IMG/VR virus record: IMGVR_UViG_3300003691_000026
Span: 1-39,034 of that record
Length of the DNA stretch: 39,034 bases
DNA from: a virus
Reading direction: 5' to 3' (one strand)
Part shown: piece after piece, positions 1-39,034 of the stretch
Numbering within the stretch: the stretch's first letter is position 1
Layout of the letters: each line of letters begins with the position of its first letter
Program-made: the position numbers and the translations under genes
Notes under the pieces: generated by a model
The model's database searches: none
What the model saw: the letters and a program-made list of their open reading frames with translations, nothing else
Told to the model about the DNA's origin: nothing

Positions 1-16
1 TCTTCTTCTTCTTCAT
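1..16 (-). CDS. start of an unknown gene (partial)
   Basis: An ATG at 16-14 on the minus strand opens a frame reading Met-Lys-Lys-Lys-Lys before the window ends. It lies 46 bases downstream of the gp4-like gene, and a late-promoter-like octamer at 44-51 precedes it. A lysine-rich start is all that can be seen, so no function is proposed. The CTT repeats could also be low-complexity sequence of another frame. Confidence 0.4.
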
Positions 17-43
17 ATTTGTTAACTCTTAGTTATATTATAG

Positions 44-51
44 TATTTATC
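44..51 (-). promoter_or_regulatory. late-promoter-like octamer GATAAATA
   Basis: Minus-strand GATAAATA, 28 bases before the ATG at 16. It differs from the T4 late consensus TATAAATA only at the first base, as do several other octamers in this window. It overlaps a small inverted repeat (AGTATT/AATACT). Confidence 0.4.
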
Positions 52-62
52 AATAATACTGA

Positions 63-548
63 TTAGATGTCATTTTCCGTCATTATTTTAAAACGTATGT
101 TTCTAGCATGACACCATTTCTCAGCAGCCAACCATTTCATTTGATTTACCAGAAATGTAGCATTCTCATATATTTTGGTAGACTGCTTTCTTGCTTTCGA
201 ATGACGGGTTTGTTTTAATGGTTTAATTTCAATCATTTCTTTAACTATGCCACCACTAGAATTTAAATATTCCACATAAACATCTGGGTAATAATTTGCC
301 CATTTGAATTGCTTACTGTTGAATACCGGTTTTTGATATGGTATTGCAATCTCTTCTGATGACCATTTTAATATATGGCGATTATCATCACAAAATTCGA
401 ATACTTTTAATTCCCATGATGAACGAAACTTTATATTGTTTATATTACCCATATATTTCCCTTTATTGTCCGGAATGAATAAACCTTGTTTGTATTTACT
501 TTTAGTTGTAGACCATTTAATTCTATGGGTTTTTCGTAGTCTTGTCAT
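63..548 (-). CDS. 4: head completion protein, T4 gp4-like (PD-(D/E)XK fold)
   Basis: 161 aa, close to the usual size of T4 gp4 (about 150). The family finishes DNA-filled heads before tail joining and has a TnsA/PD-(D/E)XK nuclease-like fold. The start contains the typical stretch KYKQGLFIPDNKGKYMGN (18-35), then FRSSWE (41-46). Candidate nuclease residues are Glu46, Pro88-Asp89 in YYPDVY, and Glu107-x-Lys109 in IEIKP; the QTRHSKARKQSTKIYENA stretch (113-130) is also typical. It begins 10 bases after the stop of the preceding tube-fold gene and is probably cotranscribed with it. Confidence in the family is high. Whether it cuts DNA cannot be told here. Confidence 0.88.
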   Translation of the reverse strand: MTRLRKTHRIKWSTTKSKYKQGLFIPDNKGKYMGNINNIKFRSSWELKVFEFCDDNRHILKWSSEEIAIPYQKPVFNSKQFKWANYYPDVYVEYLNSSGGIVKEMIEIKPLKQTRHSKARKQSTKIYENATFLVNQMKWLAAEKWCHARNIRFKIMTENDI

Positions 549-558
549 TAATTTACCC

Positions 559-1260
559 TTATGCTATATTGTCTACAGGTTGTTGAAATTCAGTTAATGT
601 TATATTTCCAGTATCGGATGGTCCCATACTTGAACCATCACTTTTCTCAATATGTACAGAATCATAATTAAAGTTTAATGTGATTGTTGGTGCTTCTGAA
701 ACAGTCATATCTAAATCATCCAATGTCATTGTAGTAATTTTTGGATTTAAATAATTATAATACGTTTTCTTATCACCGAAATGGTGTGTTACACGAATAT
801 ATCGCAATATCCCATGTCTATTAGTTTCTAATGCTCCTAATGATGCGGCTCCCTCTCCTTGTCCCAACTTGTCCAATATATCCGCTTGCCCTTTATCTAA
901 ATTCGCCACTGGACTAACGGTCTTTAAATAATGTTCGAATATATCATGTGCTTTATCAGTAACATCATCATATAATGTTATGGTAATTGCACCTGTATCC
1001 GATTTAACTGCAACTTTAGTTCTAAAATTATTGTAATTAACTTCATGGTACGAAATTATCGGAGATGGTCTAGTTGATGTTTTTATCCCAAAGTCCATTG
1101 CTTCCATTGCTTCGGCACCTTTGATGCCAAGTCCTGTCCGGAATGCAAATTGTACAGTAAATGCAAACTTTTGTTTTGGTGCATCACTGCCCCCAAAGTC
1201 ATCAGCGGTATCAGCAGATGCATGTATACCATTCGTCAATTTCCAGAATGATGCTCCCAT
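559..1260 (-). CDS. tail-tube-fold structural protein (gp19/gp54-type)
   Basis: 233 aa. The segment KQKFAFTVQFAFR (30-42), the later HEVNYNNFRTKVAVKSD, and AITITLYDDVTDKAHDIFEHYL resemble the tube-type proteins of marine T4-like phages, in which a tube beta-sandwich is followed by a dynein-like helix. It could be a baseplate tube initiator (gp54-like) or a second tube protein; the sequence does not separate these. Its ATG shares a base with the stop of the preceding 189-aa gene (TAATG), so translation is probably coupled. It lies between the tube gene and the gp4-like gene. Confidence is good for a tail-tube-related virion protein and low for the exact T4 counterpart. Confidence 0.62.
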   Translation of the reverse strand: MGASFWKLTNGIHASADTADDFGGSDAPKQKFAFTVQFAFRTGLGIKGAEAMEAMDFGIKTSTRPSPIISYHEVNYNNFRTKVAVKSDTGAITITLYDDVTDKAHDIFEHYLKTVSPVANLDKGQADILDKLGQGEGAASLGALETNRHGILRYIRVTHHFGDKKTYYNYLNPKITTMTLDDLDMTVSEAPTITLNFNYDSVHIEKSDGSSMGPSDTGNITLTEFQQPVDNIA

Positions 1261-1829
1261 TATAATTTTCCTCTATTAAATAAATTTGTACTAAGTTGTA
1301 TGATTTTTTTAATTCTAATCAATACATCACGTTTATATTTATTTATACTAAAGTTACCTTGTTTGATATCGACCACTATATTGTCTATCAAAAGTAAGAA
1401 CAGATCAACTAATTCTATCTCTCTATCCGCCAATGGGGTGATGATATCAAAGATTGATAAATTCTTCAGAACTATCTCACGAGACAATTCTTTACTTGCT
1501 GTTTTGAAAATGTTAGGTGTTGAATATTTAATCTGATATACTGTTTGTCTAATTGAGGATTCAACCTTTCCAGATATGACTAAACTAAGTGAACGTAATG
1601 ATCTCATCCCAGTTGATATTCTACCTTGACCTGTATCATACAATATGTCAGAGTTTTCATCATTGGTATTTGTTTCTATTGAACCAACTGTCGTATCAAA
1701 GTTTGTATTATTACTGGATATCGTCGAATTGCTTATGTTTTTTATTAAACTATTAATAGTAGTTACGAAATCCGAATCCGAATATCCATTACTGTCCTTA
1801 ATTGTTTTAACTATTTTATAATTTCTCAT
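1260..1829 (-). CDS. unknown small protein in the tail cluster
   Basis: 189 aa, no family recognised. The first 95 residues are rich in Ser, Asn and Thr and look disordered. The C-terminal half has hydrophobic helices, such as IELVDLFLLLIDNIVVDI near 138-155, and a basic end. No signal peptide is evident. It lies just past the terminator that follows the tube gene, so it depends on read-through or an unseen promoter. Its stop overlaps the next start (TAATG), suggesting joint expression with the downstream tube-fold protein. A small virion or assembly protein is the natural guess, but that is inference from position only. Confidence 0.55.
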   Translation of the reverse strand: MRNYKIVKTIKDSNGYSDSDFVTTINSLIKNISNSTISSNNTNFDTTVGSIETNTNDENSDILYDTGQGRISTGMRSLRSLSLVISGKVESSIRQTVYQIKYSTPNIFKTASKELSREIVLKNLSIFDIITPLADREIELVDLFLLLIDNIVVDIKQGNFSINKYKRDVLIRIKKIIQLSTNLFNRGKL

Positions 1830-1844
1830 ATTTTCATTACCTAC

Positions 1845-1877
1845 AAAAAAAAGAAAGACTCACTGGGAGTCTTTCTT
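1845..1877 (-). terminator. intrinsic terminator after the tail tube gene
   Basis: Perfect 11-bp stem (1851-1861 with 1867-1877), 5-base loop, then a run of T on the minus strand from the A tract at 1845-1852. It starts 22 bases after the tube stop codon. This would give a short, abundant tube transcript. Confidence 0.85.
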
Positions 1878-1898
1878 ATTAACATTACTAATATTGTC

Positions 1899-2468
1899 TT
1901 AGCAAGAACCTGCACCACCTGTCGCATTAGCTCTGATACCTGTAATAACTTGTCTAGCATGATCGAACCTAACAGTCATAGTGATTCGTACTGCTTCACT
2001 CGCGGCAAAATCTAATTCACCATAATCTGCATTTTGTATCCATGCACCTTCAAGTACCCAACATTCTAATGGGGTATCGTCACCGTCTAGCATTTCTATT
2101 TTCATCGCAAATTTATACGTTGAACCTGATAATGCTGATGGCAATCTTGGGGCTGAACCTGCACCTGTAATTTGTTGAGTCAATTCTTGTTGTGCTTGTA
2201 TCGAAGTCACAACCAATCCACCGACATCATCTTCCAATGTGATATTAATTGGTTCGAACACACTTTTACCTGCCACATACGCTTTAGAATTGTAACGATC
2301 TAAGACAACTTCTTCGTATTGTAATTTTGGTCTATCAAGCGTAACAGCTTGAACTCTCAATGGTTGTGGGTCACCCACTAAGCCTTGAAAATTAACTCTC
2401 CATTTGTGCTTTAATTTTGGCTGATAGATGCCATTACCATCGACACCTAAATCTGATACTACTGCCAT
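1899..2468 (-). CDS. 19: major tail tube protein, T4 gp19-like
   Basis: 189 aa. Tube monomers polymerise into the inner tube through which DNA passes. The N-terminal part LKHKWRVNFQGL (19-30), the central VFEPINITLEDDVGG and the C-terminal ECWVLEGAWIQNADYGELDFAASEAVRITMTVRFDHA are characteristic of gp19-type tubes (T4 gp19 is 163 aa). An AAGGAG lies 8 bases before the ATG. It has its own late-promoter-like octamer (2509-2516) and its own terminator, which fits a high-copy structural protein. In T4 it directly follows the sheath gene; here a homing endonuclease and an opposed gene lie between them. Confidence 0.88.
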   Translation of the reverse strand: MAVVSDLGVDGNGIYQPKLKHKWRVNFQGLVGDPQPLRVQAVTLDRPKLQYEEVVLDRYNSKAYVAGKSVFEPINITLEDDVGGLVVTSIQAQQELTQQITGAGSAPRLPSALSGSTYKFAMKIEMLDGDDTPLECWVLEGAWIQNADYGELDFAASEAVRITMTVRFDHARQVITGIRANATGGAGSC

Positions 2469-2508
2469 TTACATTTCTCCTTGTATATATTATTTGACTT
2501 TATGCATA

Positions 2509-2516
2509 TATTTATG
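2509..2516 (-). promoter_or_regulatory. late promoter CATAAATA (tail tube)
   Basis: Minus-strand CATAAATA 40 bases before the tube ATG, matching 7 of 8 bases of the T4 late consensus TATAAATA. It forms a divergent pair with the plus-strand octamer at 2550-2557. Confidence 0.65.
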
Positions 2517-2549
2517 TGGAACGTAAAAAATATCTAAAAAAAAAGGTGA

Positions 2550-2557
2550 GATAAATA
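2550..2557 (+). promoter_or_regulatory. late promoter candidate GATAAATA
   Basis: Plus-strand GATAAATA 34 bases before the ATG of the 237-aa gene, the same variant as at 8036-8043. It would give the divergent gene late expression. Confidence 0.55.
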
Positions 2558-2591
2558 AATAATACTATACAAATATTAATAAGAGAAAAAT

Positions 2592-3305
2592 ATGTCATTA
2601 ATCCAATTCTTAAAAGAATCAACAAATCACAGTAACGTCGTACTTCAAACATTAATTGATAATCTTGATAATGGACATGTTGACTACAGTCCAAGTAAAA
2701 TTGCAATCAATGTTGGTAGCATAATTAAAAAAAGTAAATTTTCAAATCTAACTATCGTTTTAAAAAAAGGTGCAACAACTAAAATTAAATTGGCTAAATC
2801 TAAACAATCCGGTGGGTATGTGATACTGGTGCAAGTTAAGTATGATTTACCTGAACGTAAAGAAATAGATTCATTCATAACCGACCATGATAATATATTT
2901 AAAAAACTACTAGCACAGATTGATGCATATATCAAGAGAAAAGATTTTGCCGATGCAGATGATACGGATTACGAAAAGACTAAACAAGGGAATACTGCCG
3001 AAGGATTTGAAGCAACATACCAAAAATTTACGGACAGTATTAAAGAACGTGTTGATGAATATAAGAAACTAAGTGGTCAACTTAAACAAAAGTTGGAGAT
3101 TACTAACAACGTAGCCAAAAAATCAACAACCGAACTTGCTATCAAAAATTTAAAGAAAGAAACGATAGGCAATAGTAAAGATGAGTTTGTAAGTATCGCT
3201 AGGAAATTAATTGGTGATGAATTAAAAGCATTGGATTCAACCATGAGACAGAAAATGCAAAAACGTATTGAAAGTTACTACGAACAAGTCGTTAATTCTA
3301 TATAA
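2592..3305 (+). CDS. unknown late protein with a possible capsid-targeting N-terminus
   Basis: 237 aa, no family recognised. It is a lone plus-strand gene within a minus-strand structural block, behind a late-promoter-like octamer. The first residues, MSLIQFLKE, resemble the short capsid-targeting sequence of T4 internal proteins, which the gp21 protease cuts after (I/L)-x-E; here Leu-Lys-Glu followed by Ser. The rest is hydrophilic and lysine-rich, largely helical from about residue 90, with a likely coiled coil at 150-235 (KERVDEYKKLSGQLKQKLEI). That would suit a small DNA-associated internal head protein. The idea rests on the N-terminus and expression class only. It converges directly with the endonuclease gene, with no gap between the stops. 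Confidence 0.6.
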   Translation: MSLIQFLKESTNHSNVVLQTLIDNLDNGHVDYSPSKIAINVGSIIKKSKFSNLTIVLKKGATTKIKLAKSKQSGGYVILVQVKYDLPERKEIDSFITDHDNIFKKLLAQIDAYIKRKDFADADDTDYEKTKQGNTAEGFEATYQKFTDSIKERVDEYKKLSGQLKQKLEITNNVAKKSTTELAIKNLKKETIGNSKDEFVSIARKLIGDELKALDSTMRQKMQKRIESYYEQVVNSI

Positions 3306-4865
3306 TCATTTGTTATATTCCCATACACTATTTCCACAATCATAAATTCGGTAATACCCAATAGCATGAATTGCATCAATTGTGGAATCATAGTTGTCAA
3401 CATCTTTAATTTTATGTCGCATAAATGATGCGCGATGAGTTAGTGATTTAAAATCAGAGGTATACCATGCACACGGTGGGGATAGCTTTTTAAATTTAAA
3501 TCCTAAATGTTTATACACATCACCGTAGCTCCATCGACTATTTGCATATGACACAACTTGTTCTGGACTATATTCTCTAATAAATGTTTTAAACAGTTTA
3601 GATGCAATACCGACAACACTTGTGAATTGTTTAACACAAAAACGATTTAATTCATATCCACCATTTTTTAACTTAACATAACCACCCTTATTAAATGTCA
3701 TAACTGCCACTAATATGTTGTCATTAAATGCACCATATCGTATACTTGACTTGTCTGAACCCTGTAGATGATGTTTGTTTAAAAAAATATTAGATTCACG
3801 TGCTGATATTTTTGATATTTTAGTTTTTCTAGCATATAATCTATTTGCATTACAATTCAATATCGCACTAACTCTAGATTCAACTATATCACGCTGATTA
3901 ATCCATTCATTATCAAATATTGTATATATTTTTATACCACGCGATGTTCCAAACTTTTGCTTGTTTAATAGATGGTTCTTTTCATGATATAATTCTGAAT
4001 GCCAATATATTCCACAATATTCAAACCCTATATTTAATTCAGGCAAAAAACAATCAATTTCTTTACCTGCTAATATGTTTCTATCATTTTTTATTATTTT
4101 TCCATCATATATACTTTTAACATATTCTATAAAACCCGTTTCACCTAAACTCACAAATGATGGTGGGTAACACGTTGGGCATATTTCTTTACCACCATTC
4201 TTACTATTTCTAAAAACTTGTCGCGTTCTCTGGAACGTAGTATCACATTCACCACATTCTAACTCATAATAGTAGTAATCATGTGATTTTATGATTAAAT
4301 TATCTGATTTACATTTATCCAGTATAATTGCATGATATTTGTTTCTTTTTTCTTTTGCGTTATTATTTAAAGTGTTTCTTGACTTTTCTGCATGTGCATC
4401 ACTTATAGGTTTACCCATCAACGGACTAACCCAACCATTATCTACTTTAGTCTGTATGGTGTTATTTCTTTTTTTAATAGCATCATCATTAAAATAATCA
4501 TGACCGACTAACTTTTCTGATATTTTGCGCTTAGTATCATTTGAATGAGTTTTTCCAGTATTCCAATGCACTAATGTACCATCACGATACTTCTCTTTCA
4601 TTATATGTGACTGTTTCTCTTTTTGTTCAATAGATTGCGGTTGTCCTTTATTCCACGCTGTATATGATTTGTTTCGTTTTGATTTTTCTACAGATGCTGA
4701 TTTTTTTTTTGAAACCTCTTCACACACCAAGTTAGGGGAATCATATACTTTATTATATTCTTCCATGGTCATACTATGTTTATTTTTTAAATGGGATGCA
4801 GTGACTTGCTTATAGTGTGAGCCACACACATGACAAATCACATAATCTTTATTCAATTTACTCAT
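3306..4865 (-). CDS. free-standing homing endonuclease, EDxHD/Vsr-like, with zinc fingers and NUMOD3-like repeats
   Basis: 519 aa from the ATG at 4865; a longer frame would need a TTG in the loop of the sheath terminator and is unlikely. Order: a Ros/MucR-like finger (Cys11, Cys14, His25, His30); three NUMOD3-like DNA-binding repeats around AWNKG 69, HWNTG 99 and PLMGK 148; a four-Cys ribbon (204, 207, 229, 232); and the nuclease core with EIDCFLPE (269-276) and FEYCGIYWHSE (281-291). It ends in a domain (LYARKTKI to YRIYDCGN) shared with the 558-aa endonuclease in this window. Such enzymes cut a target in rival genomes and spread by recombination. It lies between sheath and tube genes, both intact, so it is not intron-borne. 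No late promoter or clear Shine-Dalgarno precedes it. Confidence 0.8.
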   Translation of the reverse strand: MSKLNKDYVICHVCGSHYKQVTASHLKNKHSMTMEEYNKVYDSPNLVCEEVSKKKSASVEKSKRNKSYTAWNKGQPQSIEQKEKQSHIMKEKYRDGTLVHWNTGKTHSNDTKRKISEKLVGHDYFNDDAIKKRNNTIQTKVDNGWVSPLMGKPISDAHAEKSRNTLNNNAKEKRNKYHAIILDKCKSDNLIIKSHDYYYYELECGECDTTFQRTRQVFRNSKNGGKEICPTCYPPSFVSLGETGFIEYVKSIYDGKIIKNDRNILAGKEIDCFLPELNIGFEYCGIYWHSELYHEKNHLLNKQKFGTSRGIKIYTIFDNEWINQRDIVESRVSAILNCNANRLYARKTKISKISARESNIFLNKHHLQGSDKSSIRYGAFNDNILVAVMTFNKGGYVKLKNGGYELNRFCVKQFTSVVGIASKLFKTFIREYSPEQVVSYANSRWSYGDVYKHLGFKFKKLSPPCAWYTSDFKSLTHRASFMRHKIKDVDNYDSTIDAIHAIGYYRIYDCGNSVWEYNK

Positions 4866-4884
4866 ATCGTCTATTTTAACATAC

Positions 4885-4911
4885 AAAAAAAGGAGCGTCA
4901 AGCTCCTTTTT
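4885..4911 (-). terminator. intrinsic terminator after the tail sheath
   Basis: 10-bp perfect stem (4887-4896 with 4902-4911), 5-base loop, and a T run on the minus strand from the A tract at 4885-4891. It starts 24 bases after the sheath stop and separates sheath transcription from the endonuclease. Confidence 0.85.
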
Positions 4912-4934
4912 CATACTTACAATAATTTAAACAA

Positions 4935-7145
4935 TTATGCACCTACGACAATATCTCTACCACCAATATCAGCACCAGTTGTAACAACTCTTATCGGAAC
5001 ATAAATAAATTCTACCGCTTTAACTGGTTTAATAGCTACGTCAATCCATAATTCATTTCTGTCAATTCTCACTGGTGTGTTATTTGACAAGTCACAAACT
5101 GTTGCAAAATCGTATAAACCTCTACGGTCAATTAAATCAATCAAGAATGAATCAACCATTGCTTTCACATTTTCACGTGTAATAGAATCGTTTGGTTCAA
5201 ATAAGAATGGGAACAATGCTTTACGCAACGAACGTTTGATAAACTTAACAAGTCTAGAAACATTAACTCTATCTAATGCCGATGTTGCACCATATGTAGT
5301 CTTCTGTCCTAATACCATTATACCACGTCCAGTTAAAAATGTAATTGGGTTAATATTTTTAGGGAATTCATATAGTGAATCTCTAGTACCCTTATTGATA
5401 TAATCTTCAACAAAATCAGTTGGACCACCTAATGCACCACTAACATAACCAACACTTACTAAGTGAGGTGCTGTACCACGTTGGATACCTGCTGGAGCAA
5501 ACCAAACTTCTGTATCTCTATCATTTACAGCATATACTCTTAATGCAGTAGATGCACCTGTTGTCATGATATTCACACCATCAATATTTGATGTGATTCC
5601 ATGTGGGTAGTAATATGCAAGATGATAAGATGATGTCTTAGACGTTGAAGTTGCCCAATTTACTAAACCATTTGGACCAGTTGGAGCTTTATCAAATGGT
5701 GTATCACCAATAACAAATACTTCTTCATATATATCTTCGGAAAGTCTAATCATTTCATCAGATGTTTCCCAATATCCCGGACAAATTACGATGTTATATT
5801 CTAGGTTCTCACCTCTAACATTAGTTGCAGGGTCATTAATAACTGCTTGCATTTGTGTTACAATTTCTAATCTCTTAGCTGCGTCATTTGCATTTATTGC
5901 CATACTAGTAGGTAGACCAAGTGCTGTTTGTACACCACGTGAACCTAAAGATGTTCCGATTTGGAATTCAGCAGTATTATCGAAATCCATACCTGCCGCT
6001 AATAACATACCTTCTGCTTCATCAGCAGTAAATTCAGTACTAACTTCACTACCGGTAGATTGTGTATCGATTAATTCATCAACACCGTCATAACCACCAA
6101 GAATTGTAGTAAATGTGTCATCATATATATTTAATGAATTTGGACCTAATCCTGCAACTGGGTCTGCAAATTGTTCAAACAATACTACGTTTTGGAATAA
6201 TGGTAATGTTCCTGAAGGTCCATCATTTACAATTTCTATTGCAGATGTAACACCGTCCAAACCAGAAGTTATTCTGATTTTACCTTGGATTAATTCAACT
6301 GCTGTAAGTGGGTCAGTAGTTGCTACAAATAATTGTGCTTGAATTTCCGTCATTAAATCATCAAACGATTGTGCTACTGAACCTGCGAATGATACAATTA
6401 CTGTATTTACACCGCCAGTATCAACAACATCAATTTCCACACCATACACTGTAGCATCGTTTTCTAAACCAGTGAAGTCTGTTCCTTGTAAGAAACCACC
6501 AGATGTATCGAAACATACATCTTGATATCCTGCATGGTCAACTGAATGATCCATGATGAATGCATTTTCAAATGCATCTGAACTAAATGAATAAGATAAT
6601 AGTAAATCACTTAATGCTTCATCAACTAAAACTTTTAATTCATCTGCATCAACTGATGCTTTATACCCAACACTTAATGGGAATAAGTTATTTGTGTTAT
6701 TATATTCTACGATATAATCAGCAACTAAAATGTTCAAATAGTCAGCAGCTTCACCAAGTTTTCTACTCCATAGAGTTTTAATAGATGGCAAGTCATCAGC
6801 TAGATTCACATTACCACGAACAACATATGCTCGGTTACCAATTTCTAAAAATTTGTTTAGTGCGTCTAAACCGTACTCATTTCTTGCATCACCGTGATGC
6901 TGTCTACCGTCACTTGATTCTAAGAATCTTGGAACTCCGTAAAGTTCCACACTTTGTGCAATTGACGTTACTTCACGAACGACACCGTATTCAAATGTAC
7001 CTAACGCAGGGGTTAAATTATCTGGTTGTAGTTTCTCATCTGCGGTTGCAATGAATATTAATGGCACTGTTGCCTGATTTCCCGGCACATAAAACGATTC
7101 GTCTATGATTGTTACGCTTACATCTGGGCTTACTAAAGATGGCAT
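4935..7145 (-). CDS. 18: contractile tail sheath, T4 gp18-like
   Basis: 736 aa against 659 in T4. It polymerises around the tube and contracts to drive it into the cell. The N-terminus MPSLVSPDVSVTIIDES is sheath-typical. The conserved C-terminal core runs from about 590 (FPKNINPITFLTGRGIMVLGQKTT) through VNVSRLVKFIKRSLRKAL (627-644) to WIDVAIKPVKAVEFIYVPIRV (700-720). Residues about 233-318 form an inserted module resembling the flagellin/FliD 'IN' motif (SFDDLMTEIQAQL, then GKIRITSGLDGVTSAIEI); a similar module occurs in the giant protein. AAGGAG stands 7 bases before the ATG, and two tandem TATAAATA octamers precede it, suited to the high output this protein needs. Confidence 0.95.
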   Translation of the reverse strand: MPSLVSPDVSVTIIDESFYVPGNQATVPLIFIATADEKLQPDNLTPALGTFEYGVVREVTSIAQSVELYGVPRFLESSDGRQHHGDARNEYGLDALNKFLEIGNRAYVVRGNVNLADDLPSIKTLWSRKLGEAADYLNILVADYIVEYNNTNNLFPLSVGYKASVDADELKVLVDEALSDLLLSYSFSSDAFENAFIMDHSVDHAGYQDVCFDTSGGFLQGTDFTGLENDATVYGVEIDVVDTGGVNTVIVSFAGSVAQSFDDLMTEIQAQLFVATTDPLTAVELIQGKIRITSGLDGVTSAIEIVNDGPSGTLPLFQNVVLFEQFADPVAGLGPNSLNIYDDTFTTILGGYDGVDELIDTQSTGSEVSTEFTADEAEGMLLAAGMDFDNTAEFQIGTSLGSRGVQTALGLPTSMAINANDAAKRLEIVTQMQAVINDPATNVRGENLEYNIVICPGYWETSDEMIRLSEDIYEEVFVIGDTPFDKAPTGPNGLVNWATSTSKTSSYHLAYYYPHGITSNIDGVNIMTTGASTALRVYAVNDRDTEVWFAPAGIQRGTAPHLVSVGYVSGALGGPTDFVEDYINKGTRDSLYEFPKNINPITFLTGRGIMVLGQKTTYGATSALDRVNVSRLVKFIKRSLRKALFPFLFEPNDSITRENVKAMVDSFLIDLIDRRGLYDFATVCDLSNNTPVRIDRNELWIDVAIKPVKAVEFIYVPIRVVTTGADIGGRDIVVGA

Positions 7146-7165
7146 CTTTTTCTCCTTAAAAAAAT

Positions 7166-7173
7166 TATTTATA
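7166..7173 (-). promoter_or_regulatory. late promoter TATAAATA (proximal, sheath)
   Basis: Exact T4 late consensus on the minus strand, 20 bases before the sheath ATG. Transcripts from it would have a leader just long enough to hold the AAGGAG ribosome site. Confidence 0.65.
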
Positions 7174-7184
7174 TTCTATAGTAT

Positions 7185-7192
7185 TATTTATA
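7185..7192 (-). promoter_or_regulatory. late promoter TATAAATA (distal, sheath)
   Basis: Second exact TATAAATA on the minus strand, 19 bases upstream of the first. With its upstream flank it forms CATCCGTTATAAATA, identical over 15 bases to the site before the giant gene (17669-17683). Confidence 0.78.
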
Positions 7193-7220
7193 ACGGATGT
7201 ATTATAAATTATTTAATTCA

Positions 7221-8009
7221 TTAATTCTCTGGCATATCCAAGTCATCAATATTAATTAAAAAATCATCTGTTGTTGTATTTTGGTTCATATCACATACTG
7301 CATCATCTACGGTAGTTGCTCCGGAGATTGCTTCAAGTCTTAACTTGATTTTATTAACTATATTCGTTTTCAGATTAGCAGGTTGCGATAACCAAATCGG
7401 CATTTTAAATGCTAAGTTAGTAGTTATTAATCTCTTAGTCGTTCCAGTTGGGTGATTCTGTTCCAATGCTATATCCATTAACTCAACAACTGTTATCTTC
7501 GTCCAATCTAAACTATCATCAGATGTTTGAATTTGTAACGTAGGGTCAAATAATACTAATACCTGTTCCAATAATTGCATATGTTGTTTTTGATTTGAAA
7601 CATATAACGATAATTCCATATTTAATTGATATGGTGTTGGTGTACGCTTAACTGTATTAATTAAATCATCTGGCATTGCACCACCACGACGCAGTGAAAC
7701 ATTACGTTGAATAGCACCTGTACCCTTTCTTCTCTCTGGGGCTAAAAACAGTCCTGTCATATGCGCAGACATCATTGGTAATCGCAACATTTTATTTTGT
7801 GTATTTTCACTTATTATGTGGTCAACTACTCTATCAGATGATGCATATCTAATCGGTACACGCACTAAATTTGTATCAGACGGTACACCACTTTTACCAA
7901 ATTCTACACGCAGTCCCACAAATATTGCCATAAATTGAATAAAGTATCGTTCAAGTTGCTCTGAGTAAAAGTAATTACTCAGAGATGTATCATGTAATTT
8001 TTCTGTCAT
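7221..8009 (-). CDS. 15: tail terminator/sheath stabiliser, T4 gp15-like
   Basis: 262 aa; T4 gp15 is 272 aa. The hexameric protein caps the finished tail and offers the surface for head joining. The family pattern is clear: NYFYSEQLERYFIQFMAIF (13-31), VRVPIRYASSDR (45-56), then TPTPYQLNMELSLYVSNQKQHMQLLEQVLVLFDP (123-156), which parallels the PSPIKMIYELSIFTR and QILPYFQP region of T4 gp15. The acidic tail is family-typical. An AGGAA lies just before the ATG, and a GATAAATA octamer stands 26 bases upstream, in the 42-base gap after the giant gene. Confidence 0.88.
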   Translation of the reverse strand: MTEKLHDTSLSNYFYSEQLERYFIQFMAIFVGLRVEFGKSGVPSDTNLVRVPIRYASSDRVVDHIISENTQNKMLRLPMMSAHMTGLFLAPERRKGTGAIQRNVSLRRGGAMPDDLINTVKRTPTPYQLNMELSLYVSNQKQHMQLLEQVLVLFDPTLQIQTSDDSLDWTKITVVELMDIALEQNHPTGTTKRLITTNLAFKMPIWLSQPANLKTNIVNKIKLRLEAISGATTVDDAVCDMNQNTTTDDFLINIDDLDMPEN

Positions 8010-8035
8010 ATCATGTTTCCTATATTAATCTTAAT

Positions 8036-8043
8036 TATTTATC
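8036..8043 (-). promoter_or_regulatory. late promoter candidate GATAAATA (gp15-like gene)
   Basis: Minus-strand octamer in the 42-base gap between the giant gene stop and the gp15-like ATG. It would let the tail terminator be expressed without reading through the 9.6-kb giant gene. Confidence 0.55.
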
Positions 8044-8051
8044 ATTACCGT

Positions 8052-11000
8052 TCACGCACTTGGAGACGGTGTTACCGTTGGAGTAACTGTTGCCGTTGGC
8101 GTTACTGTCGGAGTAACAGACGGTGTAACAGACGGTGTAACAGACGGTGTAACAGACGGTGTTGGTGTAGGGGTAACTACAGGCATCGCTGTTGCCGTTG
8201 GTGTAGGTTCTGGAACACCACACTTAACTGATTCTTCCAATTGTAATACTTCGAAATCTGCATTTATTTTAGGCGTAACGTTCTGACTAATTTCAACACC
8301 AATCCATGATGTTTTTAAAAAATCAGTTACTTCACCCTTTACATTGAATACGTCATGCAATATTTGGAAGAAAATATAGTTAACGTCCGTTATAGAAAAA
8401 TTATCATATATGTAATTCATTGTCACTATAGTGTCATTAACTGTATTAAAATTATAGTTTTGTAAAAACTCATCAATTACAACAGGACTAAAATTACGTG
8501 ATGTTTGGTTTAATATACCTGTAACTGTATCCAAAGTAATATCACTTGGAAGTAATATTTGTTCTGGTCCAGTCCCGTATTTGGTGTCTGTACCATATAT
8601 ATTATCGTATAATACACGTGTAAATGTAGGTAATATGACACTTTCATCAAGTGTACTGTTTTCATACTTGAAACCAACCAATGATTCTATTATTCTATCC
8701 CACAACATACGATTAATTTTATATAGTTGTCTTTCTCGAATTAATTCCCACTGCCAGTGTAAATTCTTTAATGATAAATCACTTTGGAAAACATCGTTAT
8801 TTGGCATTCTATCGCGCAGGGTGAAGTCACGTGTAAAACGTAAACTATATCTGTCATCATCCTTAACTGTACCTTCTAAATTCTTCACAACCATTTGCGT
8901 GTATCTATATGGTAAATCATATTCATTTCCATCGAATACATTACCATATATTAAACCATAACCATAAAATGGTGTTTTGATTCCTTGTAATATCATATAA
9001 GGATGCGGCATGTTATTTAATTCACGTTCTGCCGTGTATATTGTTATATTCGCAGAATGTTCTTTTAATTTGTGAACAGTTTTTTTGTTTCTAACCCAGA
9101 AGTAGTATAATGATGCATCCGCTTCTGCTTTAGCATTATATCTAGCAACTTCTGAATATGGTGTTTCTAATTTATAAACATTATTATCTAATTCATCCTG
9201 TGTAGGTATAGGTGTTCTCTTAACCAAATGTATATACGTACCAGATGGGTAGCCATTCGCCAACACTATGAATTTTTCAGGGGTAGTGTTAAATAAACTA
9301 CTATATACACCATTCACATATAATTCAATATCAGTTGTTAAGCTTGTTGTATTTGTTAAATCAACTAATGATGCGATATATTCTTCATGAATATTTTCAA
9401 CCAATATCCACAATGGGGCATCAACACTAATATCCAATGCTTTATTTTCATATAATTCAACTTTTGGTTGTCCAGTTATTCTATTTTCATCTAATACGGA
9501 CAAATCACCATCTTCTAATATTGATTGCTCTAAGTATTCAGTTGGTGTTACATCACTCTCAACCCACTCATATAGTGTTATATCTGACCATTCAGATACT
9601 TTACCCCAATTAAATATTCTATCATTTATATCAGGAAATACTGTCTTATCATAATATGGAAGATATCCTTCATTGCGAGAATCAAACCACACCTCACCAA
9701 CGTGAGATTTAGACCAAATGCTTAACCCATTTGAAGCCAAGTTACTGGTTGTGGTATATCTTGCAGGGTCAGTATCTGCACGGTATCTAACTAAAGAATA
9801 TGCATTATGGTAATACTGTCCAAGTACTGGATTCCATATAGGAATATTACTAACAACTGGTCCACTTTTCTTATCGATTAGTTTTGCAGGACTCTGTGCA
9901 TCAAAATTATAACTTAATAAGCTAACAGTTAAATTTAATAGAGTTCTTGGGTCTATTTGTATTATATTATTTGATGTTTCTTCTGTTACCGTAAATTTAA
10001 TATATCTCGTTGAAATATACTCATAATCAGTACCTTCAACCAAGTATATAGTTTCACCAGTTACATCATCTTCATGTGTTATAATGGCATGGTCACTGAT
10101 GAAATCAACCTCTACCATGTCTAACCCACTGATTTCAATGATTTTATTTTCTACATTGTTGATAATATCTAATACAGTTGTATCAAAATAGAATGCCTTA
10201 CGTGGACTCATCTTTTCCAATTGGTCTGGTTGATTCCACCATCTTGTATTATCGGTTAATCTTACTGCTTCAAATGTTTGATCTAATGTTCCACCTTCTG
10301 GCTCAATAAATTCTATTCTCATTTCGGTACGCACGACATCACGTGTGAATAACTTTAATTCTGGGTATATCTTTTCTTTTGCATCTCCAAAACATGCAAC
10401 TTTATATGCCCAAAATTCATCGACATATGCCGTATCATATAATGGTTGGTTAGTGAATGCATTAATTGCGAAGTTAGTTCCTTTATTTTGTATCATTCCT
10501 CTCCAAAATATAAACTGTGTTTTCGGATTAACATTAATGTTGTTCATAAAATCAGAATTATTTTGGTAACCAAGTGATGAGCGTACTAATTTAGTTGCAT
10601 CATTTCCTTCTAATGAAGTATATGCACTGTAATAGTTACGCATTTCAGATACCGAACCTTCAATGTTTTGAATTTGGTCAGAACCCAATAACATAGAACC
10701 ACCAACATTTGGTCGTAAAGTAAATTCATCCTGTCTATTGAACTCTAATGCGAATTTAGGAGTATTTAATCCCAAGAATCCATTATATATCAGAGTGTCG
10801 TTTGAAGAATAGTCATTAAATTGAATAATATGCTCATAGCCATCAAAATACAAGTCCATTCCTCGCATATATAACTGGTCATCTTTTTCAATTATGTATT
10901 CCTTTTCATTTTTGCTTTGTTCAGATAGTAATAGTGAAATTTGTGTCTGTTTATCCTTTCTATCAACGAATAAACTATCACTAGTCATTATATTGCCATC

Positions 11001-14000
11001 ATTGTCATATACTAGTTGATTATTGATGGTATCCATCTTGTCACCAGTAAATATGTTGGCTAAAACACCAGTATCATGTGAAATCCATATGTTACTCTTA
11101 AATGGGTTTATTTCTCTGACAGGTAATTTACCAAGGTCGTTATATACAACAACACTGAATATTCCTGTTCCATCATCACTGATATCAATAACATTACCCT
11201 TACGAGCATCTAAGCTAGATAGTGCTAGTTGGAATGTTTTATTATTTGTTCCTCGTACTATGAAATATGGTATTGATGCCCGTACAGGGTTAGATAGAGA
11301 CGCAGGTAAGCTAGACCCATCATCTTCTAATAATAGTACTCTTGTACCATTCAACCATGTAACACTTGATGCATTAATATCAAATGAGTTGTTTTGGCTA
11401 TCAAATGTTATTCCGTATTCTAATTGTGTTTCTTGACGAATACTTCTAAGTAAATATAAATCACTTACAAATTTTTCTGTTTCAAACTGCCAATCGTTTT
11501 TTCTACCTGTTTCAGTATCAACATTACCACTATCTGGATTCATAGATGAAAATCCTAACATATCATGGTAATTTTCATAACCAACAATAAAATCGATTAT
11601 ATTTTGAACACCAGATAAAACAATAGGTGTATTATCAGTAATAATCTCACGAGTGTCTGAGAAATAACGTCCCCACACTATATCTGTTTGTTTTTGGTCA
11701 AGTATATTAAATGTATATTCTAGTCTACCAACGTATTGGTAACCCGCACCTAATACTCCAACCAAATTGATTTGTGTATCGTCTCTAGCTCCCGTAGGAG
11801 TTTCTGCCAATTTAAACTCTCTATCACTTACCTTAATTACGTAATATGGCAAGTCAACATCTAATCCATCATTCATTGTGATGGTAGTATTTAAATATAC
11901 TTCCGTACCTGTTTCCCATGTATCTGGTAGTGTTATTGCATTACTTGACTCTACATCACCATCAATAACATTTGAAATCATTACAACAGTATCTACTACT
12001 TCAATAATTGTCTGCATTAAATCAATATTATAATTTACTGATTTAATTGTATGTGAACCATCAAAGTTTGCAGAATTGGTGATAATTAAATCATCATTCT
12101 TTTTAAATGCACTTGTTACATTGCCATTGATGTTGAATACCTTACCGAACTCAATACTTGAAGTTTGTGGTGAATTCACAACAATAAACGACCCTGATAC
12201 TGTTGAAAATAAATCAATATCTGTAATCAATATAGCAGATGATATTCCTGTACTAGTACTTCTAATACTTAAATTACCCTGATTAACCGACACTTGCGCA
12301 TTACTACCCAATTGTGTATTGATTACATCAAGTAATTCTGTAATTGTTTGTGCTTCCGAACCTGTTACAGTTAAGTTTACTACTGTTGCTCCGTCAACTA
12401 ATACTGTTGCAGTATATACAAATGCAGTATTTAATAATGAAGTAGCGGTTGGCAAAGTTAAACTTTGACCATAGTTTATAACCTGATATCCATTTTCATC
12501 AATAAATGATGCACCCGCAATATCATATGAAGATACTAAGAATGTATCAGTGCTTCCATCCTTAAGTATAAACTGGTAGTTTTCTGGTCTGTAATAACTT
12601 AATGGTGTACACTTATCCTTCGCTGTATCCATTGAAACTGTCCAACCTATACCATTATCACGCAATGGTGAATATTTGGTAGGCACAGACATTACTGTAC
12701 TTATTAAAGCATCTATTGATATATCTCGTATACCGTTTGTCTTTTTAAATATTGTATCGTAATCCTGATTAACAACATCAAAACTGTTATTGTTGATTAG
12801 GAAATTATTGGTATCAATAAATGCACCAAACAAGTAGCTTAATGGAGATGTCCATTCTTTCCACATTGTTCTAAATTCTGACGAAATTGCATCAAATCCA
12901 TTATATCTGTTGAAATGTACGTACCATTGATTTAATCCATGAATTAAATACATTACATCATTTTCCATATCACCATGGAATTTTATATTGGTATGTGATG
13001 GTACAGTCTTAGTTGTACGGTCGATATTTAAACACGATACTTGTGTTAAATCATAACCCATTAATGCATGTAAAAACTTCAATGGTTGCAATTTAAATGC
13101 TATTACCAATTTATCATAATTTTTACATCCGGAATTAGCCCATTCCCACTCACTGTATCCTACATCACCGAAAGAGAAATTAGCATTAGGTGTTATGATG
13201 AAATCTTGTACATCTGCATCGAATAACGGTTTAACTTTTATATTTCCACTGTTTGACGCATTCCAGAAAGGAGGAATCAATCCATCAGGTAATATTCCAT
13301 CAGTTGTATTAACTGCATCTATATTAACTGGAATATATGTGAAAATGTCCGAAATCTCTGCACCTGCACCTGTACTTACCGTTTCATCAGGCAATAGTTC
13401 TCCTGCTGGCACAATACCTGCCAAAATATTAGACCACATTAGTGCAATCCACTTACGTACATTTGTTACATCACTGTACGACGTATCCCACCATAATGGT
13501 TTATTATCATAACCTTGTAGTTTCCATGGTTCTCTGTGTGGATATGCTGTGCTGTAAACACTCTCATACAGTCCCTGCCATGAACCGATATCATTTACCG
13601 AGACAAGTCCTGTTAGTGGATGTACTAGTATATCACTGTATGAATAATTCCACGTAAATGGATCATTTGACTTAAATGTATTTTCAGACGCAAGTGGTTG
13701 TAATATATTGTTTTCTTTTGTGTAATTGAAGAATTGTTCTTCTAATAAATCATTGTATGTTGTTTCTGTCTCAATTACACCAAAATCAAATGTTGTTGTT
13801 TTTGCATTGGATATTGCTACATCATATAATGCATTTTCAATAGTTAATAACACATTCGATAATACTGAGTCTAAATCCACATGCTCCCAAACACTTAGTG
13901 TGTTATAACGATATAATGTTCGTGTTTTAGCTGTTGTATTATTTCTAACAACAAAGTCTCCATTTATTGGAATTGTTCCATTTATTGTAGTTGGAAATGC

Positions 14001-17000
14001 ATCACCATCACTAGTTATAGTTTGTTCTTCGATTCTATTCGCTGTCAATAATTGATTTAAAATAACCTCTTTTTCGACTTGTTCAAATCGTATATTTTTA
14101 ATATGCCCATCGTGGTGAATTAATTGATTAATGTTTAATTCCTCATCTACAATTAATGTTGGTGTTACTGGCACAGTGAATCCCAAAATAGCCGTTGATG
14201 CTATCCAGTTTTTGATACCAGTTGTAGTTGGTGCATCATATGATGTTGAATCGCCAAACCATTGATCAAATTTATCATTTAGTTCAAATATATCTTTAGT
14301 ATTATCGGCTAAATTAATTATAAATCCATCAACATTAGTAGATACTGTATCTATGAATAATGTCTCTGGTCTATTTCTGACCAATTCTTTAATTGTTTGT
14401 TGTTGATTTATATATTGTTCATATGCAAAATCAATCAACGATAATGGAGTAACGTTATTTACAAATATTGCAGACAATAAACTATCGAAACTATTATTAT
14501 GTTCCTTAATTGTCCCACCTAAACCATAGTTTACACTATCATCTAAGTAAAATATGTTTGATATATCAGAAAATATCCCAACAGCGGTTTGTTGTTGTAT
14601 TATTGATTGGAAATGTCTAAACATTTCAGTAAGTTTGATTTCTTTTTCATTACCGTGGTCAACATTATAATAAAGTTGGTTAGGTAATTCCCAGAAATCA
14701 TCTTCTACTATTGGTGTATATTTTTCATAATTTAAACCATGCTTCCATATTGTTTGAAATTCATCGTCAACTAAACTATTATCGCGATAAACATATAATT
14801 CTTTAGTATCGTCATCAAATAGTAAATTTTCAAAAGTAAAGTCACGAGTTATTTCATTTGTCACTATTCTTTTCAATATATATACGTTGATATCAGCATC
14901 ACCAGACTCTTGAAATTTGAAAATACTATTTGCAAATGGTTTTGGTGTTGTGTCAATATCAAACAATCTAAAGTATGGGTATTGTTGTTTTTCTGTTTTA
15001 ACTTGTTCAACTATGTGAACATCTGTGAAATTATATACTTCATTTGGTATATTCTTAGTTACTTTGTCAGATGTTTTAAATCCTTTAGTAGCAACTGAGC
15101 GTTTTCCAATTTCATCAATATCATATTCACCCAATTCAATTCTAACAACATCGTCAGCATTGAGGACTACATTAATATCAAACTTGATACTACCAACAAA
15201 TCCATCATTATTGATTGATTCTATTTCACTAAATGTACCATATTGACGAACACCATTGATGTATACTCTAATTTCACCTTCTTGGTAATCTTCATACAAA
15301 CACACATCATGTAATGTACTATCTAAAATTAGTGTTGAACCAACATTACTATCACTCGTGTATGAGTATTCCTGCCACATTAATCCTATTTTATATTCTA
15401 AATCTGTTAATGCAACTGTGTTAATTTCTTCAATCATCATCGGATTAGGGGTTGGTAAAATACTAGACGGAATTACTTCCTTAACACCTGCAAAGCACCA
15501 GTGTCCTGCGTCTGTACCAATAAATGCATCACCAAATGATGTCAATACTGGCTGGATTGTGGCTTCTAATGGTATATCTAATATACTTGCCAATGGCTCA
15601 ACTATTACTATTGTAGTTTGGTGTCGAGCTTGTGAAGAACGTTGGAAAAATGTGGTGCTTGCTACAGTATATTGACCATCATTAAGTGAAAAACCACTCA
15701 ATGCTATTTTATCGCCAACATTTAAGTCATTCGTCAAGTTGCCAAATTTTTCATCCAATACTATTGTGTTTACATCGGGAAACTGTATATCATTGGTTAA
15801 ATTTTCAATCTTAACAATTTCAGTCAATCTGGGATATTCATCAACTGAAAAATAATCATTGTTATCATCAACGCGATACTCCCATTCTTTTACACTTACT
15901 GATGTTGAAGATAATTCAATAGAATCAATATATTCAATTATAGGTAGTTGTGCCTGTACTTTACCCGTAAATGTAATTAACTGGTTACGGTGAATCCACT
16001 TATTTTGGTCTATCCAAAAATTAGATTCATTAGATATAGGTAACGTGTGTCTTTGGTTCGTAATAGCTAATATTATGCTAACATTAATTATTAATACATC
16101 ATAAGTTGCACCATTCCACCGCAGTAAACTATCACTCACTGAATCCCAATAAATATCATTAACGGATGGTGATAATGGTGGAGTATCTAATTTAATATCA
16201 TCAATACTAATATCCTTATATAAAACATATTCCACATTTGCATCCGAAAAGAATGAGTTTTCCATATCCAATGTTAATGCATTTGCACCTATAATAGAAA
16301 TTGGATAACTTCCGACATTTGGACCACTCAATACATCAATATAATCACCAACTATTAAATCTAATGTTGTAAAATCAATTGTATTATCAGTAAATACCTT
16401 AGAACCTAATGACGTTATACCATCATCGGCTATTGGATTGTATACTGATAACTTATCATACCAAACCATATCACCAAGAAATGAATCATTCCATACTGTT
16501 ATCGGTTCTTTGTAGCTTGATATTTTGCATATTTTATCATTTTCAGATTGTACACTTGAAATACTATTCAATGTTGATAATCTATTCCATGTAATTGAAA
16601 CTGGCATTGTTGTTGCAAATACAATTGTGGTTTTATCTGTGTCCACACTATAAGTAGAGCTTTCTACTTCTAATATAATAGATGGATTTGCCCCAATTGC
16701 ATCGGTTAATGAACAAACATATGAATTAAAAAAAATATTCGTAACATCGCCTGAAACTTCTAATGAATTATTTGGTAATTCATTAGAAGTTATGACTATT
16801 GACGTATTGACAAATGATGTGTACTTTTTTGTTGTAGAAAATGCATCAACCGTTATTATATCAGTATTTAATGTAGAACCGTTAAATGTGATAGAATCAA
16901 TTACAACTAAGTCAGTTTCTCTATCTGAATTTAGTAAAACTAAACTATCACCAACATTATAATTACTTACAACATTACCCGCAACTGATATTTTATCAGT

Positions 17001-17609
17001 TGTTAATCCTATAAATCCAGATGCTGATTCAATTGCTATATTAGGTAAAAAGTTTGTTAATGTTCGTTTACTTTCGGAAAATCGAGCATTTACCCAATTA
17101 CATTGATTTTTTATTGTAATATATTGTGGCACGTCTGCAAAGTCAGATGTATCCCAATAGTAATCCTTAAAGTTTATCAATTTATCTATATCGATCGGTG
17201 GAACCCAGTTGAATTGCATAGAGTCACCCCATTCATTGAATTTATCAACATCTACACCTAATCGTTCTATGCGTTGCATGAAATCTTCAAACGACATGAA
17301 CCAATCAACATTGCCCACTCTAGACGTTACAACTGGCTGTAGTTGGTTATTTTGTCTATGTGTATTTGGTTCTTGTATTTGAAATTCTTGCTGTTCTTGG
17401 TCTTCCTGTCCAATCACCCCAACAATTCTATCAAATTCGGATTTACTGAAAGAACGATTAAATATATTGTGATTTAATGCTTCCGTTAATTTTGTTCTAT
17501 TAACATCAGGCAATAATTCATTTAAGTCCGTTCTAGGTTTAACGTAATCGGATAAGTTTCTTGTTGTTTTAATATTTTTCACTGTTTCCCTCGTATAGAG
17601 ATTTGTCAT
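8052..17609 (-). CDS. giant virion structural protein (3,185 aa), probably baseplate/tail-fibre network
   Basis: A single uninterrupted frame. It sits where T4 has gp7 onward, directly after gp6, with its own late promoter, so a baseplate or peripheral tail role is the best inference. The N-terminus (FEDFMQRIERLGVDVDKFNEW, then FNWVPPIDIDKL, about 105-150) and the region near 2635-2690 (GEVWFDSRNEGYLPYYD, then DITLYEWVESDVTPTEYLE) resemble segments of very long proteins in marine myoviruses. Residues about 1715-1805 form a flagellin-IN-like module. Much of the rest looks like beta-rich repeats. The last 50 residues are Pro/Thr/Ser/Val repeats (SVTP units) after a natural domain end near 3130. 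The ATG at 17609 has no Shine-Dalgarno; a GTG at 17582 behind GAGG is an alternative start that removes nine residues. Enzyme activity is not apparent. Confidence 0.85.
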   Translation of the reverse strand: MTNLYTRETVKNIKTTRNLSDYVKPRTDLNELLPDVNRTKLTEALNHNIFNRSFSKSEFDRIVGVIGQEDQEQQEFQIQEPNTHRQNNQLQPVVTSRVGNVDWFMSFEDFMQRIERLGVDVDKFNEWGDSMQFNWVPPIDIDKLINFKDYYWDTSDFADVPQYITIKNQCNWVNARFSESKRTLTNFLPNIAIESASGFIGLTTDKISVAGNVVSNYNVGDSLVLLNSDRETDLVVIDSITFNGSTLNTDIITVDAFSTTKKYTSFVNTSIVITSNELPNNSLEVSGDVTNIFFNSYVCSLTDAIGANPSIILEVESSTYSVDTDKTTIVFATTMPVSITWNRLSTLNSISSVQSENDKICKISSYKEPITVWNDSFLGDMVWYDKLSVYNPIADDGITSLGSKVFTDNTIDFTTLDLIVGDYIDVLSGPNVGSYPISIIGANALTLDMENSFFSDANVEYVLYKDISIDDIKLDTPPLSPSVNDIYWDSVSDSLLRWNGATYDVLIINVSIILAITNQRHTLPISNESNFWIDQNKWIHRNQLITFTGKVQAQLPIIEYIDSIELSSTSVSVKEWEYRVDDNNDYFSVDEYPRLTEIVKIENLTNDIQFPDVNTIVLDEKFGNLTNDLNVGDKIALSGFSLNDGQYTVASTTFFQRSSQARHQTTIVIVEPLASILDIPLEATIQPVLTSFGDAFIGTDAGHWCFAGVKEVIPSSILPTPNPMMIEEINTVALTDLEYKIGLMWQEYSYTSDSNVGSTLILDSTLHDVCLYEDYQEGEIRVYINGVRQYGTFSEIESINNDGFVGSIKFDINVVLNADDVVRIELGEYDIDEIGKRSVATKGFKTSDKVTKNIPNEVYNFTDVHIVEQVKTEKQQYPYFRLFDIDTTPKPFANSIFKFQESGDADINVYILKRIVTNEITRDFTFENLLFDDDTKELYVYRDNSLVDDEFQTIWKHGLNYEKYTPIVEDDFWELPNQLYYNVDHGNEKEIKLTEMFRHFQSIIQQQTAVGIFSDISNIFYLDDSVNYGLGGTIKEHNNSFDSLLSAIFVNNVTPLSLIDFAYEQYINQQQTIKELVRNRPETLFIDTVSTNVDGFIINLADNTKDIFELNDKFDQWFGDSTSYDAPTTTGIKNWIASTAILGFTVPVTPTLIVDEELNINQLIHHDGHIKNIRFEQVEKEVILNQLLTANRIEEQTITSDGDAFPTTINGTIPINGDFVVRNNTTAKTRTLYRYNTLSVWEHVDLDSVLSNVLLTIENALYDVAISNAKTTTFDFGVIETETTYNDLLEEQFFNYTKENNILQPLASENTFKSNDPFTWNYSYSDILVHPLTGLVSVNDIGSWQGLYESVYSTAYPHREPWKLQGYDNKPLWWDTSYSDVTNVRKWIALMWSNILAGIVPAGELLPDETVSTGAGAEISDIFTYIPVNIDAVNTTDGILPDGLIPPFWNASNSGNIKVKPLFDADVQDFIITPNANFSFGDVGYSEWEWANSGCKNYDKLVIAFKLQPLKFLHALMGYDLTQVSCLNIDRTTKTVPSHTNIKFHGDMENDVMYLIHGLNQWYVHFNRYNGFDAISSEFRTMWKEWTSPLSYLFGAFIDTNNFLINNNSFDVVNQDYDTIFKKTNGIRDISIDALISTVMSVPTKYSPLRDNGIGWTVSMDTAKDKCTPLSYYRPENYQFILKDGSTDTFLVSSYDIAGASFIDENGYQVINYGQSLTLPTATSLLNTAFVYTATVLVDGATVVNLTVTGSEAQTITELLDVINTQLGSNAQVSVNQGNLSIRSTSTGISSAILITDIDLFSTVSGSFIVVNSPQTSSIEFGKVFNINGNVTSAFKKNDDLIITNSANFDGSHTIKSVNYNIDLMQTIIEVVDTVVMISNVIDGDVESSNAITLPDTWETGTEVYLNTTITMNDGLDVDLPYYVIKVSDREFKLAETPTGARDDTQINLVGVLGAGYQYVGRLEYTFNILDQKQTDIVWGRYFSDTREIITDNTPIVLSGVQNIIDFIVGYENYHDMLGFSSMNPDSGNVDTETGRKNDWQFETEKFVSDLYLLRSIRQETQLEYGITFDSQNNSFDINASSVTWLNGTRVLLLEDDGSSLPASLSNPVRASIPYFIVRGTNNKTFQLALSSLDARKGNVIDISDDGTGIFSVVVYNDLGKLPVREINPFKSNIWISHDTGVLANIFTGDKMDTINNQLVYDNDGNIMTSDSLFVDRKDKQTQISLLLSEQSKNEKEYIIEKDDQLYMRGMDLYFDGYEHIIQFNDYSSNDTLIYNGFLGLNTPKFALEFNRQDEFTLRPNVGGSMLLGSDQIQNIEGSVSEMRNYYSAYTSLEGNDATKLVRSSLGYQNNSDFMNNINVNPKTQFIFWRGMIQNKGTNFAINAFTNQPLYDTAYVDEFWAYKVACFGDAKEKIYPELKLFTRDVVRTEMRIEFIEPEGGTLDQTFEAVRLTDNTRWWNQPDQLEKMSPRKAFYFDTTVLDIINNVENKIIEISGLDMVEVDFISDHAIITHEDDVTGETIYLVEGTDYEYISTRYIKFTVTEETSNNIIQIDPRTLLNLTVSLLSYNFDAQSPAKLIDKKSGPVVSNIPIWNPVLGQYYHNAYSLVRYRADTDPARYTTTSNLASNGLSIWSKSHVGEVWFDSRNEGYLPYYDKTVFPDINDRIFNWGKVSEWSDITLYEWVESDVTPTEYLEQSILEDGDLSVLDENRITGQPKVELYENKALDISVDAPLWILVENIHEEYIASLVDLTNTTSLTTDIELYVNGVYSSLFNTTPEKFIVLANGYPSGTYIHLVKRTPIPTQDELDNNVYKLETPYSEVARYNAKAEADASLYYFWVRNKKTVHKLKEHSANITIYTAERELNNMPHPYMILQGIKTPFYGYGLIYGNVFDGNEYDLPYRYTQMVVKNLEGTVKDDDRYSLRFTRDFTLRDRMPNNDVFQSDLSLKNLHWQWELIRERQLYKINRMLWDRIIESLVGFKYENSTLDESVILPTFTRVLYDNIYGTDTKYGTGPEQILLPSDITLDTVTGILNQTSRNFSPVVIDEFLQNYNFNTVNDTIVTMNYIYDNFSITDVNYIFFQILHDVFNVKGEVTDFLKTSWIGVEISQNVTPKINADFEVLQLEESVKCGVPEPTPTATAMPVVTPTPTPSVTPSVTPSVTPSVTPTVTPTATVTPTVTPSPSA
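8110..8157. repeat. four 12-bp tandem repeats coding SVTP units
   Basis: Units at 8110-8121 (one mismatch), 8122-8133, 8134-8145 and 8146-8157, each read in frame on the minus strand as one SVTP step of the giant protein's C-terminal tail. Unit length is a multiple of three, so gain or loss of copies keeps the frame. Confidence 0.92.
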
Positions 17610-17617
17610 TTAATACT

Positions 17618-17650
17618 ATTTAGGATAATAAATATCATGGTATCCTAAAT
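17618..17650 (-). promoter_or_regulatory. 10-bp inverted repeat in the leader of the giant gene
   Basis: Perfect arms 17618-17627 and 17641-17650 with a 13-base loop, between the late promoter and the ATG at 17609, ending 8 bases before the start codon. It has no T run, so it is not a standard terminator. It may control translation or protect the 5' end of the message, or it may end gp6 transcripts poorly. Confidence 0.5.
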
Positions 17651-17668
17651 AACTGCATCCATGTATAA

Positions 17669-17676
17669 TATTTATA
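17669..17676 (-). promoter_or_regulatory. late promoter TATAAATA (giant gene)
   Basis: Exact T4 late consensus on the minus strand, 59 bases before the ATG, within the 101-base gap after gp6. It shares the 15-base string CATCCGTTATAAATA with the distal sheath promoter. Confidence 0.78.
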
Positions 17677-17710
17677 ACGGATGCAGATGGGAAAAAACGT
17701 GATTTTTATG

Positions 17711-20632
17711 TTATAATAATTGCTTTATAACTCTAGGGTCTAGTGATTGTACTATTTGAATATCTGAAACCACAATATTTGGTTGGATTATTTCATCTTC
17801 TTTAGCAAATACTTGGTATAAATCACCAAATACATGGTTGTCCGATACAGGTACAAGGACTACAGAATCCAAGTGGGCTGCAAGTCTCGCATGTATAAAC
17901 GCGGATAATTCTGTGAAATAAAACGTTTCACCAAATTCCCAAGAATTTATATCAAAGAATTCATTAACTAAATCTACAATATTTGATTTAACTTGATTGT
18001 CGGTTAGTGAATTATTTTCAGAACGAATTATTTTAATTGTTGCTCGTAATTCACTGCTCGCTTTTTTGCCTATAATTATTTTGATTTTACCCGAATGTAA
18101 TATTACAGTATCTGATATCATCTTGTTATCTAATAAGTAGCCAAAATCCGAACGTAAGTTAAATGGTGTTGGTGATGTTGGTTCTTCTACTATTCTATCA
18201 TTTAACCATAATTTTAAATTAGTGTAATACCCACGTGTAATTAAATATCCATCAATGATATTAGTTGCAGATGGGTCAATTAAGTTAAAACGTGGTGTGC
18301 GGTGTTGCCATAAGAAATTCATATCGGTTCTCCCTACTTCACGCTTATATAAACCTGCCCCTGAAATTTGATCCGCTTCCCATGCTTCCACAACTAATTC
18401 TGTTTCTGGTACGTATACCCATGGTGAATCTAAGTCATCACGATTGAAGTATACAAAATCATCTGTACCTACTAAATCAGATAATGAAACATTGTCTGGA
18501 ATACCATCACTGTTTTCATCATCTGGAATAATGTAAATGTCTGAAATACTATCTAGTCCCTTATCAACACCTTCTGTTATTGTGACTTGACCTAAAACAT
18601 CGAAAAAGTAATTCTGACTTAATGAACTGTTCTGTCTTGCAAATCCTATTTGTTTTGGCTGTGTGTTAGCCGCCAATACAACTAATGTATCTAAATTTGT
18701 ATTTAATGTATCATCAGTTATTACACTATCACCGTCGTTAGTTACATAGAATTTAGTTTCACCACTGTGAAATACTAATCTATTTGACGCATAACGAATC
18801 ACCCAACTATCATCAGTCTTAGCTTCAATTGAAATCCAGTAGCTCGTAGGTTCACTATTATGTGATATCCATGTGTCACTATTTACAACGTATTCTAAGT
18901 ATACGGTCTTTGGTGTGTTATATATTGCATACAGTAAAATTTGTTCTAAATTCAATATTTCTGTTGGGTTAAATGTTGTTCTTATTTCTGCAACAGGAAC
19001 ACCACTCAATAAAAACTGTGTAAAAAATACTGGCGTTTCAAGTAATTGTTGTATATGTGAGTTAATTAATGTTGTAATTAATGGTACGTTTGCACCACCA
19101 TCTTTGTTAGGCAACACATCAGAATCAACATTATCTGATATGATGTCACTATTGTAATATATTACCCCATCATCGCCAAATATCTTAACATTATCATAAT
19201 GTTCTCTAGGGTCAAACAATTGACCAATGTATTTAGAGTCACCTGCGAATGTCCTATTTACTGCACGTAATTTAAGTATTGAGTTATCTTGTAGCATGAA
19301 TTCATTATAGTCACGCCCATTTACCATTCTATCTTGTGTATAGTATACAGATGGCGCAATGCGTTTAATGCGTTCAATACCTTCTGTCTCTGCGGCATTT
19401 TGTATTGGATCCAGTAATGAAAATGTAAACGATAAATTTTGTTCAATATTTAAATTATCTCTGTATTGGAATGCTGAGTTAATATTTTGTATTGTGTTCG
19501 TTGGTATCGTTATATCTGAATTTGCGGATGTTCTATACCATATATCAAAACGACCCGATGGAATTGCTGCGAATTTACCATCACCAAAAATTATACGTAT
19601 TTGGTCGTCATTCAATGTTTCTATTTCATATTTATTTCGGTTTGGATTTGTATTGAATACTACATTCTGTGCACTTGCAACATCAACTCTTTCCCATTCA
19701 CCCATTCTCATGTCGGATAAGAAATCATCTTCCACAGTTAAAATTTCATCAGTATCTGGGTTTACATTGTTTAACCATATATCTGTTTCATTAATATTAT
19801 CAATATTGATTTCATGTGTTTGATTTGGCGTTACTCCATCAAAATCCGTAACAACTTTTTTTATTTCACCCTGTTTGGTAAAGATGAAAAATCCAGTATT
19901 GGATGATGAATCTCCAAGACCATCATTTAAATATAGAATTGAAAAATTAAGATCTTTTTCTGGTCGTCTTTCGATTGGTCCAAATTCATTCAATTCACTA
20001 CTAACCAATTCCATTGGATATTGTAAACCTGTCACGTTCACATTATATGGCATAACATTATTTACCAATGGTGAATTTTTAAATGAATATGATTCAAATA
20101 ATACATCCTGCACCTGAACTCGGTCAGATGGTAATACTGAACCAAATTCTTGCTCAAATACTCGATTGATTACTAATATGAACTGTTCTTTCCAGTTACT
20201 ATTGTTTCTATCATTCCAGAGAATGTTTTTATTTGCTAAATCATTACCACGTGAATCAATCACACGTTCAGTTGTAGAGATTGTAGTTAATTTAACAATA
20301 CCTCTAGATGCAATATTTCTATTTGCATTATATGATAATAGTTTAGCTAATCGTAGTACAGATTCTTTACGTTCTGCTGTTGATATGAAGTTCTCATGCG
20401 CATTTAAATCTAAACGATATGCGGTTATTTCACCTAAATACGCGAATAATTCTAATAATGCAACTAGTTCGGAACTCTCAATGAAGTCATTGAAATCTTC
20501 GGGGAAATATATTTTCAAATAATCTAACATAGACTGCTTGATGGTCACAAAGTCCCATGCGGTGAAGTTTATCTGTTGGAACGCTTCATATGCACGTTCC
20601 CAATTTTCTGCTCTGTTAATTAATCTAGACAT
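17711..20632 (-). CDS. 6: baseplate wedge protein, T4 gp6-like
   Basis: 973 aa, longer than T4 gp6 (660). gp6 forms the inner ring of the baseplate wedges and drives the change in diameter at contraction; it is related to the gpJ family of P2. The N-terminal signature covers residues 12-100: RAYEAFQQINFTAWDF, FPEDFNDFIESSELVALLEL, LNAHENFISTAERKESVLRL and AKLLSYNANRNIASRG. The central DRMVNGRDYNEF is the conserved gpJ/gp6 stretch. The C-terminus has family-like SELRATIKIIRSENNSLTDN followed by FFDINSWEFGETFYFTEL. The ATG lies within the last codons of the upstream endonuclease (13-base overlap) and lacks a clear ribosome site, suggesting that insertion of the endonucleases displaced the original leader. 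Confidence 0.92.
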   Translation of the reverse strand: MSRLINRAENWERAYEAFQQINFTAWDFVTIKQSMLDYLKIYFPEDFNDFIESSELVALLELFAYLGEITAYRLDLNAHENFISTAERKESVLRLAKLLSYNANRNIASRGIVKLTTISTTERVIDSRGNDLANKNILWNDRNNSNWKEQFILVINRVFEQEFGSVLPSDRVQVQDVLFESYSFKNSPLVNNVMPYNVNVTGLQYPMELVSSELNEFGPIERRPEKDLNFSILYLNDGLGDSSSNTGFFIFTKQGEIKKVVTDFDGVTPNQTHEINIDNINETDIWLNNVNPDTDEILTVEDDFLSDMRMGEWERVDVASAQNVVFNTNPNRNKYEIETLNDDQIRIIFGDGKFAAIPSGRFDIWYRTSANSDITIPTNTIQNINSAFQYRDNLNIEQNLSFTFSLLDPIQNAAETEGIERIKRIAPSVYYTQDRMVNGRDYNEFMLQDNSILKLRAVNRTFAGDSKYIGQLFDPREHYDNVKIFGDDGVIYYNSDIISDNVDSDVLPNKDGGANVPLITTLINSHIQQLLETPVFFTQFLLSGVPVAEIRTTFNPTEILNLEQILLYAIYNTPKTVYLEYVVNSDTWISHNSEPTSYWISIEAKTDDSWVIRYASNRLVFHSGETKFYVTNDGDSVITDDTLNTNLDTLVVLAANTQPKQIGFARQNSSLSQNYFFDVLGQVTITEGVDKGLDSISDIYIIPDDENSDGIPDNVSLSDLVGTDDFVYFNRDDLDSPWVYVPETELVVEAWEADQISGAGLYKREVGRTDMNFLWQHRTPRFNLIDPSATNIIDGYLITRGYYTNLKLWLNDRIVEEPTSPTPFNLRSDFGYLLDNKMISDTVILHSGKIKIIIGKKASSELRATIKIIRSENNSLTDNQVKSNIVDLVNEFFDINSWEFGETFYFTELSAFIHARLAAHLDSVVLVPVSDNHVFGDLYQVFAKEDEIIQPNIVVSDIQIVQSLDPRVIKQLL

Positions 20633-22296
20633 AATTTATATTTTATTTTACCACAATCATATATTCTATTTATGCCATTGTCAATAGTATTTTTTTCTTC
20701 TGTTTTCATACTATCATATTTAGCTAGTTTATTTTTTAACTGTTTATGTCTCAGATTGAATTTATGAACCCGTTTATCATTAAATACATAGTAATAATCA
20801 TAAGGTACGTCATGTACTTTTTTGAAATTATTATTTATATATAGTTGCCCAGTTGATATTCTATTATCTGCATATGTTATAATATACTTAAAATCATAAT
20901 TTCTTTCTATAAATTTAATTATTTTACCCATAATTCCAACTATCCGTATATTAGTCGCAAAGCGTACTAAATTTAGTCCTGTCTTAGATTGTTTTTTAAA
21001 TATACATACCCCAACTAATTTAGTATTATGATAAACTCCAATTTTGATTTTCCCAGAACCATATCCCTGTATGTGGTGCATATTTAAAAAATCTCTTGCT
21101 TCTTGTAGATTACATAACTTAACATCAGTCTTGCGTCCGTATATTGATGGAGTTTTTGATACTAGATTAATTATAAATTTTTCTATTATATTTCTATTAT
21201 GCTTCCATTCATCTTCAAATATTGTAATTAATCGTATACCTTTCTCTTTGCATTGTATATATTTATTATAATGATAATCTTTATCCTTATATACACTGGA
21301 ATGCCAATATATCCCACAATACTCTATCGCTAACTTTAATTCTGGAATATAAAAATCTAATTCAAGTGGTTTAATCTGCTTACGGTCATTTTGACATATG
21401 TGATAGTCGCAATTGTCTATTAATAATTTATAAATTTCCGTTTCTGCGTATGAACTACCGTTATGTAGTGTTATAGGTATGTTGAATTCTTCTAATCTTC
21501 GTTTTATAATCTTATAATCCACACACAATAATTCCGATAAATGTGATAATGGTATGTCATTCGTCACATGACTATCATATAACCATTTTTTATTATTTAG
21601 TTTTTCGTAGTTACTGTCACTTATGTGCATTTGTTCGAAATGTGCTCTGCCGTAACGCTCAATACTGGTATTTATACTCTGTTGTTTAAACTTATTGCAC
21701 TGTAGTGCATGCTTAAACCCGTATTTAGCTTCCATCGTATCTTGCCGTTGATTGACAATTTCATGAGTTTCTTCTTCTGTGTGGTTAGATATAGATTGTT
21801 TAAACTTAGAAACCAGTTTTTCATCATGCATAGCATGTGATACCCCATAACGTTCATTCATTGTATTATTTTTTTTATTATTTATTTTTTTGTCCTGTAA
21901 TGCATGTGCTACACCATATCGTTCAATCATGGTTTTTCTGATATTACCCATACGTTTTTTTGATTTATATGCGCATGATTTTGAACAATACTGGTTATAT
22001 ACTTTTAATGGTTTATTGAAAGATGTATCTTCATCACATGCACCACATTTTGGGATTTCGGATGTATTGTTCTTGATAGCATGTAATTTTTCTATGAATG
22101 AATGTTTACGTTCTTCGTCAATAAATGCAGTAGCGTGGTTAATTTCACACAATAGCTTGGGATGCTTTTTAAACATTTTACATGCATTTGCATTAATTTG
22201 ACCATTCTCTTTAATAAAATTAAATCCAATCAGCTTATTCTTTATTGTGTTTATTAGTAATTCTCCTATAAGATTCGAATTTGTCAAATAATTCAT
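20620..22296 (-). CDS. free-standing homing endonuclease, EDxHD/Vsr-like, with RYG-type repeats
   Basis: 558 aa from the first ATG; an extended frame would need a TTG at 22308. A four-Cys zinc site (84, 87, 104, 108) is followed by four repeats of ERYGVxHAxQ type (about 125-220), common in phage homing enzymes. The nuclease core has LELDFYIPE (311-319) and IEYCGIYWHSS (324-334), then RLITIFEDEWKHNR. The C-terminal domain (SIYGRKTDVKL to NRIYDCGKIKY) matches the end of the endonuclease at 3306-4865. Family-like sequence begins by about residue 18, inside the 62-base overlap with the upstream HNH gene; a TAGGAG at 22264-22269 lies in this overlap, but no ATG follows it. The 3' end overlaps the gp6 start. 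Confidence 0.78.
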   Translation of the reverse strand: MNYLTNSNLIGELLINTIKNKLIGFNFIKENGQINANACKMFKKHPKLLCEINHATAFIDEERKHSFIEKLHAIKNNTSEIPKCGACDEDTSFNKPLKVYNQYCSKSCAYKSKKRMGNIRKTMIERYGVAHALQDKKINNKKNNTMNERYGVSHAMHDEKLVSKFKQSISNHTEEETHEIVNQRQDTMEAKYGFKHALQCNKFKQQSINTSIERYGRAHFEQMHISDSNYEKLNNKKWLYDSHVTNDIPLSHLSELLCVDYKIIKRRLEEFNIPITLHNGSSYAETEIYKLLIDNCDYHICQNDRKQIKPLELDFYIPELKLAIEYCGIYWHSSVYKDKDYHYNKYIQCKEKGIRLITIFEDEWKHNRNIIEKFIINLVSKTPSIYGRKTDVKLCNLQEARDFLNMHHIQGYGSGKIKIGVYHNTKLVGVCIFKKQSKTGLNLVRFATNIRIVGIMGKIIKFIERNYDFKYIITYADNRISTGQLYINNNFKKVHDVPYDYYYVFNDKRVHKFNLRHKQLKNKLAKYDSMKTEEKNTIDNGINRIYDCGKIKYKLCLD

Positions 22297-23437
22297 AATA
22301 CCATGCAATTAGAATATCGCCACATTCACCGTTAATTATATCACTACCGAAGTCAGGATTACCATATATCGGACTAAATGCTATTTTAAATATACATTGA
22401 TAATGTTCTGGCTCCATTTTATCCATTAAATGTGAAAGACTTGACAACCTATTGTCAATTTTTTTTCTATGTATACATGTTCCGTCATTTTTTAACCATT
22501 TCGCCATATATTGCTTACTTACTCCGAACCATTTGGCAAACTCAACATGAGATATATTAAACTCCTTATGCATATTTAAATATGTTATAGTATTATCATC
22601 GATGCCATGATTATTTTTAATGATATCAAATTTGTTTGTCCATTTTATTACTGCTATCCTTGTCACATTGTACATTTCACCAATATCAGTATATGAATTT
22701 TCATTTAGGAGTTCTTGGAGTTCTTGTTTTGATGGTCGTTGCCTATTTTTCATTGTATACTTTCCATTAATATATAGATTATGTTTATCTACATACTTAC
22801 TAATATATGAGTTTGTAACACCATATTTAGCCGCGATATTACCATATGTTAATCCCAATTCTAAAAAATTAAGTATATCATTTTTGTACAATTTCGTTAC
22901 GTGTTTGTGTACTGCATTATAATACCAGCGTATTTTATATTTTCGCACTAAGTTATATATCGTTTTATACGGTATGGCGTATTTATTAGATATGTCTATA
23001 TATTTCATAGTTTTTATGTCATGATATATTGCTTTTTTAGTTGGGATATTGTTATAATATGAAGAATTATGTTTGCATTTATGTGAACAATATTGCTTTT
23101 GGGCGTTTTGTAGTGTTAATCCACAAGTTTTACAGAATACTGGAGAATAACATAATTTCGGCATATTTGTTGGTATTTCAGAAAAATATTGACACCCATC
23201 ATTAATCCATGTATGTAACTTGATATGTTCTTTTTGTGACATAAGTAACAAGTTTGACATTCTATTATTTAAACGATTACCATCTAAATGGTGTACTATT
23301 TCACCATCAGTTAAGTTGCGTTTAATGTTAACTATCATAAAATATCTATGCTCACTTATCCACCCATCATCTTGAGAGTATTTAAACTCTGGACGATAAA
23401 TTTTTCTATACCCTTCAACTATTTTAATATTTTCCAT
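22235..23437 (-). CDS. HNH homing endonuclease
   Basis: 400 aa. An HNH_3-type nuclease lies at 28-75: SEHRYFM (His30), then EIVHHLDGNRLNNRMSNL with His49-His50, Asp52, Asn54 and Asn62, and HIKLH ending at 75. A four-Cys zinc site follows near 102-122 (CKTCGLTLQNAQKQYCSHKC). The rest has several short helix-turn-helix-like segments, such as YGNIAAKYGVTNSYISKYV and HVEFAKWFGVSKQYMAKWL, which probably read the DNA target. It stands 37 bases after gp25 and overlaps the next endonuclease by 62 bases, forming a tandem insertion between gp25 and gp6. Confidence 0.82.
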   Translation of the reverse strand: MENIKIVEGYRKIYRPEFKYSQDDGWISEHRYFMIVNIKRNLTDGEIVHHLDGNRLNNRMSNLLLMSQKEHIKLHTWINDGCQYFSEIPTNMPKLCYSPVFCKTCGLTLQNAQKQYCSHKCKHNSSYYNNIPTKKAIYHDIKTMKYIDISNKYAIPYKTIYNLVRKYKIRWYYNAVHKHVTKLYKNDILNFLELGLTYGNIAAKYGVTNSYISKYVDKHNLYINGKYTMKNRQRPSKQELQELLNENSYTDIGEMYNVTRIAVIKWTNKFDIIKNNHGIDDNTITYLNMHKEFNISHVEFAKWFGVSKQYMAKWLKNDGTCIHRKKIDNRLSSLSHLMDKMEPEHYQCIFKIAFSPIYGNPDFGSDIINGECGDILIAWYYELFDKFESYRRITNKHNKE

Positions 23438-23474
23438 AATTTAGTATGTATGATTATGTCATACATGTCAACTA

Positions 23475-23852
23475 TTACTGTTCAAAATCCAAATTTATTT
23501 CTAAAATACCATTCATTCCGATTTCTATATAATCCAAATCTATAATTATTAATAGCGAACTTTCATTGTAAAATGGTATTAATTGTATTGAACGTTCCTC
23601 GACTCTTGGGTCATAACGTATTACGTTAATTAAATCACGACGAATTGCCGACATTGTTATATCATCCAATGGTTCAAATATTACATCAGGTATTATTGTC
23701 CCAAAGTCTGGCATTCTCAATCTTTCACCCTTTCGGGTGAATATATGATTAAGTATATCGCGTTTAACTAATTCTACATCACGTAATATAAATGTCTTAG
23801 AAATATTATATTCCTGTGTTGAAAATCCTTTGTATAAATTTTTAGTTGTCAT
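23475..23852 (-). CDS. 25: baseplate wedge protein, T4 gp25-like (lysozyme-like fold)
   Basis: 125 aa; T4 gp25 is 132. It is a conserved inner wedge subunit, shared with phage P2 gpW and type VI secretion TssE, that helps nucleate the sheath. The typical pattern is visible: DVELVKRDILNHIFTRKGERLRMPDFGT (25-52), IIPDVIFEPLDD (53-64), RRDLINVIRYDPRVE (71-85). The ATG shares a base with the stop of the 111-aa gene (TAATG). Confidence 0.92.
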   Translation of the reverse strand: MTTKNLYKGFSTQEYNISKTFILRDVELVKRDILNHIFTRKGERLRMPDFGTIIPDVIFEPLDDITMSAIRRDLINVIRYDPRVEERSIQLIPFYNESSLLIIIDLDYIEIGMNGILEINLDFEQ

Positions 23853-24187
23853 TATCTTCTCCAGAACATATTACGGTCAATAGTTTCATCACCTTCAACT
23901 TTTCCAATAGGTTCTCTACCTTCTGGTGATGTTTCGTTATCATACTGATCTTTAGCATCAACATTATTTAAGTAATTATCATTCTCTTTATTAACTGGTT
24001 CGAGTTCATCTTGCTTCAATACTCTTGCCCACGGTTCATGATCTGGAACTCTATTGGGCCAAACTGCAATCTCAGTTAAGGATAAACAACTCTTATTTGC
24101 ATAGATTGGTTGTGCATCCATATGAGATTCTGCGTATACCTCAAAATCTACAACTATTTCTTCATTTACTGACCATTTATTTGCCAT
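23852..24187 (-). CDS. unknown small protein coupled between gp5-like and gp25-like genes
   Basis: 111 aa, no family recognised. The first half (NEEIVVDFEVYAESHMDAQPIYANKSCLSLTEIAVWPNR) looks beta-rich and globular. The second half is acidic and probably flexible, ending in MFWRR. Both ends use TAATG overlaps, coupling it tightly to the hub spike gene before it and the wedge gene after it. Position suggests a small baseplate hub component or spike accessory. No PAAR-type tip motif is visible. Confidence 0.65.
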   Translation of the reverse strand: MANKWSVNEEIVVDFEVYAESHMDAQPIYANKSCLSLTEIAVWPNRVPDHEPWARVLKQDELEPVNKENDNYLNNVDAKDQYDNETSPEGREPIGKVEGDETIDRNMFWRR

Positions 24188-26685
24188 TATATTCCACCTC
24201 CAAGGTCTGTCACATACCCTTCAAGTGTCATGGCAGAATCAGCTAACGCAATTAAATCTGAGCTATCTAATCCACCACTGACAATATTAGATAATATTGT
24301 ATTATTTGAATCAACATGTGATGCAAGTTCACTCATCATAGATATTACACTAGGCAATCCCTCACCGGTTACTGTACTATTATATGTATTCAGTGCATTA
24401 ATAGCATCACCTATATTGATATTGTAGTTAGCGTAAAGAACATCACTGTCTGTCCCTGTTGGGTTTGTAAAATTGATACTAAGTAAATTAATGTTTTCTA
24501 CCGCATTTGTAAATTGACTTAATACATTATCGATTTGACCCTGTATTCCACCGACCTGTGTTAATGCACTATCAAAACTATTTTTAAGTTTACTTACTTC
24601 ACCCTTTAGACCATTAACCCAACCCATTATGTTGTCCTTAGTCCAACCACCTAAATCTACATTTAATTCAAACAGTGAATCAGGCAACAATTCTAGACCT
24701 TCTATTGTAAGTATATTGGTTAAGTCGAAACATAGATTCGGTAAATTTAAAGTTGGTAATTCTATCGCAGGTAGCTCAAGTGAAAAACTTATAGGCAATG
24801 CACCAAGCCATGGTGGTAGTGGTACTTCAAGAAATTCAAGTGTTAACATTTTCGTTAGAGACGCATTTATACTATTCACATGTTCATGGAAAAGCTGCAT
24901 ATGATTGTTCCAATCTTCTTCCATATCTTCCATGAACTCATTCATATCATTGACGGTTCTTTCAACGCCATCTGGAAGTTTAAATGTAACATCTAAATCT
25001 CCTTCATGTTCCTCTAAACCATCATTGGTTAGTTTTACTGTGACTCCGGGAAATTCAAAACATCCCGGAGGGTCATTTTTTGCCTTTTCAACAGATACCT
25101 CAGTACTCGCGGTCTGTGCGATTTGATTCTGTGCTGATGCAGTTACATTGTTATTACTGACTGAATCTATATTTGTTGCAACAGTGAACATAGAATTTTC
25201 GCCATCCCCCGATAAAGTAACTGACTCTTTAACTGATTCTATAGCAACATTTTCACCTTTCGATTTAATATTAACATCCATTTGAGCCGCCAAGTCCATT
25301 TTTCCACGGAATGAGAATATTTCTGTATTATTAATTGCTCGGTGTTTAGCTGAATGACCCGCGAACTGTGATATATTTGCAGTAGCGTTTATAAGTAAGC
25401 TACCATTAATTGACGTGCTTAAATCTCCCTTATTAACTATAGTATTCAAATCTCCTTCAACCTGTAATGAATATACTCCACCCACTGATGTACACATGTC
25501 ACGACCAACCTCGAAAAATGTATCTTCAACTGAAAGTGTGCGTAGCGATTTTTCAGTCATGACGTGTATATCATTAACTGCATGCATTCTTATCTGTCCG
25601 TCTTCTGGTACAACATCAAGAGATTTTTGTCCTCTAGTATCGCCCGAATACATATGAATTCCCTTCTTGCCCTTAATTCTAACCGTTTCGTCCGACTCAA
25701 TGTTGATATCCTTTTTTGCATGAATTGATAATCTCCTATCTGCATATATGTCAATATTCCCTGACTTATCCATTTCAATGTATGATTTTCCCTCATATGT
25801 TGAAATGTATATTCGCTCATTCGTGTCATCCAAAATAATTTGATGACCTGCTGTTGTTTTAAACTGTATTCTTGAATTAAATGCTCGGTCATCCATCATC
25901 ATTGAATGAAACCCCGGTGACGACCATGAGTACACTCTTGAACTTTTGAATGCTCCAAGGTTTTTATGACCACTCCAATCATACCCATGCGCACCTAGAA
26001 TAGGTTTAACCCAATCATCTGATTCAGCTTCACTTATTTGTGGGTATTGGTTATCTAAATATGAACCTCGTGATGGGTTTGGAATCTCACCAATATCCTC
26101 ACGGACTCCGGTAATTTGATAATTAGCCGAACGAGTCTTCCATTCGGGAGTATCCTTTTTATCTTGGAATGCTTCGGTTGCATTAGAATATGCAGGTTCA
26201 ATTGGGTCTTTTGTAGAAGACAACGGACCATCAGGAAAACCACCTGACCAATCATATCTACCTGTTCCAATTGTATGTGTTTCTTGGTGTTCTGGAATAC
26301 ATCCTAACCATACACGACGACGAGGGTCATCATTAATACATGCGATTAATACATGTGCACCCTGTTCTGGGATTCCCCAAAATCCATAATGCACTGCACC
26401 AGTTGTTGATTCTTTACCTTTCTGATGTCCACGTGCGTATCCTGAGTTATTTACACTGCCACCAAATGGTGAACCATATAATGCCCACGGAAGATGGTGA
26501 ATTTTTTTAGGATTATCGTTGAATTCTGGACAAAATACCATCAAACGACCACTTTCGAGTGGGTCATCCGCATTCACTACCAATCCTATACTGATGTTTG
26601 TAGTTAAATGTGTTATATCATCACGTGTTCCGTCAGATGAATTGACGTTCATGAATTCTTCTAATTGTTGTTCTGTTATTCTCAT
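24187..26685 (-). CDS. 5: baseplate hub/central spike, T4 gp5-like (VgrG-type, no lysozyme domain seen)
   Basis: 832 aa. An N-terminal OB-fold region (about 30-130: IGLVVNADDPLESGRLMVF, then GFWGIPEQGAHVLIACINDD) is followed by a gp5/VgrG trimeric beta-helix with short regular repeats from about 275 (FKTTAGHQIILDDTNERIYI, then SGNIDIYADRRLSIHAKKDI) to about 500. The spike punctures the outer membrane. T4 gp5 has a lysozyme domain between these parts; here that span (130-265) holds linker-like sequence without a recognisable T4-lysozyme Glu/Asp/Thr catalytic pattern. About 270 extra residues follow the helix, with helical segments and a hydrophobic beta stretch near 615-665. Start and stop both overlap their neighbours by TAATG. 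Confidence 0.85.
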   Translation of the reverse strand: MRITEQQLEEFMNVNSSDGTRDDITHLTTNISIGLVVNADDPLESGRLMVFCPEFNDNPKKIHHLPWALYGSPFGGSVNNSGYARGHQKGKESTTGAVHYGFWGIPEQGAHVLIACINDDPRRRVWLGCIPEHQETHTIGTGRYDWSGGFPDGPLSSTKDPIEPAYSNATEAFQDKKDTPEWKTRSANYQITGVREDIGEIPNPSRGSYLDNQYPQISEAESDDWVKPILGAHGYDWSGHKNLGAFKSSRVYSWSSPGFHSMMMDDRAFNSRIQFKTTAGHQIILDDTNERIYISTYEGKSYIEMDKSGNIDIYADRRLSIHAKKDINIESDETVRIKGKKGIHMYSGDTRGQKSLDVVPEDGQIRMHAVNDIHVMTEKSLRTLSVEDTFFEVGRDMCTSVGGVYSLQVEGDLNTIVNKGDLSTSINGSLLINATANISQFAGHSAKHRAINNTEIFSFRGKMDLAAQMDVNIKSKGENVAIESVKESVTLSGDGENSMFTVATNIDSVSNNNVTASAQNQIAQTASTEVSVEKAKNDPPGCFEFPGVTVKLTNDGLEEHEGDLDVTFKLPDGVERTVNDMNEFMEDMEEDWNNHMQLFHEHVNSINASLTKMLTLEFLEVPLPPWLGALPISFSLELPAIELPTLNLPNLCFDLTNILTIEGLELLPDSLFELNVDLGGWTKDNIMGWVNGLKGEVSKLKNSFDSALTQVGGIQGQIDNVLSQFTNAVENINLLSINFTNPTGTDSDVLYANYNINIGDAINALNTYNSTVTGEGLPSVISMMSELASHVDSNNTILSNIVSGGLDSSDLIALADSAMTLEGYVTDLGGGI

Positions 26686-29327
26686 TATGTGCTGTTCTTA
26701 TTATATACGTTTAGTATTCCATCATTTGCTAGTGTTTTTGTTGCATCTGATTTAGTTATTAATTTATTTTCTTCATGTATTTGACCAATTTGTTTGTTAC
26801 CTTCTTTACCATTTTGAACTAATTCATCCATCTTAGCACTCAATACAGTCAATGCTTGTGCTAATTCTAGTCTACCTGCGGCTGCTATTTCATTCTCTTT
26901 TAATCTTTTTTCTATGTTTGCAGGACTTTTTACAATCCATGCTTCCATTTCAGCAACACTATTATCATTAAAACTAAATGGGTCTATTCTTGGTTTCTGT
27001 AATCGATGTTTTTCTTCGGCAGACATTTCAGTTGCACTACTAAACCATGAGGTCATCATATCTAACCCTTTTTGATGAACAGGTGATAGTAGTGGAGCTT
27101 CCATTATTTTAGCAGCAGTTTCTCCTATTGTCTTACCTGCAAGTTCAAATATTCCACCTTTCATTGACTCTCGTAATGCATCACCAAATGCTTGGACAGT
27201 TTTACCTGAATCTGCTTCAAATGCGGCTAAAAATGCTTGACTGTATGCAGGGGCTAGTGCAAGAACTGCTCCTATTCCAACCATATTTCTACCCATGCCA
27301 ACTCCACGTTTTAGTGGTTTGTCGTTTTTATCAAGTTTCCCCTTTTCCCCTTTTCCACTCATAAGTGCTCCACTCATTTTAACAGCAGCCGCTCCACCCA
27401 AAACTTCTGGCAAGATAGATGCAAATGCTCCACCTATCATTATTAAGCCTTTACCAACTGGAGACTTAGCAAAACCTTTCCAATAATTATTTATTTCTGC
27501 TAAAACTTTTGTTAACTTACCTGTCTCGGTTAATGATTTTTCAACAAGCATATTAGCTTGTTTCGAAAATAACCCAGTTGCCCCTGAACGCTCAGAAGCC
27601 ACTAAGTCTACATCTCGTTGACCTGCAACACCTGCATTGCTAGATAGTATTTCTAAACGGGTTTCACCTGCAATATTTCCAGTTCTTTGAAATTCTTGGA
27701 ATTTTTTCTCTAATCGTATTTGTTGTTGCTTAATTAATGATTCTGCTTGAGTACGTTCATCTTTACCTAATGATGCAGGACTTGCCGTAAACCTCTTAAT
27801 CAGATTTGCCTGTTTATCATCGAAACCTAGATCACCTGCCAAGCGACCCGCAAAACTTGCTTGCACTCGTCTATCTACAGCTTTACCTTGTTGCTGTTTT
27901 GCTAATTCTTTATAGAATGCAACAAATCCGTCAGCAGTTATATTTGTTTTCTCCTTTAAATTGACGAATGATTCGGCAAGTGTGGTTATGTTATCTTTAC
28001 CTTTGTTCACTGCTAAGAAATAACTCTTAAATGATTTATCCTTTGATAGTGATCTAAATGCTTGTTGCATTTCTTCGAAATTCTCATTACCCATTTTCCC
28101 TGTACTCTGTAGTACATTCATATATGAGGTCATACCTTTTATAGATGGTTTAACACCTAAATCCATAAAGAGTTTAAATCCTTCTCCCATAAATTTAGTA
28201 TTTTCTACACCAACTAATGTAAATCGTTCTCTAATCTGAGTTTCTAATGCTCTAAATGTATCAGAACCTGCAACACTCATTGCATCAGCACTACCCATCA
28301 GCAATCTTAATTCTTGACGCATTTCTTTTATACTGTTTACAAATTCTGTCTGTGATTGACCACTTGTCACTGAATCAATGGCTAAATCAAACATATCCGC
28401 ATCACGGAAACCTTCTTTTACAACTGCAAACAATGAATTGGTTTGGTCTTTAATACCAAATAATATACCTGCAACCACAGCAGCTTGCAATCTTGGACCT
28501 AAACTATCTAATGCTTTGTTTAGTTTCACCATGCTATCATTCAAGTCTCTATCTATTGATTTTTTTATTTTTAATATACTTTCAGATAATTCTCCACCAC
28601 TGCTATTAATGATGCCACTAACTTTGTCCAGATTCATTTTTTCAATTAGTTCGTCAGTTAAATTTACATCACCACCTTTCTTCATCATTACGCGGAAATC
28701 TTTCAAATCTGAACCTGCATCATTAAATACATCAGCTAAATTTAGTCCTTGGTCTTGTAAATCTTCTAGTATAGTTGTAAATCTTTTATTTTCATCGGCA
28801 CTGAGGTGCATAGATTCGGTCATCTTACTGACAATACTTGATAATTCTACAAATTTATCTCGGACTTTATCACCTGCTTGAATAACACCAAGATTATCAA
28901 GGTTGTCTCCATTTAATGCATCCTTGATGAACTTATGTATACCATTTCTGAATTTATTAGAGCTATAATTTATGCTATCAGTTAATGAGTTAACACTTTT
29001 TTCAACTTTAGTGCTGAATTTGGTCATATTCATTGATGATGCTATTGAACTTCCTGCTCTTTTTAATATGTTGGAAAAACCCTGCCCAACATCATCGGCT
29101 ATATCATCGATACCATCTTTTAAACGTTTCCTTGCATTATCCGCAGCTTTTGCTAAGTCATCCATACTTTTAGATGCTTGTTTAGTATCAACAGTCCCAT
29201 CAGTTTTATTAGATGTGTACTTTCCTTCACGATTTTGACCCACAGAAGATGCCATGGAGTTATTCATTTTGTCCATAACTCTATTTAATTTAGATAAGGT
29301 GCTAAGTAGTTCGTTTTCCAGTGCCAT
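26685..29327 (-). CDS. tape-measure-like tail protein
   Basis: 880 aa, first gene of the hub operon. Mostly predicted helix with heptad-like sequence in the first 300 residues (ELLSTLSKLNRVMDKMNNSM, then AADNARKRLKDGIDDIADD). Hydrophobic glycine/alanine-rich stretches follow near 630-655 (KGLIMIGGAFASILPEVLGG) and 685-705 (GIGAVLALAPAYSQAFLAAF), typical of tape measure proteins that later insert in the host membrane. T4 uses gp29 (590 aa) as ruler and hub part. Length is set by the tail, so 880 aa would imply a longer tail than T4's. The assignment rests on composition and position, not on a family motif. Confidence 0.65.
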   Translation of the reverse strand: MALENELLSTLSKLNRVMDKMNNSMASSVGQNREGKYTSNKTDGTVDTKQASKSMDDLAKAADNARKRLKDGIDDIADDVGQGFSNILKRAGSSIASSMNMTKFSTKVEKSVNSLTDSINYSSNKFRNGIHKFIKDALNGDNLDNLGVIQAGDKVRDKFVELSSIVSKMTESMHLSADENKRFTTILEDLQDQGLNLADVFNDAGSDLKDFRVMMKKGGDVNLTDELIEKMNLDKVSGIINSSGGELSESILKIKKSIDRDLNDSMVKLNKALDSLGPRLQAAVVAGILFGIKDQTNSLFAVVKEGFRDADMFDLAIDSVTSGQSQTEFVNSIKEMRQELRLLMGSADAMSVAGSDTFRALETQIRERFTLVGVENTKFMGEGFKLFMDLGVKPSIKGMTSYMNVLQSTGKMGNENFEEMQQAFRSLSKDKSFKSYFLAVNKGKDNITTLAESFVNLKEKTNITADGFVAFYKELAKQQQGKAVDRRVQASFAGRLAGDLGFDDKQANLIKRFTASPASLGKDERTQAESLIKQQQIRLEKKFQEFQRTGNIAGETRLEILSSNAGVAGQRDVDLVASERSGATGLFSKQANMLVEKSLTETGKLTKVLAEINNYWKGFAKSPVGKGLIMIGGAFASILPEVLGGAAAVKMSGALMSGKGEKGKLDKNDKPLKRGVGMGRNMVGIGAVLALAPAYSQAFLAAFEADSGKTVQAFGDALRESMKGGIFELAGKTIGETAAKIMEAPLLSPVHQKGLDMMTSWFSSATEMSAEEKHRLQKPRIDPFSFNDNSVAEMEAWIVKSPANIEKRLKENEIAAAGRLELAQALTVLSAKMDELVQNGKEGNKQIGQIHEENKLITKSDATKTLANDGILNVYNKNST

Positions 29328-29356
29328 GATATATTCGCTGTTTTATGTTATATAGT

Positions 29357-29364
29357 TATTTATG
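29357..29364 (-). promoter_or_regulatory. late promoter CATAAATA (hub operon)
   Basis: Minus-strand octamer 29 bases before the tape-measure-like ATG. It forms a divergent pair with the plus-strand octamer at 29413-29420 in a 120-base gap, so hub and gp26-like genes would switch on together. Confidence 0.65.
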
Positions 29365-29412
29365 TCAATTAACAATGAATGAAAAATGACAATTTCAACT
29401 TATTTTTTAAAT

Positions 29413-29420
29413 CATAAATA
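29413..29420 (+). promoter_or_regulatory. late promoter CATAAATA (gp26-like gene)
   Basis: Plus-strand octamer 27 bases before the GTG start. With its flank, TTAAATCATAAATA is identical over 14 bases to the promoter at 38078-38091. Confidence 0.72.
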
Positions 29421-29447
29421 GAAGTATAAAAACACAGGAGTATTGTC

Positions 29448-30446
29448 GTGGCAAAAAACAAAAAGAAGAAAAAAAATAAAGTACAACCACATACACATAG
29501 TGGCAAGTATGTTGAGTATGATGAACAAGATGACATTAAAGATTTACTAGATGAAGAACCAACAGTTGTAATCATAAAAGAAAATCCACTATTGCGCAAG
29601 ATTCAACTTCCGGGGCAAATGTTTAGGTTGCCGTCACGTGGTATATTTTATAAAGATGGGGAATTAGATAAAAAAATTATTGATGGTGAAGTTGAAGTAT
29701 TTCCAATGAAGACAATTGACGAGATTACATTAAAAACTACTGATATGATATTTCAAGGTACTGCAATTACTCGTGTGTTCGAACGCTGTATACCAGATAT
29801 CAAAAAACCATTGAAGTTATTATCTGAAGATGTTGATTATTTGATTGGTTGCTTAAGACAGGTTTCATATGGTAATGCTCTGCCTATTAAAGCAAATTGT
29901 GAGCAAAAGTCATGTGAAAAACATCCTGTGCGAGAGTATACAATTCCCTTGAATCAAATTCTTATATCCAATACCACAGAGTTAGATGATAAAAATATAG
30001 AAAAGGATTATACGTATGTTCTTCATAATGAAGCACTTAATACTACACAGGATATCCAATTCAAGCCTATTTTATTCGAACAGTTAGTTAAAATGTATCA
30101 ATTCAGGGCTGAACAAGATATGTCATTTCAAGAAATTGAAAACGATGATGATGTTGATGATGCTTTAGAAAAAGCACTAAGTGATTTTGTTACAATGACA
30201 ATTTCTAGTCTAGTCGAATCTGTTGATGGTATTACGGATAGAGACCAGATATTTGAATGGTGTGCAAAATTGCCAATTAAATTTAAAGATGAATTAGCTG
30301 AAAAAGTTGAAGGACAAACGGATTGGGGGACCAAATTCGAATATACCGTTGAATGTTTTGACTGCCAATCACCAATTGATTTAACCGCATCACTTAATCC
30401 TGTTGGTTTTTTTACTCTACCCTCAAGTCCAACAAAGAGCACCTAG
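29448..30446 (+). CDS. 26: baseplate hub assembly protein, T4 gp26-like
   Basis: 332 aa from a GTG behind AGGAG. After a lysine-rich start and an acidic linker, the T4_baseplate family core appears at about 48-150: KIQLPGQMFRLPSRGIFYKD, then EVEVFPMKTIDEITLKTTDM and DVDYLIGCLRQVSYGNALPI. A Cys pattern (CEQKSC near 147 and ECFDCQSP near 303) suggests a zinc-binding segment joined by a beta region, as in gp26-type proteins. The family helps assemble the hub. T4 gp26 is 208 aa, so this is long. The frame ends shortly after a seven-T run in phase for -1 slippage; the fused form would be 397 aa (see 30413-30640). Confidence 0.82.
   Translation: MAKNKKKKKNKVQPHTHSGKYVEYDEQDDIKDLLDEEPTVVIIKENPLLRKIQLPGQMFRLPSRGIFYKDGELDKKIIDGEVEVFPMKTIDEITLKTTDMIFQGTAITRVFERCIPDIKKPLKLLSEDVDYLIGCLRQVSYGNALPIKANCEQKSCEKHPVREYTIPLNQILISNTTELDDKNIEKDYTYVLHNEALNTTQDIQFKPILFEQLVKMYQFRAEQDMSFQEIENDDDVDDALEKALSDFVTMTISSLVESVDGITDRDQIFEWCAKLPIKFKDELAEKVEGQTDWGTKFEYTVECFDCQSPIDLTASLNPVGFFTLPSSPTKST
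30407..30413 (+). promoter_or_regulatory. probable -1 ribosomal frameshift site (T TTT TTT)
   Basis: Seven T's placed as T-TTT-TTT in the phase of the gp26-like frame, the X-XXY-YYZ pattern. The -1 frame is blocked by a TAA at 30395-30397 just upstream and is open for 75 codons downstream. After a 7-base spacer, CCTCAA (30421-30426) can pair with TTGAGG (30464-30469), enclosing GCAC/GTGC; a 9-bp hairpin (30470-30478/30482-30490) abuts it. Confidence 0.68.
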
Positions 30447-30640
30447 TTAAAGTAAGTGCGGAGTTGAGGAATCAAATTCAAAATTTGATTGATGAAGTTA
30501 TACAATTAACATATTTTATGCGTGGTGCAATTGGCTACGATAAAATGATGGATATGACTTACGGAGAACGTTCTCGTGTCGCTAAATTTATCGATGCAAG
30601 ATTAGAAAGTGAAGGTAAAAAAACAAACCCAGTGTATTAA
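30413..30640 (+). CDS. -1 frame extension of the gp26-like protein (75 aa, no start codon of its own)
   Basis: Reads from the slippery site to a TAA at 30638-30640. It has protein-like sequence: a helix (LVKVSAELRNQIQNLIDEVI), then FMRGAIGYDKMMDMTYGERS and RVAKFIDARLES. This helical pattern with a Tyr-x-x-x-Met-x-x-Met-x-x-x-Glu-Arg core recalls short C-terminal segments or partners of gp26/gp51-type hub assembly proteins in T4-like phages, though I cannot name a family. No ATG occurs in the first 35 codons and none has a ribosome site, so frameshifting is the simplest way to make it. A one-base sequencing error in the T run would instead fuse the two frames permanently. The RuvC-like gene starts 2 bases later. 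Confidence 0.7.
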   Translation, partial: YSTLKSNKEHLVKVSAELRNQIQNLIDEVIQLTYFMRGAIGYDKMMDMTYGERSRVAKFIDARLESEGKKTNPVY

Positions 30641-30642
30641 AT

Positions 30643-31338
30643 ATGAATATAATAGCAATAGACCCATCTAAGACCAGTACTGCCATGATAGTTAATGGTG
30701 AGATTTTTAGTTATGTTAAAGCAGTTAATGCATGGAACAAACCACGTACCAAGTTGAGTAAGTGGTTTGGACTGTGTGAACCGTTAGTTAATTTTAGGTA
30801 TATTGAAATGGACGAACCCAAGCCATATTCAGAACAAGAAATATATAAATTAAAAAAGTTCGACGAAATTAGTGATTTGATTGTCGAAGATGTTCAAAAT
30901 ACCATTGACTCATCGAAACCAACACATATAGTAATAGAGGGTTATAGTTATTCATCCGTTGCGGGTCATCTTATTGATTTAGTTGGGTTAAGTACATTAA
31001 TCAGATTGAAATTATTAACAATATGTGATACAGTCACAATTATTACTCCATCTGAGGGTAAGTTAGAAACAGCAAAAATGACATATGAACCTACCAACAT
31101 AGGTAAACGTATAGAGAAATGGGTGTATTTAAACCCTAAAGGTGTTAAAGGTGGTAGTTTTAAAAAGCATGATATGTATGATGCTATCATGGATAATGAT
31201 AATATAACATGTAAATGGAAAGATTTTTTAACTGATTTATATGAAGATATATTTAATGCCAAAAGCGTTCCAACTCCAATCGACGATATTAATGATGCTA
31301 AATTGTTTTATCAAATTCTTTTAAATAAAATGAAATAA
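30643..31338 (+). CDS. RuvC-like Holliday junction resolvase (RNase H fold)
   Basis: 231 aa. Motifs in order: Asp7 in IIAIDPSKTSTAMIV (first strand), Glu99 in HIVIEGYSYSS, and the acidic end DDINDAKLFYQIL (Asp215/Asp218) for the last metal ligands; KKHDMYDAIMD (174-184) may contribute too. The family resolves or trims branched DNA during replication and packaging. T4 uses the unrelated endonuclease VII (gp49), so this looks like a functional replacement. It is a possible late or middle gene, since it follows the gp26-like gene by 2 bases with no promoter of its own seen. Confidence 0.75.
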   Translation: MNIIAIDPSKTSTAMIVNGEIFSYVKAVNAWNKPRTKLSKWFGLCEPLVNFRYIEMDEPKPYSEQEIYKLKKFDEISDLIVEDVQNTIDSSKPTHIVIEGYSYSSVAGHLIDLVGLSTLIRLKLLTICDTVTIITPSEGKLETAKMTYEPTNIGKRIEKWVYLNPKGVKGGSFKKHDMYDAIMDNDNITCKWKDFLTDLYEDIFNAKSVPTPIDDINDAKLFYQILLNKMK

Positions 31339-31341
31339 TGG

Positions 31342-31371
31342 TTGACAATTAATTCATCTGCATGATAGTAT
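31342..31371 (+). promoter_or_regulatory. sigma70-like promoter
   Basis: TTGACA (31342-31347) followed after 18 bases by TAGTAT (31366-31371). The -35 box and following bases resemble strong host-type promoters. It faces into the 708-bp gap with no good gene directly behind it, so it may drive a noncoding RNA or the helicase. Confidence 0.55.
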
Positions 31372-31507
31372 GCACAGAATTGATTTATCAATTGGATTAC
31401 ATTCTAAGGGATTAGGTGACAATTTTACAATTCTGAGAAGGCTGCACAGAGACTTAGGTCAATGTCGAAAAGATGATTATATGTGGAAATATAGTTTTAT
31501 ATCTTGA
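31370..31507 (+). CDS. possible 45-aa ORF
   Basis: ATG at 31370 to TGA at 31505-31507. The product is basic and mixed in composition (HRIDLSIGLHSKGLGDNF at the start). It has no ribosome site, and its ATG overlaps the -10 box of the candidate promoter, which argues against translation from a transcript begun there. No family recognised. Listed because it is the longest frame noted in the gap. Confidence 0.2.
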   Translation: MHRIDLSIGLHSKGLGDNFTILRRLHRDLGQCRKDDYMWKYSFIS

Positions 31508-31854
31508 AGGTCTTAGCAAGGAGTTTGTATAGCAATTAAGGTTTCGGAATTAATCGCTGTTATATTTACTTCGACTTGCTGTAACATCTTAACAACCAAC
31601 TTGTTGAGAAGATTCATTATATATGTAGTTCATATATGAATGAAAGCCGTATATACTTAGAGATGTAATCCTTGTTGTATATCAATCCTTTGGTGATTAG
31701 GATAAATTCACTGAGTTTGGCATCTGAGACCAATTTCCTCTATCGAGTATGAATTAAATATTATGATAAAAAAATGGGGGAGGGAGGACTGTAGATCTTT
31801 AATTTTTTAGTTATCTTTAGTCATTTCAGTTATATTTAATACTAACTATTAATT

Positions 31855-31889
31855 GATTATAATACGGAACGAAGTGTAGTATTATAATC
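31855..31889. repeat. 11-bp perfect inverted repeat containing TATAAT on both strands
   Basis: GATTATAATAC (31855-31865) and its exact complement GTATTATAATC (31879-31889), 13 bases apart. Each arm contains a -10-like TATAAT, one per strand. Could be an operator, a divergent promoter pair or an RNA hairpin. Confidence 0.6.
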
Positions 31890-31947
31890 GCTCTACATTT
31901 TTTTGTGTTTACATATTATAAATTGATTCAATTGGATTGCCGTTGGC

Positions 31948-31972
31948 AAAAAGCAAATTTCATTCGCTTTTT
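31948..31972 (+). terminator. possible terminator in the gap
   Basis: AAAAAGC (31948-31954) pairs with GCTTTTT (31966-31972), followed by an A/T-rich tail. The stem is weak (7 bp, mostly A-T), so this is tentative. It would end any transcript begun at 31342 before the helicase promoter. Confidence 0.35.
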
Positions 31973-31991
31973 ATTTATTATAATTTATTGG

Positions 31992-32020
31992 TTGTAATTA
32001 CATCATGAATTATGTATAAT
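31992..32020 (+). promoter_or_regulatory. sigma70-like promoter of the helicase gene
   Basis: TTGTAA (31992-31997), 17-base spacer, TATAAT (32015-32020) preceded directly by TG. It lies 26 bases before the helicase ATG, which has AGGA at a proper distance. No late octamer is present, so early transcription by the host enzyme is likely. Confidence 0.7.
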
Positions 32021-32046
32021 GAAATCAAATAACTAACAGGACTAAT

Positions 32047-33672
32047 ATGTCAAAGAAAAAAGGTATACTTAAACATTGGCCGTTATCGAAAGATAAACCA
32101 CCTAGAGAAACACAAATAAGAACACTTAAATGGACAGAGAAATTGCCATCAGAAGTGAAATATATATTATATGAAATACCAGTAGGTGGTGGTAAATCAC
32201 CATTAGCAGTTAATTATAGTGCATGGATATCTAAAACATTAGGTGATGCATTCATATTAACTACACAGAAAATATTACAAAAGCAATATGAAGATTCATT
32301 TGATTCAACTATGTTACGTACAGTATATGGTAAAAACAACTATGAATGTTCAACTAAAGGAACTAATTGCGATATCGGTGGAGACATAAAACCTGCATGT
32401 AAGGGATGTCCTGCTAAGAGTGCACTATATATAGGAAACAAATCACCTAATATGGTATTGAATTACAAATTAGCACTTCTATATTTTAGATACCTAGATG
32501 AAGATACCTTAAAGAAACGTGATGTTATGGTATTTGACGAATGTCATACATTGGAACACCACTTAACAGAATTTAAAGCAATTACAGTAAATGAGAAAAA
32601 ATGTAAGAAACTTAAAGTTAAATTTAAAAAATGTGATAATGTAATTAGTGGTCTTAAGTGGTTACGTGAAGATTTCTATCCAGTACTGTCCAAATTTGTT
32701 AAAAAGCAATTCCAAGAAGTTGAAAATATCAGTGATAAGTACTATGAGAGTAATTCTCCATTAACTGCAAATGATAAACACCTATTAAAGGAATATCGCA
32801 AGTGGTCTGAATATGAGAAGAATATACTTGACTTACTTAATATGAATGAGACGGATATTAATAATGAATACGTATTAGTCAATGACGCATACTCATTTAA
32901 GTTCAAAGAACTGTATGGTAAAAATGTGTTTCATCAATATGTTAAACCAATGGCAGATAAATTTTTATTCATGTCATCAACTATTCTTGATAAAGATGCA
33001 TTCTGTAGAGATTTAGGCATCAATCCAGATGAAGCTGCATTTATTTCATTACCTTCAGAATTCCCAATTGACAATAGACCAGTTATATACTCACCTATTG
33101 CTAAGATGAATTACGGATGGGATTCACAGAATCAAGAAAGAAATGCAGATAGACGAAACATGTTACAACGAATTGTGGAAATATGTGATGGTCATGATGA
33201 CGTAAATGGAATTATACATACTGGCAGTTTTAAGATAGCGAATTGGTTAGTTCAATCACTTCAAGGTCAAATACCACACAGAATATTTGAACATAGTCCA
33301 GAATCAGGATACTCGCGAGATGATGTCATTGCTGAGTTCATGGAATGTGCCGGAGTAGAACCTGCTATATTAATATCACCTAGTATTACCGAAGGATTAG
33401 ATTTAGTTGGTGATATGGGGAGATTTGCTATATTTGCGAAAATTCCATATCCATTCTTGGGTGACCAATGGATTAAAAAACGTATGAAAATATCCAGTGA
33501 ATGGTATCAACGTCAAGCATTAATGGCAGTTATTCAGGGTGGTGGACGAGTTGTTCGTTCTAAAGAAGATTGGGGATATACTTATATTCTTGACCAATCA
33601 TTCGGATACTTACATTATAGTATGGGCAATAAAATACCACCTTGGTGGTCAGAAGCTTACGTGAAAATGTAA
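32047..33672 (+). CDS. DinG/XPD-like Fe-S DNA helicase (superfamily 2)
   Basis: 541 aa. Walker A PVGGGKS (45-51); four cysteines in the usual place for an XPD/DinG iron-sulphur cluster (Cys101, 108, 118, 121); Walker B VFDECH (162-167), a DEAH box with Cys; motif V-like SPSITEGLDLVG (445-456); motif VI QGGGRVVRS (497-505). The family unwinds DNA 5'-3'; in the phage it may act in replication or recombination, near RuvC and gp46/47. At 541 aa it is compact beside E. coli DinG (about 716), and no exonuclease domain is attached. It has its own early-type promoter. Confidence 0.88.
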   Translation: MSKKKGILKHWPLSKDKPPRETQIRTLKWTEKLPSEVKYILYEIPVGGGKSPLAVNYSAWISKTLGDAFILTTQKILQKQYEDSFDSTMLRTVYGKNNYECSTKGTNCDIGGDIKPACKGCPAKSALYIGNKSPNMVLNYKLALLYFRYLDEDTLKKRDVMVFDECHTLEHHLTEFKAITVNEKKCKKLKVKFKKCDNVISGLKWLREDFYPVLSKFVKKQFQEVENISDKYYESNSPLTANDKHLLKEYRKWSEYEKNILDLLNMNETDINNEYVLVNDAYSFKFKELYGKNVFHQYVKPMADKFLFMSSTILDKDAFCRDLGINPDEAAFISLPSEFPIDNRPVIYSPIAKMNYGWDSQNQERNADRRNMLQRIVEICDGHDDVNGIIHTGSFKIANWLVQSLQGQIPHRIFEHSPESGYSRDDVIAEFMECAGVEPAILISPSITEGLDLVGDMGRFAIFAKIPYPFLGDQWIKKRMKISSEWYQRQALMAVIQGGGRVVRSKEDWGYTYILDQSFGYLHYSMGNKIPPWWSEAYVKM

Positions 33673-33697
33673 TCAACAATAAAATAAGGTAAATATT

Positions 33698-34096
33698 ATG
33701 AATAATAACGAGATATTAAATAACATTAACGCATGGCAATCTAATACCATGTTACACCTTTTAACGTGTGGTAATGATAGTAAGCATACACCACTTAAAG
33801 GGGTTGAAGAAAACGGTAAAGTCATATTATTGTGTATTGATTGTGATTATAGACAATCTAATGTCCCACCGACCGTGACAGGTCAAATTACTTCACCATT
33901 GGCTGATAATTTAGGAATGACTGCGGGGGAACTTACAGTCTTCTTACGAGCTAGAGATGGAGTGTTACATAAATTAGGAGATCTAAAACATAAGATTGAC
34001 ACATTTGAACCTCATCCTGAATCAAAACAAGACTTATCTACGATGCATCATGTATCCGAACAACTCGATAACATATTAAACTGTTGGTACTACTGA
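33698..34096 (+). CDS. small zinc-ribbon protein, unknown role
   Basis: 132 aa. One CGNDSKHTPL (24-33) with a CIDCDYRQ (46-53) segment gives a likely zinc site (Cys24, His30, Cys46, Cys49); similar ribbons occur in uncharacterised marine phage proteins. The rest is helical (TAGELTVFLRARDGVLHKLG). It follows the helicase by 25 bases with an AAGG ribosome site and is probably cotranscribed with it. It may be a DNA- or polymerase-binding accessory, which is a guess. Confidence 0.6.
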   Translation: MNNNEILNNINAWQSNTMLHLLTCGNDSKHTPLKGVEENGKVILLCIDCDYRQSNVPPTVTGQITSPLADNLGMTAGELTVFLRARDGVLHKLGDLKHKIDTFEPHPESKQDLSTMHHVSEQLDNILNCWYY

Positions 34097-34120
34097 TGAA
34101 TACTACTTAGGGATATAATA

Positions 34121-34149
34121 AAAAAAAGAGGAGTTAATCCTCTTTTTTT
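34121..34149. terminator. bidirectional terminator between convergent genes
   Basis: 12-bp stem (34121-34132 with 34138-34149) with A7 on one side and T7 on the other, so it works for the plus-strand zinc-ribbon transcript and the minus-strand gp46 transcript. The gp46 stop codon (34134-34136) lies in the loop. Confidence 0.88.
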
Positions 34150-36338
34150 ATGTTTGAAAAACCATGTTTAAGTTGTATCACCAATTTCCTATCATACATT
34201 GATGTAATTTCATCTCTGTGAGATATGATAAACATTGATAGTTCTTCTTCTTTTGCAATTGATTTAAGCATCTTGGCTGCCATTAAAACACCAACATTAC
34301 TTAATCCAACATCTAAACACTCATCCAATATACAGAAATTAACTTTACTATGACCTACTTGCAATACATCTCTAAATGCAAATGATAATGCTAAATTAAC
34401 TCTGGCTTTTTGACCCGATGAAAGATTGGCATAATTTATTTCATTGCCGAACTGTGTAATACTAGTTGTCATATCATGATTAAACTGAACACGATGTGGT
34501 AGACCTAACTTATCCAAGTATATTTTTAAACGTTGGTTAAGAAATGGTATACTTTTATTCAATAATGCTTTACGTATGAATGAATCTTTTTTCGTTAATA
34601 ACTTTAAAAGGAATCCACTATGTTCAATACGTTTGGCAAGTGTGTTAATTTCATCTGTCTTGGATTCATCTAATTCAATCTTGGCTAAATTATCCACAGT
34701 AACGATATGTGGATTCTCACTATCTTCAAGTGATTCAATTTTACTATCCATTACGGTTGCTTTAGTTTGTATTCCAAATAACTCTTCTTTGTCAATGTAT
34801 TCACTACGATTATTGATTAATGTATTTTCGAAATCTGAAATATCGCTACCACACTTATCTAGTTTTTTTGTCAGAGTTGTAATCACGTCAGCCATTTCAC
34901 CAATACGTAAGTCAACCGTATATGGATTATCTTGATTTTCAGAATCTTCTAATACTTGAACACTCAATGTGTATTCACTAAATGTCTTTTCGAGTTGACG
35001 AACATTATTAAATTCCAACGAATCTTTAACTGACTTAAGTTGCTTGCGCAGTTTTGTAATTTTTGTTTCTTTGCTTTTTACTTTGCTTTCATTGCAGGTA
35101 TCTACGGTTTTGAAGTTTGCAAGTTCAGTCACAATTGCTTTAAGTTTTTTCTTTGCACCTTCAAATGGTTGATTACAGTATGGACATGTTGAATTTTTCA
35201 ATGCCTTTTTTTCTGTCTTCAACTTGATGATAGATTTAGCTGTTTGTGTTATATCACTTTTGATGGAGTCTAAGCAAATATTGGTTTTATTAATATTCGA
35301 ATCAATTTTATCAAACAGTGTAAATAGTTCACGGTTCATATCGAAATCAATATGCTTAAATCCTTCAACCTTTACTTTGGCTTTTTGTGTTTTTTCTAAT
35401 GTAGAAGACTCCCATTCAACTGCTAAATTTAATTGACGTTGGTGAGTTTTAATATCATGCTTAATTACATCACTAGTATCCTCTAATTTAGAAACTTTAT
35501 TTTCAATTTTATTATTAGCGTTTAATAACTTCAATTCTTTGTCAAAATCTATACTATTTAACTTCACCTTTTCAAGTTCTAACAACTGCAATTCTTTAAC
35601 CTTAACTTCATCCCAATTTCTTAGATGCATTCGCACAGTTTTCAACTGTTCATTGTATCGAATTTTTTCTTTTTCTAATTGGTCGTTAAGTAGTATTAAA
35701 TTATCCAAGTCAAGTTTGTCATTTTTTATAATACCTTTAAGTGTTTTAGACTTTTTGGTTAAAATTGTAAGATTGAACAACTCTTCAATTATGTCAGTTT
35801 GATTTGGTTGTGATATATGTGATACAGGTAGACTTAGAAACGGTTTATATGTTGCACTGAACACAATGATTCTGGCACAAATCTCATATGGGATGTTTGT
35901 AATATCCAATATCTTCTTATTTGTGTTAATAATACTGTCAGGGGTAATATCTTGTGCTTCACTGAAATCAAGTGAGTCACTTTTCAGTAGAATAACACCT
36001 TCTCCGCCACGTGCTCTATTCTTTCTGAATCTAATAATTTTATAGAACGTCTTATTGATTTCAAAAACCAGTGAAACTTCCATATCTTTTTTGTTTATAT
36101 TGTTGATGACATCAGTCATTTTAATTTCAGATAATAGTTTACCGTAAAGAGCATACATTATGCCATTTAATATTGTAGTTTTACCTGCACCATTACTATC
36201 AACCTGACCGTCAATAACTGAGTCATAGTTTTCACCAAAAATCAATGTTGGATCTTTGAAGTTTAAGTTAAATGATGTCTCATTATTTCCATACGATAAA
36301 AAGTTACGTAATGTTAGTGTGTGAAAAGTTATATCCAT
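34134..36338 (-). CDS. 46: recombination nuclease ATPase subunit, T4 gp46-like (Rad50/SbcC)
   Basis: 734 aa; T4 gp46 is 560. With gp47 it resects DNA ends for recombination-dependent replication. Walker A is split by an insert: GEN at 35-37, then about ten residues before SNGAGKTT (48-55). Long coiled coils (about 190-370 and 400-590) surround a zinc hook CPYC (385-388). The C-terminal half has the signature LSSGQKAR (639-646), Walker B FCILDE (668-673) and the His switch ISHRD (705-709). From memory, the split Walker A is typical of gp46 in marine T4-like phages. It follows the gp47-like gene by one base. Confidence 0.93.
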   Translation of the reverse strand: MDITFHTLTLRNFLSYGNNETSFNLNFKDPTLIFGENYDSVIDGQVDSNGAGKTTILNGIMYALYGKLLSEIKMTDVINNINKKDMEVSLVFEINKTFYKIIRFRKNRARGGEGVILLKSDSLDFSEAQDITPDSIINTNKKILDITNIPYEICARIIVFSATYKPFLSLPVSHISQPNQTDIIEELFNLTILTKKSKTLKGIIKNDKLDLDNLILLNDQLEKEKIRYNEQLKTVRMHLRNWDEVKVKELQLLELEKVKLNSIDFDKELKLLNANNKIENKVSKLEDTSDVIKHDIKTHQRQLNLAVEWESSTLEKTQKAKVKVEGFKHIDFDMNRELFTLFDKIDSNINKTNICLDSIKSDITQTAKSIIKLKTEKKALKNSTCPYCNQPFEGAKKKLKAIVTELANFKTVDTCNESKVKSKETKITKLRKQLKSVKDSLEFNNVRQLEKTFSEYTLSVQVLEDSENQDNPYTVDLRIGEMADVITTLTKKLDKCGSDISDFENTLINNRSEYIDKEELFGIQTKATVMDSKIESLEDSENPHIVTVDNLAKIELDESKTDEINTLAKRIEHSGFLLKLLTKKDSFIRKALLNKSIPFLNQRLKIYLDKLGLPHRVQFNHDMTTSITQFGNEINYANLSSGQKARVNLALSFAFRDVLQVGHSKVNFCILDECLDVGLSNVGVLMAAKMLKSIAKEEELSMFIISHRDEITSMYDRKLVIQLKHGFSNIKKED

Positions 36339-36339
36339 G

Positions 36340-37389
36340 TTAAAGTTCGTCGTATATTTCTGTTAATAAAAGTGTTTCAATGTTGTCTGATTCTATTGTT
36401 GCTATTAATTCTTTAATGACCTTCGAAGTACTCATAGTATTCAACTCATCAATGTTATCAATTTCAGACTCAGCTAGAATCTCATCTAATTCATTTGATT
36501 CCGCTAATCTAAATTCACGTAAACCATAATCATCAATGTACTGTTGCTTGATGGTATTGTGTTCTTCGAATGTAATAACCTTATCGACCAAGCATTCAAT
36601 GCGAGCATTAGGTAGGAGAATCTTATCTGGATTAGCTTCTACGTCAGTTAAACATGTCTTAATATATTTTGGGCAGTCCACCCAATCTAAGAATTTAGTT
36701 GTATCTTTTTTGTGGTCATATATCATCATACCACGTTCTACATCATTAGCATCACTGAAGTCAGCAGGAAAAGTATTACCAATATACTGAACATTCTTCT
36801 TTCTTTGACGTTTATGGAAATGACCACAGAAAATACGTTTAATATTTTTGTATTCATTTGCATCAGGTCCATGCTTCATAGTAACAGTATCACCAGTTAA
36901 TACAAACCCCTTAAATTCGAAATGACCAAACCAAATAGGTGTATCCAAATACTTAATTAAGTCAGGATATTCATCATGAAATAGGTATGGACAAATCAGT
37001 GAACCATTGTCACCAATTTCTTTAAACACTGTTGGTGAATTAACTATGGTAAAGTTGTCTAACGGTTCATGCATTTTACTTGTAAATATTGAACGGTTAT
37101 TTCTGTAGTATAAATCATGATTTCCAACAATAATAAACACCGGAATACCTAAAGCATTTAATTTCTGTGCACCCTTCAATGAGTAGTCCATTGTTAAACC
37201 ATTAATTGACGAACGATGTTCGTGCCAATCACCGAGGAATATAATGTGGTCAATTGTTTTATCTTTCTTAACATTATCAATAAACCAATCAATAAAATTC
37301 AAACAGTCTTGGTTATGCATTTCACTGTTGTTTTTTCGACCAAAATGTATATCAGTAAAGCAAGCTGCGTTATATAAGGTCTTACTCAT
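36340..37389 (-). CDS. 47: recombination nuclease subunit, T4 gp47-like (Mre11/SbcD)
   Basis: 349 aa from the ATG at 37389 (another ATG is at 37392, and a GTG at 37398); T4 gp47 is 339. Metallophosphoesterase motifs: FTDIHFG (Asp13, His15), GDWHEHR (Asp54, His56), GNHD (89-92), FGHFEF and CGHFHKR for the last histidines. Partner of gp46. It overlaps the end of the gp55-like gene by 8 bases, which suggests translational coupling. Confidence 0.93.
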   Translation of the reverse strand: MSKTLYNAACFTDIHFGRKNNSEMHNQDCLNFIDWFIDNVKKDKTIDHIIFLGDWHEHRSSINGLTMDYSLKGAQKLNALGIPVFIIVGNHDLYYRNNRSIFTSKMHEPLDNFTIVNSPTVFKEIGDNGSLICPYLFHDEYPDLIKYLDTPIWFGHFEFKGFVLTGDTVTMKHGPDANEYKNIKRIFCGHFHKRQRKKNVQYIGNTFPADFSDANDVERGMMIYDHKKDTTKFLDWVDCPKYIKTCLTDVEANPDKILLPNARIECLVDKVITFEEHNTIKQQYIDDYGLREFRLAESNELDEILAESEIDNIDELNTMSTSKVIKELIATIESDNIETLLLTEIYDEL

Positions 37390-37960
37390 CATCAACACTA
37401 CTATGTACGACTGTTTCGGTTATATCACCATCAATATTAGTACCTTCGTAATTGTCTTTTTCTATACGCTGTTCTTCTTCATAGTTAGCCATAAATGCAT
37501 AAGAAGGAGACTTTTCTACTTCAATTAACATTGCATTTTTAATGTCACGATGCTTGCGTTCATGGTTTTGGTATTGATAGAATGCATTTCTGACAACGGT
37601 TGTAAAATATGCGAATGGATTAGGTTTATCATACTTTTCAGCTTTAAAACTTTTCCAGAATTTCACAATAGTTATCTGTGCATTTGCTTTCATATCATCT
37701 TTGAATGATTCGGTTACAGCGAAACGACCTTTTGAAGCATATCTATCAATTAACACATTAAACATTTTGGCTAATTCTTCTGTCATCTTATCTTGCTTAT
37801 GACTTAACGCTAACTGTACAAGCAAATCTGCATTATTTAAGTATTTCTTGACACGTTTTTTACCTGTTTTCTTTTTTGGTGTAACTGCTTTAGATTTAAG
37901 CTTAACTACCGGTAACTCTTTTTCAGTTGGTGTACTCTTTTTCGTTACTATTTTGGTCAT
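37382..37960 (-). CDS. 55: late-transcription sigma factor, T4 gp55-like
   Basis: 192 aa; T4 gp55 is 185. gp55 is a minimal sigma factor that recruits host RNA polymerase to TATAAATA late promoters with help from the clamp gp45 and gp33. Residues 86-140 carry the family core resembling sigma region 2: FKDDMKANAQITIVKFWKSF, then PNPFAYFTTVVRNAFYQYQN and HERKHRD. The lysine-rich N-terminus (1-40) is extra. It leads the gp55-gp47-gp46 operon. No late octamer lies before it; an A/T-rich box TATAAT on the minus strand at 37980-37985 may belong to its promoter, downstream of two inverted repeats. Confidence 0.87.
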   Translation of the reverse strand: MTKIVTKKSTPTEKELPVVKLKSKAVTPKKKTGKKRVKKYLNNADLLVQLALSHKQDKMTEELAKMFNVLIDRYASKGRFAVTESFKDDMKANAQITIVKFWKSFKAEKYDKPNPFAYFTTVVRNAFYQYQNHERKHRDIKNAMLIEVEKSPSYAFMANYEEEQRIEKDNYEGTNIDGDITETVVHSSVDDE

Positions 37961-37983
37961 ATGGTTTGCCCATTTATTATTAT

Positions 37984-38033
37984 AGTATGGATAATAACAT
38001 ACTTTACATGAAAAATCAAGCTTTTCATGTAAA
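37984..38033. promoter_or_regulatory. two adjoining inverted repeats between divergent operons
   Basis: AGTATG/CATACT (37984-37989/37998-38003) is followed at once by a perfect 12-bp pair TTTACATGAAAA/TTTTCATGTAAA (38003-38014/38022-38033). It lies between the gp55-like start and the late promoter of the tube-cap-like gene. It may be an operator for either operon; on the plus strand ACTTTTT follows, so a terminator against antisense transcripts is also possible. Confidence 0.55.
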
Positions 38034-38083
38034 ACTTTTTAGTATATCATAGAAAAAATGTAATTACAAATTATTTCTTAAAT

Positions 38084-38091
38084 CATAAATA
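38084..38091 (+). promoter_or_regulatory. late promoter CATAAATA
   Basis: Plus-strand octamer 29 bases before the ATG at 38121. Preceded by TTAAAT exactly as at 29407-29412. Confidence 0.7.
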
Positions 38092-38120
38092 ACTATATCG
38101 AAAACAAATAAATAAGTAAA

Positions 38121-38621
38121 ATGGCGAACGAACTAGAATTAAGTGGTAAAGGTGGTACTGTAACTTTTAAAATTAGACCTAAAATAACTATATCTAGGGA
38201 TGCAGTATATCATGATCCTGGATTACCGGGAATTGGGGGCAGTGCAACAACATATAGAGTAACAAATAATAAAAAATATAGTATTTCCGTGGACTTTATC
38301 GCTAGAACAACACAAGAAGCAATTGATTCTATTAAAGATATTCGTCTTCTTGATTCTTGGTTAACTTCATCTATTGAAATAGGACAAAAACCCGAATTAT
38401 TGACATTACATGGTTATGGTAAATTATTTCGTGATATCTCAACAGTAATGACAAGTTGTAGTTATGAATTAAGTGATGCATTTGATTACATTAATTCTGG
38501 TAAAGAATGGATACCAATAGTGGTGCCATTATCATTTACATTAATTGAATCACATACAGACGTGAACGCAGTGGCATATAATCTTACATCGTTCAGAGAA
38601 GGGACATTACAAGGATATTAA
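38121..38621 (+). CDS. tail-tube-cap-like baseplate protein (gp48/gp54-type), tentative
   Basis: 166 aa. Beta-rich throughout. TYRVTNNKKYSISVDFIART (44-63) and the C-terminal half PELLTLHGYGKLFRDISTVM, followed by a WIPIVVPLSFTLIE strand, resemble the tube-like domain of T4-type tube initiator or cap proteins, whose strands have the same order (a Pro-x-x-x-x-Leu-x-Gly-Tyr-Gly step, then a two-strand end). It leads a late operon with the gp53-like gene 2 bases downstream. The exact T4 partner is uncertain. Confidence 0.5.
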   Translation: MANELELSGKGGTVTFKIRPKITISRDAVYHDPGLPGIGGSATTYRVTNNKKYSISVDFIARTTQEAIDSIKDIRLLDSWLTSSIEIGQKPELLTLHGYGKLFRDISTVMTSCSYELSDAFDYINSGKEWIPIVVPLSFTLIESHTDVNAVAYNLTSFREGTLQGY

Positions 38622-38623
38622 TT

Positions 38624-38980
38624 ATGAGTAATTTTAAATTATACGAGGATAAAAACTCAGCATTACATAGAACTAATCGTATGACACAAGGTGGTACGGT
38701 TGACATATTGAAAAAGAGATTAGGTTGGTGGGAGAAATTTGATTTTTCAAAAAAAGAATCAGATGATATAACATTTGTTGTTGAAATTCAGCACCAAATC
38801 CGCCCAGATAAAATTTCATACGATGTATATGGTCGTGCAGATTTAGAGTGGTTGATATTAATGTACAATAATATTGTTGATATCAATGAAGAATTACTAG
38901 CAGGAACAACACTAAGACTTCCAAGTAAGCAACGTGTACAATATGAAATACTTATTAACCAAATTAGAAGAATAGATTAA
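38624..38980 (+). CDS. 53: baseplate wedge protein, T4 gp53-like
   Basis: 118 aa; T4 gp53 is 196, so this is a compact form. gp53 is the last wedge protein and joins neighbouring wedges at the hub. The core RPDKISYDVYGRADLEWLILMYNNI (75-99) matches the T4 pattern of a LysM-like fold (PEELANAIYGNPQLYWVLLM), followed by DINEELLAGTTLRLPSK. AAGGA precedes the ATG. Its stop shares a base with the next ATG (TAATG). Confidence 0.78.
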   Translation: MSNFKLYEDKNSALHRTNRMTQGGTVDILKKRLGWWEKFDFSKKESDDITFVVEIQHQIRPDKISYDVYGRADLEWLILMYNNIVDINEELLAGTTLRLPSKQRVQYEILINQIRRID

Positions 38981-39034
38981 TGTCAGAACCAGCAAATCCA
39001 TTAAGCAACTTTGATACAAATACATACCGACATG
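38980..39034 (+). CDS. start of a structural gene (partial)
   Basis: ATG at 38980 overlapping the gp53-like stop, open to the window end. The first 18 residues, SEPANPLSNFDTNTYRH after Met, have the Asn-Pro-Leu-x-x-Phe/Tyr opening common to large virion proteins of marine T4-like phages. Not enough is present to name it. Confidence 0.65.
   Translation, partial: MSEPANPLSNFDTNTYRH

Follow-up and report, generated by a model that had tools for sequence, protein, structure and literature searches.

A gp26-type gene in a 39 kb virus fragment from IMG/VR (the window, 39,034 nucleotides) carries a run of seven T's shortly before its stop codon, at which the ribosome very probably slips into the −1 frame, giving a minor longer protein. 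Judged by comparison with relatives, the programmed −1 frameshift proposed in the first-pass annotation is real, being very well supported by the slip site and its codon phase, by a stimulatory stem and by purifying selection on the −1 reading. Its use is of the known lambda gpG/gpGT type and not a new one. The features concerned are the following.

29448..30446, + strand: zero-frame product of 332 amino acids, gp26-type, short form, TAC-N candidate (PF12322, phrog_150, AlphaFold2).
30407..30413, + strand: slippery heptamer T_TTT_TTT in the phase of the zero frame (GGT TTT TTT A), with the same phase in related loci.
30414..30470, + strand: stem-loop with outer helix CCTCAA / TTGAGG, from 7 nt after the run (folding against recodings, relatives).
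30413..30640, + strand: −1 frame extension, 75 amino acids and stop; a helical domain at the C terminus of the long form, which is a TAC-NC candidate with a gp51-like C domain (tblastn, dN/dS, AlphaFold2).
26685..29327, − strand: divergent neighbour of 880 amino acids, a tape measure candidate judged solely by where it lies.

The zero-frame gene starts with GTG at 29448, with AGGAG eight bases upstream. Around the T run it reads CCT GTT GGT TTT TTT ACT; 10 sense codons follow and TAG (30444-30446) ends the gene. Upstream, TAA at 30395-30397 shuts the −1 frame, which from 30413 stays open up to TAA at 30638-30640, corresponding to 75 residues. Coordinates and frames were thus re-read and found correct as first annotated, both for the heptamer in the zero frame, 10 codons before the stop, and for the −1 frame, closed just upstream of the run and open for 75 codons beyond it. 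The first part of the gene (29448-29580) encodes an N-terminal extension of ∼43 residues with a lysine-rich start, which has no counterpart in the relatives that were aligned and was modelled at low confidence.

The zero-frame protein matched PF12322 (T4_baseplate) in Pfam with E 7e-7 (29.6 bits; curated cut-off 24.5) and the baseplate hub family phrog_150 in PHROGs with E 4e-7. For its AlphaFold2 model (pLDDT 84.6), the top viral structure matches in BFVD include T4-like baseplate hub assembly proteins (E 2.6e-18); fold comparison with PDB gave no match. PF12322 is also matched by T4 gp26 and gp51 each. In addition, phrog_634 ('baseplate hub assembly catalyst', gp51) matched both residues 147-246 of gp51 (E 1.2e-23) and the cyanophage −1 peptide (E 1.7e-26), and with an HMM of cyanophage −1 peptides (C domain), gp51 was the only significant T4 ORF (E 6.5e-5). 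The link of the window's own 75 amino acids to the C-terminal domain of gp51 runs via intermediate relatives, with no direct PHROG match. When a hub alignment of 10 sequences was compared by hhalign with T4 gp26 or gp51 singly, the result was weak, and the link was obtained by the Pfam/PHROG route. Judged from these matches, T4 gp26 and gp51 are paralogues of the window protein, gp51 having in frame the domain that cyanophages carry as the −1 peptide and, probably, that of the window's extension. As gp51 carries the C domain in frame and gene 26, the end of which reads ...FFELL, lacks the slip site, T4 appears to encode the short (26) and long (51) forms as two paralogous genes.

Based on the link to the gp26/gp51 family and on its gpG/gpGT-like anatomy, the window gene is a candidate tail assembly chaperone. 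Chaperones are expected to be absent from virions, and some records (CBB) name this protein structural, which counts against such a role. That a real frameshift adds an optional extension to a structural hub protein instead of a chaperone is unlikely. This reading draws on the baseplate hub annotation and on a T4 literature that was long uncertain whether gp26 belongs to the hub (PMC3004832). Against it, Table 2 of the same review gives gp26 and gp51 as hub assembly chaperones, with gp51 absent from the particle. Two papers citing Vladimirov et al. 2022 (Virology 566:9) describe short and long T4-like tail assembly chaperones, with poly-T −1 signals in some; one of them, PRFect (PMC10885494), cites that work for T4-like phages with a short chaperone gene and a longer, fused one. 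Because the gp26-type 'hub' family is the gp26/gp51 chaperone family and these papers describe short and long chaperone forms in T4-like phages, the frameshift would be a classic gpG/gpGT use, and the first-pass suggestion of a new use in a gp26-type hub protein is not supported.

The extension alone was used as a tblastn query. It matched Xanthomonas phage XacN1 (46.5%, E 6e-13), RAS14/CM1 from Stenotrophomonas and the Agrobacterium phage Atu_ph07; in every case the match sits in −1 register behind the hub gene. Past the zero-frame stop, dN/dS over 57 disjoint pairs of relatives was 0.094 for the −1 reading and exceeded 1 for either of the other frames, which refutes an indel artefact and shows a functional peptide. 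By this sequence measure the extension is a functional peptide under purifying selection, in line with the earlier impression that the 75 residues look like real protein. Residue conservation starts exactly at the slip site. The extension was modelled as helical (AlphaFold2, pLDDT 86.7); comparison of the C domain model with PDB gave low-Z helical matches only (best Z 4.8) and linked it to no solved chaperone structure, and direct searches of Pfam and PHROGs with the 75 amino acids gave nothing significant.

Two separate genes, with translation of the downstream domain starting independently (through re-initiation or internal initiation), would be a very unlikely arrangement. In several relatives an ATG occurs among codons 1-12 of the extension, and small separate ORFs are annotated at this place in databases. 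In the window, however, the in-frame starts (TTG at codons 18 and 25; ATG at 36, 45, 46 and 48) are all inside the conserved domain and none is before it; that the −1 frame has no usable start of its own was noted at first pass. Moreover, an ATG is missing from codons 1-25 in 62 of 214 loci, and separate genes leave unexplained both the conservation from the slip site onward and the retention of the heptamer itself.

Relatives were collected by three scans of IMG/VR with alignment-derived patterns, yielding 240 loci, 205 of which were distinct with a readable 3′ end. Scans using single proteins had found few or no relatives. Loci were picked via the hub protein and not via the heptamer. When gp26 homologues were compared in this way, the overlapping frame proved to be kept, and T_TTT_TTY was present in the same codon phase, 1-23 codons ahead of the stop, in 199 of the 205 distinct related metagenomic loci. 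In nearly all of these 199, the −1 extension is 62-81 codons long; from base composition, an opening of at least 62 codons has a mean probability of ∼0.01 per phage. Among isolates, T_TTT_TTT or T_TTT_TTC was found in phase in XacN1, RAS14, CM1, Atu_ph07, Phosso, SCTP-2, MIJ3, GAP32, RaK2 and PBECO4. The in-phase heptamer also occurs in Munch, CBB, BF, Kaldavass, PA5oct, XbC2, XaC1 and Hallingskeid, in a Vibrio jumbo phage and in cyanophages S-SM2 and P-RSM6. T4 was the sole exception among the isolate relatives for which the junction was read.

Codon choice at the junction was examined in 73 representatives (<60% identity), which were drawn from slip-bearing loci and are still related to one another. 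The codon ahead of Phe-Phe is NNT in 73/73, over ten amino acids, compared with ∼55% expected from the genes' own codon use; other Phe-Phe pairs of the same genes have the slippery form in 2/29 cases. In the cyanophage-type loci (L113-L192, S-SM2 as L030 and P-RSM6 as L031), an SD-like GGAG, GAGG or AGGG lies at most 22 nt upstream of the slip site in 79/79, vs 8/141 of the others. This motif may be a dnaX-like stimulator or simply reflect conserved Glu-Gly codons.

The stem CCTCAA/TTGAGG, first noticed 7 bases past the run, is present in the window with a minimum free energy of −16.9 kcal/mol (z −3.3 against dinucleotide shuffles). Compared with 400 synonymous recodings, which preserve the −1 peptide and its own codon use, z was −4.35 and 0/400 were as stable. 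For the T7-type group of 13, the mean stem z against recodings was −2.8; control regions upstream and further downstream of the stem were flat. The outer helix, as CCCTCAA/TTGAGG(G), was found again in most T7-type relatives. In XacN1 (CCATCAA/TTGATGG) as well as L035 and L054 (CCTCC/GGAGG), both strands of the helix are altered; these changes were judged by eye, since the 3′ arm moves out of register by one base from one sequence to another.

Slippage during transcription of the T run, resulting in mixed mRNAs read by ribosomes without a shift, is slightly less probable again than separate genes. It would suit the seven T's of the window and eleven other loci and the 8 or 9 T's of two more. 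The run is only six T's in 206/220 loci, however, which is short for polymerase slippage, and neither the strict codon phase nor a stem under selection at ribosome-type spacing fits this explanation. Finally, a homopolymer run within a metagenomic contig might bring to mind a gene that is in truth single-frame and was broken by a sequencing indel, or one that has decayed. This is refuted by ∼200 distinct loci, and by complete genomes of isolates, in which the frame breaks at the identical codon.

Six of the 205 loci lack the −1 heptamer (L059, L106, L107, L108, L109 and L112). In four distant relatives, L106, L107, L108 and L112, the zero frame reads TTT TTT TGG and a homologous C domain lies in the +1 frame; these domains matched the −1 domains of their sister group with E 2e-12 to 6e-6 (Z set to 1000). 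For L109/L110, which reads GAG TTT TTT CGC, the C domain appears to lie in +1. In L059/L060, which reads CTT TTT TAA, the C domain is still in −1, a layout that suggests a P-site slip at the stop codon. An out-of-frame junction is thus kept even without the −1 heptamer, the C domain of these loci being in +1 or −1. There is about an even chance that the family switched frameshift direction at one Phe-Phe junction, being mostly −1, +1 in L106, L107, L108 and L112 (possibly L109/L110) and none in T4, which has two genes instead. If true, the set of −1, +1 and none would form a natural series for recoding evolution.

The 880-amino-acid neighbour has two hydrophobic segments; no family match was found in Pfam or PHROGs and no relative in the phage collection. 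In XacN1, the gene adjoining the hub gene is another than in the window, which counts against the tape measure assignment, and in cyanophages a protein of 766-836 amino acids directly follows the chaperone-type gene. Elsewhere in the window, ORFs 3306-4901, 20620-22308 and 22235-23437, lying among tail genes, have the look of homing-type endonucleases when their translations are read by eye.

Taken as a whole, it is highly probable that a chaperone gene is read with a stem-aided −1 slip into short and long forms; the anatomy of the sequence, its conservation, the selection on the −1 frame, the stem and the homology are shown by the data, and actual slippage, product ratio and chaperone role are what we infer. 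In this explanation, the gene would serve a T4-related phage with a contractile tail as the source of its tail assembly chaperone. At 30444 most ribosomes would halt, producing the short form. A minority would be delayed by the stem-loop 7 nt downstream and slip −1 on U_UUU_UUU, where two Phe-tRNAs would pair anew after the shift; the 75-residue helical domain would then be appended to give the long form. By analogy to lambda gpG/gpGT, many short and few long copies may coat the tape measure protein, with the added domain bringing in tail tube subunits.

The loci show that T4-related phages, comprising jumbo phages, cyanophages and the lineage of the window, broadly keep a frameshift arrangement for which T4 uses two genes. 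A 2016 review describes G-T type frameshifting as conserved in long-tailed phages 'except T4' (PMC5009743), and no earlier report of a gp26 frameshift in jumbo phages was found in the literature searched. Those annotated records that were examined either leave the two pieces unjoined or lack the second; a usable annotation rule is to fuse the gp26 gene to the small ORF past T_TTT_TTY.

Compared with known systems, the window gene resembles lambda gpG/gpGT in that a −1 slip late in the gene, close to where the short form stops, would add a C-terminal domain, one gene giving two products. Unlike lambda, it combines U_UUU_UUU with a stem in a gene of the T4 gp26 type, and it is divergent from its large neighbour instead of upstream of it. 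With T4 gp26/gp51 it shares the family of the zero-frame protein (PF12322, phrog_150), and gp51 holds the C domain that relatives carry in the −1 frame; unlike in the window, the short and long forms of T4 are in two genes and the end of gene 26 has no slip site. The chaperone of Pakpunavirus/Vandenendeviridae, like the window gene, has a poly-T −1 signal (GTTTTT) where the short gene ends; this signal is shared by a whole family, in a lineage different from that of the window (PMC12846349).
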